Positions 1 through 64,000 of a stretch of 64,000 bases of DNA are shown here, piece by piece; the stretch's first letter is position 1, and each line of letters opens with the position of its first letter. Position numbers and translations under genes: made by a program. Origin of the DNA: Sulfurimonas crateris (lineage in GTDB: Bacteria > Campylobacterota > Campylobacteria > Campylobacterales > Sulfurimonadaceae); assembly GCF_005217605.1 (NCBI RefSeq), contig NZ_SZPX01000007.1, positions 124,001 to 188,000 of the forward strand, in the 5' to 3' direction. The notes beneath the pieces are model-generated. The model was not told the DNA's origin. It was given only the letters and a program-made list of their open reading frames with translations, and searched no databases.

Positions 1-329
1 TAAGTCTCTTTTACTAATTTCACAAGCTCCTCTATCTGTTTGAACTCTCTGTAAAAGAATGTCTCGTTTGTTGTAAGATAGTCAACAAGTTCCTGTTTTA
101 GCTCTTTGTTGCCTTGGACTTTTTTTAAGAGATCTGAAAATGAGTCAATATCTCTTTGTTTACAAAATGTTGTGACCTTATTTTGTAATATAGAGACCTG
201 TTTGTCAAAGGTTACGCCTGTTTCATTTTTAAAAAACTCTGCAACAGGCACTACATCTCTGAAATCTTGTATGACACTTTGCGAGGTACTCTCTAAAATC
301 TGCTCTTTCTTTTTTAAAAAACCAAACAT
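1..329 (-). CDS. cheR: Chemotaxis protein methyltransferase CheR (N-terminal part, runs off window)
   Basis: Methylates glutamates on chemoreceptors using S-adenosylmethionine, antagonising CheB. The 109 codons visible read MFGFLKKKEQILEST at the start and contain TTNETFFYRE, the signature of the CheR N-terminal helical domain just before the SAM-binding Rossmann domain, which lies outside the window. The ATG at 329 overlaps the cheB stop as TGATG, so the two are translationally coupled and the start is well fixed. It is last in a minus-strand run: NIT-PAS-GGDEF-EAL protein, cheB, cheR. The catalytic half cannot be judged here. Confidence 0.9.
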   Translation of the reverse strand, partial: MFGFLKKKEQILESTSQSVIQDFRDVVPVAEFFKNETGVTFDKQVSILQNKVTTFCKQRDIDSFSDLLKKVQGNKELKQELVDYLTTNETFFYREFKQIEELVKLVKET

Positions 330-907
330 CAGTTGCAAAAATTCCTTATCTTCTCTTTAATTCCTGCTATATCGTCTATCTCTATATTTTGTATCTCTTT
401 TCTTGCTCTGCTTGGCATACCGTCAACTATAGCGCTCTTTTCATCCTGAGTTATTGTTCTAACACATTTAAGAGAGAGCTGTCTGCACCCTTCTACACCG
501 TCATTACCTATGCCCGTGAGTATAACTCCTAGCATCTCTATCTCTTGTGAAAAAGGGACAAAGGAGCTAAATACAGAATTTATATCAGGGTTATATTTAT
601 GCTGCTGTGATGATTCAACACTGAACTTTAAGCCGTATCCATCTTTTCTAACAGATGTGATTCCGTGACAAAGATAGATGTGTCCTGATTCAACAGATGT
701 GTTGTCGCCCACCATACTAATATTGTTTACGCTAAGCTCTTTTAAGCGTTTTGTAAAGCTCGGTATAAAATCCATAGACATATGCTGAGCTATAACAACG
801 GCTGTGTCACTTAGTAGGGGCAGCGAGCTTACTATCTTCTCTATCTGCCCAGGACCTCCTGTTGAGGCTCCTATGAGAACTATTTTTCTAGGAGTTTGCG
901 GTTTCAA
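329..907 (-). CDS. cheB: Protein-glutamate methylesterase CheB, catalytic domain only
   Basis: Removes methyl groups from, or deamidates, receptor glutamates during chemotactic adaptation. The 192-residue protein is the methylesterase domain alone: GASTGG (catalytic Ser, near residue 15), AQHM (catalytic His, near 41) and LTGIGNDG (catalytic Asp, near 136) are all present. The N-terminal receiver domain of E. coli CheB is absent, as is known for Campylobacter jejuni CheB, so phosphorylation control by CheA is not expected. It begins 11 bp after the stop of the upstream sensor gene and overlaps cheR by one base, indicating one transcript. Confidence 0.93.
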   Translation of the reverse strand: MKPQTPRKIVLIGASTGGPGQIEKIVSSLPLLSDTAVVIAQHMSMDFIPSFTKRLKELSVNNISMVGDNTSVESGHIYLCHGITSVRKDGYGLKFSVESSQQHKYNPDINSVFSSFVPFSQEIEMLGVILTGIGNDGVEGCRQLSLKCVRTITQDEKSAIVDGMPSRARKEIQNIEIDDIAGIKEKIRNFCN

Positions 908-918
908 GTAGGCACTCT

Positions 919-3507
919 TTAGAGATCTTTTTGCGGCTGCTGAAAGTGGTAGCCTTGAGAGTAGTCAACACCGAGTTCTTTTACTACTTTAAAGATCTCT
1001 TCGCTCTCTACAAATTCGGCAACTGTTTTCATGCCCAGTTTTTTGGAGAAATCTACAATTGTAGATACCACAAGATAAGCATTGTTGTCTTTGTCTATAT
1101 TTTTTATAAGAGAGCCGTCAATTTTTAGGTAGTCTGCTTTTAGTTTTATAAGATACTCAAAGTTGCTGTATCCTGTTCCAAAATCGTCGATGGCTATTTT
1201 ACAGTCATACTTCTTGACCTTTGTTATAAAAGCCATTACATCTTCAAATTTTTCAATATATTCAGACTCCACTATCTCAAAAACGATTTTTGAACCAATG
1301 CCATATCTCTTTAGCATCATAATAATATATTCGGAGATTTGTGGCTCTAGTATGTCGTTAATAGAAAGATTGATAGAAAACTCGACATCTTTGTCCTTGA
1401 ACATTTCAAATGATTGTTCTATAACAGTTTTTGTAATATCAAAGTACTGTCTTGTCTGCTTTGCAATCTCAAGAAAGAAGAACGGAGCTATAACTTTATC
1501 ATCATCCCTCATTCTAACTAAACACTCATACTTCTCGTAGGCAAGAGTCGAGTTGTTTACGATAGGCTGATAGTAGGTTATGATGTTTTTATCCCTTAGG
1601 GCGTCTGAGAGTTTTTTGCTCCACTTTATGTTGTTCTCGTACTCTTTGTTCAGAGAGATACTCTCTTTATAGACAAGGTAGTTACTGTTGCTTTTTTTGG
1701 CGATCTTTAGTGCCATATTTGCAGTAGAGAGGAGTTTGTTCTTATCCTCTTCAAAAGATATTCCGCAGCTGCACGAAGTCAGTATCTGTTCATTCTCTAT
1801 CTTGATACCCTCTTTTATCTCTTTTAAGACGCCTTTGACTATCTCTTCAAACAGCTCTTTTGAGCAGGAAGACCCAAGTATTACGAACTCATCTCCTTGA
1901 AGCCGGTAAAACCTGAGAGCGGCGTCGCTAAAGATGAAGTTGTATATTTTATCCGAGAGCGCTTTTATGACCTCGTTTCCGAACTCATGACCGTAAAAGT
2001 CATTTATCTGTCTAAAGTTGTCCAGATTAAAGATAGCGATAGAGAGATTTTTAAAAGAGTGTATGTCGCTGTTTAGCTTTGTTCTGTTTCCGTAACCAGT
2101 TAAGAAGTCCATTGTAGAAGCGCTTTTTATCTCAGATATATTTGTTCTAACCCCTATATACTCTACAATATTTCCGTTCCTGTCCATAATAGGATTTATA
2201 ACGGCTTTTACCCAGTAGGATGTACCGTTTTTATTTAGATTTTGAAGCTCTCCCGACCATGGCTGTTTAAGATTTTTTATGGTGTACCACATGGACTTAA
2301 AAGCCTCTTTTGGAGTCTCAGGATGTCTTACGATATTGTGAGGCTTTCCTAAAAGCTCGCTCTCAGAGTAACCGCTGATCTTGCAAAATTCATCATTGAC
2401 GTAGGTTATTACCCCTTTTGCATCTGTCTTTGAGACGATAAAACTTCTATCAACTGCAGATTTGTACTGTTCTAAAAGCAGCAGCGAGTCGCTGTGAACC
2501 TGTTCAAGCTCATCTGTTTTAAACAGAACTGTTCTAATGGCCATAATCATTAAAATAGTCAGCGTGAAAATACTGAAGATTAGAAAGATACTAAGGGCAA
2601 GTATCTCATAAAAGGCAAAGTCAAGTTTGTTGTTGATTATCTTGTTCACTTCGTTAAATAGCTTGTCTTCTGCGGCTTTTAAAAGGTTTATCGTTTTTGT
2701 TGATTTCTCAAACCAGTAGTCGGAACTCGTGTCAAAGAGATGCTCGCTTTTACTCTTTAGTGCTTCTTCTATTATCCTAAAAGCTTCATCTACGTCATCT
2801 CCCTTGAAGGTGTCATAGTAAAATATCAGTATCTCATCTGGAGCTATAGCTTGAAAGCTCATGCTGTTTAGGTTGTATACTTCAAGATTACCGGCAAAAG
2901 AGGTGAGTGTATTTTTTAAGAACTTATGATAGATCAAAACCTCGCTTAGAGTAGCTCTCATCTGCCCAAGAGCCTCTTTTGCAGCCGATAGATGAGTATA
3001 TGCCTGTATGATATTTCTATTCTCTTTGTCATTCATCATAGATGGAATAGTTCTTGTAAAATTAAGAAGTGTTGCTATGTTTTTTGTGTAGTAGTTTTTA
3101 GCATCGGTTGTTGAGAGATTTAGCAGATAGATAGATTTTCTGTTTGTCTTAACATCGCTTATAACATCCATAATATAGTTGCTGCTGTTTTTTGTATATG
3201 AGTATGTAAATTTTGCATCATCGATGGCACTGTCTAGGTCATTCATAGCAGATATAAGTTTATCGTCGTTGCTGTTGAGATTCTCACTTGCAATAAGACC
3301 GGTCATAAGACCTCTCTCTATCTGCATAAAGTGTATAACTCTTGAGATTGCCTGTGCTTCGAGTATGCGGTATTTTGTTGTCTCAAGATTTGTTTTATCG
3401 CTTGATGCCTTGAAGAGAAGCATAAAAGAGAGAACCAGTATAAAAGATATAGTGATGATGGATAGAAGAAGCAGTTTTGCTTTTAGGTTTAGTTTCATAA
3501 TTGACAT
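919..3507 (-). CDS. NIT-sensor membrane protein with PAS, GGDEF and EAL domains (c-di-GMP signalling)
   Basis: The 862-residue protein has a TM helix at about 10-30, a periplasmic NIT (nitrate/nitrite-sensing family) domain to about 290 marked by MQIERGL and QAYTHLSAAKEALGQMRA, a second TM near 300-322, one PAS domain (about 345-455, NIVRHPETP), a GGDEF-type domain and a C-terminal EAL domain. The cyclase motif is QGDEF and no RxxD I-site precedes it, so cyclase activity is doubtful. The EAL domain keeps ECLVR, INLS, EIVESE, IDDFGTG, YLKIDGS and SQGY, so phosphodiesterase activity is likely. It is the first gene of the cheB-cheR transcript. Its sensor closely resembles that of the next upstream chemoreceptor. 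The actual ligand is unknown. Confidence 0.88.
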   Translation of the reverse strand: MSIMKLNLKAKLLLLSIITISFILVLSFMLLFKASSDKTNLETTKYRILEAQAISRVIHFMQIERGLMTGLIASENLNSNDDKLISAMNDLDSAIDDAKFTYSYTKNSSNYIMDVISDVKTNRKSIYLLNLSTTDAKNYYTKNIATLLNFTRTIPSMMNDKENRNIIQAYTHLSAAKEALGQMRATLSEVLIYHKFLKNTLTSFAGNLEVYNLNSMSFQAIAPDEILIFYYDTFKGDDVDEAFRIIEEALKSKSEHLFDTSSDYWFEKSTKTINLLKAAEDKLFNEVNKIINNKLDFAFYEILALSIFLIFSIFTLTILMIMAIRTVLFKTDELEQVHSDSLLLLEQYKSAVDRSFIVSKTDAKGVITYVNDEFCKISGYSESELLGKPHNIVRHPETPKEAFKSMWYTIKNLKQPWSGELQNLNKNGTSYWVKAVINPIMDRNGNIVEYIGVRTNISEIKSASTMDFLTGYGNRTKLNSDIHSFKNLSIAIFNLDNFRQINDFYGHEFGNEVIKALSDKIYNFIFSDAALRFYRLQGDEFVILGSSCSKELFEEIVKGVLKEIKEGIKIENEQILTSCSCGISFEEDKNKLLSTANMALKIAKKSNSNYLVYKESISLNKEYENNIKWSKKLSDALRDKNIITYYQPIVNNSTLAYEKYECLVRMRDDDKVIAPFFFLEIAKQTRQYFDITKTVIEQSFEMFKDKDVEFSINLSINDILEPQISEYIIMMLKRYGIGSKIVFEIVESEYIEKFEDVMAFITKVKKYDCKIAIDDFGTGYSNFEYLIKLKADYLKIDGSLIKNIDKDNNAYLVVSTIVDFSKKLGMKTVAEFVESEEIFKVVKELGVDYSQGYHFQQPQKDL

Positions 3508-3593
3508 AGGCTTCTTTTTTTGCTCATTTGCGCATCTTTTATTTTTTTAACATTTTAGGTAAATTTGCCAAATTTGTCAATCTAAATAAAGTT

Positions 3594-3623
3594 GTCAAAG
3601 CTCCGTAAAATAGGAGTTTTGAC
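3594..3623 (-). terminator. Probable terminator after the NIT chemoreceptor
   Basis: Inverted repeat with 11-bp arms (one mismatch): GTCAAAGCTCC, 8-nt loop, GGAGTTTTGAC, 13 bp past the receptor stop codon. On the minus strand it is followed by a T-rich but interrupted stretch, so it may be a weak terminator between the receptor and the NIT-GGDEF-EAL gene. Confidence 0.45.
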
Positions 3624-3636
3624 GGGAGTCGTTAAA

Positions 3637-5593
3637 TTACGTTCTAAACGTCTCCAACTTAGCATGAAGCTCATCTGTCATAGAGTTTAGATGCTCAGCC
3701 GCAGCTGCTATCTCTTCGACATTTCTTGCATTTTTAGATGATATCTCATTTATCTCTGAGACTTGAGATACTATAAACTCAACATCTCTTCCCGTCTTCT
3801 CAAAGTCGTTTACTGTTTTATCACTTGCTCTTACCGCATCTTTTACAATTCCTACACTCTCATTGATCTTAACTTCAACATCGGTTGCATTTTCAGATAG
3901 CTTTTGAATATCTTCAGAGTTGGAGTTCATCTGAGTGCTGACATCGACAATAGATTGAACAATGACATTTATTGTCGCATTTATCTCAGTCAAGCTTCTT
4001 TGAGTTCTCTCTGCAAGTTTTCTTACTTCATCTGCCACAACCGCAAATCCTCTTCCATGTTCACCTGCACGGGCAGCTTCTATAGCGGCATTGAGTGCAA
4101 GCAGGTTTGTCTGGTCTGCAATGTCTGAGATTATCTCTAAGATACTCTTTACCTCATTTGCATCATGAGAGAGTGTCTGCATTCTTTGTGAGAGCTCTAC
4201 TTCAAGCTGAGCTGAACTTTGAACTTTATTTGTAAGACTTACTATCTCTGTACGTGCCAGATCAAGATTGTCATTCGCTTTGATGATCTCTTTTTTACTC
4301 TCTTGTGCATCGCTTATAGCCTGAGCTATCTCATCTTTTATGCTGTTTGCTTTTTTAGTCGCTTCATCTATTACTAAAACAGACTTCTCAACATTCTCTC
4401 CAACACCCATTGCGGTAGTTGATAGCTCATGTGAGATGGAAGCGTTTTCGCTTGATGACTGTTTGGAGACGTCTATTAGGTCTTTTAGTGTAGATATGAG
4501 GTTGTTAAAACCTTTTGCCATTTGAGAGATCTCAAACGGCGCTTTTTCATCTGCTTTTATTGTCAAGTCATTGTTTTTGCTGATCTTAAGCAGTGTCTCT
4601 TTAAAGCTCTCTATCGGTCTTGAGATAGAGTTTTTTATAAAGTAAAGAGTAAACACCAAAATAAAAATTATAAGGATCGCAACCGAAGATACCTCTATAA
4701 TAATCTCATTTTTTGTGTCACCTATCTTTTTATTGTTTGAAGCAAGTACGTATTTGAAAAGTTCAAGCTCGACATCTCTAAGCAGTTCAATAGAAGCGGT
4801 AGAACTTTTAAACCACATTTTTGGATCCACCCCAAAGTTTCCATCCAGCCCTTTATGCATAGCAAGATCCATCAGTGCCATGGTATTATCTACAACCTCG
4901 CCTTGGAAGGTTCTTTCGTGAAACGTTCTTATCTCATCCGGTGCAAGTGTGGTAAACTTTCGCAGGTTGACCCTGTATGCGCCTATATTGCCACCAAAGG
5001 TAAAGTAGGTGTTTCCTGCAAACTCATCTCTTGTAAATGCACCGTTTAGGTTTGCCCTTATTTGCCCAAGCTGCTCTTTTGTTGAAGCTAAGTGAGTGTA
5101 TGCCTGAATTGTGTTTCTGTCATCCATAACATCCATATGTGATGGTATCGTGGTAGCAGTATCAATTATCGCGACAATGCTTTTTGAAAAGTAGGCTCCT
5201 ACCTCAGGACCGCTTAGAGCAAGCTCATCTATAGAGCTTCTTTTTTGGTTCAGATCGCTTATATTGTTTAAAACCGAACTGTCTCCACCCGTTTTTTTAA
5301 ACACCTCTTTAATCTCTTCAATCGCGCTGTTAACCCTCTCTCGTATAGGAGGAATCGCATCTTTTGCTTTTACCTCCGCTTGCCGCATGCCCTACGCTCA
5401 GACCCCTCTCTATCTGCATGTAGTGTATAGCTTTTGCTAAAGATTCAACCTCTAAGATCCTCTCTTGTGTCGTCTCAAGAGAGCTCTTTTGTTCAAATAC
5501 CCTGATCAATATAATCGCTGAGAGTATACAGATCGCCACTAATGGTATTGCAGTTAAAAAGAGCAATCTAGCCTTTATGCTTATTTTATTCAT
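3637..5593 (-). pseudogene. Frameshifted NIT-domain methyl-accepting chemotaxis protein
   Basis: A transmembrane chemoreceptor split by one frameshift. The front piece (5593 down to 5330) encodes a TM helix and the start of a NIT domain ending in [16 protein letters not shown]; the rest (open from 5388 to 3637) continues with [13 protein letters not shown], the NIT remainder, a second TM, HAMP and the signalling hairpin with [20 protein letters not shown]. One extra A in a four-A run (5368-5371) restores a single frame of about 651 residues when removed. The start at 5593 (MNKISIKAR) follows GGGGA at good spacing. No other stop interrupts either piece, so the lesion is recent, a sequencing error, or bypassed by slippage. 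The downstream piece could still be made from the ATG at 5388 but would lack the first TM helix. Confidence 0.8.
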
Positions 5594-5735
5594 TACTTTC
5601 CCCACCCTTTTAAATTTCAACAGATATTAACATCTTAAGTTTCGATTAAAATTGATTTATAACAATTGTTAATAATAAGCTATAAATAATTATAATATTG
5701 GCGTATAGCTGTTACCTTTTGTAAAATAAAATAAT

Positions 5736-5743
5736 GATAAAAT
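5736..5743 (+). promoter_or_regulatory. Probable luxS promoter -10
   Basis: GATAAAAT lies 31 bp before the luxS start in a very AT-rich 150-bp gap, with AGGA just ahead of the ATG as ribosome binding site. Campylobacterota sigma-70 promoters typically lack a clear -35, so only the -10 is called. Confidence 0.45.
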
Positions 5744-5774
5744 ACAGACAATTTTAAAGAGACAGGAATTTTAT

Positions 5775-6278
5775 ATGCCACTATTAGACAGTTTTACGGT
5801 TGACCACACAATTATGCCCGCACCTGCCGTACGCCGTGCAAAAGGGATGAAAACGCCAAAGGGCGATGATATAACGGTTTTTGATCTGCGTTTTGTACGT
5901 CCAAATCATGAGATACTATCATCTGAGGGGATCCACACGCTCGAACACCTTTTTGCAGGATTTATGAGAGATCATCTAAACTCAAAAGATATAGAGATCA
6001 TTGACATCTCTCCGATGGGCTGCCGCACAGGTTTTTACATGAGTGTTATCGGCACGCCTGATGAGAGCGTTGTTGCCGATGCATGGAGAGCTTCTATGGA
6101 GGATATTTTACAAGTTAAAGAGCAAAAAGATATTCCCGAACTTAATGTCTATCAGTGCGGAACATACAAGATGCACTCTCTTGGCGATGCAAAAGAGATA
6201 GCTTCAAAAGTGCTGCAGCGCGGAATCGGCATTATGGATAACGATGCGCTCTCGCTAGATCTGGCAAAAGTGGAGTAG
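5775..6278 (+). CDS. luxS: S-ribosylhomocysteine lyase LuxS
   Basis: Cleaves S-ribosylhomocysteine to homocysteine and 4,5-dihydroxy-2,3-pentanedione, the precursor of autoinducer-2, as part of the activated methyl cycle. The 167-residue length is typical. The metal site HTLEH (HxxEH, near residue 55) and the later CGTY cysteine are present, as is the catalytic cysteine in PMGCRTGFY. It is followed after 3 bp by two small genes of unknown function that probably share its transcript. No receptor or quorum-sensing gene is nearby, so the metabolic role is the safer reading. Confidence 0.97.
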
Positions 6279-6281
6279 TAG

Positions 6282-6584
6282 ATGTATATCTTGATCCCGA
6301 TGGATAGCGAAGATCTCCAAGAGGCATGCATAACCAAAGTAAACGACGTAAAAGTCTGGGCGCAGCTTCTTGTTCAAGAGGGAAAGGTTGCTCAGATGAA
6401 GCATAACAGTGACTGGAGCGCGTTTGAAGATCGCAGTGAAGCTGTGGTAGTGATGGATGACAACGAGTATGTATGGCCGTTTATGGAGCAAAATATGATG
6501 GTACTTGTGGCACATACGCAAAGAAGCATAGATGATATAGTAGAGGCGTTTATTTTCAGGGAGCTTAACGAACTTGCGTATTAG
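6282..6584 (+). CDS. Conserved hypothetical protein downstream of luxS (possibly NifX-like fold)
   Basis: A 100-residue soluble acidic protein beginning MYILIPMDSEDL, with no signal peptide or membrane segment. The IPMD start and the alternating beta/alpha look are faintly like the dinitrogenase iron-molybdenum cofactor-binding (NifX/NafY) fold, but no cofactor motif is visible, so the function is left open. It starts 3 bp after luxS and overlaps the next gene, so the three are likely co-transcribed and translationally coupled. Confidence 0.7.
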   Translation: MYILIPMDSEDLQEACITKVNDVKVWAQLLVQEGKVAQMKHNSDWSAFEDRSEAVVVMDDNEYVWPFMEQNMMVLVAHTQRSIDDIVEAFIFRELNELAY

Positions 6585-7047
6585 AGAACTCTTCAATCCT
6601 CTGCCGGGGAACAGATATCTTGAAGTAACTACGAACGTAGATGAGATATCCTTTTTATTGGCGCAGATGATGGAAGATGTAGGGGGAAGGTTTAATCTTG
6701 CTCTGTATGGGAGTAGCACAGCAGAAGCAGATATAAAAGCAAATATCTCATATATCGCAGATACAAAAGCCCTCCCTCGCGCAATGCCAAGAGAGCATGA
6801 TGTGGTAGTTCTAAAGGATATATACGCACTTCATGAAGATAAAGATGCTCTTCTGTCGCTCTCATACCGCACGCTTGCAAATGCGGCACACATTATCATT
6901 TTGGAGAAAAAGGGTATTCTCGATACAAAAGAGTTGATGCAGACACTCGAAGATTTTGAGTTCCGTGCCGCAAACACGATAGATGTGGTCGATGGCTATG
7001 ACCTAGTTATGGCAAAGAAGATGCATATGTGGGGTAATGGGCTGTAA
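6574..7047 (+). CDS. Conserved hypothetical protein, luxS operon (possible degenerate methyltransferase fold)
   Basis: A 157-residue soluble protein that starts at TTG, 11 bp inside the end of the previous gene; the next ATG would remove the first 33 or so residues, including the GNRYLEVTT segment. The order GNRYLEV, then HDVVVLKDIYAL and HIIILEKKG, resembles the beta strands of a class I SAM-dependent methyltransferase, yet the glycine-rich SAM loop is not clear. A link to the activated methyl cycle is only suggested by position behind luxS. No family was recognised with confidence. Confidence 0.65.
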   Translation: MRIRELFNPLPGNRYLEVTTNVDEISFLLAQMMEDVGGRFNLALYGSSTAEADIKANISYIADTKALPRAMPREHDVVVLKDIYALHEDKDALLSLSYRTLANAAHIIILEKKGILDTKELMQTLEDFEFRAANTIDVVDGYDLVMAKKMHMWGNGL

Positions 7048-7051
7048 AGTT

Positions 7052-7309
7052 TTACTGATATGCTTTATCCATATCAAAATCTATAGGTTCTGGAACGGTT
7101 ATATTTCCAAGCGAAGATGAGTCAACCTCATGACTCTTTAAGTCATACTCATGACTTTGGTAAAACTTCTGTTCTTTAGCAAATTTTTTCTCTTGTTCTA
7201 TCGCTTCTTGAAGTGCTTTTTGTACTTTGTTTTCCTCTTTTGCAACTTGTTTTTCCGCAGCTGTCAGTAAGGTTGAAAATAGCATAAATAGAATTAAAAT
7301 ATATTTCAT
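7052..7309 (-). CDS. Small secreted protein of unknown function
   Basis: An 85-residue protein with a clear Sec signal peptide (MKYILILFMLFSTLLTAAE, cleavage likely after LTA) followed by about 65 mature residues rich in Glu, Lys and Gln, predicted mostly helical at first (EENKVQKALQEAIEQEKKFA), with an acidic C-terminus. No cysteine and no lipobox, so it should be free in the periplasm. It converges with the preceding gene with a 4-bp gap. No family recognised. Confidence 0.6.
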   Translation of the reverse strand: MKYILILFMLFSTLLTAAEKQVAKEENKVQKALQEAIEQEKKFAKEQKFYQSHEYDLKSHEVDSSSLGNITVPEPIDFDMDKAYQ

Positions 7310-7378
7310 GATACATTCCTTTTTTCATTTTTAGTTTAGCTATAATAACAAAAATAAGCTTGTACAAAAATAAATCAA

Positions 7379-7384
7379 TATAAT
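7379..7384 (+). promoter_or_regulatory. Probable mnmD promoter -10
   Basis: TATAAT lies 20 bp before the mnmD start, with AAAGG just upstream of the ATG. A second TATAAT occurs about 40 bp further upstream, so the functional -10 is uncertain. Confidence 0.4.
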
Positions 7385-7404
7385 AATATTTATAAAAGGT
7401 AATT

Positions 7405-8160
7405 ATGATTAGTTTTGATAATGAACTTCATACAATGGTAGAAAGTGCCGATGGAAGCTATACCGCTTACTCCAAAGAGTACGATGAACACTACCACTCC
7501 ACAAAAGACGGCGCACTTTTTGAATCACTCGTCAAACATGTAGAGCCTGCCTTTAAAATAAAAGCGCATCAGAGTGAGATAACTATTTTAGATATCTGTT
7601 TTGGGCTGGGGTTTAACACTTTGGCGACTATCTATTATCATAAAAAAAATGCACTCAGTTCAAAGTTAAATATTTTCTCGCCGGAGCTTGATGCCTCTTT
7701 GGTAAAATCGCTGGGGAGTTTTGTTTATCCAAAAGAGTTTGACGAGTTTAAAGAAATTCTCTTTGCGTTGGTTGAAAATGGATTTTATAGTGATGACACT
7801 CTACATGTAGAGCTTTTTTTAGGTGATGCAAGAGAGTATATAAAAAGTTTTGCGCCGCAGATGTTTGATATTGTCTATCAAGATGCTTTTTCTCCATCCG
7901 TAAATTCTGCTTTGTGGACAAAAGAGTACTTTAGCGACATCAAAAATATTATAAAAGAGGACGGTCTTTTAACAACATACTCGATGGCACTTCCTGTAAG
8001 AATAGCACTCCATGAGAATGGATTTTTACTTTATTTAAACAGCGGAGAGGGCTTTAGAGATGCAACGGTGGCATCTTTGCAAGAGATAGAGGGATTTAAA
8101 AATGTGGATATGGCGCATAAGATAAAGTGCAATCCTCATGTAAAATCGCCCAGAGATTAA
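7405..8160 (+). CDS. mnmD: tRNA 5-methylaminomethyl-2-thiouridine methyltransferase, MnmD type
   Basis: Adds the final methyl group of mnm5s2U at the tRNA wobble position. The 251-residue protein matches the methyltransferase half of MnmC, found alone in many bacteria. The SAM-binding loop ILDICFGLGFNT is near residue 65, the acidic ELDA follows, and the family signature VYQDAFSPSVNSALWT with LTTYSMA is near 155-190. The oxidase half of E. coli MnmC is not fused, so it needs aminomethyl-U made by MnmE/MnmG; mnmG is about 9 kb away in this window. Its stop codon overlaps the displaced recQ remnant, showing that mnmD once lay directly opposite recQ. Confidence 0.85.
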   Translation: MISFDNELHTMVESADGSYTAYSKEYDEHYHSTKDGALFESLVKHVEPAFKIKAHQSEITILDICFGLGFNTLATIYYHKKNALSSKLNIFSPELDASLVKSLGSFVYPKEFDEFKEILFALVENGFYSDDTLHVELFLGDAREYIKSFAPQMFDIVYQDAFSPSVNSALWTKEYFSDIKNIIKEDGLLTTYSMALPVRIALHENGFLLYLNSGEGFRDATVASLQEIEGFKNVDMAHKIKCNPHVKSPRD

Positions 8161-8264
8161 GCGTTTAAAACTTCTAAAAACGCCTCTCCAAACTGCTCAA
8201 ATTTTTTCTGTGCGCAATCTCTCAAAAAGTTCCTCCTTGATTTTCTTCTCTTTTATGTTAATCT
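8157..8264 (-). pseudogene. Displaced, decayed recQ 3' end
   Basis: This 108-bp stretch copies three pieces of the intact recQ 3' end in order and orientation: 8173-8213 matches 13908-13948 at 40 of 41 bases, about 8214-8235 matches the stretch ending at 14101, and 8236-8264 matches 14126-14154 at 27 of 29. Two deletions of roughly 130 and 24 bp separate them, shifting the frame. Read on the minus strand it ends FGEAFLEVLNA and a stop that overlaps the mnmD stop. It marks where recQ ended before about 5.7 kb was inserted. Confidence 0.88.
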
Positions 8265-9359
8265 ATCCATAGTATGCAGTAGCTCTTCCATCTTACCATC
8301 TACGGCTCCAACATACTCTGTTAAATTCATCATCTCGTCCATATTTTTATTAAGCTCTTCACTATTATCGTTGATAGCCTGAATGAGAATATTGATTGTA
8401 GCGGCAGTTTCAGCCAAACTCTTTTGAGTACGTTCAGCAAGTTTTCTAACTTCATCGGCAACCACGGCAAATCCACGTCCGTGTTCACCGGCTCGTGCTG
8501 CTTCGATTGCCGCATTGAGCGCCAAGAGGTTGGTTTGATCAGCGATATCACCGATAGTGACCAAAATTTGTTTAGTTTCTTGCGCGTTACCTGCCAAAGA
8601 TTGAAGATTACATGATAGTAGATGTTCTTTATTAGCAACACTCTGAATACGCTCCACAGTGGAATTAATCATTCCGCTCAACTCCACAAACTGGTTGCTG
8701 CGAAGATTTTCAACCGTGTTTTTAAGCTGTTGAGTATTATTGTTCAATACTTCTTTTGCTTCGTTATTTTGATTTTCCATTGATTGCAATGCAACGCCCA
8801 AGTTATTAATTTTCTCAAGCATCTGAGCCATTTTACCTTCAACGTCTACTTTTGCACTGGTTGAGAATTTTCCTTCACTCAATGCTTCCAAAACGTTGAT
8901 TGCCTGATCAAGATTTTTCTCTGTCGCATCAAGCATAGCATTCATTGTTTTTCGAAGGAGATGTACATGTGGAGTTTTAGTATCACTTGCAACACGGCAC
9001 ATATAATGACCTCGACGTACTTTATCGGCAAGCAATACCATTTCACCGGCTACTTTAGTGTCTTGTTCTAAAATTGATTCATAGGTTGTAGCAAGATGAT
9101 TTAATTTTTCTTCAATACTGTTTGGTTCAACAGAAGTATTCTCTAATTGATTACGTTTAAATAGCAACAAATCTTCAAAATCATTTAACTGCTGTGTAAC
9201 CACTTCGTTACTAGAGGATGTGATGCTCACCGCAATAGCTGCACCCATTAAAACTACAATCAACCCTGCGCTCATCCAAACAGAATTAATGATAACTGTC
9301 AGTCCCAATCCAAGAACACCCAATAACGACAAAATTATTACTTTTGTACTGTTTTTCAT
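8253..9359 (-). CDS. Membrane-anchored chemoreceptor, CetA-like, possibly C-terminally truncated
   Basis: A 368-residue receptor with two adjacent N-terminal hydrophobic segments (about 5-25 and 28-47), hardly any periplasmic loop, a HAMP/linker region and the signalling hairpin tip [40 protein letters not shown] near its C-terminus. With no ligand domain of its own and a PAS protein directly upstream, it fits the C. jejuni CetA/CetB bipartite energy-taxis receptor. Only about 55 residues follow the hairpin tip, half of what the nearby NIT receptor has, and its stop codon lies in the recQ remnant, so the end may have been lost at the island junction. GAGG lies ahead of the ATG at 9359. Confidence 0.8.
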
Positions 9360-9374
9360 ATTTTATTTCCTCTT

Positions 9375-9755
9375 TTATCGCATTGTTTTATAAAGTGCTT
9401 CAGCTTTTTGAATTTCAGCAGGTGAGGGCTTGCGTCGACATGACATGTATCCCCCTTCGCTGTCACCACAGGCAATATTGGGATAAACAGTCGCAAAAAC
9501 CCAGTAAAAACCGCCATTTCTAGTTTTGTTTTTAACATATCCTTTCCAGACCTTTCCTGTTTTAATCGTGTCCCATAAATCTTTAAATGCCGCTTTTGGC
9601 ATATCAGGATGGCGAACAATGCTATGAGGTTGTCCAATCAACTCTTCAAGAGTATATCCTGCAATCTTACAAAAATCCTCATTGGCAAAAAGTATTTTTC
9701 CCTTTGAATCTGTTTGCGATACCAAAAAATCGGTATCGCTTAATGTTTGTTCCAT
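9375..9755 (-). CDS. Stand-alone PAS protein, CetB/Aer-like redox sensor
   Basis: A 126-residue cytoplasmic PAS protein. The run FANEDFCKIAGYTLEELIGQPHSIVRHPDMPK and GKVWKGYVKNKTRNGGFYWV is the Aer/CetB subtype, which binds FAD and reports electron-transport state. The C-terminal tail contains two cysteines (CGD, SCRR) of unknown use. GAGGAG precedes the ATG and the CetA-like receptor starts 15 bp downstream, so the pair probably forms a two-part energy-taxis receptor. FAD binding is inferred from the family and was not derived from the sequence. Confidence 0.8.
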   Translation of the reverse strand: MEQTLSDTDFLVSQTDSKGKILFANEDFCKIAGYTLEELIGQPHSIVRHPDMPKAAFKDLWDTIKTGKVWKGYVKNKTRNGGFYWVFATVYPNIACGDSEGGYMSCRRKPSPAEIQKAEALYKTMR

Positions 9756-9803
9756 TTTTTTCTCCTCTAAACTAAATTTTAAGATTTATATACCAATACT
9801 AAT

Positions 9804-10175
9804 TTATGCAATTCCAACAACAGCAGAAAGTTTTTCTTTAAGAACTTGCGGTGTAAATGGTTTTACGATGTAATTATTCACGCCAGCCTTTAGTGCTGTG
9901 ATTACTTCGGCTTTTCCCCCCTCGGTTGTGACCATGATAATTGGAAGATTAATGAAACGTGAATCTGCACGCACTTTTTTAACCAGTTCCAATCCGTTCA
10001 TCTCAGGCATATTCCAATCGGTAATCAGCATCTCGATATCAGGGTGTTGATCCATTATATTCCATCCTTGAAGTCCGTCTTCCCCTTCAAAAACATTTTC
10101 ATATCCTAATCGTGAGAGTGTGTTTTTAATAATACGTCGCATAGTTGAACTATCATCTACAACCAATAACTTCAA
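9804..10175 (-). CDS. cheY: CheY-like single-domain response regulator
   Basis: A 123-residue receiver domain without an output domain. The acidic pair VVDDSS, the phospho-acceptor Asp in LITDWNMPEMNG, the Thr in MVTTEGG and the Lys in IVKPF are all present, so it should be phosphorylatable and could bind the flagellar switch or act as a phosphate sink. It sits between two chemoreceptor genes, 11 bp after the CZB receptor. No cheA is in the window, so it must use a kinase encoded elsewhere. Confidence 0.88.
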   Translation of the reverse strand: MKLLVVDDSSTMRRIIKNTLSRLGYENVFEGEDGLQGWNIMDQHPDIEMLITDWNMPEMNGLELVKKVRADSRFINLPIIMVTTEGGKAEVITALKAGVNNYIVKPFTPQVLKEKLSAVVGIA

Positions 10176-10186
10176 TATAAATCTTT

Positions 10187-11308
10187 TTACTTGCTTGTTC
10201 TTTTTGCTTGCTCTTCATTTAACATTGCGTTCAATATATCAATAACTTCACGGCTTGCATGTTCAGCATCTTTGAAATAGGTCATGACATTTTTAGACTC
10301 TTGCCCACATGTACCCGCCGTTACACAATTAACAGCCAAAAGAATATTGTCGTGTACCGCTTTATGCGGGGATTCAAGTTTTTTAAAGCTCGGAGTATTG
10401 CCGAATATTTCAGCCCCTTTTCCATCCTCTGCCCATTTTCCGAGACGGCAGTTATGATGGTTCACAAATTCATTTTCAACTTTTAGACTAAATACACTTT
10501 TGTATCCATTAGCTTTAAAGAGTAAATGATCTAGTTTAACAAGCACCATAAATACAGAATACAGAACATTGGTAGAGTCATCTCCTATCACTTGTGTACG
10601 ATGACCTAAATCTATCAAGGCCATTCGGAATTGTTCTAATTTTTCAGTTGAAACAGACGAGATGGATTCCATTGTGCTTGAACGCTCATGAATTTCTACC
10701 GCATTTTGCTTTAGGCTCTGAACGCTTATCGCTACTTCAGCCGTTGCTTTTTGCGTCCTCTCAGCCAGTTTTCTTACTTCATCGGCAACAACGGCAAATC
10801 CGCGACCGTGTTCTCCCGCACGTGCCGCTTCAATCGCCGCATTCAGAGCAAGCAGATTAGTCTGATCGGAAATATCCCCGATAAGATCGATTATTTGTTC
10901 GATAGCTCCTACTCCGTCATTGAGTTGAGAGACTGAACCGTAGTTTTCAGTGATGTTAGTGACTAATGTTTGTTGAATTTGAAGAATCTTACCAATTTCA
11001 TTATTAACTTCAACGGTGCTTTGAAGATTATTTTTATTAAGTTTTTCAATCTCTTCCAAATGATTCACATTTTCGGCAAGGTCTTTTTGTAGCAAGGACA
11101 AATCAACTTGACAAGCCCCCGTTAAATTTTCAGTTAGATGATGAATTAAATCAAACATCACAGCATTATTCTTTAATTTGGAAACCTCTTGTTTCAACTG
11201 CTGATTTTCATCGTTTAAACGGTAGTTGTCATCATTTAAACTTTTAATTTCATCTCTTAACTCTGCTTCAATTTTTAAAAATTGAACCTTATTATTACCA
11301 AAAAACAT
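10187..11308 (-). CDS. Cytoplasmic chemoreceptor with C-terminal CZB zinc-binding domain
   Basis: A 373-residue soluble receptor: an N-terminal coiled coil (about 1-60, [25 protein letters not shown]), the signalling hairpin [23 protein letters not shown] in the middle and a CZB domain from about 255. CZB residues are visible: [30 protein letters not shown] and SPHKAVHDN, giving the His/Cys set that binds zinc in characterised members (for example Helicobacter TlpD, which senses oxidants). No transmembrane segment. It lies between the HD-GYP gene and cheY in the same transcript. Redox or zinc sensing is inferred from the family. Confidence 0.88.
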
Positions 11309-11328
11309 CTATTTTTTCCTTTTTAAGT

Positions 11329-13509
11329 TTAATCAATGTATAAATCGCGAATCTTTAAAAATTTGTTCAGATTGCCTAAAAACAAATCAACCAATCTAGG
11401 GTCAAAGTGTCGACCTTTTTCTTCATGGAACAGGTAGAGAATTTTTTCAAGCTCCCACGCTTTTTTATACACACGATTACTTCCCAAGGCATCAAATACA
11501 TCTGCAATTGCAACAATTCTCCCATAAATGTGGATATCTTCACCTGATAATCCCATTGGATATCCAGTTCCGTCAAATTTTTCATGGTGTTCTTTTGCAA
11601 TAATGGCAGCGGCTTTTAAAAGCGGCCTTTGTGAGCAATTTAATATGTCAGAACCAACAGCACTATGAGAGCGCATTACCATCCATTCATCTTCGTTTAA
11701 TTTGCCAGGCTTTAGCAATACTGCATCAGGAATAGCTACTTTACCGATATCATGCATTGGAGAAGCAACAGCGACGATTTCAGCTTCTTTTTCATTCAAT
11801 CCTGCCAATAATGCTAAAAGCTTTGAATACTCAGCCACGCGCCGAACATGGTTACCCGTTTCCTTGCTTCGACTTTCCCCAATCTCTCCCATTTTGTAGA
11901 TAATTTCGCGCTGTGTATTTTCAATCTCTTCATGTAGACTAATCAAATCCGAGATATTACACATTAAGTGCAGATGCTCTATTACTTTTCCATTATTATC
12001 AACTATGGGATAAATCGTTGTATCAGTATGAAATATATTTCCTTCTTTACCTACATTGACAAAGGAAAATTTCACTATTTCTTTGTTTGCCAATTTTTTC
12101 TTGATTGCTTCACAATCACCCTCGAGGAGATGTTTTTTAGCACGCAATTCAGAACACTCCAATCCAATAACATCTTTTGGCGAGTACCCGCTAATGTCAC
12201 AAAATGTTTTATTAACATAAGTAATAATATTTTCATTAGTTGTTCTCATCACTGCCATCGTATGATTCATTGCATCTTCATACTGATGGACACGCTTTTG
12301 CATGGTTTCAAAATTATCCGTCGATATTTTCAAATCTTTATTCATCCGCTCTTTTAATACTTCAAGAGCGGTAATATCATGGCGAATCCCGATGAATTCC
12401 ACAATCTGTCCATCTATATCGATAATAGGATTAATAATTGTCTGCACCCAGTAAGCAGAACCGTCTTTTTTACGATTTTTAACCACACCTTCCCATATCT
12501 GACCATTCAAAATAGTGTTCCACATCTCTTTGAACGCTGATTTTGGCATATCTGGATGTCGTACCATATTGTGAGGCTTGCCGATGAGTTCTGCAAGCGA
12601 ATAGCCTGAAATTTCACAAAATTTGTCATTAACAAAAGTGATGACTCCTCGCTTGTCGGTTTTTGAAACTATGGAACCGCGATCAACCGTATCTTTATAC
12701 TCTTGAAGTAGTTGACGTTCGCACTCAATTTGTCTTGTTTTTCGTTTCGAATCAATCCAAAAATCGATTTTCATTAAGAGTTCTTCGGCTATAAAAGGTT
12801 TTAGAAAAAACTCACTTGCTCCTTGTTTGATTAAACGTCGGACTACATCAGCATCGTAGCTGCCAGTCATTACAATGACTGCGATATCCGCCGTATCTTT
12901 ATTTTTTTTAAGGTATTTTAAAATCTCTTCACCATTTGCATCAGGGAGCTCAAGATCTAATAAAATCAAATCATGAGAACGTTTGGAAATCTCTTCATAG
13001 GCTTGTTTTGCATCTATTGCGGTAAAAACTTGATAATTTCTTGGTTGCAGTAAAGATGTGACTTGACGACGTACGACTGAAGAATCATCAATCAAGAGGA
13101 TGTTAAAATGGACATTTTCAAATATTCCCTGAATGGTGCGGTCAATTTCATCGATAACATACCCAAATGGGTCCTTCTTTGAGAGATATCCTAATACTCC
13201 ATATCGAAACCACTCGTTACGACGCTCTTTATCGGGGTCTGAAGTATAAACAACGATTTTAAGTTTTTGTTTGGCATTCAAATTTTCAAGAAGATCTTCA
13301 CCTTCGCCATCGGGGAGATGCAAATCCAAAACTATTAAGTCATACGAATTTTTTTCAAGCTTCAGCAGCGCTTCTTCTAGGCTAAAAGCTCCCTCTGCTG
13401 TATGTCCGCTTGTAGTTAATCCTTTTTTTAATGCGTTATGGAACAGCGAAGAATCTTCAATGATTAAAATGTTTCCTGCTACTTTTAAATCAGGTTTAAT
13501 GCATGACAT
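11329..13509 (-). CDS. REC-REC-PAS-PAS-HD-GYP protein, probable c-di-GMP phosphodiesterase
   Basis: A 726-residue cytoplasmic protein. Two receiver domains (about 12-130 and 135-255) keep the acceptor Asp in VLDLHLP and LLDLELP; the second has the usual KPF lysine. Two PAS domains follow, the first of the IVSKTD...RHPDMP type also seen in the NIT-GGDEF-EAL protein and the small PAS protein. The C-terminal HD-GYP domain (about 540-720) has HDIGKVAIPD, RSHSAVG, EHHEKFDGTGYP and AIADVFDAL, the full metal and GYP motif, so it should hydrolyse c-di-GMP. It is first in the five-gene minus-strand operon, starts at ATG after AGGAT, and lies divergent from the broken XRE gene and its operators. Confidence 0.88.
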   Translation of the reverse strand: MSCIKPDLKVAGNILIIEDSSLFHNALKKGLTTSGHTAEGAFSLEEALLKLEKNSYDLIVLDLHLPDGEGEDLLENLNAKQKLKIVVYTSDPDKERRNEWFRYGVLGYLSKKDPFGYVIDEIDRTIQGIFENVHFNILLIDDSSVVRRQVTSLLQPRNYQVFTAIDAKQAYEEISKRSHDLILLDLELPDANGEEILKYLKKNKDTADIAVIVMTGSYDADVVRRLIKQGASEFFLKPFIAEELLMKIDFWIDSKRKTRQIECERQLLQEYKDTVDRGSIVSKTDKRGVITFVNDKFCEISGYSLAELIGKPHNMVRHPDMPKSAFKEMWNTILNGQIWEGVVKNRKKDGSAYWVQTIINPIIDIDGQIVEFIGIRHDITALEVLKERMNKDLKISTDNFETMQKRVHQYEDAMNHTMAVMRTTNENIITYVNKTFCDISGYSPKDVIGLECSELRAKKHLLEGDCEAIKKKLANKEIVKFSFVNVGKEGNIFHTDTTIYPIVDNNGKVIEHLHLMCNISDLISLHEEIENTQREIIYKMGEIGESRSKETGNHVRRVAEYSKLLALLAGLNEKEAEIVAVASPMHDIGKVAIPDAVLLKPGKLNEDEWMVMRSHSAVGSDILNCSQRPLLKAAAIIAKEHHEKFDGTGYPMGLSGEDIHIYGRIVAIADVFDALGSNRVYKKAWELEKILYLFHEEKGRHFDPRLVDLFLGNLNKFLKIRDLYID

Positions 13510-13561
13510 TAATAACCATCCTAAAATTAAAATTTATGAATCATATTATATATACATATCA

Positions 13562-13579
13562 AACTTGTAATAACAAGTT
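13562..13579. promoter_or_regulatory. Operator-like palindrome 1
   Basis: AACTTGT, 4 nt (AATA), ACAAGTT: perfect 7-bp arms, 53 bp upstream of the HD-GYP gene start and 56 bp before the XRE pseudogene. The same 7-4-7 layout recurs 49 bp away. Sites of this shape in a divergent gap beside an XRE gene usually bind that regulator. Confidence 0.55.
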
Positions 13580-13610
13580 GCATCAAAAATTGTATCCTAA
13601 TAAACTTTAC

Positions 13611-13628
13611 AACTTCTTATAACAAGTT
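13611..13628. promoter_or_regulatory. Operator-like palindrome 2
   Basis: AACTTCT, 4 nt (TATA), ACAAGTT: the right arm matches palindrome 1 exactly and the left arm differs at one position. It sits 7 bp before the XRE pseudogene ATG, where binding would block transcription of that gene (autorepression, inferred). Confidence 0.5.
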
Positions 13629-13634
13629 GGATTA

Positions 13635-13895
13635 ATGCAGGATATAGTTGATTTCTCGGATGATATTGTTGATAAAACATATATCGAAATTGGTAAAAAT
13701 GTTAAAAGAATTCGCATGGAAAAAGGGTTCAGCCAACTTCAACTGGCTTAATCTATCGGTCACAAATCACTTTCTATCGTTTCACTAGCAGAGATATACC
13801 ATAACAAACAACACTTCAATATTGAGCATTTAGTAAAAATCGCTTATGTACTGAACGTCAATATTTGTGATTTTTTTCCAAAGTATGAGAATTAA
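13635..13895 (+). pseudogene. XRE-family helix-turn-helix regulator broken by a nonsense codon
   Basis: From ATG at 13635 the frame reads MQDIVDFSDDIVDKTYIEIG, then KNVKRIRMEKGFSQLQLA, an in-frame TAA at 13749-13751, and continues cleanly with SIGHKSLSIVSLAEIYHN and HFNIEHLVKIAYVLNVNICDFF to a TAA at 13893-13895. Without the nonsense codon it would be an 86-residue XRE/Cro regulator with a normal helix-turn-helix (FSQLQLA then SIVSLAE). The stop overlaps the recQ stop on the other strand. Single-base mutation from TTA or TCA would explain the lesion; read-through or sequencing error cannot be excluded. Confidence 0.82.
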
Positions 13896-15667
13896 AACTT
13901 CAAAACCTCTAAAAACGCCTCTCCAAACTGCTCGAATTTTTTCTGTGCTATGCCGTTTACCTCGAGCATGCTCTCTTTGTCATGCGGTTTTGCTGCAGCA
14001 AGATTTTTAAGCACTTTGTCCGAGAAGATTATATAGGCAGGCACTTTGAGCTTTGCCGCAAGTTCGGCTCTTCTTGCGCGCAGTCTCTCAAAAAGTTCCT
14101 CATCAAAATCAAGCGTCTCTTCGCTCTTGATCTTCTTCTCTTTTATGTTTATCTCCAGACGCGAAGATTTTATAAAGAGCTCTTTTTTGCCCCGTAAAAT
14201 ATCTGCCGCTTCATTTGTAAGCTTTAAAGTACTAAATTCACCTAAAACTACGATCTTTAGTTCCAAGAGTCTCTCTAAAATAACAAACCACTCTTTTTTG
14301 CTCATATGCGTCCCGATGCCGTAAACCGAGAGTTTATCTGCAGCGTTTGCCAAAAGTTTCTGCTCTTTTGAGCCTCTTAATATGTCTATGATGTAGTTCT
14401 TTCCAAAATTTTGCTCTGTTTTATAGACGGCACTTAGAAGCATCTGCGCCTCTTTTGTGATATTTTGCCTCTTTTCATCACTGCTTAGGCAGTTGTCGCA
14501 TCTGGATGTACATGCATCAAGCGTATCTTCAAAATACTCGGCAAGCTGTTTGTGAAAGCAGATCTCGCCAGTGGCGTATTTGTAAATGGTATCTATCTTT
14601 TGGTTTAGGTGCTCTTTGTATTCGCCGTTTTGAATATCATCTAAAAATCTTTTATGCTGAGCAATGTCTGCTGCATTAAAGAGCAGCAAAACCTCTGCAT
14701 CTTCGCCGTCACGTCCTGCACGTCCTATCTCCTGATAGTAGTTTTCAAGCGATTTCGGAAGTGACATGTGAGCTACAAAACGGATGTCGCTCTTATCTAT
14801 CCCCATCCCAAAAGCAATGGTTGCGACCATAATATTGACCTTGTCGTTGACAAATATTTTAAAGTTCTGCTCTCTTACATGCTGCGGCAATCCTGCATGG
14901 TAGGGCAGAGATTTGTAGCCGTTTTTGTTGAGAAAGATGCTTAGTTCTTCAGTTTTCTTTCGTGAACTTACATAGATGATCCCGCTCTCATTTTTATGAC
15001 GATGCAAAAAAGCTTTGAGCTGTTCATGCCCGTTTGAGACTCTTCTCTGTGCAGAGATAAAGATGTTTTTGCGAAACACTTTACCTTTTAAAAGAAGCGG
15101 GTTTTCAAGCCGAAGCTCTCTTAATATATCACGGGTGACATGCTCTGTAGAGGTTGCGGTAAAGGCGCAGATCGCTGTATTTGGGAAGTTTGCTTTTAGA
15201 TTTCCGAGTGCTCTGTAATCATCGCGAAACTCATGCCCCCACTGTGAGATACAGTGCGCTTCGTCTATGACAAAGAAGTTTATATTTAAGCCACGCAACA
15301 TACCGATAGTTGTTTGGTTGTTGAGTCTCTCTGGGGAGAGGTATAAAAATTTTAGCTCCCCGCTGTAGGCTCTTTGGACGATCTCATCTACTTCATCACG
15401 GCTCTGTGCGGAGCTTATCATCTCGGCACTTATATTTTGCGCTCTAAGGGATGCTACTTGGTCCTGCATAAGAGCTATAAGAGGTGAGATAACGACAGTT
15501 ACACCCTCTTTTAGCATGGTTGGAAGTTGATAAACAAGAGACTTTCCCCCACCAGTGGGGAGGATCATAAGCAGATCTTGAGCATTTAAGACGGCGTCTA
15601 CTCCCTCTTCTTGAAACTCCCGAAAGCTGTTATGCCCGAAATAATCCTTTAGCGCGGCATATTTCAT
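13892..15667 (-). CDS. recQ: ATP-dependent DNA helicase RecQ
   Basis: A 3'-5' DNA helicase in recombination and fork repair. The 591-residue protein has the superfamily 2 motifs in order: LPTGGGKSLVYQLP (Walker A), DEAHCISQWGHEFR, FTATST, GIIYVSSRK, ATIAFGMGIDKSDIRFV and QEIGRAGRDG. The RecQ zinc-binding cysteines (ATGEICFHKQ, CTSRCDNC) follow near 375-395, then a winged-helix region and a C-terminal HRDC domain (about 520-590). It is co-transcribed with ribE: its ATG overlaps the ribE stop as TGATG. Its last codons (EVLKF) differ from those of the displaced remnant near mnmD (EVLNA). Confidence 0.96.
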   Translation of the reverse strand: MKYAALKDYFGHNSFREFQEEGVDAVLNAQDLLMILPTGGGKSLVYQLPTMLKEGVTVVISPLIALMQDQVASLRAQNISAEMISSAQSRDEVDEIVQRAYSGELKFLYLSPERLNNQTTIGMLRGLNINFFVIDEAHCISQWGHEFRDDYRALGNLKANFPNTAICAFTATSTEHVTRDILRELRLENPLLLKGKVFRKNIFISAQRRVSNGHEQLKAFLHRHKNESGIIYVSSRKKTEELSIFLNKNGYKSLPYHAGLPQHVREQNFKIFVNDKVNIMVATIAFGMGIDKSDIRFVAHMSLPKSLENYYQEIGRAGRDGEDAEVLLLFNAADIAQHKRFLDDIQNGEYKEHLNQKIDTIYKYATGEICFHKQLAEYFEDTLDACTSRCDNCLSSDEKRQNITKEAQMLLSAVYKTEQNFGKNYIIDILRGSKEQKLLANAADKLSVYGIGTHMSKKEWFVILERLLELKIVVLGEFSTLKLTNEAADILRGKKELFIKSSRLEINIKEKKIKSEETLDFDEELFERLRARRAELAAKLKVPAYIIFSDKVLKNLAAAKPHDKESMLEVNGIAQKKFEQFGEAFLEVLKF

Positions 15668-16278
15668 CAGTATCTAGCTGATATTGAGTCGATATCGTCC
15701 CATGTAAGAGTATTTTTTTTGTGAGTGATAATATGCTCTACATATCTTGCGAACATATCGGTCTCTATGTTTACGCGCGAACCTTTTTTATAGTTTTTAA
15801 AGAGCGTCTCTTTCATAGTGTGAGGTATTATTGTAAGCCTGAAACTATCTGAAAAGACTTCGTTGACTGTCAAGCTTACACCGTCGATAGTAATCGAGCC
15901 TTTTGGAATGATATAGGGGATGAATTTTTTCTCTACTTTTATAAAGACATCAAAAGAGTTGCCGCTGTTTTTTATCTCTTTTATCTCGCCTATCGCATCG
16001 ACATGACCCTGAACGATATGTCCTTCAAATCTGTCTCCCATCATCATGGCAGGCTCTATATGGACTTCATTTTTGTAGTTCTCCATAGCCAAAAGCTTCT
16101 GGCTCTCGGGAGATAGCTCGACACTAAAGCCGTCATGTTCAACTTTTATGACAGTAAGGCAGGCACCGTTTACGGCGATAGAGTCGCCAATCTTGGCTTT
16201 ATGTTTTGAGCGGATGCTAAGCGTACTTCCGCGTAAACTCTTGACATCTGCTATCTCGCGTATTAATCCTGTGAACAA
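15667..16278 (-). CDS. ribE: Riboflavin synthase, alpha chain
   Basis: Dismutates two 6,7-dimethyl-8-ribityllumazines to riboflavin plus a pyrimidine. The protein is 203 residues from a TTG start at 16278: GGGAG lies 7 nt ahead and the family always begins (M)FTGLI, so an upstream ATG at 16308 is rejected. Two tandem lumazine-binding repeats are visible, with VNGACLTV and GHIVQGHVD in the first and IDGVSLTVNEV in the second. The stop overlaps recQ. No FMN riboswitch-like structure was recognised in front of it. Confidence 0.93.
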   Translation of the reverse strand: MFTGLIREIADVKSLRGSTLSIRSKHKAKIGDSIAVNGACLTVIKVEHDGFSVELSPESQKLLAMENYKNEVHIEPAMMMGDRFEGHIVQGHVDAIGEIKEIKNSGNSFDVFIKVEKKFIPYIIPKGSITIDGVSLTVNEVFSDSFRLTIIPHTMKETLFKNYKKGSRVNIETDMFARYVEHIITHKKNTLTWDDIDSISARY

Positions 16279-16327
16279 TTTATCTCCCTTTCTGCCATAT
16301 AATGGCAAGCTTTAGTGCCTTAGCGGC

Positions 16328-16359
16328 TAGCGTAGTCAAACGGGACTTTGTTCCGTTTG
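16328..16359. repeat. Hairpin repeat preceded by TAGCGTAG
   Basis: TAGCGTAG followed directly by a hairpin with 7-bp perfect arms (CAAACGG, 9-nt loop, CCGTTTG) in the 60-bp gap between the Sel1 gene and ribE. The same octamer precedes a different hairpin at 34343. It may act as terminator for the Sel1-repeat gene or be a dispersed REP-like element. Confidence 0.5.
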
Positions 16360-16369
16360 GCGTTGTAAA

Positions 16370-17056
16370 CTAGAAAACTATTTTACCCTCTTCTTGAAGA
16401 CCTTTTATGATCTCTTTTGCTTTTTCATGCCCTTTGTATGCCGCTTTTCTGCAGTAGTCAAGTGCTGTGTCGTGATTTTGTTCGCATCCAAAACCTTGGT
16501 CGTAAAGCATTCCGAGGTTATATAGCCCCTCCGCCAGACCGCCGTCGGCAGCTTTTTTAAAACAGATAAAACTTCTCGTCTCGTTCATCTCGACACCGTG
16601 TCCCTCTTTATATAAAACACCCAGATTGTTAAAAGACTCTGTATGTCCCCGCTTTGCTCCCTCTTCGTACCAAAAAGCCGCTTCTGAGAAGTTTTGCAGG
16701 CATCCAAGTCCGCGCTCAAGCATAAGTGCAACCTCATACATCGCCTGGGGAACCTCTCTGATCGCCGCTTCCATATATAGCTCATGCGCTTTAAACTGGT
16801 TATGAGGGGCGCCGCCAAGACCGTTCATATATAAAAGGGCAAGATTGAAAAGAGCGTAAGGCTGTTTAAGCTCAGCCGCTTTTTCGTAAAGTTCCAGTGC
16901 TTTTGCATCATCTCTCTGGCAACCCTGAGCGTTTTGGTACATATAACCCAAAGAGGTCATAGCATCTGCATCGCCTTCATCTGAGAGTTGCGTATAGAGC
17001 TCAAGGGCAGTTTTGAAATCTTGAGAGTTATATGCGTCATGTGCTTTTTTTATCAT
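16370..17056 (-). CDS. Sel1-repeat (TPR-like) protein
   Basis: A 228-residue protein made of about six Sel1-like repeats with the usual A..LG.MY..G.G...D...A..Y..KAA pattern (for example ADAMTSLGYMYQNAQG and AEGLYNLGMLYDQGFG). These helical repeats serve protein binding. Unlike many Helicobacter and Campylobacter relatives it has no signal peptide and its cysteines are not placed in disulphide-forming pairs within each repeat, so a cytoplasmic role is likely. It diverges from mnmG across an 84-bp gap. The partner is unknown. Confidence 0.82.
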   Translation of the reverse strand: MIKKAHDAYNSQDFKTALELYTQLSDEGDADAMTSLGYMYQNAQGCQRDDAKALELYEKAAELKQPYALFNLALLYMNGLGGAPHNQFKAHELYMEAAIREVPQAMYEVALMLERGLGCLQNFSEAAFWYEEGAKRGHTESFNNLGVLYKEGHGVEMNETRSFICFKKAADGGLAEGLYNLGMLYDQGFGCEQNHDTALDYCRKAAYKGHEKAKEIIKGLQEEGKIVF

Positions 17057-17105
17057 CAGTTTAAACCATTATTTAGAATATTACGCAAATGATACTCAAA
17101 AATGA

Positions 17106-17111
17106 TAAAAT
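17106..17111 (+). promoter_or_regulatory. Probable mnmG promoter -10
   Basis: TAAAAT (in TGATAAAAT) lies 29 bp before the mnmG ATG in the short gap between divergent genes. Confidence 0.4.
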
Positions 17112-17140
17112 TCGGCTAAAGAAAATAATATGGAATATAT

Positions 17141-19033
17141 ATGAAATATGATGTAATAGTGGTCGGCGGTGGACATGCGGGAGTTGAAGCATCTCTCTCA
17201 TGCGCAAGGATGGGAGCGAAGACTCTGCTTGTCTCGATGCTTGCCGAAAATGTTGGAGCTACTAGCTGTAATCCTGCAATAGGCGGTTTGGCAAAAGGGC
17301 ATTTGGTACGCGAGATAGATGCGCTCGGCGGAGAGATGGGTCTTATCACAGATGAAGCCGGGATACAGTTTCGCATACTCAACCAGACAAAGGGCCCTGC
17401 CGTTCGCGGAAGCCGCGCGCAGATAGATATGGATAGATACCGTGTAATTGCAAGAAACAAGATACTGACTACACCTAATCTTGAACTGGTTCAAGAGATG
17501 GTAGAGTCTCTTATAGTGGAAGATGGCAAAGCTGTAGGCGTTAAAACAAATCTTTTAAATGAGTACAGAGCAGAAAAAGTCATTATTACAAGCGGGACTT
17601 TTTTGCGTGGCGTTATTCATGTCGGCGAGATAAAGCAGGAGGGCGGACGCTTCGGAGAGCAGAGCAGTGTAGGGCTTAGCGAGTCTCTAAGAGCTTGCGG
17701 TCTTGAGATGGGAAGGCTGAAGACGGGAACGTGTGCCAGAGTGGATGCTTCTTCAATCGACTTCTCTGTTATGGAGAAGCAAGACGGCGATGAGATCCCA
17801 AGTCCTTTTAGTTTCAGAACCAACCGTGACGAGTTTAGAAAGACAAAGAAGCAGATTCCGTGCTTCATCGCTTACACAAATGAGACCACTCACAATATCA
17901 TAGAGAGCAACTTTTACCGCGCACCTCTTTTTACGGGTCAGATCGAGGGGACGGGTCCTAGATACTGCCCGAGCATAGAAGATAAGATCAACCGTTTTCG
18001 CGACAAAGATAGACACCATCTTTTTATAGAGCCTCAAACTATGGAAAATACGGAGTGCTATATAAACGGCATGAGCACGTCGCTTCCGCCTGACGTTCAA
18101 CAGCAGATGATCCGCTCTGTAAAAGGGATGGAAAATGCTAGGATAGTGCGCTACGGTTATGCCATAGAGTATGATTTTGTAGACCCAAGAGAGCTTAAAC
18201 ACTCGCTTGAGACAAAAAAGATAAAAGGGCTCTATCTTGCAGGACAGATAAACGGAACAACGGGCTATGAAGAGGCAGCCGCTCAAGGGCTTATGGCTGG
18301 GATAAACGCAACTTTGAGCCTTCAAGGCAAAGAGCCTCTTGTTCTGCGCCGTGATGAGGCTTACATCGGTGTTCTAATAGATGATTTGGTTACAAAAGGC
18401 ACGAAAGAGCCTTATAGAATGTTTACTTCACGCGCCGAGTACAGACTGCTTCTGCGTGAAGAGTCGGCTGATACAAGACTGAGCCGTTACGGGCACGCTT
18501 TTGGACTGATCGACGATGAGGTTTATGCAAAAGTTAAATCAAAAAATGAGCAGATACAAGAGGGCTTAAGGCTTTTAAACGAGACTATTTTTACGCCAAA
18601 CAAAGAGTTTATAGAGTTCTTGGAGTCTATGGGCGAAGAGAAGATAAAAGACACTATTACCGCTCAACAGCTTGTCGCACGCAAGAGTTTTGATGTAGAG
18701 AAGATGTTGAAACTTGTACCAGAGCTTGCAAAATATGAACCGTATACACTCGAAGAGATCTTAGTAGAGGGCAAATACTCACGCTATGTCCAAAAGCAGA
18801 GCGAAGAGATACAGAAGATGAAAAAGTACCTCAAAGTTGAGATTCCGCCGAGTTTTGATTTTAGAAAAATCAGCGGTCTGAGCAAAGAGATAGTCGAGAA
18901 GTTAGAAACCTTTAATCCGCCTACACTTCAAGCAGCGATGAACATAAGCGGGATTACTCCCGCAGCTATAGAGATCTTGCATATCTTTATAAAGATCGAG
19001 CAAAAAAAGATCAATTTTAAGGCAGAGAAATGA
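17141..19033 (+). CDS. mnmG: tRNA uridine-5-carboxymethylaminomethyl modification enzyme MnmG
   Basis: FAD-dependent partner of MnmE that installs the (carboxy)methylaminomethyl group at wobble uridine 34. The 630-residue protein begins with the FAD-binding motif [11 protein letters not shown] and has the family signatures [46 protein letters not shown] and [17 protein letters not shown]. Length is normal. It overlaps the next gene by 4 bp (ATGA). MnmD in this window would act later on the same modification. Confidence 0.97.
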
Positions 19034-19896
19034 AAATCTACTACTACGTACACACGGGACACCGCATAGGTCTTGACAGATTTAGAAGAGCATGCACCAT
19101 CATCCGCTCTTTAGGAGATATAGATATTACGCTTCTATGCTCTGATTTTCGTATCGCAAACGAGGCTAGACACTTTGGCGTGGATAAAGCGGTTGGAATA
19201 GACGTGGTTAGAAATATTCCACAAATTGCCAATCATGGCGATAAGCTTATCTTTGACTCCGAAGAGGCAAACCCTATAATGCTAGAAGATATGAGAAAAT
19301 ACTTCTCCACCTTTATCCGAATAAGTGATAAAAAAGATGACGTAAAGGCTGATGGAGAGTTTTTGATCTCCCCATATCTTAGCGGAGAGGGCATCTGTAA
19401 CGCAGTAGCCGTGGATGATAAATATTTTGAGAACGAAGAGAAGACAATTGAGCTCTCATACTTTTTCGGGGATGATGATTATGAGAAGGATCTGGAGAAA
19501 AACCTTGATTTAATTAAAGATTTAGAGCCTGACCTTCTGCTTGGTTTTTACTACTTTTTGGATTATGAGGATTTTTTAAAGGAAACCTTCAGAAACTATC
19601 ATGAGTTTGAAGAGTATGATGAGGTAATAAAAAAGTCAAAGATTTTAATCACTGCATCTCCGCAGGCAGTTTTAGAGAGTCTTGCTTCCGGTGCAAAGCC
19701 CATATACCTGCAAAGAGAAGACTATACAACCGACTTTTTAGAACTTTTTGAGACTCTCGGTGTTCCTACTGTTAAAAATTATGAAAAAGAACAACTTATT
19801 GACATTATAAGCTCAATAAATAACAGTGACTATTCCAAAATGGAACAAAATGGCAAAAAAATAGCATGTTTTATAAAAGAAAACTTAACTTTATAA
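19030..19896 (+). CDS. Unknown protein with GT-B-like features, coupled to mnmG
   Basis: A 288-residue soluble protein starting inside the last codon of mnm[22 protein letters not shown] at the front and [25 protein letters not shown] near 225-250 recall the two halves of GT-B sugar enzymes, such as MurG-like transferases and PseG-like hydrolases, where the second segment contacts the nucleotide sugar. The middle (about 135-210) is very acidic and rich in Asp, Glu and Tyr. No exact family was recognised. The coupling to mnmG may be only genomic. Confidence 0.7.
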
Positions 19897-19917
19897 TGGA
19901 TTAAAACAAACTTAGTA

Positions 19918-19923
19918 TATAAT
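19918..19923 (+). promoter_or_regulatory. petABC promoter -10
   Basis: TATAAT 35 bp before the petA ATG, with a strong purine-rich ribosome site (AGAAAGAGAG) between. It is the only good -10 in the 62-bp gap. Confidence 0.55.
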
Positions 19924-19958
19924 CAGGGTTCAAATTTTACAAGAAAGAGAGCTTAAAG

Positions 19959-20483
19959 ATGCATAACAGTAGCCGTAGAGGTTTTATGGGCAAAGCATTT
20001 GGCGCCGTAGCAGGCGTTGGTGCGGTTGGTTCATTGGTTGCAATGAAGAAGTCTTGGGATCCGCTTCCAAGCGTTAAAGCTGCAGGCTTTACTACTCTTG
20101 ATATGACAATATATCCAGAGGGTGAGTTAATAACAGAAAAGTGGAGAGGAAAGCCGATCTTTGTTTTGAAAAAAACAGCTGAAATGATCGCTAGTCAGAC
20201 AGAGAGTCAAAAAGCAAGAAGTGTTACGGTCGGAGGCTCTGAGTTTATGATCGCTATCGGTTTATGCACGCACTTAGGCTGTATTCCAAGTTACAATCCC
20301 GCAGAGAAATCTTTCTTATGCGCTTGTCACGGTGGTATGTTTAACTGGGCAGGTGAAGTTACAAAAGTTCCGCCACCGCGTGCATTTGATATTCCTCCAT
20401 TTAAAATTGAAGGTAACAATATGATTCTTGGCGAAGTAGGCCCTGAATACAAAGCTATGAAAGATAGCGGAATAACGCTTTAA
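19959..20483 (+). CDS. petA: Ubiquinol-cytochrome c reductase iron-sulfur (Rieske) subunit
   Basis: Rieske [2Fe-2S] subunit of the cytochrome bc1 complex, accepting an electron from quinol on the periplasmic side. The 174-residue protein has an N-terminal Tat-type anchor (SSRRGFMGKAFGAVAGVGAVG) and the cluster motifs CTHLGC (near 107) and CACHGG (near 127), each supplying one Cys and one His, with the disulphide cysteines also present. It heads petABC, with 14 bp to petB. Confidence 0.96.
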   Translation: MHNSSRRGFMGKAFGAVAGVGAVGSLVAMKKSWDPLPSVKAAGFTTLDMTIYPEGELITEKWRGKPIFVLKKTAEMIASQTESQKARSVTVGGSEFMIAIGLCTHLGCIPSYNPAEKSFLCACHGGMFNWAGEVTKVPPPRAFDIPPFKIEGNNMILGEVGPEYKAMKDSGITL

Positions 20484-20497
20484 GGGGGGGATGAATT

Positions 20498-21712
20498 ATG
20501 GCACATTTTACAAAAGCAACAAGTGTTAAAGATTGGCTAAACCAGCGTTTAGCAATTGAAAAAGTTGAAAAAGTTATGGCATCCGAGTACTGGATCCCGA
20601 AAAATATTAACTTTTTATGGGCAATGGGTATGATCTTAGCAATTACCTTTGCATTACTATTAGTTTCAGGGATCTTCCTTTTAATGTACTATCAACCACA
20701 CGTTGATTTTGCGTTTGACAGTGTAAACTACACTATCATGAGAGAGGTTGACTTTGGTTGGTTATGGAGACATGTTCACGGTGTGGCTGCATCGGTTGTT
20801 TTCTTGGTTATATATATCCATATGTTCACGGGTATCTACTACGGCTCTTATAAAAAGGGACGTGAGATGATCTGGATCTCAGGTATGCTTCTTTTCGTTA
20901 CTTTTTCTGCTGAAGCGTTTTCTGGTTATATGCTTCCATGGGGTCAAATGAGCTACTGGGCAGGTATGGTTATTACAAATATTTTCAGCCTTGGTGACCT
21001 ACACTTAGACGGTCTTGTTGAGTGGATTCGTGGGGATTATGTTCCTGCTCAAGCATTCTTAACTCGTTTCTTTATGCTTCACGTACTTCTTTTACCGTTG
21101 GCGATTATGGGACTTATAGGGCTTCACTTTGCTGCTCTTCGTATTCCTCACGTTAATAATCAAGATGGAGAAGAGATCGACTTTGAAGCTGAGAGTAAAA
21201 AATATTTAGACGGCGACAAAGCTGGTTCAAAAGTTATGCGTTTTGGTAACGATTTCTTGAGTAAAGATATGATGGTTGTAGGTGTGTTTTTAATATTCTT
21301 CTTCTATCTTGTATTTTACAACTACAGTTTTGCACTTGACCCTGTAAACTTTGACCCTGCAGATATGCTTAAAACTCCTGCACACATCTACCCTGAGTGG
21401 TACTTCTTGTGGTCTTATGAGATCTTGCGTCCGTTCTCTGTAAACATCGGTCTAATAGCATTCGGTTTTGCACAGGTTATCTTTGTTCTTCTTCCATGGT
21501 TAGACAGAAGTCCAAATGTTGCTCCTGCAAATCGTCGTGGAGCTTTTAGTATCTGGTTCTGGTTGTTGTTAATCGATATGATAGTTCTTACTGCAATGGG
21601 TAAACTCCCTCCAGAAGGTATATTTAGTACCATCGGTTTAGTGGCTGCGCTTGGATTTATAATACTATGGGTAGCGCTTCCATTTATTACAATGAATGAA
21701 AAAAAAGTATAA
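20498..21712 (+). CDS. petB: Cytochrome b subunit of the bc1 complex
   Basis: Membrane subunit carrying two b haems and the quinone sites. The 404-residue protein has about eight TM helices, haem-ligand histidines in WRHVHGVAAS and IHMF (helix B) and in MLHVLLLP and LIGLHFAAL (helix D), and the Qo-site motif PEWY in HIYPEWYFLWSYEILR near 295. It is full length, not split into b6 and subunit IV. AAGGGGGG is a strong ribosome site before the ATG. Middle gene of petABC. Confidence 0.96.
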   Translation: MAHFTKATSVKDWLNQRLAIEKVEKVMASEYWIPKNINFLWAMGMILAITFALLLVSGIFLLMYYQPHVDFAFDSVNYTIMREVDFGWLWRHVHGVAASVVFLVIYIHMFTGIYYGSYKKGREMIWISGMLLFVTFSAEAFSGYMLPWGQMSYWAGMVITNIFSLGDLHLDGLVEWIRGDYVPAQAFLTRFFMLHVLLLPLAIMGLIGLHFAALRIPHVNNQDGEEIDFEAESKKYLDGDKAGSKVMRFGNDFLSKDMMVVGVFLIFFFYLVFYNYSFALDPVNFDPADMLKTPAHIYPEWYFLWSYEILRPFSVNIGLIAFGFAQVIFVLLPWLDRSPNVAPANRRGAFSIWFWLLLIDMIVLTAMGKLPPEGIFSTIGLVAALGFIILWVALPFITMNEKKV

Positions 21713-21722
21713 GGAGAATAGG

Positions 21723-22670
21723 ATGAAAAATAAAGAACCTTTAATATTGGTTGTTGTTGTTGCTTTTACTCTCCTAACATACTGGTTAGTTGAGCCATTT
21801 GCTCACTCTCAAATGCATAAGCATGTTGAGAGCGAAGATTTTGCATATGCAGATCTTCCGGCAATTACTAAAACAGGAAATGCCGCAAACGGTAAAGAGC
21901 TTGCAATGGGTGCGGGTGGTTGTACAGGTTGTCACTCTATCACTAAAGAGGGTATACCGGCAGGAATGGACGCAGTTACCGCTGCTGGAGTATACGGTGT
22001 AAATCCACCTGATTTAAGTGATGCAGGTGTTGTGTATGACGCTAAATTTTTGGCAGATCTTATTAAGAACCCCGCACACGCACTTAAAGTTGAGCATAAG
22101 TTCGACGCTGCTAAAGGTCAGATGCATCCGATGGTAGCGTTTTACGGAGCTGGCGGAGATATAGATCAAGAAGTTGCTGATATGGTTGCATACCTGCAAT
22201 CTATAGCTGTTAGCAAAGATGAGCTTACTCCTGCAATGGCATTTGAAAATGCATGTGGAAGATGTCACGCTATGAAGTATGAGAACTGGACACAGCTTGG
22301 AGAGAAGCCTGAGTTTAAATTTGAGAAAGAGTCTTTAGCTTACGATATTCAGGTGTTAGAGTACCAAGAGTCTCTTACAAAATATATGGGCAAACTTCCT
22401 CCGGATCTTTCAATGTATATCCGTTCTCGTGGCGAGCACTTCTTGAGCACATTTATTGAAAATCCTCAAGCGCACCTTGCAGGAACTGCAATGCCTAGAG
22501 TAGGTGTTACTGCTGATGCAGCAGAGAAAGTAATAGAGCATATGGCTGATGCGGGTGATACAAAGAGAGATGAAAGAGCATCTGTCGGTACGAACGTGAT
22601 GTGGTATATTCTTATATTTGCGATCTTTGCATTCTTATGGAAAAGATCAGTTTGGAGAGAGTTACACTAA
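21723..22670 (+). CDS. petC: Di-haem cytochrome c subunit of the bc1 complex
   Basis: Replaces cytochrome c1 in Campylobacterota and hands electrons to soluble cytochrome c. From ATG at 21723 (AAGGAG 8 nt ahead; the upstream ATG lies inside petB) it is 315 residues with an N-terminal membrane anchor, two covalent haem motifs CTGCH (near 68) and CGRCH (near 180), methionines suited as axial ligands (GQMHPMVAF, TAMPRVG), and a C-terminal TM helix. Two c haems per subunit is the known arrangement for this phylum and differs from mitochondrial cytochrome c1. Confidence 0.93.
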   Translation: MKNKEPLILVVVVAFTLLTYWLVEPFAHSQMHKHVESEDFAYADLPAITKTGNAANGKELAMGAGGCTGCHSITKEGIPAGMDAVTAAGVYGVNPPDLSDAGVVYDAKFLADLIKNPAHALKVEHKFDAAKGQMHPMVAFYGAGGDIDQEVADMVAYLQSIAVSKDELTPAMAFENACGRCHAMKYENWTQLGEKPEFKFEKESLAYDIQVLEYQESLTKYMGKLPPDLSMYIRSRGEHFLSTFIENPQAHLAGTAMPRVGVTADAAEKVIEHMADAGDTKRDERASVGTNVMWYILIFAIFAFLWKRSVWRELH

Positions 22671-22682
22671 CTCTCTTTGAAA

Positions 22683-22710
22683 AAACTCTTCCTTTAATTA
22701 GGAAGAGTTT
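22683..22710 (+). terminator. petABC terminator
   Basis: Perfect 11-bp arms AAACTCTTCCT and AGGAAGAGTTT around a 6-nt loop, 12 bp after the petC stop. Its symmetry and short A/T flanks would let it also end the convergent RDD gene. Confidence 0.75.
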
Positions 22711-22735
22711 ACCTTCTCATTTAAATCTAAATTTT

Positions 22736-23200
22736 TTACTTCTTTTCAACTACTACGATTGTTTTACAAATAATATCATGAAGTGCTTTTTTGTCTCTTC
22801 TGTAAAATGGTAAAAAAAGTCCTAATAGTGTTGTAGCCGTAAAAAGAAAAGCGATAAATCTTGCAGCTGCTCTAAAGAATGATATATTTTTACCGCTTCT
22901 ATCATCTACTACTCTCATCTCATAAGCTTTTTTTCCTGGTGTATGCCCAAACTTGCTTAGCAAAACTGCATATATAAGACCATAAAGAGTAACTCCTATT
23001 AATGGTCCAAACTGTGATGATTGAAAATCATCTTTGCCGCCGAGTACTATATATGTGATTATATAGAGTATGGGAACATATATCATAAAGAGATCTGTTA
23101 TAAAAGCTTTTACTCTGTAGCTGTATGGAGCGTAAGTCAGCTTCTGCTGCTCTTTTTTATCTGTTGTGTTTATATTTTTTTTAAGTTTTCTAAATCTCAT
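22736..23200 (-). CDS. RDD-family membrane protein
   Basis: A 154-residue protein with three or four TM helices and the RDD family pattern: YRVKAFITDLFMIYVPILY (Arg and Asp of the name), HTPGKKAYEMRVVDDRSG and LFLPFYRRDKKALHDIICKTIVV. Some RDD proteins are ion/proton antiporters, but the family role is mostly unassigned. It converges with petC and stands alone. Confidence 0.85.
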   Translation of the reverse strand: MRFRKLKKNINTTDKKEQQKLTYAPYSYRVKAFITDLFMIYVPILYIITYIVLGGKDDFQSSQFGPLIGVTLYGLIYAVLLSKFGHTPGKKAYEMRVVDDRSGKNISFFRAAARFIAFLFTATTLLGLFLPFYRRDKKALHDIICKTIVVVEKK

Positions 23201-23375
23201 AGCGAAATTATAACAGATATAAAACTCTTTTAAACGTCCCTCATATATAAATTACCGCTTAAAAGTAAGAATTAATAACAAAATGTAAATAAATAGGAGA
23301 AAAAAGGGATGATTTAAACCAAATTTAAAATTTAGGGATGTAGAATATGTGACGTCCTAATACATTTCATAATAT

Positions 23376-23419
23376 GAAGTGATACATAAGTGATTATTTT
23401 ATCACTTATGTATCACTTC
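23376..23419. promoter_or_regulatory. Large perfect inverted repeat upstream of the porin gene
   Basis: Two 19-bp arms, GAAGTGATACATAAGTGAT and its exact complement, flank a 6-nt TATTTT loop, ending 41 bp before the porin ATG. Each arm contains the heptamer AAGTGAT twice, 11 bp apart, so four copies (two direct, two inverted) are packed in 44 bp. That layout favours a multimeric regulator's operator; it could also fold as an mRNA leader hairpin. A terminator is unlikely because no T-run follows. Confidence 0.7.
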
Positions 23420-23460
23420 TTATATATGGGTGATTAAAGAGACAAAACAGGAGAGAAAAA

Positions 23461-24771
23461 ATGAGAAAAATGGTAAAAATGTCAATGGCTGCGGTCATGA
23501 TGATGGGGATAGGTTCAGTTTCTGCGCAAGCTGAAGGGCTAGACATCTTAAGCAACATCAAAGCTAAAGGTGAAATCAGAGCTCGTTATGAGATGGTGGA
23601 TCAAGATGGGAAGGATAATGCCAATGCATTCACAAATCGCTTGACGATTGGAGTGAGTGCAGACTTGCTCGGTACTGATTGGCTAAGTGCGTATGCAGAA
23701 ATGACTGATGTACGTGCATTAAATGAAAACTATAATAGTACGACAAATGGGCAGATTAACCATGCTACAGTTGTAGATCCTGAGCAGACTCGTCTTACAC
23801 AGGCGTATGTAGATATTAAGCTTGGTAAACCGACTCTTAGAATAGGTCGTCAGATGATCAATCTTGATAACCAGAGATTTGTAGGAGCGGTAGGCTGGAG
23901 ACAGATGTTCCAGACATTTGATGCTTATACATTAACTTGTAACAGTATTGAAAACCTGAATGTATTTGCGTCTTACGTAACACAAGTAAATACAATAAAA
24001 GCTGAGTCTACTGCTGCTGAAAATGGAACTGCTAATCCTACTGCAGATAGCTATGATACTAGAACGGTTCTTTTAAATGCTTCATATAAGGTTATGCCAG
24101 AACTAAAGGCTACCGCGTATGCATATTTAATTGGAGAGGGTACTGCTGGTGGAAGTCATGATACTTACGGTTTGGCACTTACTGGTAATGTCGCTGTTTC
24201 TGACGGTGTTAAACTAAACTATCGTGCAGAGTACGCAACACAGACAGATCCATCTTTAGAAAATTCAGGTTATAGCGGTACAGGAGAAAAAGCTGATGCT
24301 AGTTACTATAACTTAGAACTTGGTGCAAATGTGAGCGGCTTCTTAGTGGGTGCTAGATATGAAGTATTAAGTGGCCAAGGAAATGCTGCGGCTGGCGGTG
24401 ATACAACATTTCAAACTCCTTTAGCTACACTACATGGACAAAATGGTTGGGCAGATATATTTTTGAATAATGGTGGTAACCAAGGTTTGGAAGACATGAG
24501 CATTATGGTTGGATATACATCAAAAGATTTTGGTACTGCTAAAGTGATTTACCATGACTTTAATGCAGAAGCTGCTGTAGCAGGGCAAGTTGAAGAGTTT
24601 GGCCAAGAAATTGATGCTATTTATACAAGAGCAATTCCCGGCGTAAATAATTTAACTGGTATGGTTAAATTTGCTTCATATATGGCAGATTCAAAAAATA
24701 CTGCTGGTACAGGTAATACTGACACAGATAAAATCTGGTTAATGTTAGATTACAAATTTGCTAGCAAATAG
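23461..24771 (+). CDS. Outer-membrane porin (beta-barrel)
   Basis: A 436-residue exported protein with signal peptide (MRKMVKMSMAAVMMMGIGSVSAQAEG). The mature part shows the OprD/DcaP-like porin style: IKAKGEIRARYEMVDQ, AFTNRLTIGVSADL, TQAYVDIKLGKPTLRIGRQ and alternating hydrophobic strands to the end, with a final DYKFASK rather than a terminal aromatic residue. GAGAG precedes the ATG. Substrate is unknown. The large inverted repeat just upstream suggests tight control of expression. Confidence 0.82.
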   Translation: MRKMVKMSMAAVMMMGIGSVSAQAEGLDILSNIKAKGEIRARYEMVDQDGKDNANAFTNRLTIGVSADLLGTDWLSAYAEMTDVRALNENYNSTTNGQINHATVVDPEQTRLTQAYVDIKLGKPTLRIGRQMINLDNQRFVGAVGWRQMFQTFDAYTLTCNSIENLNVFASYVTQVNTIKAESTAAENGTANPTADSYDTRTVLLNASYKVMPELKATAYAYLIGEGTAGGSHDTYGLALTGNVAVSDGVKLNYRAEYATQTDPSLENSGYSGTGEKADASYYNLELGANVSGFLVGARYEVLSGQGNAAAGGDTTFQTPLATLHGQNGWADIFLNNGGNQGLEDMSIMVGYTSKDFGTAKVIYHDFNAEAAVAGQVEEFGQEIDAIYTRAIPGVNNLTGMVKFASYMADSKNTAGTGNTDTDKIWLMLDYKFASK

Positions 24772-24862
24772 TTTCTAGCTCTCAATCCACTCTCTATGTG
24801 GCTTGAAACCTCTCTCTTTTACAACCTAAAAAATATTTAACCTACTTTTTACCTCCAAAAGA

Positions 24863-24868
24863 TATAAT
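24863..24868 (+). promoter_or_regulatory. Probable moaA promoter -10
   Basis: TATAAT 30 bp before the moaA start; AGGAATT supplies the ribosome site. Confidence 0.5.
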
Positions 24869-24898
24869 ACAAACATATAAAACACTTTAGGAATTATT

Positions 24899-25864
24899 AT
24901 GCTAATAGACAGCTACCATAGAGTAGTGGATTATCTTCGTATCTCTGTGACAGAGCGCTGCAACTTTAGATGTCAATACTGTATGCCTGAAAAACCGTTC
25001 TCATGGGTGCCAAAAGAGAATCTGCTTACATTTGAAGAGCTATTTTTGTTCGTAAAGGTAGCAATAGATGAGGGTATAAAAAAGATCCGCATAACAGGCG
25101 GAGAGCCTCTTTTACGTGAAGATCTTGATGTCTTTATAAAGATGATCTACGACTATGCGCCTGATATTGACCTTGCCATGACGACAAATGCGTATCTGCT
25201 AAAATCGACCGCTCAAAAGTTAAAAGATGCAGGGCTAAAGCGTTTAAATGTAAGCATAGACACTCTAAAACCCGAAGTCGCCCAAAAGATAGCGGGCAAG
25301 GATGTTTTAGCAAATGTTTTAGAGGGTGTCGAGGAAGCAAGAGCGGTAGGGCTTAAAGTAAAAGTAAATATGGTCCCTATGAAAAATATGAACGCAGATG
25401 AGATAGTAGATGTCCTAGAGTACTGCAAAGAGCGCGGAATGTCCATAAGGTTTATAGAATACATGGAGAACCGCTTTGCATCCAAGGAGATAAGCGGTCT
25501 GAAATCGGATGAGCTTCTTGCAATATTAAGAGAGTATTATGAGTTTGAAGATGAGGGGTTTGACGGTGCATCTCCATCTCACTACTACCGTATGAGCGAC
25601 GGATACAGATTTGGAATAATCGAACCGTATGAGGATGATTTCTGCAAGCAGTGTAACCGCATAAGATTGACGGCAGAGGGACAGCTTATTCCGTGTCTTT
25701 ACTTCGATGAGGCACTAAGCATAGGTAAAGCCATAAAAGCAGGAGATGTAGCCGGAGCTGCCGAAGTACTAAGAGAAGTTGTTAAAAACAAGCCTGAAAA
25801 GAATCGCTGGGGCGGAGAGGATGGTGAAATTTCATCACGCGCTTTTTATGAAACGGGTGGTTGA
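24899..25864 (+). CDS. moaA: GTP 3',8-cyclase MoaA
   Basis: Radical-SAM enzyme that starts molybdopterin synthesis by rearranging GTP. The 321-residue protein has the SAM cluster motif CNFRCQYC near residue 20, the ITGGEPLLR motif, and the C-terminal cluster motif [18 protein letters not shown] that binds GTP. The protein ends in GG, required for activity in known MoaA. It overlaps queE (TGATG). Formate dehydrogenase and MoeA in this window would use the cofactor. Confidence 0.96.
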
Positions 25865-26622
25865 TGATATATTTAGTAGAACATTTCTATAGTATTCAGG
25901 GTGAGGGGCGTTACGTTGGTACTCCATCACTCTTTTTTCGTTTTGGCGGATGTAATATGAAGTGCGAGGGGTTTGGGTGCATTGAGAGCACGCCAAACGG
26001 CACTAAAGTTCTGGGATGTGACACAGTATATGCAGTTAACAGAGAACATTTTTTACAAAACTGGATACCTATTGAAAACCCAAAAGAGCTTTTAAATGTG
26101 TTGAATCTATATGATCTGCCAAAAAAAGTTGACATTGTACTCACAGGCGGAGAGCCGCTTATTTACGCAAACGAAACCATATTTATAGAGTTTATAGAGG
26201 CTTTGATTGAGGATGGTCATAGAGTCACATTTGAGACCAACGGCTCTTTAGGTATTGATTTTGAGCGCTATCCAATCTACAAAAAAGCAGTTTTTGCGCT
26301 ATCAGTAAAGCTCTCAAACTCGAATGAAGCATTTAGCAAAAGAGTCAGAGGCGATATTATAAACTCAATTGCCACAAACGCAAAAGAGGCTTTTTTTAAA
26401 TTCTCTATAGATGCCAACTCCATAGATCTTGGGCTTGAGGAGGAGATATCAGAGATAGCTGCGCATGCTCCAAATTGCGATATCTACTGTATGCCTCTTG
26501 GCGGAACAAAAGAGGAAGTAGAGGCGAACACAGAGCCGCTTATAGAGTTTTGCAAATCAAAAGGGTACAATTTCAGTGACAGACTTCATATACGGATATG
26601 GGATCAAAACAGAGGTGTTTAA
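25864..26622 (+). CDS. queE: 7-carboxy-7-deazaguanine synthase QueE, extended-loop form
   Basis: Radical-SAM step of queuosine precursor (preQ0) synthesis. From ATG at 25864, overlapping the moaA stop, the 252-residue protein begins IYLVEHFYSIQGEGRYVGTPS, typical of QueE. The usual CxxxCxxC is stretched: CNMKC is followed by EGFGC and only then, 12 residues on, GCDT, the motif that normally carries the third cluster cysteine. LTGGEPL follows. The loop insertion is probably a family trait in this phylum. queD follows after 3 bp. Confidence 0.9.
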   Translation: MIYLVEHFYSIQGEGRYVGTPSLFFRFGGCNMKCEGFGCIESTPNGTKVLGCDTVYAVNREHFLQNWIPIENPKELLNVLNLYDLPKKVDIVLTGGEPLIYANETIFIEFIEALIEDGHRVTFETNGSLGIDFERYPIYKKAVFALSVKLSNSNEAFSKRVRGDIINSIATNAKEAFFKFSIDANSIDLGLEEEISEIAAHAPNCDIYCMPLGGTKEEVEANTEPLIEFCKSKGYNFSDRLHIRIWDQNRGV

Positions 26623-26625
26623 TAG

Positions 26626-27207
26626 ATGATTATAAGAAAACTTTTTAAATTTGAAAACGCTCATATTGTTCGCGGCTGTTCAAGCGTAAAGTGCAGAAGC
26701 TCTCTGCATGGGCACTCTTACCAGGTCGAACTTCTATTTGAGTCAAATTTTCTTGATAACGGTCAGATGGTGTATGACTTTGGGCTTATGAAGCAGAATA
26801 TGAAAGATATCATTGACTGTTTTGACCACTCTATTGCCATCTGGAGCGGTGATGAGGAGAAATATATAGCCGATATGCAACTGCATTCAGATAGATGGGT
26901 CCTTTTGCCGGTTTCTCCATCTGCAGAGCAGTTTAGCCGTGTTATATTTGTGTTTATTGACAAGCTTTTATCTCTCACAACGACTATCAACGGAGAGAGG
27001 GAAGTAAAACTTCACAGCGTGATCGTCCATGAGACCGCAACAGGCTATGCACAGGCATTTAGAGAGGATGCATACTCCCAAAATATGGGAGAGATAGATT
27101 TAAACGAGATAGAGTTCAGCCATGAGATCCAAAAGAGCTGGCAGGATGCAAGACTCTTTGATAAGATAAAGAATAGTGAGAGCTTTTTAAATCCTAAGAG
27201 CGTTTAG
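26626..27207 (+). CDS. queD: 6-carboxy-5,6,7,8-tetrahydropterin synthase QueD
   Basis: Converts dihydroneopterin triphosphate to carboxytetrahydropterin, the QueE substrate. The 193-residue protein is longer than E. coli QueD (about 120) because of an insertion in the middle and a C-terminal tail. Zinc histidines are in FENAH and LHGHSY, and catalytic cysteine candidates in CSSVKC; the spacing to HGH is one residue longer than the usual CxxxHGH. FDHS and the ETATGYA glutamate are present. Coupled to queE; convergent overlap with moeA. Confidence 0.9.
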   Translation: MIIRKLFKFENAHIVRGCSSVKCRSSLHGHSYQVELLFESNFLDNGQMVYDFGLMKQNMKDIIDCFDHSIAIWSGDEEKYIADMQLHSDRWVLLPVSPSAEQFSRVIFVFIDKLLSLTTTINGEREVKLHSVIVHETATGYAQAFREDAYSQNMGEIDLNEIEFSHEIQKSWQDARLFDKIKNSESFLNPKSV

Positions 27208-28421
27208 CTGCAAGAGAGGCTTTTTTGCTCTTTTGAGTTGAAGCTAAATCTCGTGGAGATCACTTTTACTCTGCTCTCTTTTTTAATAACCTCACACTTC
27301 TCATCTGCTATAATGTACGCATTAGAGAGTGAGAGAGGCGTTATCATCCCTGGTGAGAACTTATCGTAGGGAGTAAACTCTGCACCGTCAAAATATCCTG
27401 GGATAAGCGTTCTTCTACCCCCTCTTATGATGCACTCAGCAGCCGCCGTTGTCTCTATGGGTGCAATGTATTTCGCCGCGTCACCGCTAAGAGCCAAGAT
27501 TATGCTTTGGGCAAAGAGTTCAAAGTTTAGAGCTGCGGCAAGCGGATTTCCGGGAAGATTAAGAACCAAAGTATCTTTTATGCGACCAAATGTTGTCGGT
27601 TTTCCGGGTTTGATCTCTACTTTGTCAAAAAATATCTCGTAACCAAACTTGCCAAACGCCTCTTTTGTAAAGTCAGCATCGCCGACACTCACTCCGCCTG
27701 ATGTTATTACTAGGTCACTCTCAAGCGCGCTTTTAATATGTTCGTGTATATCTTCAAGCGAATCGCACGCAGTACCTATAAAATCGACTTCACATCCGAG
27801 TTCAAGCGCTCTTGCAAGAAATGTTGGAGAGTTTGTGTTATAGAGCTGGTGAGCCTCAACACTCTCAAAGTGCATCTTGAGCTCATTTCCGGAGGCAAAA
27901 ATAGCAACTCTGGGTTTTTTGTAAACTTTAACGTGGCTGATCCCCTGCGATGCAAGAAGCGTGATGTGATGCGCATGGAGCCTCTCTCCTCTATTTAAAA
28001 TAGTTGTTCCGCATTTAATATCTTCTCCGCAAAGACGAATGTGTCTGGAAGGTTTTATATCCTTTGGAAGTTTTACTCCGCTATTTGTAATAGTCACATC
28101 TTCAATGGGCACTATCGCTTCACATCCATGAGGTATTTTTGCCCCTGTCATTATCTTAATGGCAAACCCGCCACTTAGTTCCTCTTTTGAGTCATCACCC
28201 GCAAAGATCGTGTGCTCAACTTTGACATCTCTTAGAGCATCTTCGACTTTAACTGCATATCCGTCCATTGCTGAGTTGTCATAGGGTGGGAGGTTGTGAG
28301 AAGCGGCGATATCCCCAGCTAAAACATAACCCAAAGCCTCCTCAAGCGGCACTATCTTTAGCGACCTTGGATTAGCATTTTTATAAATAAATTCTAGTGC
28401 CTCTTCTATCGTAATAGCCAT
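27204..28421 (-). CDS. moeA: Molybdopterin molybdenumtransferase MoeA
   Basis: Inserts molybdenum into adenylated molybdopterin. The start is taken at ATG 28421 (MAITIEEALEF), giving 405 residues; an upstream GTG adds an unlikely Lys/Arg-rich leader. Signatures: PPYDNSAMDGYAV near 50, IMTGAKIPHGCEAIVPIED, SGGVSVGDADF and KPGKPTTFG with LPGNPLAAALNF. It faces the moaA-queE-queD run and overlaps queD by 4 bp. Confidence 0.94.
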   Translation of the reverse strand: MAITIEEALEFIYKNANPRSLKIVPLEEALGYVLAGDIAASHNLPPYDNSAMDGYAVKVEDALRDVKVEHTIFAGDDSKEELSGGFAIKIMTGAKIPHGCEAIVPIEDVTITNSGVKLPKDIKPSRHIRLCGEDIKCGTTILNRGERLHAHHITLLASQGISHVKVYKKPRVAIFASGNELKMHFESVEAHQLYNTNSPTFLARALELGCEVDFIGTACDSLEDIHEHIKSALESDLVITSGGVSVGDADFTKEAFGKFGYEIFFDKVEIKPGKPTTFGRIKDTLVLNLPGNPLAAALNFELFAQSIILALSGDAAKYIAPIETTAAAECIIRGGRRTLIPGYFDGAEFTPYDKFSPGMITPLSLSNAYIIADEKCEVIKKESRVKVISTRFSFNSKEQKSLSCS

Positions 28422-28459
28422 GTTTCTTCTTTTTCTCTTTTTATTGTAATATTCCACTC

Positions 28460-28867
28460 ATGAATGAAATGTATGATATGAGTATTGTAACACACAACTG
28501 GGGCGTTATGTTAGTTTTGGGCATTATTTTTATAAATATTTTTATGCTGCTAAGCATACAAAATCTAGCAAAATACAGAAGAGCGATGCTGCTTTTTACA
28601 CCGATCGCTGCAACGGCAATAGGGATGGTTATTTTTACGGGTGTCGTCATGATGGCAGCGAAGCATCTGGACTTTACTATAGAGAATATCGCTATGATAA
28701 TTTTTGCACTCACTCTTATCTACTTGGAGCGCAAACGTGCTAAAGCACTTAGAGGTACTTCTCAAAAAGAGATCGATTCGTTTAAAAATTTTAAATCTTA
28801 TGCGCTTAATATTTTGCTTATAGAGATATTTGTAACTCTTAGTATCTCTACTTGGATGTGGATTTGA
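28460..28867 (+). CDS. Four-helix integral membrane protein of unknown function
   Basis: A 135-residue protein with hydrophobic helices at about 14-32, 44-66, 76-90 and 112-132. Charged stretches (ERKRAKALRGTSQKE) form the loop before the last helix. It is divergent from moeA and ends inside the start of rsmE, so those two are co-transcribed. The family was not recognised; HNWGV at the front and the basic loop are the only notable motifs. Confidence 0.75.
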   Translation: MNEMYDMSIVTHNWGVMLVLGIIFINIFMLLSIQNLAKYRRAMLLFTPIAATAIGMVIFTGVVMMAAKHLDFTIENIAMIIFALTLIYLERKRAKALRGTSQKEIDSFKNFKSYALNILLIEIFVTLSISTWMWI

Positions 28868-29535
28868 TATACATACTTGATGATGAGGCAGGAGAGCCTG
28901 AGCTTCATATAAGAGGAGATCTGCACAAGTATCTCATCAAAGTACGCCGTCACAAAGAGGGAGATGAGATAAGTTTCAGATCCCGAGAAAAGATAAAAAT
29001 CCTGCACAGATACAAGGTCGAGTCAGTCGAGCCGAGAAGTGCTGAACTTAGGCTTCTCTCTTCAGAGGAGATCGAGGTAAAAAGCAAAAAACCGCTTCAT
29101 ATAGGGTGGTGCATTATAGATACGAACTCCATAGAGAAGGTTCTGCCCTCGCTTTGTGAAATAGGTATTGAGAGAATCTCTTTTATCTCATGTGAGAGAA
29201 GCCAGAGAAATATCAAGCTCGATTTCAAAAGGTTTCAAAGAATTATGGAAGCTTCCATGCAGCAGTGCGGAAGAAGCAGCTATATTGAGTTTGACACATA
29301 TAAAAATATAGATGAGTTTGTGGAAAAATTTCCGGCTACCAACGTCTTTGATTTTTGTGATGAGACCCTTAGCGACTACAGCGATATAAAAACGGTTTTA
29401 ATAGGGTGTGAAGGTGGCTTTTCTGCAAAAGAGAAAGAGCTTCTCTCATCTCTAAAAAGATTCAGACTAGACACTCCGATGGTTCTGCGCTCCGAGAGTG
29501 CCGTTCTTGCAATTGCAAGCAAAATAGTACTTTAA
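28864..29535 (+). CDS. rsmE: 16S rRNA (uracil-1498-N3)-methyltransferase RsmE
   Basis: SPOUT-class methyltransferase for U1498 in the ribosomal decoding region. TTG at 28864 is preferred, giving MIYILDDEAG, the usual position for this family, and overlapping the previous stop; a TTG at 28852 is the alternative. The N-terminal PUA-like part has HKYLIKVRRHKEGD; the SPOUT knot has ISCERSQRN, MQQCGRS, IGCEGGFSAKE and the final LRSESAVLAIASKI. Length 223 residues. Confidence 0.92.
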   Translation: MIYILDDEAGEPELHIRGDLHKYLIKVRRHKEGDEISFRSREKIKILHRYKVESVEPRSAELRLLSSEEIEVKSKKPLHIGWCIIDTNSIEKVLPSLCEIGIERISFISCERSQRNIKLDFKRFQRIMEASMQQCGRSSYIEFDTYKNIDEFVEKFPATNVFDFCDETLSDYSDIKTVLIGCEGGFSAKEKELLSSLKRFRLDTPMVLRSESAVLAIASKIVL

Positions 29536-29547
29536 GATATTTTTTGC

Positions 29548-29586
29548 TATAATCCGTTTTCTAAAAATCCGCCCCCATACGGATTT
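29548..29586 (+). promoter_or_regulatory. rpmE promoter and leader hairpin
   Basis: TATAAT at 29548-29553 precedes a hairpin with 7-bp arms AAATCCG and CGGATTT (29565-29586) close to the expected transcript start and about 50 nt before rpmE. The hairpin could control rpmE translation or stability, as ribosomal protein leaders often do, but no known motif was matched. Confidence 0.45.
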
Positions 29587-29635
29587 AAAAAATATATAGA
29601 TATTCGCACGTAAACGAGTATCAAAAGGCAAAAAA

Positions 29636-29836
29636 ATGAAAAAAGATATTCACCCGAAATTAGTAAAATGTTCTGTAAGCTGCGCTTGTGGAAACAGTTT
29701 TGAGACAGAGAGCACAAAAGAGGAGCTAAGAGTAGATATTTGTAACGAGTGTCACCCGTTCTTTACAGGTTCTGAGAGAATGGTTGATACTGCGGGAAGA
29801 ATTGAGAAATTCAACCAGCGTTACGCAAAAAAATAA
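29636..29836 (+). CDS. rpmE: 50S ribosomal protein L31, zinc-binding type
   Basis: A 66-residue L31 with cysteines in CSVSCACG and CNECH, which form the zinc site of the C+ type. The ending [15 protein letters not shown] is typical. AAAAGGC precedes the ATG. Located between rsmE and rsmI. Confidence 0.96.
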
Positions 29837-29848
29837 TCAAGATTTTTC

Positions 29849-30664
29849 TTGCTTACACTTGTCCCGACTCCAATTGGGAATATAGGCGATATATCGCTTA
29901 GAGCCATCGAAGCTCTAAGCGGAGCCGATACACTTCTATGCGAAGATACCCGCATAACAAAGAAACTTATCCACATACTCAAAGAGCGCTACCAGACTGC
30001 TTTTAAACCCGAACAAAATTTTATCTCCCTTCATTCACACAATGAAAAAGAGTTCATCTCAAATCTTGAACCATCATTTTTCGAACAAAACGTTGTCTAT
30101 GTAAGCGATGCAGGAATGCCCGGAATCAGCGATCCCGGGCAAGAGCTTGTAAGATTTTGTCAAAAAAACGCTCTTACTTATGATGTTCTGCCTGGGGCAA
30201 ACGCACTCTTAACAGCTTTTGTAGCGAGCGGCTTTGTTGAAACAAAGATGCTTTTTTGGGGATTTCTGCCGCACAAGGGCAAAGATAGAGAGGCATCTCT
30301 ACTGGGAGCTCTTGGCAGCGGATTTACCACAATTTTGTATGAATCTCCGCACAGACTTAAAAAACTTCTTGATGAGATCTCTTGTGAGGAGCCGACAAGA
30401 GAGATATTTTTGGCAAAAGAGCTTACGAAAAAGTATCAAAGCTACTATTTTGGAGTAGCAGATGAGATAAAGCACTCAATCGACGCAAATATAAGAGGCG
30501 AGTGGGTTGTAGTTATTAGGGCTTCTGAGGGGCAAAACAGCAGCGCAATAAGTCAAAATGATATTTTAGAGCTTGATCTGCCAAAAAAAGTTCAAGCAAA
30601 ACTTATATCTAAAATAACGGGCGAAAATACAAAAGCTTGTTATGAGAGACTTTTAAAACTGTAA
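29849..30664 (+). CDS. rsmI: 16S rRNA (cytidine-1402-2'-O)-methyltransferase RsmI
   Basis: SAM-dependent methyltransferase of the tetrapyrrole-methylase fold acting on C1402. The 271-residue protein starts at TTG (LTLVPTPIGNIGDISLRA) and holds CEDTRITKKL, SDAGMPGISDPG, LPGANALLTAF and FWGFLPHKGKDR. No ATG is available before the conserved N-terminus, so TTG is required; 12 bp separate it from rpmE. Confidence 0.93.
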   Translation: MLTLVPTPIGNIGDISLRAIEALSGADTLLCEDTRITKKLIHILKERYQTAFKPEQNFISLHSHNEKEFISNLEPSFFEQNVVYVSDAGMPGISDPGQELVRFCQKNALTYDVLPGANALLTAFVASGFVETKMLFWGFLPHKGKDREASLLGALGSGFTTILYESPHRLKKLLDEISCEEPTREIFLAKELTKKYQSYYFGVADEIKHSIDANIRGEWVVVIRASEGQNSSAISQNDILELDLPKKVQAKLISKITGENTKACYERLLKL

Positions 30665-30699
30665 CAACATATCTTTGATATGCTGTTTTTAATTTTTTT
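30664..30699 (+). terminator. rsmI terminator
   Basis: Arms ACAACATATC and GATATGCTGT (one mismatch, 3-nt loop) followed by TTTTAATTTTTTT, starting on the last base of the rsmI stop codon: a good rho-independent terminator. Confidence 0.75.
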
Positions 30700-30702
30700 G
30701 GG

Positions 30703-30708
30703 TAGAAT
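30703..30708 (+). promoter_or_regulatory. rlmB promoter -10, predicts a leaderless mRNA
   Basis: TAGAAT ends only 6 nt before the rlmB ATG, so transcription would start at about the A of the start codon. The T-rich terminator tail lies where the -35 region would be. Confidence 0.45.
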
Positions 30709-30714
30709 GTTCAA

Positions 30715-31392
30715 ATGTTAATTTATGCTAAACAACCAATCAATTATATTATCGAGAATCATCCGCTCAAGATAAAAACGCTTTACCTTGCAAAAGAGAT
30801 AGATAAAAAAGAGTATTCGCGTCTTATGAAGATGGGCTTTGAGATAAAGAGGATCCCATCCGATGCGGCTGGAAAAATGTGCAAAAATGCATCCCATCAG
30901 GGGATCCTTGCAGAAGTTGAGGATTATGCTCTTCACAGCTACAAATCATTTTTAAACTATGAGTTCGTTCTTGTTCTATCGGGTCTGACGGATGTCGGCA
31001 ATATCGGTGCGATCATTAGAACAGCTTACGCTCTTGGGGTAGAGGCAGTTATTGCATGCGGTGTGAAATCACTTCCTCTTGAAGCAGTTGCAAGAACAAG
31101 TACTGGGGCGCTCTTTGATATGCCTTTTGCCATAGAGACCAATATTCACGATGTTATAAACGATCTTAAGATGTCCGGGTTTACCTCGTACGGTGCAGAT
31201 ATGGGCGGCACGGATATAAAAGACGTAAAAGTAAAAGGCAAACGCGCACTCTTTTTAGGAAGCGAAGGAGAGGGACTAACAGCTAGAGTCAGCTCGAAGC
31301 TCGATGAGATCGTAAGCATAAAGATGGCACATAAGTTCGACTCACTAAATGTCGGTGCGGCAGGAGCAATTTTAATGGATAGGATGAGATAA
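30715..31392 (+). CDS. rlmB: 23S rRNA 2'-O-methyltransferase RlmB/TrmH family
   Basis: SpoU-type 2'-O-ribose methyltransferase. The 225-residue protein has an N-terminal L30e-like substrate domain (about 1-75, with ASHQGILAEV) and a SPOUT domain with GLTDVGNIGAIIRTAYALG, LFLGSEGEGL and SLNVGAAGAILM. RlmB (G2251 of 23S rRNA) is the best guess; another SpoU target is possible. No clear ribosome site precedes the ATG. Stop overlaps the next ATG. Confidence 0.87.
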   Translation: MLIYAKQPINYIIENHPLKIKTLYLAKEIDKKEYSRLMKMGFEIKRIPSDAAGKMCKNASHQGILAEVEDYALHSYKSFLNYEFVLVLSGLTDVGNIGAIIRTAYALGVEAVIACGVKSLPLEAVARTSTGALFDMPFAIETNIHDVINDLKMSGFTSYGADMGGTDIKDVKVKGKRALFLGSEGEGLTARVSSKLDEIVSIKMAHKFDSLNVGAAGAILMDRMR

Positions 31393-32183
31393 TGAGTGAA
31401 GATTTTGATAGATTAAAAAAAATCGGTGTACAAAAAATCCATGAAAAAACACATATAGCAAGAACACATATTGAAGCTATATTCAATGAGAATTTCGAAG
31501 GAATGGGCAGTGTTCAGCTTGTTGGTTTTATCTCAATACTTGAGAGAGAGTACGGTCTTGATCTAAGTGATCTAAAGAGCAGGGCAAGAGAACATTTTAA
31601 GAGTCAAAAAACTCTCGAAGAGAGTGCCAAGAAGGTCAAGATTTTTGCAGCATCAAAGAAAAAAAGAGAATCTACGCTCACCTATCTGCTTATAGGGCTA
31701 GCACTACTCTTTACGCTGCTATATTTCGCTTCAAGAGCACCTCAAAGCGAGACCATTGATATAAAAGAGGAGCTGACTCCAGCTCTGAGTGTGATTTCGG
31801 ATGGCAATAACGACTCTGCGTTAGATACCAACTCATCCCAAGATGGTTTGATGGAGTCAACGGGAGTAGAAGAGGAGATAGTGATAGAGCCTGAGGTAAA
31901 GCCGCTATCTTTTAAGATAATGCCAAAAACAAAAGTTTGGCTGGGCTACATTGATCTATCAGACTATAAAAAGAGACAGACTACATTTGCTAATGAGCTT
32001 GAACTTAATGCAACAAAGAACTGGCTTCTCTCATTTGGGCACGGACATATCAATATAGAGATAAACGGTGAGGTAACCGAGTTTAAAGACCCAAAGACTG
32101 TAAGATTTTCATATATTGATTCGGAGTTAAAAGAGATAGGGTTTGATGAGTTTAAAAGATTAAACAGAGGCAACGGATGGTAA
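31392..32183 (+). CDS. RodZ-like helix-turn-helix membrane protein
   Basis: A 263-residue bitopic protein. The N-terminus (about 8-70, LKKIGVQKIHEKTHIARTHI) is a RodZ-type helix-turn-helix, a basic stretch KKKRES leads into one TM helix near 98-115, and the periplasmic part ends in a beta domain (about 170-250) like the RodZ C-terminal fold. RodZ binds MreB and shapes cells, but this protein is shorter than E. coli RodZ, so orthology is uncertain. It overlaps rlmB by 1 bp and the next gene by 7 bp. Confidence 0.72.
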   Translation: MSEDFDRLKKIGVQKIHEKTHIARTHIEAIFNENFEGMGSVQLVGFISILEREYGLDLSDLKSRAREHFKSQKTLEESAKKVKIFAASKKKRESTLTYLLIGLALLFTLLYFASRAPQSETIDIKEELTPALSVISDGNNDSALDTNSSQDGLMESTGVEEEIVIEPEVKPLSFKIMPKTKVWLGYIDLSDYKKRQTTFANELELNATKNWLLSFGHGHINIEINGEVTEFKDPKTVRFSYIDSELKEIGFDEFKRLNRGNGW

Positions 32184-33025
32184 AACTACTTCTGCTTTCT
32201 GCTCTGCTTTTCTCATCTCTTTTTTCTGCCGAAATAAAGAGTAAAAATCAAAACGATCTTGTTATTGAGAAGGTGAAGAGTCTTATATCTCCTGCAACCT
32301 TTGCAAAAGATAAGGAGTTTATAAATATTATATTCTCTCCCAGAGAGGATTACTATATCTCAAAGGAGCGAGTAGACTCCGTAAAAGTTATCCAAACCCT
32401 CAAAGAAAACGGTATTTTAAATCTATTTTTCCAAACTCCGCGTGAGACAAATATAAGCTTTAAAACAGAGGGAGTACCTCTCTTTTTTGTAAAGATTATG
32501 AGTGATTCTCTGAGAAATATAGGTTATTACAGATATGTGACAAAAGAGTCTCTCTACAATGATTCCAAATTCACTTGGACGATCAGTATGTTATCCGAGT
32601 ATGCCACCGATCCGCTGATACTGAGCCAAGAGCTAAAAAAGAGCAACTGTGAGATCATAGATGTTGTAAGAGAGTCTCAAACGGACTGGATATATGTTAT
32701 CGATATGAAAAATGCCAAGTTAAATGTTGCCACTCTTGAAGATTCAGAAGAGTTTAGATTGAAAAGATCGCTCTACTCATACTGGCTTGACGTATCAAAA
32801 ATAGGCAAGATAGAGATAACGAGCTCTTATAGAAACGACTGGTATCCATATATAGCTTATTATGATAAATCTCTCAAGCTGTTGCGCGTTATAAAGATAG
32901 ATGAAAAGAGAAGCCGTATTACCCTAAATATGAGAGAAAATACGCACTACATCAAGATCTCTGATATATACTCTCTTAAAAATATCAAAGATGATTTGGT
33001 TTTAAAACCAACAATCAAGAAATAA
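32177..33025 (+). CDS. Periplasmic protein of unknown function
   Basis: A 282-residue protein with a signal peptide (MVKLLLLSALLFSSLFSAE). The mature protein is mixed alpha/beta with many aromatic residues (RNIGYYRYVTK, YRNDWYPYIAYYDKS). One cysteine, no lipobox. The start lies inside the RodZ-like gene, so the two proteins are probably made together and may act at the same envelope step; that is inference. No known family recognised. Confidence 0.7.
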   Translation: MVKLLLLSALLFSSLFSAEIKSKNQNDLVIEKVKSLISPATFAKDKEFINIIFSPREDYYISKERVDSVKVIQTLKENGILNLFFQTPRETNISFKTEGVPLFFVKIMSDSLRNIGYYRYVTKESLYNDSKFTWTISMLSEYATDPLILSQELKKSNCEIIDVVRESQTDWIYVIDMKNAKLNVATLEDSEEFRLKRSLYSYWLDVSKIGKIEITSSYRNDWYPYIAYYDKSLKLLRVIKIDEKRSRITLNMRENTHYIKISDIYSLKNIKDDLVLKPTIKK

Positions 33026-33047
33026 ACAAATTATAAATAATTTTCGA

Positions 33048-33053
33048 TAGAAT
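33048..33053 (+). promoter_or_regulatory. Probable promoter -10 before the aminotransferase gene
   Basis: TAGAAT 28 bp before the ATG, with AGGAAT as ribosome site, in the only gap between the rlmB run and the aminotransferase/hom run. Confidence 0.45.
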
Positions 33054-33081
33054 GTCGTTAATAATTTAAGCAGGAATACTC

Positions 33082-34299
33082 ATGTTTGACGAAATACAAT
33101 TTGATAGAATGAAAAGATTACCGAAGTACGTTTTTGCCGAGGTAAATGAGCTTAAAATGGCTGAGCGCAGAGCCGGCGCCGATGTAATAGATTTCTCTAT
33201 GGGAAATCCTGACGGGGATACTCCTGAACATATTAGACAAAAGCTTATTGAGTCTGCGCAAAAAACAAAGACACACGGTTATTCAACGTCAAAGGGTATT
33301 CCTAAGCTTTTAGGTGCGATCGCTGATTGGTACAAAAGAAGATACGACTGTGATCTAGACCCTATGACAGAATGTGTTGCAACAATGGGTTCAAAAGAGG
33401 GCTATGCCCATCTTGCATACGCTATAACAAATCTAGGCGATGTGACGATCGTACCAGATCCTACATATCCTATACATGAGTACGCATTTATACTTGCCGG
33501 CGGAAGCGTCATTAAATTCGGGATAGAGTTCGATGAAGACTACAAGGTAGATGAAGAGAAGTTTTTTGAAGATCTTGCAAAGGTCTTTAAAGAGAGCTCT
33601 CCTAGACCAAAGTATGTTTTGGTTAATTTTCCTCATAACCCTACGACCGCAACGGTTACGCAAGAGTTTTATGTAAGGCTGGTAGCTCTTGCGAAAGAGC
33701 TTAGATTTTACGTAATCAGCGATATTGCATACGGAGATATAACATTCGGTGATTATGTAACTCCTTCTATTATGAGCGTCCCAGGAGCAAAAGATGTGGC
33801 GGTTGAGAGTTTTACGCTATCAAAGAGCTACAATATGGCAGGATGGCGTGTAGGGTTCTTTGTAGGAAACAAAAAGCTTATCGGCGCGCTTCAAAAGATA
33901 AAATCTTGGCTTGATTACGGTATGTTCACTCCTATTCAGGTCGCGGCTACAATAGCGCTCAACGGCGATCAGCAGTGTGTCAGAGACATCACGGCAAAAT
34001 ATGAGCATCGTCAAGATATTCTTTTAGAGGCGTTTGAGAGAGCAGGCTGGCATATCAAAAAAAATCAGGCAAGTATGTTCGTCTGGGCAAAGCTTCCTGA
34101 GTGTGTGGCACATCTGGGAAGTTTAGAGTTCTCAAAAAGACTGCTTGTAGAAGCTGGTGTCGCAGTTGCTCCCGGTATCGGTTTTGGAGAGTTTGGAGAG
34201 GGTTATGTTCGTATAGCTCTTATAGAAAACGACAACAGAATACGTCAGGCAGCACGTAATATAAAAGAGTTTTTAAGACAATTTGAAGAGAAAAAATAA
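33082..34299 (+). CDS. Class I PLP aminotransferase (AlaC/aspartate aminotransferase type)
   Basis: A 405-residue PLP enzyme. Seen are FSMGNPDGDTPEHI, HGYSTSKGIPKLLGAIADWY, VNFPHNPTT, SDIAYGDITF and the Schiff-base lysine in TLSKSYNMAGWRVG. This matches the group holding AlaC (glutamate-pyruvate transaminase) and methionine or diaminopimelate aminotransferases. The gene precedes hom, so a role in aspartate-family or alanine metabolism is likely. The substrate cannot be fixed from sequence. Confidence 0.88.
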   Translation: MFDEIQFDRMKRLPKYVFAEVNELKMAERRAGADVIDFSMGNPDGDTPEHIRQKLIESAQKTKTHGYSTSKGIPKLLGAIADWYKRRYDCDLDPMTECVATMGSKEGYAHLAYAITNLGDVTIVPDPTYPIHEYAFILAGGSVIKFGIEFDEDYKVDEEKFFEDLAKVFKESSPRPKYVLVNFPHNPTTATVTQEFYVRLVALAKELRFYVISDIAYGDITFGDYVTPSIMSVPGAKDVAVESFTLSKSYNMAGWRVGFFVGNKKLIGALQKIKSWLDYGMFTPIQVAATIALNGDQQCVRDITAKYEHRQDILLEAFERAGWHIKKNQASMFVWAKLPECVAHLGSLEFSKRLLVEAGVAVAPGIGFGEFGEGYVRIALIENDNRIRQAARNIKEFLRQFEEKK

Positions 34300-34342
34300 T
34301 CACACTGGTGTGATGGGCTTCCTGCCGAAGGAAACCAAGCGT

Positions 34343-34373
34343 TAGCGTAGATAGAGGAATTACTTCCTCTATC
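34343..34373. repeat. Hairpin repeat preceded by TAGCGTAG
   Basis: TAGCGTAG leads into a hairpin with 10-bp perfect arms (GATAGAGGAA, 4-nt loop, TTCCTCTATC) in the 133-bp gap between the aminotransferase gene and hom. A smaller palindrome CACACTGGTGTG lies about 35 bp upstream. It shares the octamer and layout with the element at 16328. It may terminate the upstream transcript, but no T-run follows. Confidence 0.55.
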
Positions 34374-34432
34374 GTGACAGGATGGGGATAAAAGGTTCCC
34401 TTAAATTTATGCAATAAATTAAAGGAATTGAT

Positions 34433-35692
34433 ATGATTAAGGTAGGAATTATAGGCGTTGGAACTGTTGGAACGAGTGTAGCACAGATTTTAAAAGACAA
34501 TGCTGATGTGATTTCTGCTCGTGCCGGAGTTGATATAGTCGTAAAGAGCGGTGTAGTAAAAGATCTAAACAAGGATAGAGGTTTAGATATTAAACTCACA
34601 GACAATGTTGATGACATATTAAATGACGAAGAGATAGATATCGTCGTTGAACTTATGGGCGGTGTCGAGGAGCCTTTTGAGATAGTCAAAAAGGCGCTCA
34701 AAAACGGTAAAGCCGTAGTAACTGCAAACAAAGCGCTTTTGGCGTACCACCGCTATGAACTCCAAGATATCGCGCAAGATATCGCTTTTGAGTATGAAGC
34801 AAGTGTCGCAGGCGGCATTCCTATCATCAATGCCCTTCGTGACGGGCTCTCGGCAAATCATATTGAGTCTATTAAGGGAATTATGAACGGAACGAGCAAC
34901 TATATGCTTACCGAGATGGTCCAAAACGGCGTTAACTACGATGATGTCCTAAAAAGAGCGCAAGAGCTAGGTTATGCGGAAGCTGATCCTACATTTGACG
35001 TGGGTGGATATGACGCTGCTCACAAGCTTTTGATCTTGGCAAGTATTGCTTATGGCATAGATGCAAAACCTGAAGATATTCTAATCGAGGGAATCGAGAA
35101 CGTATCAAAAGAGGATGTAGAGTTTGCAAATGAGTTTGGATATGCAATCAAGCTTCTGGGAATTGCCAAAAAAGATGCAAATATGGTAGAGCTTCGCGTT
35201 CATGCAAGTATGATAAGCAAAGATGAGATGATAGCAAAGATAGACGGCGTTATGAACGGTATCAGCGTTGTCGGCGATAAAGTAGGAGAGACTCTCTACT
35301 ACGGACCGGGTGCGGGCGGAGATGCGACTGCGAGTGCCGTTGTCGCAAATATTATAGATATTGCAAGAAGCGGAAAGAGCAAGCCGATGCTTGGTTTTGA
35401 CAAGCCGATGGAGCGCGGGCTTATTTTAAACCCCGCTCTTGATATTGAGTCAAAGTACTACCTGCGTATAAATGTCTCCGATAAAAAGGGAGTTTTGGCA
35501 AAAGTTACAAAGATGTTTGAAGATAACGATATATCTGTTGAGACAATGCTTCAGCGTCCATCTTCAAAAGAGAGCGCAAATCTTCTAATATCTACGCATT
35601 GTGCCTTTGAGAGAGATATACAAAATCTTATAGATTCGCTTGAAAAGCTTGAGTTCGTAAACTTTAGACCTGTTATGATCAGGATTGTATAA
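34433..35692 (+). CDS. hom: Homoserine dehydrogenase
   Basis: NAD(P)H-dependent reduction of aspartate semialdehyde to homoserine, for Thr and Met. The 419-residue protein has the Rossmann motif GIIGVGTVGTSVA, VVELMGG, TANKALLA, the family signature ASVAGGIPIINALRDGLSANHI, and a C-terminal ACT domain (about 345-415, LRINVSDKKGVLAKV) that suggests feedback by threonine. AAAGGAATTG precedes the ATG. Confidence 0.96.
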   Translation: MIKVGIIGVGTVGTSVAQILKDNADVISARAGVDIVVKSGVVKDLNKDRGLDIKLTDNVDDILNDEEIDIVVELMGGVEEPFEIVKKALKNGKAVVTANKALLAYHRYELQDIAQDIAFEYEASVAGGIPIINALRDGLSANHIESIKGIMNGTSNYMLTEMVQNGVNYDDVLKRAQELGYAEADPTFDVGGYDAAHKLLILASIAYGIDAKPEDILIEGIENVSKEDVEFANEFGYAIKLLGIAKKDANMVELRVHASMISKDEMIAKIDGVMNGISVVGDKVGETLYYGPGAGGDATASAVVANIIDIARSGKSKPMLGFDKPMERGLILNPALDIESKYYLRINVSDKKGVLAKVTKMFEDNDISVETMLQRPSSKESANLLISTHCAFERDIQNLIDSLEKLEFVNFRPVMIRIV

Positions 35693-35697
35693 AAAAG

Positions 35698-36432
35698 GTG
35701 AAAATCCTAGTAACTGGGGCTAGCAGCGGAATAGGCGAAGCTCTCGCAAAACTATATGCTACTCAAGATAACAAGCTCTATCTTCTTGCCAGAAGAGAAG
35801 ATAGACTTCAAAAACTCCAAACAAAACTAGCGCCACTTGCAAAAAAAGTAGAGATCATAGTATGTGACGTGACTGATTTTGATACTCTGCAACGTAAGAT
35901 GAGAGAGCTGCCAGATGTAGATATGGTTATCTTAAATGCGGGAATATCGCTCGGACACTCGTTAGAGATCACCCCCTTCGAGGAGTTTAAAAGACTCTAC
36001 GATGTCAACATCATCTCAAACCACGCCATACTTGAGATACTTCTTCCAAAGTTTTTAGAAAAAAAGAGCGGCAAAATAGTCTTTATCTCCTCTTTGGCAT
36101 CCATATTTTCAATGCCTAGCTCAAAAGTATACAGCTCATCCAAAAGAGCCCTTAATGCTTACGCCGAAGGACTAAGATACAAGTACGAGCCGCACGGCAT
36201 AAAGGTTTTAAACATACTTCCTGGTTTTGTAAAAAGCGAGCTCACCGACAAGAACAAGTTTTATATGCCCTTTTTATTAAGCACCGAAGATGGAGCTAAG
36301 ATCATAAAGAGGGCTATAGATAAAGAGAGAAGATTTTACGCTTTTCCGAGAAGATTTTACTATTTGATACTTCTGTTTAAATATCTTCCCTTGTTTTTAA
36401 AACAAAAGATTATTAAACATCTTTTTCGCTAA
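35698..36432 (+). CDS. Short-chain dehydrogenase/reductase
   Basis: A 244-residue classical SDR starting at GTG, 5 bp after hom, with AAAAAAGG as ribosome site. Motifs are TGASSGIGEALA (cofactor), NAGIS, and the catalytic Ser-Tyr-Lys as SSLASIFSMPSSKVYSSSKRALN. The C-terminal 40 residues are hydrophobic and basic (FYYLILLFKYLPLFLKQKIIKHL), suggesting membrane association. Substrate unknown. Confidence 0.88.
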   Translation: MKILVTGASSGIGEALAKLYATQDNKLYLLARREDRLQKLQTKLAPLAKKVEIIVCDVTDFDTLQRKMRELPDVDMVILNAGISLGHSLEITPFEEFKRLYDVNIISNHAILEILLPKFLEKKSGKIVFISSLASIFSMPSSKVYSSSKRALNAYAEGLRYKYEPHGIKVLNILPGFVKSELTDKNKFYMPFLLSTEDGAKIIKRAIDKERRFYAFPRRFYYLILLFKYLPLFLKQKIIKHLFR

Positions 36433-36472
36433 TATTACCCATTAAAAACCACCAAAAAGTTAAAAAAACATC

Positions 36473-38536
36473 ATGGAAAATACTCAAACAATAGATAGCG
36501 TCTGCACATACTGCGGGGTTGGGTGCGATATAGCCGCACATGTAAAAGATAACAAGATCCAGAAGATCTTCGCACACAAAGATGGAGTCGTCTCACAGGG
36601 AAAACTCTGTATAAAAGGGAAGTACGGGTTTGATTTTGTCGACTCAAAAGAGAGACTTAGAATCCCGAGAATCAAAAAGAGCTTTTTAGATAAAAACCCA
36701 TCTATAAAAGAGGCTATTGCATCATCTCTAGTTGATCTTGATGATGTTTGGTATGAGAGTGATCTAGAGAGTGCTACGACTGCTGCTGCTATGAAGTTAA
36801 AAGAGATTCAGGCTAAATATGGCAGAAAGAGTATAGCTTCTATCGGAGGGGCAAGAACCTCATGCGAGAGCGTCTATTTTTTCCAGAAGTTTACCCGCCA
36901 CACTCTTAACTCTCCACATGTCGATAATTGTGCTAGAGTCTGTCATTCGCCATCTCTTAAAGGTATGAGAACGACCATAGGCGAAGGAGCTGCTACAAAC
37001 CCATACAACGACATCTACAACTGCGAGTTTATGATAGTCATAGGCTCGAATACGACAGAGGCACACCCGATAATCGCAAACCGTATCGTCGATATGGCGC
37101 AAAAACATGACAACCTGGCTGTTTTTGATGTTAGAGAGATCAAACTCCACCGTTTTGCAAAATATAAGGCGATCATGCCTTACGAGGCAAACCTGCTTGT
37201 CTTAAATATGCTCGCACATGTCATTATAAGCGAAGAGCTTTATGATGAGAGCTTTATAGCGGAGCGCACAAAAGGATTTAAAGAGTTTAAAGAGATGATC
37301 TTAAACGACCCATATGCCGACCCTAAATATTTTGAACAAATAGAGGGTTATGAGGATCTTGCTAAAATGATCCCAAAGATAGCAAGAGAGTATGCGCTTA
37401 AGAAATCTATGATATTTTGGGGGCTTGGGATCACTGAGCATACAGACGGTTCTTACGCGGTAATGGCTATAACGCACCTTGCTCTTATGACAGGCAATAT
37501 TGGAAAATCTGGAGCGGGGCTTATGCCGCTTCGCGGACAGAACAATGTTCAGGGTGCTTGTGATATGGGGATGCTTCCTTACTATGACCCCGATTATCAA
37601 GAGCCAAAAGAGGTGGGCTTGATGACCCCTCAGCTTGTAGATGAGATGCTCGAAGGACGCGTAAAAGCTGTCTTAAATGTGGGCGAGGATCTCACACATA
37701 TCCATCCAAATATAAACAAGGTTGACAGAGCCATACAGAACTTAGAACTTGTAATGGTTCAAGAGCTTTTTATGACAGACATAACCTCAAAAGCAGACAT
37801 TGTTATAGGTGTTAAATCTGCGTATGAAAAAACAGGCGTTTATGTAAATGCAATGCGCCGTCTTCATCTATCTCAGCCTCTAGTAGAGTCCGACTTGCCT
37901 GATGATTGGGAGGTTCTGCAGCTTCTTGACAATAAGATGGGCGGTAAGAATGCCTATAAAAACTCGAACGAGATTTGGGATGAGGTTCGTGAAGTGGCAT
38001 ACCGTCGCTTTAGCGGAGCCAGCTATATAAGGCTGGAGCGCCACAGAAAAAGAGGACTTCAGTGGCCTGTTCACACAGAAGATACGCCGATTTTGCATCA
38101 GCTTGATTTTAGAACCGATGATGGATTGGGAGAGTTTCACTATCATCAGTACAAACTGCGCAATATGGTGCAAGAGATCGTTGAGAAAAAAGAGAGAAGT
38201 TACCATCTCACGACAGGAAGAACGATCGCAATGTATAATAATGCGGCTCAGACAAAGCAGACACCTAGTCTGGTTGACAGATACGATGAGGATATTCTGC
38301 TTGTAAATAGCTCTGATGCGGATGATTTTAGAGGCGAGCGCGTTATTTTGAGAACTAAGCATGGAGAGACAAAACCGCTAAAAGTAAAATTTACGGACAA
38401 AGTGGAGCCAAAAGCCCTTTTTGTGACATTTCACTATGCAGACTCCAAGATAAACGCGCTATTTGGAGATGAGAGCGACGAGCTTATTTTAACGGCGGCT
38501 TTTAAATCCGTAAAAGTGGAAGTAGTAAATATATAG
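36473..38536 (+). CDS. Molybdopterin oxidoreductase, cysteine-type formate dehydrogenase alpha subunit
   Basis: A 687-residue molybdenum or tungsten enzyme. One [4Fe-4S] cluster motif CTYCGVGC...KLCIKGKYG is at the N-terminus. The active-site segment NCARVCHSPSLKGM matches E. coli FdhF with Cys in place of selenocysteine, including the adjacent His. GSNTTEAHP and LMTGNIGKSGAGLMPLRGQNNVQG are the family's cofactor contacts. No beta or gamma subunit lies next to it and no Tat signal is present, so it should be a soluble cytoplasmic form with an electron partner elsewhere. Nitrate reductase is disfavoured by the CHSP motif. Confidence 0.85.
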   Translation: MENTQTIDSVCTYCGVGCDIAAHVKDNKIQKIFAHKDGVVSQGKLCIKGKYGFDFVDSKERLRIPRIKKSFLDKNPSIKEAIASSLVDLDDVWYESDLESATTAAAMKLKEIQAKYGRKSIASIGGARTSCESVYFFQKFTRHTLNSPHVDNCARVCHSPSLKGMRTTIGEGAATNPYNDIYNCEFMIVIGSNTTEAHPIIANRIVDMAQKHDNLAVFDVREIKLHRFAKYKAIMPYEANLLVLNMLAHVIISEELYDESFIAERTKGFKEFKEMILNDPYADPKYFEQIEGYEDLAKMIPKIAREYALKKSMIFWGLGITEHTDGSYAVMAITHLALMTGNIGKSGAGLMPLRGQNNVQGACDMGMLPYYDPDYQEPKEVGLMTPQLVDEMLEGRVKAVLNVGEDLTHIHPNINKVDRAIQNLELVMVQELFMTDITSKADIVIGVKSAYEKTGVYVNAMRRLHLSQPLVESDLPDDWEVLQLLDNKMGGKNAYKNSNEIWDEVREVAYRRFSGASYIRLERHRKRGLQWPVHTEDTPILHQLDFRTDDGLGEFHYHQYKLRNMVQEIVEKKERSYHLTTGRTIAMYNNAAQTKQTPSLVDRYDEDILLVNSSDADDFRGERVILRTKHGETKPLKVKFTDKVEPKALFVTFHYADSKINALFGDESDELILTAAFKSVKVEVVNI

Positions 38537-38866
38537 ATGAGCAGAGCCAAAGGGAACGCAGCGGAAGATATAGCCTGCCAATTCCTTGTGGATAACGGCT
38601 TTGCTATTGTAGAGCGCAATTTTTACTCCCGTTTCGGCGAGATAGATATTATCGCTTTAAAAGATGATGTTTTGCATTTTGTAGAGGTTAAGAGCGGGCT
38701 TGATTATGAGAGTGCCGTTTTAAACATAACAAAAAGCAAGCTCTCCAAAGTGATTAAAACAGCGCATGTCTATATGAAAAAGAGCTCTCTAGACATAGAC
38801 TTTGTTTTTGATGCTCTTATCGTTGCAGAGCAAAAAGTGGAGTTTATAGAGAACATAACGCTCTAA
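38537..38866 (+). CDS. yraN: YraN/UPF0102 family nuclease-like protein
   Basis: A 109-residue protein with the restriction-endonuclease-like core of the YraN family: GNAAEDIACQFL, RNFYSRFGEIDIIAL and HFVEVKSGLDY, where E/D-(E/Q)xK residues would bind metal. Function in vivo is unsettled. It follows the formate dehydrogenase without a gap and overlaps the convergent thioredoxin-like gene by 4 bp. Confidence 0.88.
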   Translation: MSRAKGNAAEDIACQFLVDNGFAIVERNFYSRFGEIDIIALKDDVLHFVEVKSGLDYESAVLNITKSKLSKVIKTAHVYMKKSSLDIDFVFDALIVAEQKVEFIENITL

Positions 38867-39258
38867 TCCTCTTTTTTAAGGTTAACCTCTTCGATAAGAT
38901 CCAAAAACCCGTCAACCTCTCTGCTTCCTCTGTCGGCATGTATGATCTCGCCTCTGTTTGTCAAAAAATAGTGTCTTGGAACACCCTTGGTCACAAACTG
39001 TTTGGGTATATGGTGTCTGTCTCTTGAGAGGTATAAAAGCACATACTCCTCTTCAAGTCTGTCGATTGCTCTCTGGTTTGAGAGGGTGAGTTTTTTAAAT
39101 CTTTCACACCATCTGCACTCATCAGCACCGATGAAAAGATAAACACCTTTCTCTTGCTTTTTTGCCTCAGAAAGTGCTTTAGCGTAATCGTTCAGCCAGT
39201 TTAATTCAGCGCTAAAAAGAGTTGAATATAGTATAAATAAAGAGATAAAAATTTTCAT
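38863..39258 (-). CDS. Periplasmic thioredoxin-fold protein
   Basis: A 131-residue protein from ATG at 39258, which gives a clean signal peptide (MKIFISLFILYSTLFSA); a longer upstream start would hide it. The mature part resembles SoxW-like thioredoxins: VYLFIGADECRWCERFKKL has a CxxC redox site, and GVPRHYFLTNRGEII the cis-proline region (here VPR). Likely acts in periplasmic thiol reduction; partner unknown. Confidence 0.83.
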   Translation of the reverse strand: MKIFISLFILYSTLFSAELNWLNDYAKALSEAKKQEKGVYLFIGADECRWCERFKKLTLSNQRAIDRLEEEYVLLYLSRDRHHIPKQFVTKGVPRHYFLTNRGEIIHADRGSREVDGFLDLIEEVNLKKED

Positions 39259-39344
39259 CTTATTTGTAAACACCCTTGAAATTATTTTTATACTATAATA
39301 ACACAAAAATAAAAATGAAAATCAAAGAGTCTTGGAGGGTTACT

Positions 39345-40760
39345 ATGGTGGCAAATATCTATTTTGGTTCACAAGAAACATCAAGGCAAGAGCTGACGCA
39401 AAGAGTAAGTCCATACAGCGGCGAAGTTGTCTCAAAGGCTCCTATCTGCAGTGCCGAGGATGCACAAAAAGCGCTTCTTATTGCCAAAGAGGCAGCCAAA
39501 GAGGCTAGAAAAAGCACGATTTCTCAAAGATGCAGCTGGCTTTTGGATGTTGCACAAAGACTAAGAGATAAAAAAGAAGATATAGCAAGAACTATAACTG
39601 ATGAGGTGGGAAAACCGATTGCATTTTCCAGAATAGAGGTAGAACGCTGCATCGAGACGGTAACTCTTTGCGCGGAGACCATGCGTACAATGCATGGAGA
39701 GACCATCAACACGGATGCAATGCCAAGCGGAAAAAAGACAACTGCATTTTTCTTGCGTGAGAGTGCGGGAGTCGTAGTAGCAATTACCCCTTTTAATTTT
39801 CCGCTCAATTTAGTGGCACATAAACTCGCTCCTGCTCTTGTAGCAGGAAACGCCGTCGTTTTAAAACCTACACCGGAAGCTCCTCTGACTGCATACAAGT
39901 TTGCAAAACTCTTTATCGAGAGTCCTTACGCTATAAAAGATGCACTGAGCGTAGTTTACGGAGATGCAGATGTAGGAGGCGCACTTGTTTCAAGCGATAT
40001 TCCGCGTGTTATAAGCTTTACGGGAAGCGTTCCGGTTGGCAATATAATTGCAAAAAGTGCAGGCATAAAAAAGGTCTCTTTAGAGCTTGGCGGCAATGCG
40101 GCGACCTATATTGACGAGAGTGCTGATCTAGACCTTGCAGCTTCAAAATGCGCAATCGGCGCTTTTGTGAACTCAGGACAGGTTTGTATATCGCTGCAGC
40201 GAATCTATGTCAATGCAAAGATTTATGATGAGTTTGCACAAAAGATGACAGAACATACAAAGAAGCTTGTTGTAGGCTCACCCTACGACGATGATACCTT
40301 TATGGGTCCGCTTATAGATGATGAGGCATGCAAAAGAGCTATGGGATGGGTTGAGAGTGCCATAAAAGAGGGAGCAACCGCAATGCTGCCTCCACGAGTA
40401 GATGGAAGGCTCTTTTACCCTTGTGTGATGGCGGATGTACGTGATGATATGGCGATTGTATGCGAAGAGGTTTTTGCACCGATTGTCTCTTTGGTCAGAG
40501 TTGAGAGTTTTGATGATGCGCTCCCACGAATCAATAACTCTCCCTACGGACTTCAGTTCTCGATCTTTACAAATAACCTTAGTCTGACAAAACGTGCCAT
40601 CTATGAACTTGATGCGGGCGGAGTGGTAATAAATGATATGCCGACTTTGCGTTTTGACATTCAGCCATACGGTGGAGTAAAACTAAGCGGTGTCGGACGT
40701 GAGGGTCCGAGATTTGCCATAGAAGAGATGAGCGAGATAAAAAGTGTGGTCATCTGCTAG
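39345..40760 (+). CDS. NAD(P)-dependent aldehyde dehydrogenase
   Basis: A 471-residue ALDH superfamily enzyme. The start at 39345 (MVANIYFG) is set by GGAGG 7 nt ahead. Motifs: ITPFNFPLNLVAHKLAPAL (cofactor), FTGSVPVGNII, catalytic Glu in LELGGNAA, catalytic Cys in NSGQVCISLQRIYV, and CEEVFAPIV. It resembles lactaldehyde/glyceraldehyde-3-phosphate (non-phosphorylating) types. The substrate is not determinable from sequence. Confidence 0.92.
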   Translation: MVANIYFGSQETSRQELTQRVSPYSGEVVSKAPICSAEDAQKALLIAKEAAKEARKSTISQRCSWLLDVAQRLRDKKEDIARTITDEVGKPIAFSRIEVERCIETVTLCAETMRTMHGETINTDAMPSGKKTTAFFLRESAGVVVAITPFNFPLNLVAHKLAPALVAGNAVVLKPTPEAPLTAYKFAKLFIESPYAIKDALSVVYGDADVGGALVSSDIPRVISFTGSVPVGNIIAKSAGIKKVSLELGGNAATYIDESADLDLAASKCAIGAFVNSGQVCISLQRIYVNAKIYDEFAQKMTEHTKKLVVGSPYDDDTFMGPLIDDEACKRAMGWVESAIKEGATAMLPPRVDGRLFYPCVMADVRDDMAIVCEEVFAPIVSLVRVESFDDALPRINNSPYGLQFSIFTNNLSLTKRAIYELDAGGVVINDMPTLRFDIQPYGGVKLSGVGREGPRFAIEEMSEIKSVVIC

Positions 40761-40793
40761 ATTTGTTAGAGGAGTCCTTCAATGATTTTTAGA

Positions 40794-40799
40794 TATAAT
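40794..40799 (+). promoter_or_regulatory. alaS operon promoter -10
   Basis: TATAAT 29 bp before the alaS ATG, the only strong -10 between the aldehyde dehydrogenase and the seven-gene alaS run. TTTTTAG precedes it. Confidence 0.55.
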
Positions 40800-40828
40800 C
40801 GCGCAATTTTATAGCAAGAGATATATTT

Positions 40829-43378
40829 ATGGATATTAGAGAAGAGTTTTTAAGATTTTTTGAATCAAAAAATCATGACAGAGTAGCAAGTTCGCCACTT
40901 GTTCCAGATGATGCAACGCTGCTTTTTAACAACGCAGGGATGGTTCCGTTTAAGTCTATATTTACGGGTGAAATACCGGTTCCGCAAAATCCGCGCGCAG
41001 TTTCTTGTCAAACATGTATCCGTGCGGGCGGAAAGCACAATGACCTAGAAAATGTCGGCTATACAGCAAGACACCATACATTTTTTGAGATGCTTGGAAA
41101 CTTCAGTTTTGGAGATTACTTCAAAGAAGAGGCAATTGATTATGCATGGGAGTTTGTAACTGAGGTTCTTAAATTTCCAAAAGAGAGACTCTGGGTTACT
41201 GTACATGATAGCGACGATGAGGCAGAAGAGCTCTGGATGCGCCATGTAAGCAAAGATAGAATTATGCGCCTAGGCGATAAAGACAACTTCTGGCAGATGG
41301 GTGATACCGGACCGTGCGGACCGTGCAGCGAGATATTTTTTGATCAGGGAGAAGAGAACTTCAACGGCCCTGAGGATTATATGGGCGGCGAGGGCGATAG
41401 ATTTTTGGAGATCTGGAACCTTGTCTTTATGCAGTATGAGAGAAGCAGTGACGGCACTATGACTCCTCTTCCAAAACCCTCTATAGATACCGGTATGGGT
41501 CTGGAGAGAGTCACGGCGATCAGCGAGGGAGCGACAAGCAACTACTCATCCTCTCTTTTTATGCCGATAATCAAAAAGATTGAAGAGCTAATAGCAAAAG
41601 AGTATGTCTATGCAGAGGGCGCATCATACAGAGTTATAGCCGACCACATAAGAACTGCACTCTTTCTTCTTGCTCAGGGTGTGAACTTCTCAAATGAGGG
41701 ACGCGGTTACGTGCTCAGACGTATCCTCAGACGCGGTGTTAGACACGGCTACCTGTTGGGATTTAGCGAACCGTTTATGTATAAACTTGTAGACAGTGTT
41801 GTCTCGATCATGGGCAAAGAGTATGACTACTTGGCGCAAAAAGCTGAGGTCGTAAAAGAGCAGATAGAGCTTGAAGAGGCTAGATTTTTCAAAACTATCG
41901 CATCTGGAATAGAGCTTTTTAACGAAGAGCTTAAAAATACAAAAGAGGTCTTTAGCGGCGAGGTTGCATTTAAACTCTACGACACTTTCGGTTTTCCGCT
42001 TGATTTGACCGAGGATATGTTAAGAGAGAAAAATCTTAAACTTGACACGGCTACATTTGAGGAGCTGATGAGTCAACAGCGCACACGCGCAAAAGCTGCT
42101 TGGAAAGGCAGCGGAGATGAAGCCGTTCACGGAGATTTCAAAGAGCTTTTAGAGAAGTTCGGCGAGAACACATTTGTAGGCTATGAGAGTACAAAAAACA
42201 GAAGCAGAGTTTTAGCACTTTTGGATGATAAGTATCATCATGCAGACAGTCTTGCGGCAGGTTCATGTGGATGGGTACTTTTAGAGAGTACTCCGTTTTA
42301 TGCAGAGTCAGGCGGACAGTGCGGAGATACAGGCGAGCTTGCAGGCTATGCAAAAGTAGAAGATACAAAGAAGTTCTTTGGTCTTAATCTCTCTCAAATA
42401 AGCGTAGAAAAAGAGTTAAAGGTCGGGGATGAGGTTGAAGCTCTTGTAGATATCTCCAGAGGCGAGATAACAAAGCATCACTCCGCGACACACCTTCTGC
42501 ATGCAGTTCTTTTTGATGTTTTGGGAGAGCATATCTCTCAGGCGGGTTCACTTGTTGAAGCGCAGAGACTTCGTTTTGACTTCTCTCATCCAAAAGCGCT
42601 CACTCATGAAGAGCTTGTTGAGATCGAGACAAGAGTTAATGAGCAGATCATGCGCGGCATCGGCGGCAAGACCGAGGTTATGAGTATTGAAGATGCTAAA
42701 AAATCGGGTGCAAAAGCACAGTTTGGCGAGAAGTACGGTGATGAGGTAAGAGTTGTAAGCTTCGGCGATGCAAGTATTGAGTTCTGTGGCGGTGTTCACG
42801 TTGAAAACACGGCAGCAATCGGCTCGTTCATCATAACAAAAGAGAGCGGTGTGAGTGCGGGTGTGAGACGTATAGAAGCGGTGTGCGGACATGCGGCGTA
42901 CAACCACTTTGCTCAGCAGAGAGTGCTTATAAAAGAGATGCAGGCCGAGGTTAAAAATCTTGACGTAATGGCTGGGATCTCAAGACTCAAATCGACTATA
43001 TCTGAGCTCAAATCGGAGCTTCATGAGGCACAAAACAGCATACATGTAGAGATAAAAGCCGATGAGATAAACGGCGTTGCTGTTGTTGTAGATGAGCTTT
43101 TAAGCGGCGATATTAAAGAGAAGATAGACGAGCTTAAGAACCAAAACGAAAAACTCTGCGCAATGCTCTTTCAAATAAAGGGTGACAAGGTCCTTATAGC
43201 TGCAGGTGTTAAAGGCGCGGATGCAAAGGCGGGCGAGTGGATCAAAAATATCGCTCCAATTCTCGGCGGAGGCGGCGGAGGCCGTCCTGACTTTGCTCAG
43301 GCGGGCGGGAAGGATATCACCAAAATATCCGAGGCAAAAGCAAAAGCAAAAGCTTACATAACTGAGGTTTTAGGATAA
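40829..43378 (+). CDS. alaS: Alanine-tRNA ligase
   Basis: Charges tRNA-Ala and edits mischarged Ser/Gly. The 849-residue protein has the class II catalytic domain ([33 protein letters not shown] at its front), the editing domain zinc residues HHSATHLLH and CGGVHV, and a C-terminal oligomerisation and C-Ala region with the glycine run [16 protein letters not shown]. The next gene starts on the last base of its stop (TAATG). Confidence 0.97.
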
Positions 43379-43860
43379 TGCAGGATATTTTTTTAGAGTA
43401 TAAGACACTTATAGTTTTTCTACACGTTATAAGCGCCGTCGTTTGGGTCGGCGGCATGATAGCTATGCGTTATGCGGCGCACTACTCATTTTTGGAGATA
43501 GAGTCTCCTCAAAAGAGACTCGAGAGAATAGTTCACGCGCTTAAGAGACTCTTTTATATAGTTATTCCTTTTGTCGTAACTCTTCTGGTGACGGCGATCT
43601 TTATGATAAAGGGCTACTCTCTTAGCCAGAGTGATTTCTCGGCGCTCTCACACGCCAAAGAGGGTATCTGGAGCATTATGTTCATCAATCTTATAGTGAT
43701 GATACTTAGAAGAAACAGAGGCGAGAAAATGTTAAATGATGGCAATATGCTCGGCGCTAAAAACCAGATAGAGTTTATCGGAAAATTTATGGTTCCTCTT
43801 AATATTATCCTTGGAATAACGGCTATATTTTTAGGGACATATATATCAAGTAGCATCTAA
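43378..43860 (+). CDS. Four-TM membrane protein (CopD-like)
   Basis: A 160-residue integral membrane protein with helices near 10-28, 58-78, 95-112 and 135-155. FLHVISAVVWVGGMIAMRYAA resembles the histidine-bearing first helix of CopD-like and HemJ-like membrane proteins, so haem or metal binding is possible but unproven. It is coupled to alaS and to maf through TAATG overlaps on both sides. Confidence 0.72.
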   Translation: MQDIFLEYKTLIVFLHVISAVVWVGGMIAMRYAAHYSFLEIESPQKRLERIVHALKRLFYIVIPFVVTLLVTAIFMIKGYSLSQSDFSALSHAKEGIWSIMFINLIVMILRRNRGEKMLNDGNMLGAKNQIEFIGKFMVPLNIILGITAIFLGTYISSSI

Positions 43861-44414
43861 TGCTAAGACTTGCTTCTGCTTCACAGACCCGTGCAAAACT
43901 TCTAACAGATGTGGGTATAGACTTTATTCAAGAGAGCGTTGATTTTGACGAGGATAGCATAGTGGCGACCTCGCCAAAAAACTTTGTATATCAGGCGACA
44001 CTGGGAAAATTTGAAGTGAACATGAGAGCTTTTGGGTATGATAAGTATCCTCTTTTGGTTGCAGACACGGTTGTGGCATCATGCGGTCAGATACTTAGAA
44101 AAGCAAAGTGCGTCGATGATGCGCGAAATATACTCCTTACGCAGAGCGGGAGTGTTACAAGCATTATTACGTGCATGATATATCAATCACGCAAGATGAA
44201 GATCATCGACATCTCCACAACCGAGTATCTATTTAGTGAATTTGACCTTGATGATGTCGAGAGCTATCTGCAAAGCGGCGAGTGGCGCGGCAAGGCAGGA
44301 GCATGCATGGTTGAGGGTTTTTGCAAGCCTTACATAAGAAGTGTTAGAGGATATGAGAGCACCGCAATGGGATTAAATACGGATTTATTAAAAAGTTTTC
44401 TATTAAACAAATAA
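43860..44414 (+). CDS. maf: Maf-family nucleotide pyrophosphatase
   Basis: Hydrolyses non-canonical or canonical nucleoside triphosphates to monophosphates; linked in some bacteria to septation. The 184-residue protein has LASASQTRAKLLTDVGIDF at the N-terminus, LVADTVV with the catalytic Asp and KAGACMVEGF. The usual SPRR is replaced by SQTR. Overlaps the previous gene (TAATG). Confidence 0.87.
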   Translation: MLRLASASQTRAKLLTDVGIDFIQESVDFDEDSIVATSPKNFVYQATLGKFEVNMRAFGYDKYPLLVADTVVASCGQILRKAKCVDDARNILLTQSGSVTSIITCMIYQSRKMKIIDISTTEYLFSEFDLDDVESYLQSGEWRGKAGACMVEGFCKPYIRSVRGYESTAMGLNTDLLKSFLLNK

Positions 44415-44429
44415 AAAAATTGTTAAAAT

Positions 44430-45533
44430 ATGTCAAAAAAAAGGATTACTATTTTAAAATCTAGCAGATTTACGATAGTCAGTATAATTGTTGTAGCGAC
44501 ACTGCTTCTAAGCGGCTGGTTCTATATTGACTTTATAGAAGAGTCAAAGCGCATACAAAATATCTCCAAGAATGATTTTAACTTTTTTATATATAAGTGG
44601 TTCACTATCGCGATCATTGTCTCAATGATTGTAGCGGTAACTCTAAGCAGCTATATCTATAGCAAAAACAACAAACAGAGGATGTACTACAAGAACATCA
44701 TTGACTCATCTTCAAATATTGTGGTCGTAGTAGACAAAAATAGCATAATAGATGTAAACAAAACATTTTTCAAGTATTTCAACAAATATAAGACGCTCGA
44801 AGAGTTTAAAAAAGAGCATGAGTCCATATCTGATTTTTTTGTCGAAGATGAGGGATATATACACAAAGAGTATAACGGAGAAAACTGGCTTGAGTGTCTT
44901 ATTAAAAACTCAAATAACAATCAGGTAAGGATCGTTTACGACTCAAAAGAGTACTACTTTAGTGTTGGGGTCTCTCTTATTTCTCCAAAAGATGGGCACT
45001 ACAGTGCTATATTTTCAGATATTACAAAAGAGAAGATTTACCAAAAAGAGCTTGAACACACAAATATAACCGATCCTCTTACAAAGATAAAGAACAGATA
45101 CTACTACAATGTACAGATAAAAAAAGAGAGCGCAAACGCAAACCGCTACTTCTACCCTCTCTCACTTGTCATCTTCGACATCGACTATTTTAAAAAGATA
45201 AATGACGGTTGTGGGCATGATGTCGGAGACAATGTTTTAATAGAGTATACAAAACTTATCTCTTCTCACCTGAGAGAGGGAGATATATTCTGCAGGATCG
45301 GTGGAGAGGAGTTTGCTCTTATACTTCCGTACGTGAGCAAAGCAGACGCTTATAAAATAGCCGACAAAATTAGAGCAAAAGTTGAGGAACACAAGAAAAT
45401 ATTTGCTATCACTATGAGCTTTGGAGTGACGGAGTATATAAAGGGCGAAGATCTTGAGTTGACGTTTAAGCGGGCAGATAAAGCGCTTTATGAGGCGAAA
45501 AACGGCGGCAGAAATAGAGTTGTGGTTAGATAA
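44430..45533 (+). CDS. Membrane PAS-GGDEF diguanylate cyclase
   Basis: A 367-residue protein with TM helices near 15-35 and 50-72, a PAS domain (about 85-205) and a GGDEF domain (about 215-367). The catalytic motif is GGEEF and an RxxD I-site (REGD) lies exactly five residues before it, so an active, product-inhibited c-di-GMP synthase is expected. It sits inside the alaS-PBP1A run, an odd place for a signalling enzyme. The ribosome site is weak. Confidence 0.9.
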   Translation: MSKKRITILKSSRFTIVSIIVVATLLLSGWFYIDFIEESKRIQNISKNDFNFFIYKWFTIAIIVSMIVAVTLSSYIYSKNNKQRMYYKNIIDSSSNIVVVVDKNSIIDVNKTFFKYFNKYKTLEEFKKEHESISDFFVEDEGYIHKEYNGENWLECLIKNSNNNQVRIVYDSKEYYFSVGVSLISPKDGHYSAIFSDITKEKIYQKELEHTNITDPLTKIKNRYYYNVQIKKESANANRYFYPLSLVIFDIDYFKKINDGCGHDVGDNVLIEYTKLISSHLREGDIFCRIGGEEFALILPYVSKADAYKIADKIRAKVEEHKKIFAITMSFGVTEYIKGEDLELTFKRADKALYEAKNGGRNRVVVR

Positions 45534-46624
45534 TGTACTATGATAGTGAGCTGCGCGCACTAAAAAAAGCCAAAAGATACAGACAAAGAGAGCTCTACGA
45601 CAACTCTCTTTTGGATTTTGCTTCAAACGACTACCTAGGTCTTGCACATAAAAAAGAGCTTCATGAGAGTAGCTGCATGGCACTATCAAACATGCCTCTG
45701 CATAGCTCAAAAGCCTCACTTCTGGTAAACGGTTATCATCAGATACACAAAGATTTTGAGACGGCGCTATGCGAGGCGAACGGCTTTGAGGATGGAGTAG
45801 TGCTAGGGAGCGGGTTTAACGCAAATATAGCTTTGATCGAGTCTTTAGTCAGACGCGGCGACATACTTTTTATGGATGAGAAGTATCACGCTTCAGGAGT
45901 GCTTGCATCAAATATAAAGAGCGTAGAGGTCAAGTTCTTTTCTCACAATGATATGTCTGAGCTAGAAAACCTTTTAAAATCATCCGACGCAAAACGCAAG
46001 ATAGTAGCGGTCGAGGGGATCTACTCGATGGATGGAGATCTGGTCGATAGAGAGGTCTTTGATATATGTGACAGATATGACGCTGTATTGATAGTGGATG
46101 AGGCTCACAGCAGCGGCGTTATAGGAGAGAGGCTTATGGGGATTTTTGACCATTACAAGATCGAGATAAAACAAAACTACATAAAGATGGGAACGCTCGG
46201 AAAAGCGTATGGGAGCTTTGGCGCTTTTATACTTGCATCTTCACATATAATCGAGTATCTTATCAATCGTGCCAAGCCTATTATCTACGCTACTTCACTC
46301 TCTTTGTACGATACACTTTTGGCGCATAACGCGCTTAGATATATTTTGCAAAATAGAGAGTCTCTAAAGAGCGAGATAAAAAAGCGCCAAAATATCGTCT
46401 ATGAAGAGCTTGGAATCAAGGTCGAGGGACTCATTGTTCCTATAGCTATAAATGATAACAAAAGGGTTATAGAGATTCGTGATAGCCTTAAAAGCAGAGG
46501 GTTCGCCCTCGGTGCTATCAGACAGCCCACGGTTGAGAGAGCAATTGTAAGATTGATAGCAAGGCTCGGCGAGAGTTGCGATTCGTTAAGAGAGTTGTGC
46601 ATAAATTTAGCTAAAATAAAATAA
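45533..46624 (+). CDS. Class II PLP acyltransferase, BioF-like
   Basis: A 363-residue alpha-oxoamine synthase family enzyme: LLDFASNDYLGLA, SLLVNGYHQIHKDFE, GSGFNANIALIESL, VEGIYSMDGDL, VDEAHSSGVIG and the PLP lysine in MGTLGKAYGSFGAF. 8-amino-7-oxononanoate synthase (biotin) is the likeliest role; 2-amino-3-ketobutyrate ligase is an alternative. No other biotin gene is in the window. Starts on the previous stop (TAATG). Confidence 0.85.
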   Translation: MYYDSELRALKKAKRYRQRELYDNSLLDFASNDYLGLAHKKELHESSCMALSNMPLHSSKASLLVNGYHQIHKDFETALCEANGFEDGVVLGSGFNANIALIESLVRRGDILFMDEKYHASGVLASNIKSVEVKFFSHNDMSELENLLKSSDAKRKIVAVEGIYSMDGDLVDREVFDICDRYDAVLIVDEAHSSGVIGERLMGIFDHYKIEIKQNYIKMGTLGKAYGSFGAFILASSHIIEYLINRAKPIIYATSLSLYDTLLAHNALRYILQNRESLKSEIKKRQNIVYEELGIKVEGLIVPIAINDNKRVIEIRDSLKSRGFALGAIRQPTVERAIVRLIARLGESCDSLRELCINLAKIK

Positions 46625-47313
46625 TGAATATATCAAGACTCCGTATAAGAACTCAGCAAAAAGAGCTGGTTGACATCTCCTTTAATATTTCATCCTCTTT
46701 AGCACTGGTAGGGCAGAGTGGAAGCGGCAAAAGCTTGACAATCAAAGCCCTTTTAAATATGCTTCCAGAGAGCATGAAGATGGAGATCGAGCATGATAGC
46801 GATTTTGAGCTTGCAGCTGGGGAGACTCTGGCTTTTGTGCCGCAAAATCCCTTTACCGCACTATCTCCTCTTACAAAGATAAAGAGACAGTTTTTTGTCT
46901 CGCAAGAGAGGATTAAAAAGCTCTTTTCAGAGGTAGGGCTTGATGAGGGGCTGCTTGAGAGATTTCCTCCGGAACTATCAGGCGGGCAGCTTCAGCGTGT
47001 TGTTATTGCTATGGCTCTTAGTCATGAGCCGCGGCTTATTTTGTTAGATGAGCCTACAACAGCTCTTGATCCGCAAAGCAGGGTCTTGATACTGGATCTT
47101 TTAAAGTCGCTTCAGAGTGAGTTTGGCTTTAAGATACTTTTTGTCACACACGATATGAATTCTGCTAAAATTTTATGCGAAGATATATGTGTTATAAAAA
47201 ATGGAAAAGTTATAGAGAGCGGGAAGATGAAAGATATCTTGCATAACCCGCAGAGTGAATATACAAAGGTTTTAATTGATGCAAATTTTGCTTCTAGGAG
47301 TTTTAGAGTATGA
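46624..47313 (+). CDS. Orphan ABC transporter ATP-binding protein (peptide/nickel type)
   Basis: A 229-residue ATPase with Walker A GQSGSGKS near 36, Q-loop FVPQNPFTALSP, signature LSGGQLQR, Walker B ILLDEPTTALD and the switch His in FVTHDMNSA. The PQNPF..LSP pattern is that of DppD/NikD-like ATPases, but it is shorter and lacks their C-terminal extension. No permease or binding protein is adjacent. Overlaps the PBP gene by 4 bp. Confidence 0.87.
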   Translation: MNISRLRIRTQQKELVDISFNISSSLALVGQSGSGKSLTIKALLNMLPESMKMEIEHDSDFELAAGETLAFVPQNPFTALSPLTKIKRQFFVSQERIKKLFSEVGLDEGLLERFPPELSGGQLQRVVIAMALSHEPRLILLDEPTTALDPQSRVLILDLLKSLQSEFGFKILFVTHDMNSAKILCEDICVIKNGKVIESGKMKDILHNPQSEYTKVLIDANFASRSFRV

Positions 47314-49310
47314 AAACTGTTAAAAATATATTTTTTACGCTTCTTCTGCTTGGATTTTTAACTCCGTTTCTGGTTCTGGGATACTTTTTGGTTGGAGAAG
47401 ATTATGATATATCTTCGCTAAAAGAGTACAAACCATCTTTAACAACGCGATTTTATGATAAAAACGGCGAAAAAATAGCCAATATTTTTCAAGGCGAACA
47501 TAGATATTACGCTGAGTTTAACGAGATTCCTCCGCGAGTAATAGAGGCACTTTTGGCCATAGAGGACACGACATTTTTTGAGCATCCCGGTATAAATATA
47601 GATGCGATCTTTAGAGCGATCATAAAAGATATAAAAGCAGGAAAACTGGTCGAGGGGGCAAGCACGATTACCCAGCAGCTTGTCAAAAACAGACTTTTAA
47701 CCAGAGAAAAAAAGATATCAAGAAAGGTAAAAGAGCTTATTTACGCTTTAAAAGTAGAGATGGCATTAAGCAAAGAGGAGATTTTAGAGAGGTATCTAAA
47801 CGAGATATACTTTGGTCACGGCTACTATGGAATAAAAACAGCGGCGGACGGCTATTTTCATAAAAAACTCAGCGACTTAACTCTAAAAGAGATGGCACTT
47901 TTAGTAGGTCTGCCAAAGGCTCCAAGCACCTACGCTCCGACAAAGAACTATGAGATCTCGATGGGCAGGGCGAACCGTGTAATTGCAAGAATGTATGCAC
48001 TTGGATGGATAGATGAAGATACATATAACGATGCACTGCTTGAGACACCTCAGGTTTTTGATGATACGCTGACACAAAACAGTGCACCTTTTATAGTCGA
48101 TGAAGTTCTAAGAAGAGCTGCGGAGTTTGGTATTGACGATATAAAAAGCGGCGGATACGAAATATATACGACAATAGATATAAGGCTTCAAGAGGCGGCG
48201 AGAGATTCGCTCAAAAAAGCTTACGATATGTCAGTTAAGAGAATAGATGGCTATATAGAAAACGACAAGAGAAGATTTGCCGCAAACCCTGATCTTGAAG
48301 TTCAACTCGATGTAAACACCTCTATCCTAAACGGTGCCCTTATCTCGCTTGACTCAAAAACAGGAGACATCTTAGCTCTTGTTGGAAGTGTCGATTATCA
48401 GACAAGCTCATACAACAGAGCAACGCAAGGACGTCGTCAGCCCGGTTCCGCGTTTAAGCCTTTTATCTATCAGGTAGCTATTGATCTGGGTTACTCCGGA
48501 GCAACTGAGCTGATCGATATTGCCAGAACATACACTTATGAAAAAGATGGTGAAGAGCTTAAATGGCAACCTAAGAACTACGAGAAGAACTACAAGGGGC
48601 TTTTGACACTTAGAGAAGCTCTTGTGCACTCAAGAAATCTGGCTACCATAAACCTTGTAAACGATATAGGCCTCAGCGCGCTACTTCGGGAGTTTAAGAA
48701 GTTTGGTATAGCAAATCTGCCGCCTGATCTCTCTATTGCACTTGGGAGTATCACGCTCTCGCCTCTAGAGCTTGCAAAATACTATACATCTTTTGCAAAC
48801 GGGGGCATACAGGTGGAGCCGCACCTTATCCGCTACATAGACAAAGGCTCTACAACAGTTTACGAAAAGGCGGAGCGCACACGCTTCATCACCGAAGAGA
48901 CGCAGGCTTACATTATGACCACGATCCTTCAAGACGTCATTAAAAAAGGGACTGGAAGAAGAGCGAATGTCAGAGGGATAGAGCTTGCAGGAAAAACAGG
49001 GACGACAAACAACAATGTTGATGGATGGTTTGCAGGATATTCTCCTACTATAGAGACCGTCGTCTGGTTCGGAAACGATGACAATACTCCGATGCACAGA
49101 AGAGAGACGGGCGGAAAGATAGCAGGACCTGCTTTTGCGATGTTTTATGAAGAGGTGTTAAAACTTTATCCACAGATACAGAGAAAATTTGAGATGCCTG
49201 ATGGAGTTATGAAGGTAAACATAAACGGCAAAGAGGAGTTTTTCAGCGATACATCAAAGCCGCCTCGAGTAGAGGCGGAGGTAAACTCCGAGGAGATGCT
49301 TCTTTTTTAA
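47310..49310 (+). CDS. mrcA: Class A penicillin-binding protein 1A
   Basis: Bifunctional peptidoglycan glycosyltransferase/transpeptidase. The 666-residue protein has one N-terminal TM helix, the transglycosylase motifs EDTTFFEHPGI and GASTITQQLVKN, and the transpeptidase motifs QPGSAFKPFIYQ (SxxK), HSRN (SxN) and GKTGTTNN (KTG). It ends shortly after the transpeptidase domain. Last gene of the alaS operon. Confidence 0.94.
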   Translation: MKTVKNIFFTLLLLGFLTPFLVLGYFLVGEDYDISSLKEYKPSLTTRFYDKNGEKIANIFQGEHRYYAEFNEIPPRVIEALLAIEDTTFFEHPGINIDAIFRAIIKDIKAGKLVEGASTITQQLVKNRLLTREKKISRKVKELIYALKVEMALSKEEILERYLNEIYFGHGYYGIKTAADGYFHKKLSDLTLKEMALLVGLPKAPSTYAPTKNYEISMGRANRVIARMYALGWIDEDTYNDALLETPQVFDDTLTQNSAPFIVDEVLRRAAEFGIDDIKSGGYEIYTTIDIRLQEAARDSLKKAYDMSVKRIDGYIENDKRRFAANPDLEVQLDVNTSILNGALISLDSKTGDILALVGSVDYQTSSYNRATQGRRQPGSAFKPFIYQVAIDLGYSGATELIDIARTYTYEKDGEELKWQPKNYEKNYKGLLTLREALVHSRNLATINLVNDIGLSALLREFKKFGIANLPPDLSIALGSITLSPLELAKYYTSFANGGIQVEPHLIRYIDKGSTTVYEKAERTRFITEETQAYIMTTILQDVIKKGTGRRANVRGIELAGKTGTTNNNVDGWFAGYSPTIETVVWFGNDDNTPMHRRETGGKIAGPAFAMFYEEVLKLYPQIQRKFEMPDGVMKVNINGKEEFFSDTSKPPRVEAEVNSEEMLLF

Positions 49311-49312
49311 AT

Positions 49313-49735
49313 CTAATACTCATCTCGCACTATGTTGTGACAACGAAAACATGCATGCTCTATATAGGTGTAAGCTCTTTGGGACTCTTCTCGACGAACT
49401 AAACCAGATTGATTGTGTTTGTTTTCAATGGCATCCATAATTATTTGAACATTATGACTTATGATTTGTGCGCTCATAACGGCCTCATTTGCTTTATGTT
49501 TCTTGTTTTTTGGAAGCATGGCAGAGAAGTTTTCTTTATTTCCCAATAACTCCTGTGCATGTTGCGAAAAGCGTTTGATTGAAGCTTCGACACCATCTTG
49601 GTCACTTGCAATAAATGATTTTTGAACTTCAGCAAGTTCTGCTTCAAGTTGTATCATGTTTGATTTGAGATCATATGCATTAAGCTGGGTAAAAAGTAGA
49701 AACAGCAAACTACCTACTACTGTTTTTTTTAACAT
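49313..49735 (-). CDS. Periplasmic class II cytochrome c (cytochrome c'-like)
   Basis: From ATG at 49735 (AAGGAG ahead) a 140-residue protein with signal peptide MLKKTVVGSLLFLLFTQLNA, a helical body, and a single haem motif CFRCHN close to the C-terminus, the class II arrangement. Binding of small gases or electron transfer is possible. It converges with the PBP1A gene, 2 bp apart. A long upstream extension is rejected for lack of a signal peptide. Confidence 0.82.
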   Translation of the reverse strand: MLKKTVVGSLLFLLFTQLNAYDLKSNMIQLEAELAEVQKSFIASDQDGVEASIKRFSQHAQELLGNKENFSAMLPKNKKHKANEAVMSAQIISHNVQIIMDAIENKHNQSGLVRREESQRAYTYIEHACFRCHNIVRDEY

Positions 49736-49854
49736 AAAAGAACTCCTTAATTTTGTCTTAGTTGATTGTAACATAATGTTTTTAGAGTTAGCCTTAAAAA
49801 TTTTTAAAAAACAGAGAGTAGAACAAAAGCAAATTCCCAAGAGAGAACTCGTTT

Positions 49855-50655
49855 TTAGAAGTAGTACCCAAGACGAAGCGTAAGAGAGTTATCGCTGGCG
49901 CTATCACTTAAGCCGTATGAGTAGCCAAAGGTAGTAAACCAGTTTTTGTCAATAGAGTAAAAAGTGTACAAAGAGAGTGTCTCTATATCCGTAGTATCTT
50001 TGTAGATGCTATCGCTGGTTGTATAATAACCGCTGATGTAGAGATTATTGCGAGCGTAAAATCCCGCACCCATACTGTATGAGTGGGTGTCTTGGTATGA
50101 AACCACCCCCAAAATATCATCATCATTTACCATCGTGTAGCTGTATCCGCCAAAGAGGTTTATCTTACCCAGCATATAGCTAAAACTTGCACTTGCCATC
50201 ACATCCATGTTGTTGTTATCAAGCTCTGTATCGTAGGTAGGAAGAATAACCCCGCCGCCTACTCTTAGAGTTAGTTCGTTTGATAGAGATAGTCTATAGT
50301 ATGCACCAATAAATGAGTCATTTAAGCCGCTATCATCATCCGAGAGATAGTATGAGCTGCTTGCTTGAAGAGAGAAGTCGTTGTAGTAGTAATCAATTTG
50401 AATAGATTGCGAGAGTGTGTCTGAATTGCTAGTTATCGTGTAGTCGGCTTCAGAGAAGCCGATGCCGTAGATTATGCTTAGGTGCTCTTTGTTCCAAGCT
50501 TTTTTTACGCTGCACCCCTTTATATCTACTAGCTCATTAAAGGGAGTGTTGGGGCATTTGTCAATAGCATCGTCCACTCCGTCCATATCATAATCGCTGT
50601 ATGCCAAGAGGCTAAGCGAGGCCGCCATTATCAAAATAAGCGCTTTTTTAAACAT
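49855..50655 (-). CDS. Outer-membrane beta-barrel protein with thrombospondin type-3 repeat
   Basis: A 266-residue exported protein: signal peptide (MFKKALILIMAASLSLLA), a calcium-binding-like segment SDYDMDGVDDAIDKCPNTP (TSP3 repeat), one cysteine pair, and about ten amphipathic strands ending in LRLGYYF with the terminal Phe expected of outer-membrane barrels. No OmpA peptidoglycan domain follows. Function unknown. It lies behind the small periplasmic protein and the two-component pair. Confidence 0.78.
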   Translation of the reverse strand: MFKKALILIMAASLSLLAYSDYDMDGVDDAIDKCPNTPFNELVDIKGCSVKKAWNKEHLSIIYGIGFSEADYTITSNSDTLSQSIQIDYYYNDFSLQASSSYYLSDDDSGLNDSFIGAYYRLSLSNELTLRVGGGVILPTYDTELDNNNMDVMASASFSYMLGKINLFGGYSYTMVNDDDILGVVSYQDTHSYSMGAGFYARNNLYISGYYTTSDSIYKDTTDIETLSLYTFYSIDKNWFTTFGYSYGLSDSASDNSLTLRLGYYF

Positions 50656-50699
50656 CTATATCCTTTTGCAGCACTCGTCAGTGCCGCGTTTAATAATTT

Positions 50700-51104
50700 T
50701 TATTTTTTCATAAATCTGTTTGGCGTAGTGAGCGCATCTGGAGTGATACTTGGATTTTGCTGTAAAAATTGCGAACCTACCTGATTTTGATTCATTCTCT
50801 GGTTCTCCTGCCCCTGCATCGTCTCATCCATCTGATTGAGACGGACTCTCTCTCTTGCTCTCTCTCTTGCTTGAATCTGTTTGTTTTCAACTTCCATGCT
50901 TGAGCGGAACTGCTCGATCGCTTCTGCTCTCTCCTCTTGGCTTAGTGTTGAGAGCGTTGTTTTGAACTCGTTCATAAGCCTTACCCTATCTTGAGGGGTT
51001 GCACTCTTTAGCGCTTCGATCTGTGAGTCAACGTCAACTTCTGCCAAAAGAGATGTAATGGTTAATGATAGCAGCAAAGCCGCACTTAACATCTGTTTTT
51101 TCAT
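50700..51104 (-). CDS. Small periplasmic helical protein (Spy/CpxP-like in layout)
   Basis: A 134-residue protein with signal peptide (MKKQMLSAALLLSLTITSLLA) and a mature helix-rich, Gln/Arg-rich chain (LSQEERAEAIEQFRSS, RERARERVRL) with a Met/Asn/Gln-rich tail. The size and LTxxQR-like helices recall periplasmic chaperones of the Spy/CpxP group, but the motif itself is absent, so the likeness is only structural. It follows the histidine kinase by 67 bp. Confidence 0.6.
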   Translation of the reverse strand: MKKQMLSAALLLSLTITSLLAEVDVDSQIEALKSATPQDRVRLMNEFKTTLSTLSQEERAEAIEQFRSSMEVENKQIQARERARERVRLNQMDETMQGQENQRMNQNQVGSQFLQQNPSITPDALTTPNRFMKK

Positions 51105-51171
51105 TTCTCAATCCTTCTGTTTTGATGATGTAAGTATTACATTTTAGTGTTAGTCCTCTATAAGCAATAGC

Positions 51172-52227
51172 TTAGCGGAGTGTTAGTTTTGAGAGGTTTA
51201 GCGCAAAGTCGCTCCCCACTCCAAGCTCGCTTTTTACCTCTATTTTGATGCCAAGCTCATCGGAGAGTTTTTTAACTATATGAAGCCCTATGCCAAGACC
51301 TCTCTCCTGCTCTTTATAAAATCTCTCAAAAATGCGTTTTGCATCTTTTATCCCTCTGCCTGTATCGGTTATATGCAGAGTCTGTGTTTTATCGCTGTAG
51401 CTTACCATGACAAGACCATCAGCTTTGTTGTACTTTGCCGCATTTGATAAAATATTTCCGACTATGCGAAAGAGGGCATCTCTGCTTGTAAAAAGCTCTA
51501 TTTTTGGCATCTCTACCTTAAACTCCATATTTTGGTAGTTCTTCTCAAGCATATAGATATTTTCTTCAATAATCTCCCTTATATCAAACTTCTCTTTTTC
51601 CTGATGATGGTTTTGCAGGTAGGAGCGCAGATGCTCTTGGAGGCTAAGGATATTCTCTACGCTCTTCTCTATCCTCTCCAACTTTTCGCTCTCTTTAAAC
51701 TCTTTTTTGAGCATCGCACTGTTAAGTCTTAGAGATGAGAGCGGAGTGTTGAAATCGTGAAGTATATCTTTTATGAACTCCTGTGTAAGAAGCAGCGCGC
51801 TTCTAAGAGGGTAGAGCGCATAGATCGAAAAAAGAATGGAGAGGATAAGAACTACTCCAAGGATCGGTAAAAAGCTGTAAAGAGCCTCTCTTTGGAGCTC
51901 TTTTAGCGCAATGTCGTAATCTTGCAAGCTAAAGGCAAGCTCCATTATATATTTTTGCGAGTTGGGAATCGGGTAGTAGCTCTTCAGCCCGCTCTCATCC
52001 TTGTAGAGCGCATAGAGTTTTTGCTCCTTGGGCTCTATGAACTCTATCTCAAATTTATCGCATTTAAGGTCAAAACTGCAGAGTCTCATCTCTGAGAAGA
52101 GCTGCTCATCGAGTGTTTGGATCTCTTTTGTGTAGTTTATGTAAAAGAGCGTTGCTATCAATATGCCAAGAGAGCTAAAAAATAGCAAAAAGCTCTTTAA
52201 AAATGATTCTCTCTCCGCTCTACTCAA
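51172..52227 (-). CDS. Sensor histidine kinase
   Basis: A 351-residue membrane kinase: TM helices near 10-28 and 118-140 flank a small periplasmic domain with two cysteines; the phosphorylation site is in ILHDFNTPLSSLRL, unusual for having Asn where most have Arg-Thr-Pro; then NILSNAAKYN (N box), DTGRGIKD (G1) and GLGIGLHIV (G2). It overlaps its regulator by 8 bp. The ligand is unknown. Confidence 0.9.
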   Translation of the reverse strand: MSRAERESFLKSFLLFFSSLGILIATLFYINYTKEIQTLDEQLFSEMRLCSFDLKCDKFEIEFIEPKEQKLYALYKDESGLKSYYPIPNSQKYIMELAFSLQDYDIALKELQREALYSFLPILGVVLILSILFSIYALYPLRSALLLTQEFIKDILHDFNTPLSSLRLNSAMLKKEFKESEKLERIEKSVENILSLQEHLRSYLQNHHQEKEKFDIREIIEENIYMLEKNYQNMEFKVEMPKIELFTSRDALFRIVGNILSNAAKYNKADGLVMVSYSDKTQTLHITDTGRGIKDAKRIFERFYKEQERGLGIGLHIVKKLSDELGIKIEVKSELGVGSDFALNLSKLTLR

Positions 52228-52852
52228 CTATATATCCTACTGAACGAAGGTTTTTAATATTGAGCCCCGTCGTCTGTTTTAGTTTTGTGAGTGCTACTCT
52301 AAGTGCAGATGAGGAGGGTTTCTCCAGACACTCAAGCAGCATATCCTGCGTGATGACCTGAGAGATATTTCTTATAAAGAGGCTAAAGAGTCTCTCTTGA
52401 ACTTCTCCAAGCGCTATTGTGTGACCATTTTTTTTAAGAGTTTTTGTCTTTGGATCATACTCCAGATCTTTGTACTTGATAGTCGCATTTGTGTCTGCAA
52501 ATTTGGCGTTTACTCTGATTAGTAGCTCTTCTGGAAAGAAGGGTTTTTTGATGTAGTCCTGCGCCCCTACGGCAAAAGCCTTTGAGATGGAGCCAAGATC
52601 GACAAGGGCGCTGATAAATATGGTCGGGGTCTTATCATCCGCTTCACGGAGTGATCTTAGAAGTTCAACTCCGTTGATGTCGGGAACGTTTATATCAAAT
52701 ATATAGAGATCAAACCCGCCATCATACGATGCATCCGCCGCTTCATCACCGTCTCTTGCAAGCGTGAGTGAGTAACCTTCACCCTCTAGCAGTTCTACGA
52801 GTGTCTGAGCCAAGATGGAGTCATCTTCTAAAAGCAGGATTCTTTTTTTCAT
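52220..52852 (-). CDS. OmpR-family response regulator
   Basis: A 210-residue regulator: receiver domain with LLLEDD, acceptor Asp in YIFDINVPDING, and Lys in IKKPF, then a winged-helix DNA-binding domain (about 125-210, LKQTTGLNIKNLRSVGYIVE). Translationally coupled to the downstream kinase. Candidate targets are the small periplasmic and barrel genes that follow. Confidence 0.92.
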   Translation of the reverse strand: MKKRILLLEDDSILAQTLVELLEGEGYSLTLARDGDEAADASYDGGFDLYIFDINVPDINGVELLRSLREADDKTPTIFISALVDLGSISKAFAVGAQDYIKKPFFPEELLIRVNAKFADTNATIKYKDLEYDPKTKTLKKNGHTIALGEVQERLFSLFIRNISQVITQDMLLECLEKPSSSALRVALTKLKQTTGLNIKNLRSVGYIVE

Positions 52853-52857
52853 ACTAA

Positions 52858-52863
52858 ATTATA
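52858..52863 (-). promoter_or_regulatory. Response-regulator promoter -10, predicts a leaderless mRNA
   Basis: TATAAT on the minus strand ends 5 nt before the ATG at 52852. Transcription would then begin at or next to the start codon, and no ribosome binding site is visible. Confidence 0.45.
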
Positions 52864-52959
52864 TTACAAAAGTGTTAGCGATATATTTTTTTACAGATAT
52901 TTTAGATAAAAGTTGAGGTTAGTAGTGGCCAAAAGAGAGAACTCCTTTGGCGTAGATAT

Positions 52960-54618
52960 TTAATGAAATGCTCTGTTAAGAGCGCAGAAAAGTGCTTTGA
53001 CAGAAGCAGTAGCTATGTCGTTGTCGCTCCCTACTCCAAAGCAGGAGAGGGTATCCTCTGTCTCTATCTCTATATATGCAATAGCTTTGGCAGAGCTCTT
53101 GTTTCCAAGAGAGTGCTCGTAGTATGAGTTTATGCTAAACTCGTTTTTATACTCTTTCATAAGAGCATCTTTACATGCATCTACAGGACCGTTGCCCTCT
53201 CCATCCGCTACGATCTCTATGCCGTCATGGAAGTATGTAAGCGTACATTTTGAGATGCCTTTTACGGAAGAGACCGTAAAATCTACCAAAGAGATATGCT
53301 CTTTGACTCTGAAGTAGTTCTCGTTAAATATCTCAAAGAGCTCCTCTGCAGTCAGCTCTTGCCCTTTTTTGTCACTCACCTCTTGGACAAGTTTGCCCAC
53401 TTCAGGATGCATCGCTTTTGGAAGCTGATAGCCGAAATTTTTCTCTAAAATGTACGCAACTCCACCTTTGCCCGACTGAGAGTTGATACGGATAATGCTC
53501 TCGTAGCTTCTTCCCACATCTTCAGGGTCTATCGGAAGATAAGGAACTTCCCAGAAGACTTCGGTATGGGATTTTCTGTAAGCAAGACCTTTGTTTATAG
53601 CATCTTGATGAGAGCCTGAGAATGCCGTATATACAAGCTCGCCTACATAAGGGTGGCGCACGTGTGTCTCTATCTCCGTACATCTCTCTACAATATCTAC
53701 AACTTCGTTTACGTCGCTGAAGTCAAGATTTGACTCAACTCCCTGCGTTGTCATATTGAGTGCAAGTGTGATGATGTCTACGTTTCCGGTTCTCTCGCCG
53801 TTACATAAAAGTGTACCTTCTACTCTGTCCGCGCCTGCTAAAAGTGCCAACTCTGTTGCAGCCACGCTTGTTCCTCTGTCATTATGAGTGTGCGTAGAGA
53901 TTATTACATTTTCTCTGTTGTGTAAATGCTCGCTCATCCACTCGATCTGGTCTGCATAAACGTTTGGAGTCGCCATCTCAACCGTTGCAGGGAGGTTTAT
54001 GATAACTTTTCTCTTCTCGCCAATGCCCCATCTTGCAGTTACTGCGTTGGATATCTCGGCTGCAAACTCTAATTCTGTTCCGGTAAAACTCTCAGGCGAA
54101 TACTCTAAAAATATCTCTCCGTCATGATTTTTCTCATACTTCTTGACAAGATCTACACCCTCCAATGCAAGTGCGATGATCTCCTCTTTTGACTTTTGGA
54201 ACACTATCTTTCTTTGCGCGGTCGATGTCGAGTTGTAAAGATGAACGGTAGCTTTTTTGACACCTTTTAACGCTTCGAACGTCTTTGCAATAAGATGCTC
54301 CCTTGCTTGAACCAAGACTTGGATCGTAACATCGTCAGGAATTAGATTGTCATCTACAAGACGGCGTAAAAAATCAAATTCTACTTTAGATGCCGAAGGA
54401 AAACCTACCTCGATCTCTTTAAATCCGATTTTAAGTAAGAGTGCATAAAGGGAGAGCTTTTTGTTCATGTCCATAGGGTTTATAAGTGCCTGATTACCGT
54501 CACGTAAATCGACACTGCACCACTTAGGAGCTTTTGTTATACGGTTAGAAGGCCATTTTCTATTTGGCAAATCTATCTTTGGATAGGGACGATATTTTCC
54601 CTGGGGAATATTTTTCAT
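52960..54618 (-). CDS. leuA: 2-isopropylmalate synthase
   Basis: First step of leucine synthesis from acetyl-CoA and 2-ketoisovalerate. The start at 54618 (MKNIPQGKYRPYPKIDLP, AAAGG ahead) gives 552 residues. The TIM barrel has WCSVDLRDGNQAL near 35, HNDRGTS and LCNGERTGNVD; the C-terminal regulatory domain (about 430-550) suggests leucine feedback. Length and front sequence place it in the long LeuA2 class. Confidence 0.95.
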   Translation of the reverse strand: MKNIPQGKYRPYPKIDLPNRKWPSNRITKAPKWCSVDLRDGNQALINPMDMNKKLSLYALLLKIGFKEIEVGFPSASKVEFDFLRRLVDDNLIPDDVTIQVLVQAREHLIAKTFEALKGVKKATVHLYNSTSTAQRKIVFQKSKEEIIALALEGVDLVKKYEKNHDGEIFLEYSPESFTGTELEFAAEISNAVTARWGIGEKRKVIINLPATVEMATPNVYADQIEWMSEHLHNRENVIISTHTHNDRGTSVAATELALLAGADRVEGTLLCNGERTGNVDIITLALNMTTQGVESNLDFSDVNEVVDIVERCTEIETHVRHPYVGELVYTAFSGSHQDAINKGLAYRKSHTEVFWEVPYLPIDPEDVGRSYESIIRINSQSGKGGVAYILEKNFGYQLPKAMHPEVGKLVQEVSDKKGQELTAEELFEIFNENYFRVKEHISLVDFTVSSVKGISKCTLTYFHDGIEIVADGEGNGPVDACKDALMKEYKNEFSINSYYEHSLGNKSSAKAIAYIEIETEDTLSCFGVGSDNDIATASVKALFCALNRAFH

Positions 54619-54723
54619 AATATACCTTTGAACATAAAATTTCAATAATGCACTCTTAAATACTATTATTGTAATGCGAATTATAGCGAATTTACGGTTA
54701 GTTGAATGTTTGAAAAGGAGAAG

Positions 54724-54747
54724 AAGTCCCGTAAAAAAGCGGGACTT
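54724..54747 (-). terminator. glnA terminator
   Basis: Perfect 8-bp arms AAGTCCCG and CGGGACTT with an 8-nt loop, 6 bp beyond the glnA stop on the minus strand, followed by a pyrimidine-rich run. Confidence 0.6.
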
Positions 54748-54753
54748 AAAGTT

Positions 54754-56184
54754 TTAGCACTGGTAAGTAGTTTTAAACTCGTAAGCAGTAGGACGACCCT
54801 CATCCGGCCATACGTCTCTTTTAAATCTGTAATCTTTGTACGCATTGATAAACTCAGGCGTAAATACAGGCTTTAAGAAGTCGTTATCACGGATAAGAGA
54901 CTCTAGTGAACCGCGAAGAGTGTGAGGCATCTGAGGAATACCCTTTTCACGGATCTCATCTAGAGTAAGCTCAAACAGATCCTCATCCATTGGACCAATT
55001 GGGATATCTTTGTTCTTGATACCGTCAAGTCCTGCCATCATAAGAGCGGCAAATGCAAGGTAAGGACAAGCCGTAGAGTCAGGGAATCTCATCTCGACAC
55101 GAGTTGATTTTTCACCGGAACCATAAGGGATACGGCAGCTTGCCGAACGGTTTTGCATAGAGTATGTCAAAATCGAAGGAGCCTCAAAACCAGGGATCAA
55201 TCTCTTGTAAGAGTTTGTAGTCGGGTTTGTAAATGCCGCGATAGCGCGAGCATGCTTGAAAACACCGCCTATGTAGTTAAGCGCCATCTCGCTTAGGTTT
55301 GCATAGTTTCCTTTTTCATAGAAAAGATTTTTGCCATCTTTCCATAGTGACTGGTGAACGTGCATACCGTTTCCGTTGTCGCCAAATATCGGTTTTGGCA
55401 TAAAAGTAGCAGTTTTTCCGTTTAGGTGAGCTACCATCTTGACAACATATTTTAGCTTCTGAACGTTGTCTGCCGCACCGATGATGTCAGAGAAAACAAT
55501 CCCGATTTCGCCTTGACCTTGAGCAACTTCGTGGTGACCAAGAATTACTTCTAAGCCTACCTGCTCCAGAACCATCATCATCTCAGCTCTAAGATCTACC
55601 ATGCTATCAGTCGGAGCTACAGGGAAGTAACCACCCTTGTTTCCAGGTCTGTGACCCGAGTTATACATATCTGAGTAGCTTGTGTTTGAGTTCCACTCAC
55701 CCTCTTCGGTATCTATTTTGTAGCCTGCTTCATTAGGATTGTCTACGAACTGAATATTATCAAAAACAAAGAACTCGTTTTCAGGTCCAAAGTATGCTGC
55801 ATCTGCTATGCCTAAAGACTCTGCATGTTTAAGTGTCGCTTTTGCAATTGAGCGAGGACATCTCTCATACATACGCTCTTTGTAGATGTCGTAAACGTCA
55901 CAAAATAATATAACGGTAGGGTCTGCAGTAAAAGGGTCCAAAAATGCAGTAGGAACGTCTGCTTTTAAGATCATGTCCGATCTGTTGATAGGCTGCCATG
56001 CATCAATTGATGAGCCGTCAAACGGGAAACCGTTTTCTAGTATCTCTCTTGTAACCGCACTTTTGCGGTAACTTACGTGATGCCAAGTACCTTTAATGTC
56101 CGTAAATCTCAAATCTACAAATTGAACATCATTCTCTTCGCAAAAAGTAAAAAACTCATCTATACTGTTTACAAATTTTCCCAT
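54754..56184 (-). CDS. glnA: Glutamine synthetase type I, without adenylylation tyrosine
   Basis: Makes glutamine from glutamate, ammonia and ATP. The 476-residue protein has [38 protein letters not shown] (ATP site) and [11 protein letters not shown]. At the place of the E. coli adenylylation loop NLYDLP it reads DLFELT, so the target Tyr is Phe. Loss of this site is known in Helicobacter pylori, so control must be transcriptional or allosteric. GGAGATA precedes the ATG. Confidence 0.96.
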
Positions 56185-56213
56185 TATTTCTATCTCCTGA
56201 ATTTAATAGTAAC

Positions 56214-56219
56214 AGTATA
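56214..56219 (-). promoter_or_regulatory. Probable glnA promoter -10
   Basis: TATACT on the minus strand, 29 bp before the glnA ATG. No sigma-54 type GG-N10-GC element was seen in the 208-bp gap. Confidence 0.4.
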
Positions 56220-56330
56220 CCTTATTAATTTGGCAATGAAAAAGCAAAACTGATTAAAATTTAAGCAGTTTCGATATTTTTTCTTTTTTTCTCCACTGTA
56301 TAACAGACAGTGGTAGCTTTAGGGGGTTGT

Positions 56331-56376
56331 AGGGACTTTAGTCCCTGCCACCAAAACGGACGAGTTCGTTTTGGTG
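56331..56376. repeat. Two adjacent hairpins between phoU and glnA
   Basis: The first has 6-bp arms AGGGAC and GTCCCT with a TTTA loop (56331-56346); the second has 10-bp arms CACCAAAACG and CGTTTTGGTG with an 8-nt loop (56349-56376). The GGGACTTT core is shared with the hairpin at 16342. They may end the pst-phoU transcript, which runs toward them. Confidence 0.55.
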
Positions 56377-56392
56377 TATAACATTAGTGATA

Positions 56393-57064
56393 TTATTTAA
56401 AAAGTTTTATCTCTCCGCCCTGCTCGGCATACATCATCAGGTTTGCTATGTTCACGCTTCTGTCGCATGAGCGTTCGAGTTTTCTAAGGCTTCCTAAAAT
56501 TTTTACATAATCGATGGAGAGCTCTTTTTCATCTATTATCCTGTTTAATATCTCTTTTTCCAAAACAGCAAAAAGATCATCGTTCATACTCTCTTCAACA
56601 AGTACTTTTCTGTAGTTGTCCTCATAATTGCACTCCTCTTTTTTATCAAAGCACTCCAGAATGTATTTAAGGGCATTGACGCTGCTTTTGTGAAGAAGAA
56701 TGATGCTTGGCTTAAACGGTTCTATATTACATTCGTTAGTTGTATGTTCGCTCATTCTGCGAGCATATTTTTTAACTCCCTCTCCGGTACGTACGATCTC
56801 GTTTGTCATCTTCAAGTAAGCAACCAAAAATCTAAGCTCTTTTGCTTCAGGGCCGAAAAGCGCAAAGGTCTTAATGATCTCATTATCGATCTCATCACCT
56901 TTGAAACCGATCTTCTCAAGGCTCTTTTGAACCTCTTTAAACATTTGTGCGTCAGATAGTTTAAATGCTTCTAGGGCAAGTTCGTCAGCCGCCGTTATCT
57001 CTCTTAAAAGAGCAGATATTTTTTCTCTTATATTACCTATTTTCTCATCATATTTACTCAACAT
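56393..57064 (-). CDS. phoU: PhoU-like phosphate signalling protein
   Basis: A 223-residue all-helical protein of the PhoU family, which links Pst activity to the phosphate two-component system. Two repeats of three helices are visible, with acidic metal-binding stretches near EIDNEIIKTFALFGPEAKELRFLVAYLKMTNEIVRTGEGVKKYARR. Last gene of pstCAB-phoU, 15 bp after pstB. Confidence 0.85.
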   Translation of the reverse strand: MLSKYDEKIGNIREKISALLREITAADELALEAFKLSDAQMFKEVQKSLEKIGFKGDEIDNEIIKTFALFGPEAKELRFLVAYLKMTNEIVRTGEGVKKYARRMSEHTTNECNIEPFKPSIILLHKSSVNALKYILECFDKKEECNYEDNYRKVLVEESMNDDLFAVLEKEILNRIIDEKELSIDYVKILGSLRKLERSCDRSVNIANLMMYAEQGGEIKLFK

Positions 57065-57079
57065 ATTTATCCTTTATTA

Positions 57080-57865
57080 TCAACCGAATTTTCCGGTAAT
57101 GTACTCTTCTGTAAGTCTCTCTTTTGGTGTTACAAACAGCTCTTCCGTGCGTCCAAGTTCTACAAGCTCACCTAAATACATAAAGCCCGTATAATCACTT
57201 ACACGTGCGGCTTGCTGCATATTATGCGTTACTATTATTATGGATACTCTCTCTCTAAGAGAGACGACCAGCTCTTCGATTCCGGCTGTTGAGATCGGGT
57301 CAAGCGCAGATGTAGGCTCGTCAAACAGAAGCACTTCAGGCTCGACGGCGATCGCTCTTGCGATGCATAGTCTCTGCTGCTGACCGCCTGAGAGTCCGTT
57401 TGCATCATGTTTTAATCTATCTTTTACCTCTTGCCAGATCGCAGCGTCTTGAAGCGATTTTTCCACTCTGTCTTGAAGCTCTGTCTTGTTTTTAATCCCC
57501 TGAAGTCTCAGTCCGTAAGCAACGTTGTCAAATATGCTCATAGGAAAAGCTGTAGGTTTTTGAAAGATCATCCCTATCTGAATTCTAAGCTTTATAAGAT
57601 CCTCTTTTGCATCCAAGATATTTCTGTCTTTAAAGAGTATCTCTCCGCCGTAGCTGTTGCCGGGATAGAGATCATGCATACGGTTAAAACTTCTAAGTAG
57701 CGTTGTCTTACCGCATCCTGAAGGTCCTATCAGTGCCGTAATACTATGTTTTGCAATAGGCATAGTGAGCTTTTTAATATTTGGTTCATGTGCACCCGCA
57801 TATGTAAACTCGAAGTTTTTAACTTCAAGCGCTTTCTCTGTGGCTATATCAATAATTGTTGCCAT
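57080..57865 (-). CDS. pstB: Phosphate ABC transporter ATPase PstB
   Basis: ATP-hydrolysing subunit of the Pst system. The start at 57865 overlaps the pstA stop (TAATG) with GGGAAG ahead, giving 261 residues; a longer frame exists but lies within pstA. Motifs: [16 protein letters not shown] (Walker A plus PstB signature), [32 protein letters not shown] and [12 protein letters not shown] with VTHNMQQA. Confidence 0.97.
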
Positions 57866-58710
57866 TAATTCTTCCCTCTCTTTTTGAGTAAAAATAGTCT
57901 TCCTAGAATGTTGAGCGTTAAAATAAACATACTTAAAATAAACGCGGCTGCCCATCCAAGTTTCTGCCAATCCTCATACGGACTTGTTGCATAGTTGTAC
58001 ATCGTAACCGTCAGTGAAGCCATCGGCTGGCTCATATCGGTATTTAAAAAGTTGTCGTTAAACGAAGTAAATAGAAGCGGTGCTGTCTCTCCCGCAACGC
58101 GCGCTACTCCGAGTAGAACACCTGTTAATATACCCGCTTTTGCACCGCGGTAGACAACCTGAATTATAACTTTATATTTAGGAGCTCCAAGTGCGAAGGC
58201 AGCTTCACGAAGGGTTGATGGTACAAGGTGGAGCATATCATCTGTCGTTCTTAAAATTATCGGCAGCATAATTATCATAAGTGCAATTGAACCTGCCCAC
58301 CCGCTAAACTGTCCCGTAGGAGCAACAACGATAGCGTAAACAAAAGCTCCGATAACTATTGATGGAGCAGACATCATGATATCTGAGATATCGCGTATGG
58401 TCTCTGCCAACTTAGATTTTTGTCCATACTCGCTTAGATATGTTCCTGCTAAAATCCCAAGAGGTACGCCAAAGAGCGATGCGTAGGAAACAAGAAGAAG
58501 CTGACCTATAAGAGCATGCTTTAATCCTCCGCTCTCATTGCCGGGAGGTGCTCCTTCGTTAAGAAAGATTGTCGTGCTCAGCGCATCTATGCCGTTAATG
58601 ACCAAAATGCTTAGTATCCATAGCAAAAAGCCTATTCCGACAATAGCAGAGAGCGTGGAGAGCGTCATTACAATATTGTTTGTGATGATCCTTTTTTGAG
58701 TGTGCGTCAT
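57865..58710 (-). CDS. pstA: Phosphate ABC transporter permease PstA
   Basis: Inner-membrane channel subunit. The 281-residue protein has six TM helices and the permease loop [41 protein letters not shown], which meets PstB. It overlaps pstC (ATGA) and pstB (TAATG), so the three are translationally coupled. Confidence 0.96.
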
Positions 58711-59567
58711 TGTCCTATCCTTTTTCTGCGTAAAAAGTAAAACTTGGCAATAGAGATGATCGTAAAGCTGATAACCAATAACAGAAGCGAGAGCTCAAAG
58801 AGTGATGAGTAGTAGAGCTCGCTGTCCGCCTCTGCAAACTCATTTGCCAAAGTTACCGGAATAGATGTCGCCGGTTGTGTCAAATCGATCGAGATATTAT
58901 GTACGTTGCCCATAACGAATGTAACTGCCATTGTCTCGCCGATCGCACGTCCAAGTGCTAAAATAAACGAACCGATAATACCGGCTTTAGCGTAAGGGAT
59001 GATAATATCTTTTACAACATCCCACTTAGTCGCACCTAGCGCGTAAGCCGACTCTTTTAGGATATCGGGAGTAGTATTCATCGCATCACGGGTAACCGCC
59101 GCCATAAAGGGAAGGATCATAATGGAGAGAACGATTCCCGCAGTCAGCATACTGATACCGATACCGCCGAAAATATCGCGGATGATAGGAACAAAGTAAA
59201 AAAGTCCCCACATACCGTAAACAACAGATGGAATAGCCGCTAAAAGCTCTATGGAAACGCCTACGGGCATTTTGATCTTTGCGTGGGCGATCTCGCTTAA
59301 AAAGATAGCGACACCAATAGCTACTGGAACAGCTAAGAGCATTGCTAAAAAAGTTGAGACAACAGAGCCGTAGATAGCAGGAAGAGCCCCGAACTTCTCT
59401 AAGTTGGGTGCCCATTTATCCTCTGTGAGAAAACTAAATCCAAATGCTTTGATCGATTCTAGCGAGTGTTCAAAAAGAACGGTAAATATCCAAGCAACGA
59501 TAAGCAGTACGCCAAGGGCTATAAACTTTGTTGCATTTGCAAAGATTTTATCTATCATATTACTCAA
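58707..59567 (-). CDS. pstC: Phosphate ABC transporter permease PstC
   Basis: Second Pst permease, 286 residues with six TM helices and the loop KESAYALGATKWDVVKDIIIPYAKAGIIGSFILALGRAIGETMA. The start is TTG at 59567 behind GGAGAG; an ATG at 59558 is an alternative that loses three residues. First gene of pstCAB-phoU, with three Pho-box-like heptamers upstream. Confidence 0.95.
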   Translation of the reverse strand: MSNMIDKIFANATKFIALGVLLIVAWIFTVLFEHSLESIKAFGFSFLTEDKWAPNLEKFGALPAIYGSVVSTFLAMLLAVPVAIGVAIFLSEIAHAKIKMPVGVSIELLAAIPSVVYGMWGLFYFVPIIRDIFGGIGISMLTAGIVLSIMILPFMAAVTRDAMNTTPDILKESAYALGATKWDVVKDIIIPYAKAGIIGSFILALGRAIGETMAVTFVMGNVHNISIDLTQPATSIPVTLANEFAEADSELYYSSLFELSLLLLVISFTIISIAKFYFLRRKRIGQ

Positions 59568-59594
59568 CTGCTCTCTCCAGTAAAAAAGTTTGCA

Positions 59595-59638
59595 ATTGTA
59601 TGTAATCTTGATTACAAAAAGGTTACGAAACGGTTACC
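59595..59638 (-). promoter_or_regulatory. Pho-box-like array and -10 for pstCAB-phoU
   Basis: On the minus strand three heptamers GGTAACC (59638-59632), CGTAACC (59627-59621) and TGTAATC (59616-59610) are spaced exactly 11 bp, followed after 9 nt by a -10 TACAAT (59600-59595). The 11-bp direct-repeat layout is that of PhoB-family sites. An extra TGTAATC points the other way at 59601-59607, toward ppk2. Confidence 0.75.
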
Positions 59639-59715
59639 AAAGCCGTAAGTATTTATCAAGAGGATTATTAATATACTTATGAAGATGATGTAAAAAAGGG
59701 CTTTAAAGGAGTGTT

Positions 59716-60591
59716 ATGAAAGAGAAGAGAGAAGCTGATAGCGACAGAAGAAAAAGAGACAGAGACAGAAGAGAAGAGAGTAAAGATGGCAAGGTAAGAG
59801 TCTGGGTAAAGGAGGAGACTCTTCTATATGAAGAGGAGCTGAAAAAGCTGCAGATCGAGCTTCTTAAATTTCAAAATCATGTAAAAGAGCAGGGGCTTAA
59901 AGTAGTTATGATCTTTGAGGGGCGTGACGCCGCAGGCAAGGGTGGAACGATAAAGAGGATCATAGAACATCTAAACCCAAGGGGGGCGAGAGTCGTAGCA
60001 CTTCCAAAACCAAGCGATCAAGAGCAAACACAGTGGTATTTTCAAAGATATGTAGAGCATCTGCCGTCTGCGGGAGAGATGGTCTTTTTTGACAGAAGCT
60101 GGTATAACAGAGCGATGGTCGAGCCTGTTATGGGATTTTGCACCGAGAGAGAGCATCATAAGTTCTTAAAAGATGCGCCTCTGTTTGAAAAGATGTTGGC
60201 GGAGGAGGATATCAAGATATTTAAATTTTACTTCTCGGTTACAAAAGAGGAGCAGGCAAAGAGATTTGCAAAAAGAGAGCAGGACCCTCTAAAACAGTAT
60301 AAGTTATCTGACGTGGATGCCAAGGCTCAAGAGCTTTGGGATGCCTACGCTTTGGCAAAGTATATGATGCTAAGTGCTACACACACGGAGATCTCACCGT
60401 GGACGGTAGTAAAGAGCGACAGCAAGAAAAAGGCGAGAATAAATACTATAAAGCACATCCTCAATTTTGTAGAGTACCCGGAGAAGATAGACGCAAGAGA
60501 GATCGAAGTGGACAAGGAAGTGATAATATTCGGCAGAGACGAGACCATTGCGATGGAGGGACAGTTTAAATTTGCATCCGATGCAGAGTAG
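59716..60591 (+). CDS. ppk2: Polyphosphate kinase 2
   Basis: Uses polyphosphate to phosphorylate nucleotides (or the reverse). The 291-residue protein has a highly charged N-terminal tail (about 1-30), then MIFEGRDAAGKGGTIKRI (Walker A), PSDQEQTQWYFQRYVEHLP, FFDRSWYNRAMVEPVMGFC (Walker B) and the lid region FKFYFSVTKEEQAKRF. One-domain PPK2 proteins occur as class I or III; the class cannot be fixed by eye. It lies divergent from pstC, linking polyphosphate to phosphate uptake. Confidence 0.93.
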   Translation: MKEKREADSDRRKRDRDRREESKDGKVRVWVKEETLLYEEELKKLQIELLKFQNHVKEQGLKVVMIFEGRDAAGKGGTIKRIIEHLNPRGARVVALPKPSDQEQTQWYFQRYVEHLPSAGEMVFFDRSWYNRAMVEPVMGFCTEREHHKFLKDAPLFEKMLAEEDIKIFKFYFSVTKEEQAKRFAKREQDPLKQYKLSDVDAKAQELWDAYALAKYMMLSATHTEISPWTVVKSDSKKKARINTIKHILNFVEYPEKIDAREIEVDKEVIIFGRDETIAMEGQFKFASDAE

Positions 60592-60596
60592 TCTTT

Positions 60597-60629
60597 TGTA
60601 ATCATCTTGTAATATGGAGCAATTATAAT
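60597..60629 (+). promoter_or_regulatory. Pho-box-like repeats and -10 for pstS
   Basis: TGTAATC (60597-60603) and TGTAATA (60608-60614) are 11 bp apart, then 9 nt to TATAAT (60624-60629), 28 bp before pstS. The spacing equals that at pstC and at the following porin. Confidence 0.75.
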
Positions 60630-60657
60630 TTCGCTAAACATTCAAAAAGGAAAACAA

Positions 60658-61662
60658 ATGTTAAAGAAATTAGCTCTAGCTGCAATAGTCACTGCGGCGT
60701 CAATTACATCTTCGTTCGCGTCTGACAAAATAAACGGTGCCGGCGCGTCGTTTCCTGCTCCACTCTATTATGATTGGGCATTTAACTACAAGAAAGACAG
60801 TGAGAATCTTGTTAACTACCAGTCAATCGGTTCTGGCGGGGGAATCAAGCAGATCGCTAAAAGAGTTGTTGATTTCGGTGCATCTGACGAAGCGCTAGAT
60901 ACAAAAAAACTTGCAAAAGATAAGCTTTTACAGTTTCCTGCAGTTATCGGTTCAATAGTAGTTGCTTTTAACGTAGAGGGAATTGCAGATGCAACTCTAA
61001 AGCTTAGTAATGAAGTAGTTGCGGATATTTTCGCAGGAAAGATCACTACATGGAATGATGCGGCAATCGCAGCTGATAACAAAGGTCTTGATCTTCCAAA
61101 CCAAAAGATCATAGTAGTTCACCGCTCGGATGGATCTGGAACGACATATAACTTTACATACTACCTGACAAAAAGCTCTAAAAACTGGAAAGAGAACTTC
61201 GGAATAGGCAAAGCTGTTGACTGGGCTGTTGGCATTGGCGGAAAAGGTAACGAGGGTGTTGCAAGTTTGGTAAAACAGACTCCTTACTCTATAGGTTACA
61301 TTGAAAACGCATATAAAGAGAAGAACAACTTAAGCGCGGCTGTTTTAAAAACTGCAAGCGGTAAATGGGTTGCTGCAACGGAAGATAACTTCAAAGCTGC
61401 TGCAAAGTACGCAACATGGACAAAAGAGGATCACTTTCACTCTGTTTTAGCTCTGCAAGCAGGTGATACTTCATACCCGATCGTTGCGGCAACGTTTATA
61501 CTTCTTCCAAAAGAGAAGCCTGAGATGAACAAAAAGATCTTAGAGTTCTTTGAGTACGCTTTTAAAAACGGTGACGAGAGCGCTAAGAAGTTAGGTTATA
61601 TCCCTCTTCCAAAAGAGACTAAAGATATGATCAAAGAGTATTGGGCAGCCAATATAAAATAG
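60658..61662 (+). CDS. pstS: Phosphate-binding protein PstS
   Basis: Periplasmic high-affinity phosphate receptor for PstCAB. The 334-residue protein has a signal peptide (MLKKLALAAIVTAASITSSFA) and the phosphate-contact motifs NGAGASFPAPLYYDW, YQSIGSGGGIKQI, DFGASDEAL and VVHRSDGSGTTYNFT. AAAAAGGAAAA precedes the ATG. It is transcribed apart from pstCAB, with ppk2 between. Confidence 0.97.
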   Translation: MLKKLALAAIVTAASITSSFASDKINGAGASFPAPLYYDWAFNYKKDSENLVNYQSIGSGGGIKQIAKRVVDFGASDEALDTKKLAKDKLLQFPAVIGSIVVAFNVEGIADATLKLSNEVVADIFAGKITTWNDAAIAADNKGLDLPNQKIIVVHRSDGSGTTYNFTYYLTKSSKNWKENFGIGKAVDWAVGIGGKGNEGVASLVKQTPYSIGYIENAYKEKNNLSAAVLKTASGKWVAATEDNFKAAAKYATWTKEDHFHSVLALQAGDTSYPIVAATFILLPKEKPEMNKKILEFFEYAFKNGDESAKKLGYIPLPKETKDMIKEYWAANIK

Positions 61663-61714
61663 TCATTTGTTAATAATCATTCTCCTAAATTTTCTCTCCT
61701 AAGAAAATCTCCTA

Positions 61715-61752
61715 AAAAGCCCCTCTATCTTAAGTGATAGAGGGGCTTTTTT
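61715..61752 (+). terminator. pstS terminator
   Basis: Long hairpin: AAAAGCCCCTCTATC and GATAGAGGGGCTTTTTT around a 6-nt loop, with a T-run built into the second arm. A strong rho-independent terminator about 50 bp after pstS. Confidence 0.9.
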
Positions 61753-61774
61753 CATTTAAAACAGCTCTTTTTAC

Positions 61775-61807
61775 TGTAATCTTTTCGTAACCTAACCATT
61801 TTATAAT
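61775..61807 (+). promoter_or_regulatory. Pho-box-like repeats and -10 for the downstream porin
   Basis: TGTAATC (61775-61781) and CGTAACC (61786-61792) are 11 bp apart, then 9 nt to TATAAT (61802-61807), 30 bp before the porin ATG. Same design as pstS and pstC. Confidence 0.75.
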
Positions 61808-61837
61808 TCTCTCACAACAAAATAAGGGATTCAAAAA

Positions 61838-63043
61838 ATGAAAAAAACGGTTATATCAACAATAGCTGCTTTAGCGATAGCTGCAACAGGCCTAAGTGCT
61901 ACACAGTTCTATGTAGATGAAAAAGGTCAGGTTTTTACAACTGCCGCTGAAGGACGTGTAGCTATTAATGTAGAAGAAGCAGGCAAAGTTCTTAACTCAG
62001 CAGAAGTACCAGAGAAAAAAACTAAAAGTGGATTTTTTGATAGGTTTCATGCAAAAGGAGATCTTAGATTAAGACAAGAGGTAATAGAAAAAGAGGGAAA
62101 AGCTGATGTAAATCGTGAAAGATATAGATTCAGATACTCTGTAAACTTTGATGCAACTGATAATATTAGACTAGAGACAGCTGTCTCGAGTGGTAAATAT
62201 AACCCGACATCAGGAAATGTAAGCTTTAAAAGTGATGAAAATATTCAAGAGTACTTTATAGATGAGCTTAAAATCGATATACTTGCTCTTAAATACTCAT
62301 TTGACAACTCATGGGTTAGAGTCGGTAAGCAGGCACATGATATCTATAGACCTATTAAGACACAACTTGTATGGGATAATGATATTCGCTTAGAAGGTCT
62401 TAACTACGGTTATAAAGATGATAGCAGTATGATTAGAGTTGGTGTTAACAGAGTGCATAGAGAAAAAGATAACAGGGATGGTGGTAATATCAATATTTTC
62501 TTAGCTCAGTATGTGCATACTCAAAAGCTTGACGATGCAAAGTTAAACTTGGGTGCTGCATATTATCATTATGATAATGTTAAAGGTAACACTGACCCAT
62601 ATGGAAGTTTTATGAATAACACAAAAGAAACAGTAAATGGTGTTGAAGTATATAAAGAAGATTATGGAATTGTAGAGGCTTTTGCTGAGGTACAAGTTAA
62701 AGACTTAGTAATGGGTATGCCGGCTAAAGCAGCAGTAATATTAGCATATAATGCACTAGCTAGTAATGATAATTTTGGATATGACATAAGTGCAGAACTT
62801 GCTATGACTAAGAAGTGGAAAGCGGCTGTAACGTATAGAGATGTTCAAAAAGATGCAGTTTTTGGAGCGCATAACGATTCAGACTTTAGTGGCGGTGGAA
62901 CAGATAGTAAAGGCTACTATGTTAAAACAAAATATGCATTTGCTAAAAATGTAGATGTTGCTGGATGGTGGAACTGGAGTAAACTGGGTGATGTTGAACT
63001 AGATTACCACCGTGTACAACTCGATGTTATTCTTAAGTTCTAA
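61838..63043 (+). CDS. Outer-membrane porin, likely phosphate-regulated
   Basis: A 401-residue exported protein: signal peptide (MKKTVISTIAALAIAATGLSA), a short N-terminal helical segment (about 25-65), then a beta-barrel from FHAKGDLRLRQEV through paired strands to the end VQLDVILKF with terminal Phe. By its Pho-box promoter and pstS neighbour it may admit phosphate or polyphosphate, like OprP/OprO in Pseudomonas, though no sequence likeness to those was established. Confidence 0.82.
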   Translation: MKKTVISTIAALAIAATGLSATQFYVDEKGQVFTTAAEGRVAINVEEAGKVLNSAEVPEKKTKSGFFDRFHAKGDLRLRQEVIEKEGKADVNRERYRFRYSVNFDATDNIRLETAVSSGKYNPTSGNVSFKSDENIQEYFIDELKIDILALKYSFDNSWVRVGKQAHDIYRPIKTQLVWDNDIRLEGLNYGYKDDSSMIRVGVNRVHREKDNRDGGNINIFLAQYVHTQKLDDAKLNLGAAYYHYDNVKGNTDPYGSFMNNTKETVNGVEVYKEDYGIVEAFAEVQVKDLVMGMPAKAAVILAYNALASNDNFGYDISAELAMTKKWKAAVTYRDVQKDAVFGAHNDSDFSGGGTDSKGYYVKTKYAFAKNVDVAGWWNWSKLGDVELDYHRVQLDVILKF

Positions 63044-63101
63044 TAGGTAGAAGAGTAAACAACAATAATTTTTTTCTCTCCCTCTTCTTTTTCCCCTTAA
63101 A

Positions 63102-63125
63102 TACAAAGCCCCTTGTGGCTTTGTA
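63102..63125 (+). terminator. Porin terminator
   Basis: Arms TACAAAGCC and GGCTTTGTA around CCTTGT, about 60 bp after the porin stop, followed by a modest T-run. The 160-bp gap to the next gene holds nothing else clear. Confidence 0.7.
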
Positions 63126-63203
63126 CCTTTTGTGACAATATTTTAATAAAACCTTAAAGATACGACAGATAGAATAAATCAGAATTAATTTACCGGAGTT
63201 TAT

Positions 63204-64000
63204 ATGCTAAAAAGAGTAGCTTTTATAATTTTGGGTGCTTTGTTATTTATATCCTGCTCTTCTAGCTACAATAAAAAATTAAAGATCTCTGCTACTACAT
63301 GGATAGGCTATACACCTCTCTTTTACGCAAAAGAGATGGGATGGCTTGAACCTCTTAACATCAAACTTCTAAACGTCTCCTCTCTTAGTGAAAATATGTA
63401 TCTGTATAAAGCCGGAAACGCTGATGCTTACGTCGGAACACAGTATGAGTATAACATCCTCAGTAAAGAGGATTCGACGCTTATTCCTATAATGCTATTT
63501 GACAAATCTCACGGCGGAGATATTATTATGAGCAACAGAGCTATTGGCGAGCTTATAAGCACAAGCGATCAGATTGATGCATATCTGGAGATGGACTCTA
63601 TAAACTACACTCTTCTTGAAGATTTTATAAAAAAGAGCGGTATAAACGAAGAGAGAATAAACTACATAAATGAAGACCAAGCAACGATATCTACGTTGGA
63701 GTCGATCATCTCAGAGAAGCCGACTATTGTGGTGACATACTCTCCCTATGATGCTGATATTAAAAAGAAGGGTTTTATGAGGATCGCCTCTACAAAAGAT
63801 GAGTTTGATCTTTTGGTGGTAGATGCGATGTTTACTACAAAAAAAGTGCTTCAAAATCACAGAGGACAGTTTGAGGGGCTTAAAAAAGCGGTGGATAGAG
63901 CTATTGTTGAACTTCATAAGAACCCAAGAGAGTTTTACGAGAAGGTAAAGCCGTATATTTTAGAGATAAAATATGATGAGTTTAGAGAGTCGCTAAACAA
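63204..64000 (+). CDS. Substrate-binding lipoprotein, NMT1/SsuA-like (C-terminal part beyond window)
   Basis: A 265-codon open frame running off the end. A lipoprotein signal (MLKRVAFIILGALLFISCSS, lipobox cysteine near 18) is followed by ISATTWIGYTPLFYAKEMGWLEPLNIKLLNVSS, the start of the periplasmic binding fold used for nitrate, sulfonate or thiamine-precursor uptake and in some sensors. AVDRAIVELHKNPREFYEKVKP is typical of the C-terminal lobe. CGGAG precedes the ATG. It may belong to an ABC system or, as in some Campylobacterota, to a sensor gene continuing downstream. Confidence 0.78.
   Translation, partial: MLKRVAFIILGALLFISCSSSYNKKLKISATTWIGYTPLFYAKEMGWLEPLNIKLLNVSSLSENMYLYKAGNADAYVGTQYEYNILSKEDSTLIPIMLFDKSHGGDIIMSNRAIGELISTSDQIDAYLEMDSINYTLLEDFIKKSGINEERINYINEDQATISTLESIISEKPTIVVTYSPYDADIKKKGFMRIASTKDEFDLLVVDAMFTTKKVLQNHRGQFEGLKKAVDRAIVELHKNPREFYEKVKPYILEIKYDEFRESLN

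Follow-up and report, generated by a model that had tools for sequence, protein, structure and literature searches.

Paired putative operators accompany an interrupted HTH_3 regulator gene in Sulfurimonas crateris and recur beside varied divergent genes across Campylobacterota

We identified, in a 64-kb window of the Sulfurimonas crateris genome (the whole stretch of DNA analysed here), a small XRE-type regulator gene (xre) that is interrupted by a single stop codon and faces a divergent five-gene operon across a gap holding two matching palindromes. The putative operators, the promoter geometry, the truncation, their conservation and the co-variation of operator with recognition helix are all evident from sequence comparison. 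The reading that we consider somewhat probable is that xre belongs to a family of HTH_3 autoregulators of about 85 residues, similar to C-proteins and CI, which would repress the divergent gene, and that a recent stop at codon 39 would leave the operon of this strain derepressed. A broken xre gene is by itself an ordinary finding; the more interesting result is the wider dual-operator family, of which a literature search found no description.

Table 1. Features of the xre-operon region, in window coordinates.
Feature	Position	Strand	Description
Proximal operator (putative), site 2	13611-13628		AACTTCTTATAACAAGTT; arms AACTTCT and ACAAGTT around TATA, 6/7 arm pairs; overlies +1 and the leader of the predicted xre transcript; conserved in the six nearest relatives
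Distal operator (putative), site 1	13562-13579		AACTTGTAATAACAAGTT; arms AACTTGT and ACAAGTT around AATA, perfect 7-4-7, 7/7 arm pairs; same position in 77 family loci
Inferred xre promoter	13578-13606	+	-35 TTGCAT (13578-13583), 17 bp, -10 TAAACT (13601-13606)
Inferred leftward operon -10	13545-13550	-	TATAAT; from sequence, low confidence
xre (HTH_3)	13635-13895	+	86 codons; lone in-frame TAA at 13749-13751 (codon 39)
REC-REC-PAS-PAS-HD-GYP protein	11329-13509	-	Heads the operon, divergent to xre
Soluble chemoreceptor	10187-11308	-	C-terminal CZB zinc-binding domain (domain search)
CheY-like response regulator	9804-10175	-	Domain search
Single-PAS protein, CetB-like	9375-9755	-	Domain split as in CetB (PMC2628428)
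Membrane-hairpin HAMP_2 chemoreceptor, CetA-like	8253-9359	-	PMC2628428

The gap (13510-13634, 125 nt) separates the leftward operon from the rightward xre frame. Its two palindromes, each 18 bp long, lie 49 bp apart from centre to centre and have 13 of 14 arm positions in common; when the gap was dinucleotide-shuffled 20,000 times, a pair this good arose once. The preliminary description of this DNA had reported two palindromes of 7-4-7 layout, with this spacing, filling the divergent gap beside an XRE gene with a single internal TAA. That TAA is the only one in the frame, and both palindromes were found inside the gap, although they leave part of it unfilled. A second such pair occurs nowhere else in the window, as judged over stretches of 125 nt. 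The genome search proposed there for further operator targets yielded none above chance: the exact pattern AACTTNTNATNACAAGTT has no copy in the 2.2-Mb genome beyond the two sites, and allowing up to two mismatches gave 19 matches against 17 for a reversed control.

The predicted -35 hexamer of the xre promoter overlaps the distal operator, and the two sites are centred at about -42 and about +6 relative to the inferred xre start. For the leftward operon, a weak prediction of low confidence places the -35 element at 13568-13573, within the distal operator, with only a 3/6 match. Together, the two assignments would put transcription starts near 13613 (+) and 13538 (-). A generic promoter scan of the window called neither promoter, and no known RNA elements were found in the window.

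Family members occur in 74 of the 149 related genomes searched, with up to nine per genome, and the genome of S. crateris carries four further, intact members. A scan of genome contigs returned 109 matches; nearly all of the 80 that were kept are named as Campylobacterota, the rest being loosely named MAGs. No curated NCBIfam regulator profile came near its cut-off. Among 141 non-redundant loci, which are related by descent and whose counts are thus not independent, we observed 95 palindromes of 18 bp (at least 6/7 arm pairs) at the distal position, against about 13 in shuffles. These cluster 110-130 nt upstream of the conserved helix-1 anchor, which corresponds to about 55-75 nt ahead of the start codon. 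In the 77 loci with such a site, the downstream sequence that matched it best scored a mean of 10.5/14, compared with 8.5 in shuffled DNA, and lies mostly 46-59 bp away; in a group of 11 loci this match was assigned at 38 bp, and there the second site is preceded by a further partial repeat. In 64 of 77 loci the distal site ends in a TTG that belongs to a -35 element, and in 67 a hexamer resembling a -10 (most often TAAACT or TATACT) follows 17 bp on. This geometry centres the distal site near -42 and sets the proximal one over +1. AGG or GGT occurs in the right half, or in the next bases, of 42 of the 59 good proximal sites, overlapping the likely ribosome site. The window has the complete layout: a distal palindrome with the TTG edge, 17 bp, one of the two common -10 hexamers, a matching proximal site and the xre start. 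Where an upstream neighbour was called (83 loci), it is divergent in 74. The distance between its start and the distal centre is 30-34 nt in 24/76 loci, and in 23/77 a hexamer resembling its -10 element falls within the distal operator.

Of the six nearest relatives, L042 lies on the Sulfuricurvum kujiense plasmid pSULKU02 (intact protein WP_013449991.1), and the other five, L166-L169 and L046, come from Sulfuricurvum/Sulfurimonas MAGs and from a genus mate. The stretch from distal to proximal operator is strongly conserved in all six; the cargo-side DNA is not. The preliminary description was to be given up if intact homologues lacked the palindromes, and since these carry the same pair at the same 49-bp spacing, it survives the comparison. 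Its picture of a broken regulator beside its own operators also agrees with the lack of another exact operator copy in the genome.

With the stop written as X, the xre frame matches Pfam HTH_3 at 26.2 bits (cut-off 23). In an AlphaFold model of one homologue, L166 (pLDDT 91.6), residues 34-40 form helix 2 and residues 47-54 form the recognition helix; the top PDB matches of this model with Foldseek are C.BclI and C.AhdI (TM 0.67-0.73), which points to the C-protein fold; the closest solved sequences are SinR and CylR2 (E 4e-5 to 5e-4). By this model, a product of 38 residues would stop partway through helix 2, and the codon-39 stop would remove the recognition helix and the remaining domain. 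The frame beyond the stop is well preserved. Compared with the six relatives, the gene shows a pN of 0.08-0.13, and synonymous differences affect 77-89% of sites (near saturation), as among intact pairs, and only 3-7 residues differ in the 43 codons past the stop, fewer than in the 38 codons before it. This conservation indicates that selection maintained the frame until very recently, and the absence of decay means that the lesion is very recent, or is a sequencing error, or is tolerated via rare read-through.

Error in sequencing or assembly, or read-through, with a regulator still functional in the cell, is the alternative that we take most seriously, and we give it a real but distinctly lesser chance. 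It fits the otherwise intact frame, operators and promoter, the substitution pattern just described, and the rarity of such stops, 142 of 145 non-redundant members having no internal core stop. A second disrupted gene in the window would also fit sequence error at the xre stop: an NIT-domain-like chemoreceptor gene (3637-5620, minus strand) is divided between two frames, with its N-terminal part in an ORF at 5330-5620 and the remaining 583 aa at 3637-5388. One frameshift near 5370 would account for this, and it could reflect decay or a base error. On the other side, the assembly consists of 11 contigs and is rated 100% complete, and the other two members with a lone internal stop, L100 and L089, have independent nonsense codons, one of them in a one-contig genome, which argues that real loss occurs in this family. 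A TAA followed by T is an efficient terminator context. The stop in the window has this form, which speaks against read-through.

The three interrupted members differ in the affected codon. In L100 (G143, near 3000-3250) the stop is a TAG, the operators look partly decayed, and the gene faces a CetB/CetA-like pair, in which a CetB-like PAS gene is joined by a chemoreceptor gene; in L089 (G068, near 3000-3240) it is a TAA at a codon unlike that of the window. As the stops differ in both codon and kind, there is no conserved recoding site, and we rejected a recoded stop. Re-initiation past the window stop was likewise rejected, since no in-frame ATG, GTG or TTG codon lies downstream.

If the stop is real, both operators would be free of their cognate protein, and the operon would be expected to be derepressed; it is probably no longer repressed by the truncated xre protein. 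The switches of phages lambda (CI) and P22 (c2) have divergent, overlapping promoters, a self-activating site near -42 and further sites whose occupation blocks the other promoter. The position of the operators, together with analogy to these switches and to C-proteins, suggests that a dimer on the distal palindrome would cover the promoter of the divergent gene and repress it, that the same dimer, at about -42 of the xre promoter, might activate xre itself, and that a second dimer on the proximal palindrome, reaching from +1 to the ribosome site, would limit xre synthesis. Dimer binding, repression, activation of its own promoter and derepression in this strain would all follow from that analogy. 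The repressor role proposed in the preliminary description is favoured by position, with the distal site on the predicted -35 of the operon and the divergent -10-like hexamer inside it in some relatives; that the operon is permanently on we infer from the loss of the regulator.

The opposite arrangement, in which the regulator activates the divergent operon and its loss turns the operon off, we regard as unlikely. Small HTH_3 C-proteins act as both activators and repressors (PMC6237814), and in the AACTTGT clade 43-156 nt separate the operator from the divergent start, a greater distance than most family members show. Occlusion is nevertheless the better fit to an inferred leftward -35 inside the operator (centre about -33), and the operator holds the divergent -10 in many relatives.

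Like C.BclI, C.AhdI and C.Esp1396I, the repressor that we favour would be a small single-domain HTH_3 dimer with two sites at its own promoter, the upstream one at the -35 region, and possibly with activator-repressor logic. It differs from them in operator layout and in gene context. The C-box described for C-proteins is compact, with both dimer sites upstream of the promoter (PMC6237814), whereas the sites here are 46-59 bp apart across the family (49 bp in the window), one near -42 and the other over +1. No restriction-modification genes adjoin the window xre, and the cargo of the family varies and is divergent: relatives adjoin GGDEF, outer-membrane and other genes. The HTH_3 repressors SinR and CylR2 are also small HTH dimers; their likeness to xre amounts to a weak sequence similarity, and the C-terminal oligomerisation domain of SinR is absent from the xre family. 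The likeness to lambda CI and P22 c2 lies in the divergent overlapping promoters, the site near -42 and the blocking of the other promoter; the xre family differs in having no C-terminal domain, no phage neighbours and a single divergent cargo gene or operon. A phage origin was rejected, there being only two distant viral matches (34-35% identity).

Half-sites differ by sub-family (AACTTGT, AACTAAC, AATCTAA, AACTTTA, AATGTTC, TATTCCC and others). Across 50 non-redundant proteins, and with the remainder of the domain corrected for, no other six-residue segment follows operator distance as closely as residues 46-51 (partial Mantel r 0.32; 0/2000 permutations as high), which read LSIVSL in the clade of the window gene. 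This bears on the substitute regulator whose search had been suggested: four intact paralogues exist in the genome, but takeover of the operators by one of them, leaving xre loss without effect, is improbable, as none shares the LSIVSL recognition helix and two have clearly different palindromes of their own, a AATCTAATATATTAGATT-like pair (L049) and AACTAACCATAGTTAGTT (L050).

The operon comprises five co-directional genes running from 13509 down to 8253 with intergenic gaps of 11-48 nt. The HD-GYP protein carries both phosphodiesterase motifs (HD and HHExxDGxGYP), as HDIGK at 586 and HHEKFDGTGYP at 641. The last two genes show the domain split of the Campylobacter jejuni energy taxis pair, in which CetB is a PAS domain alone and CetA combines a membrane hairpin, HAMP and a signalling domain (PMC2628428). 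The CetB/CetA-like pair of the window differs in being co-directional with the HD-GYP, CZB chemoreceptor and CheY genes. Neighbours in the window include HD-GYP, chemoreceptor and recQ genes.

In all six nearest relatives, the divergent gene encodes a GGDEF diguanylate cyclase (two GGDEF, four PAS-GGDEF), which would be the gene normally regulated in this sub-clade; in the window, the HD-GYP, chemoreceptor and CetAB-like operon stands in its place. Because the head of the operon is unlike the enzyme type of the relatives, its ancestral regulation by xre is an assumption. The best match to the ancestral GGDEF partner elsewhere in the S. crateris genome is about 35-40%, so no close copy is left there. 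In genome G015, the HD-GYP (60%), PAS (94%) and receptor (80%) genes are adjacent and followed by a PAS-GGDEF gene, without xre and with no matching palindrome pair found at the locus. Ten neighbourhoods of HD-GYP relatives, some on short contigs, were searched for the same regulator; nine had no family member within the stretch read, and the tenth, L255, has a family xre with another operator type. The regulator module and the operon thus appear to have been joined in the lineage of the window.

L255 (G154, 2080-6150) is a second pairing of such an xre with HD-GYP/chemoreceptor genes: its ACTATAGTGGGTT-type operators lie beside a CZB chemoreceptor gene and an NIT-PAS-PAS-HD-GYP gene, and a third copy, about 200 nt away from that pair, sits just upstream of the receptor start. 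The cargo of other members (L102, L104, L050, L175) is very varied, including TM2, HSDR_N restriction-like (beside one distant relative, L104), outer-membrane beta-barrel and small lipoprotein-like proteins. Several species carry a stable sub-family (L050, at C2:29017 of the S. crateris genome, L072, L200 and L215) that combines the AACTAACCATAGTTAGTT operator with the same gene for an outer-membrane beta-barrel of about 180 aa, whose start is 31 nt away from the operator centre.

A broader reading, which we put forward tentatively, is that these loci are insulated cassettes spread across Campylobacterota, each with an XRE protein of about 85 aa, a fixed operator-promoter-operator block and swappable divergent cargo. 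Operators and recognition helices would have co-diversified into apparently orthogonal pairs, several per genome, with cargo exchange and sometimes inactivation; the window, with an HD-GYP operon where a GGDEF gene is expected, would exemplify such exchange. If this holds, a short promoter block would predict the target and the DNA specificity of more than 100 uncharacterised Campylobacterota regulators, and the family would offer a natural matched set of recognition helices and operators for specificity studies. Some of its regulators would be linked to the control of c-di-GMP and energy taxis, and the S. crateris locus would be a natural knock-out in which lost repression could be measured directly.
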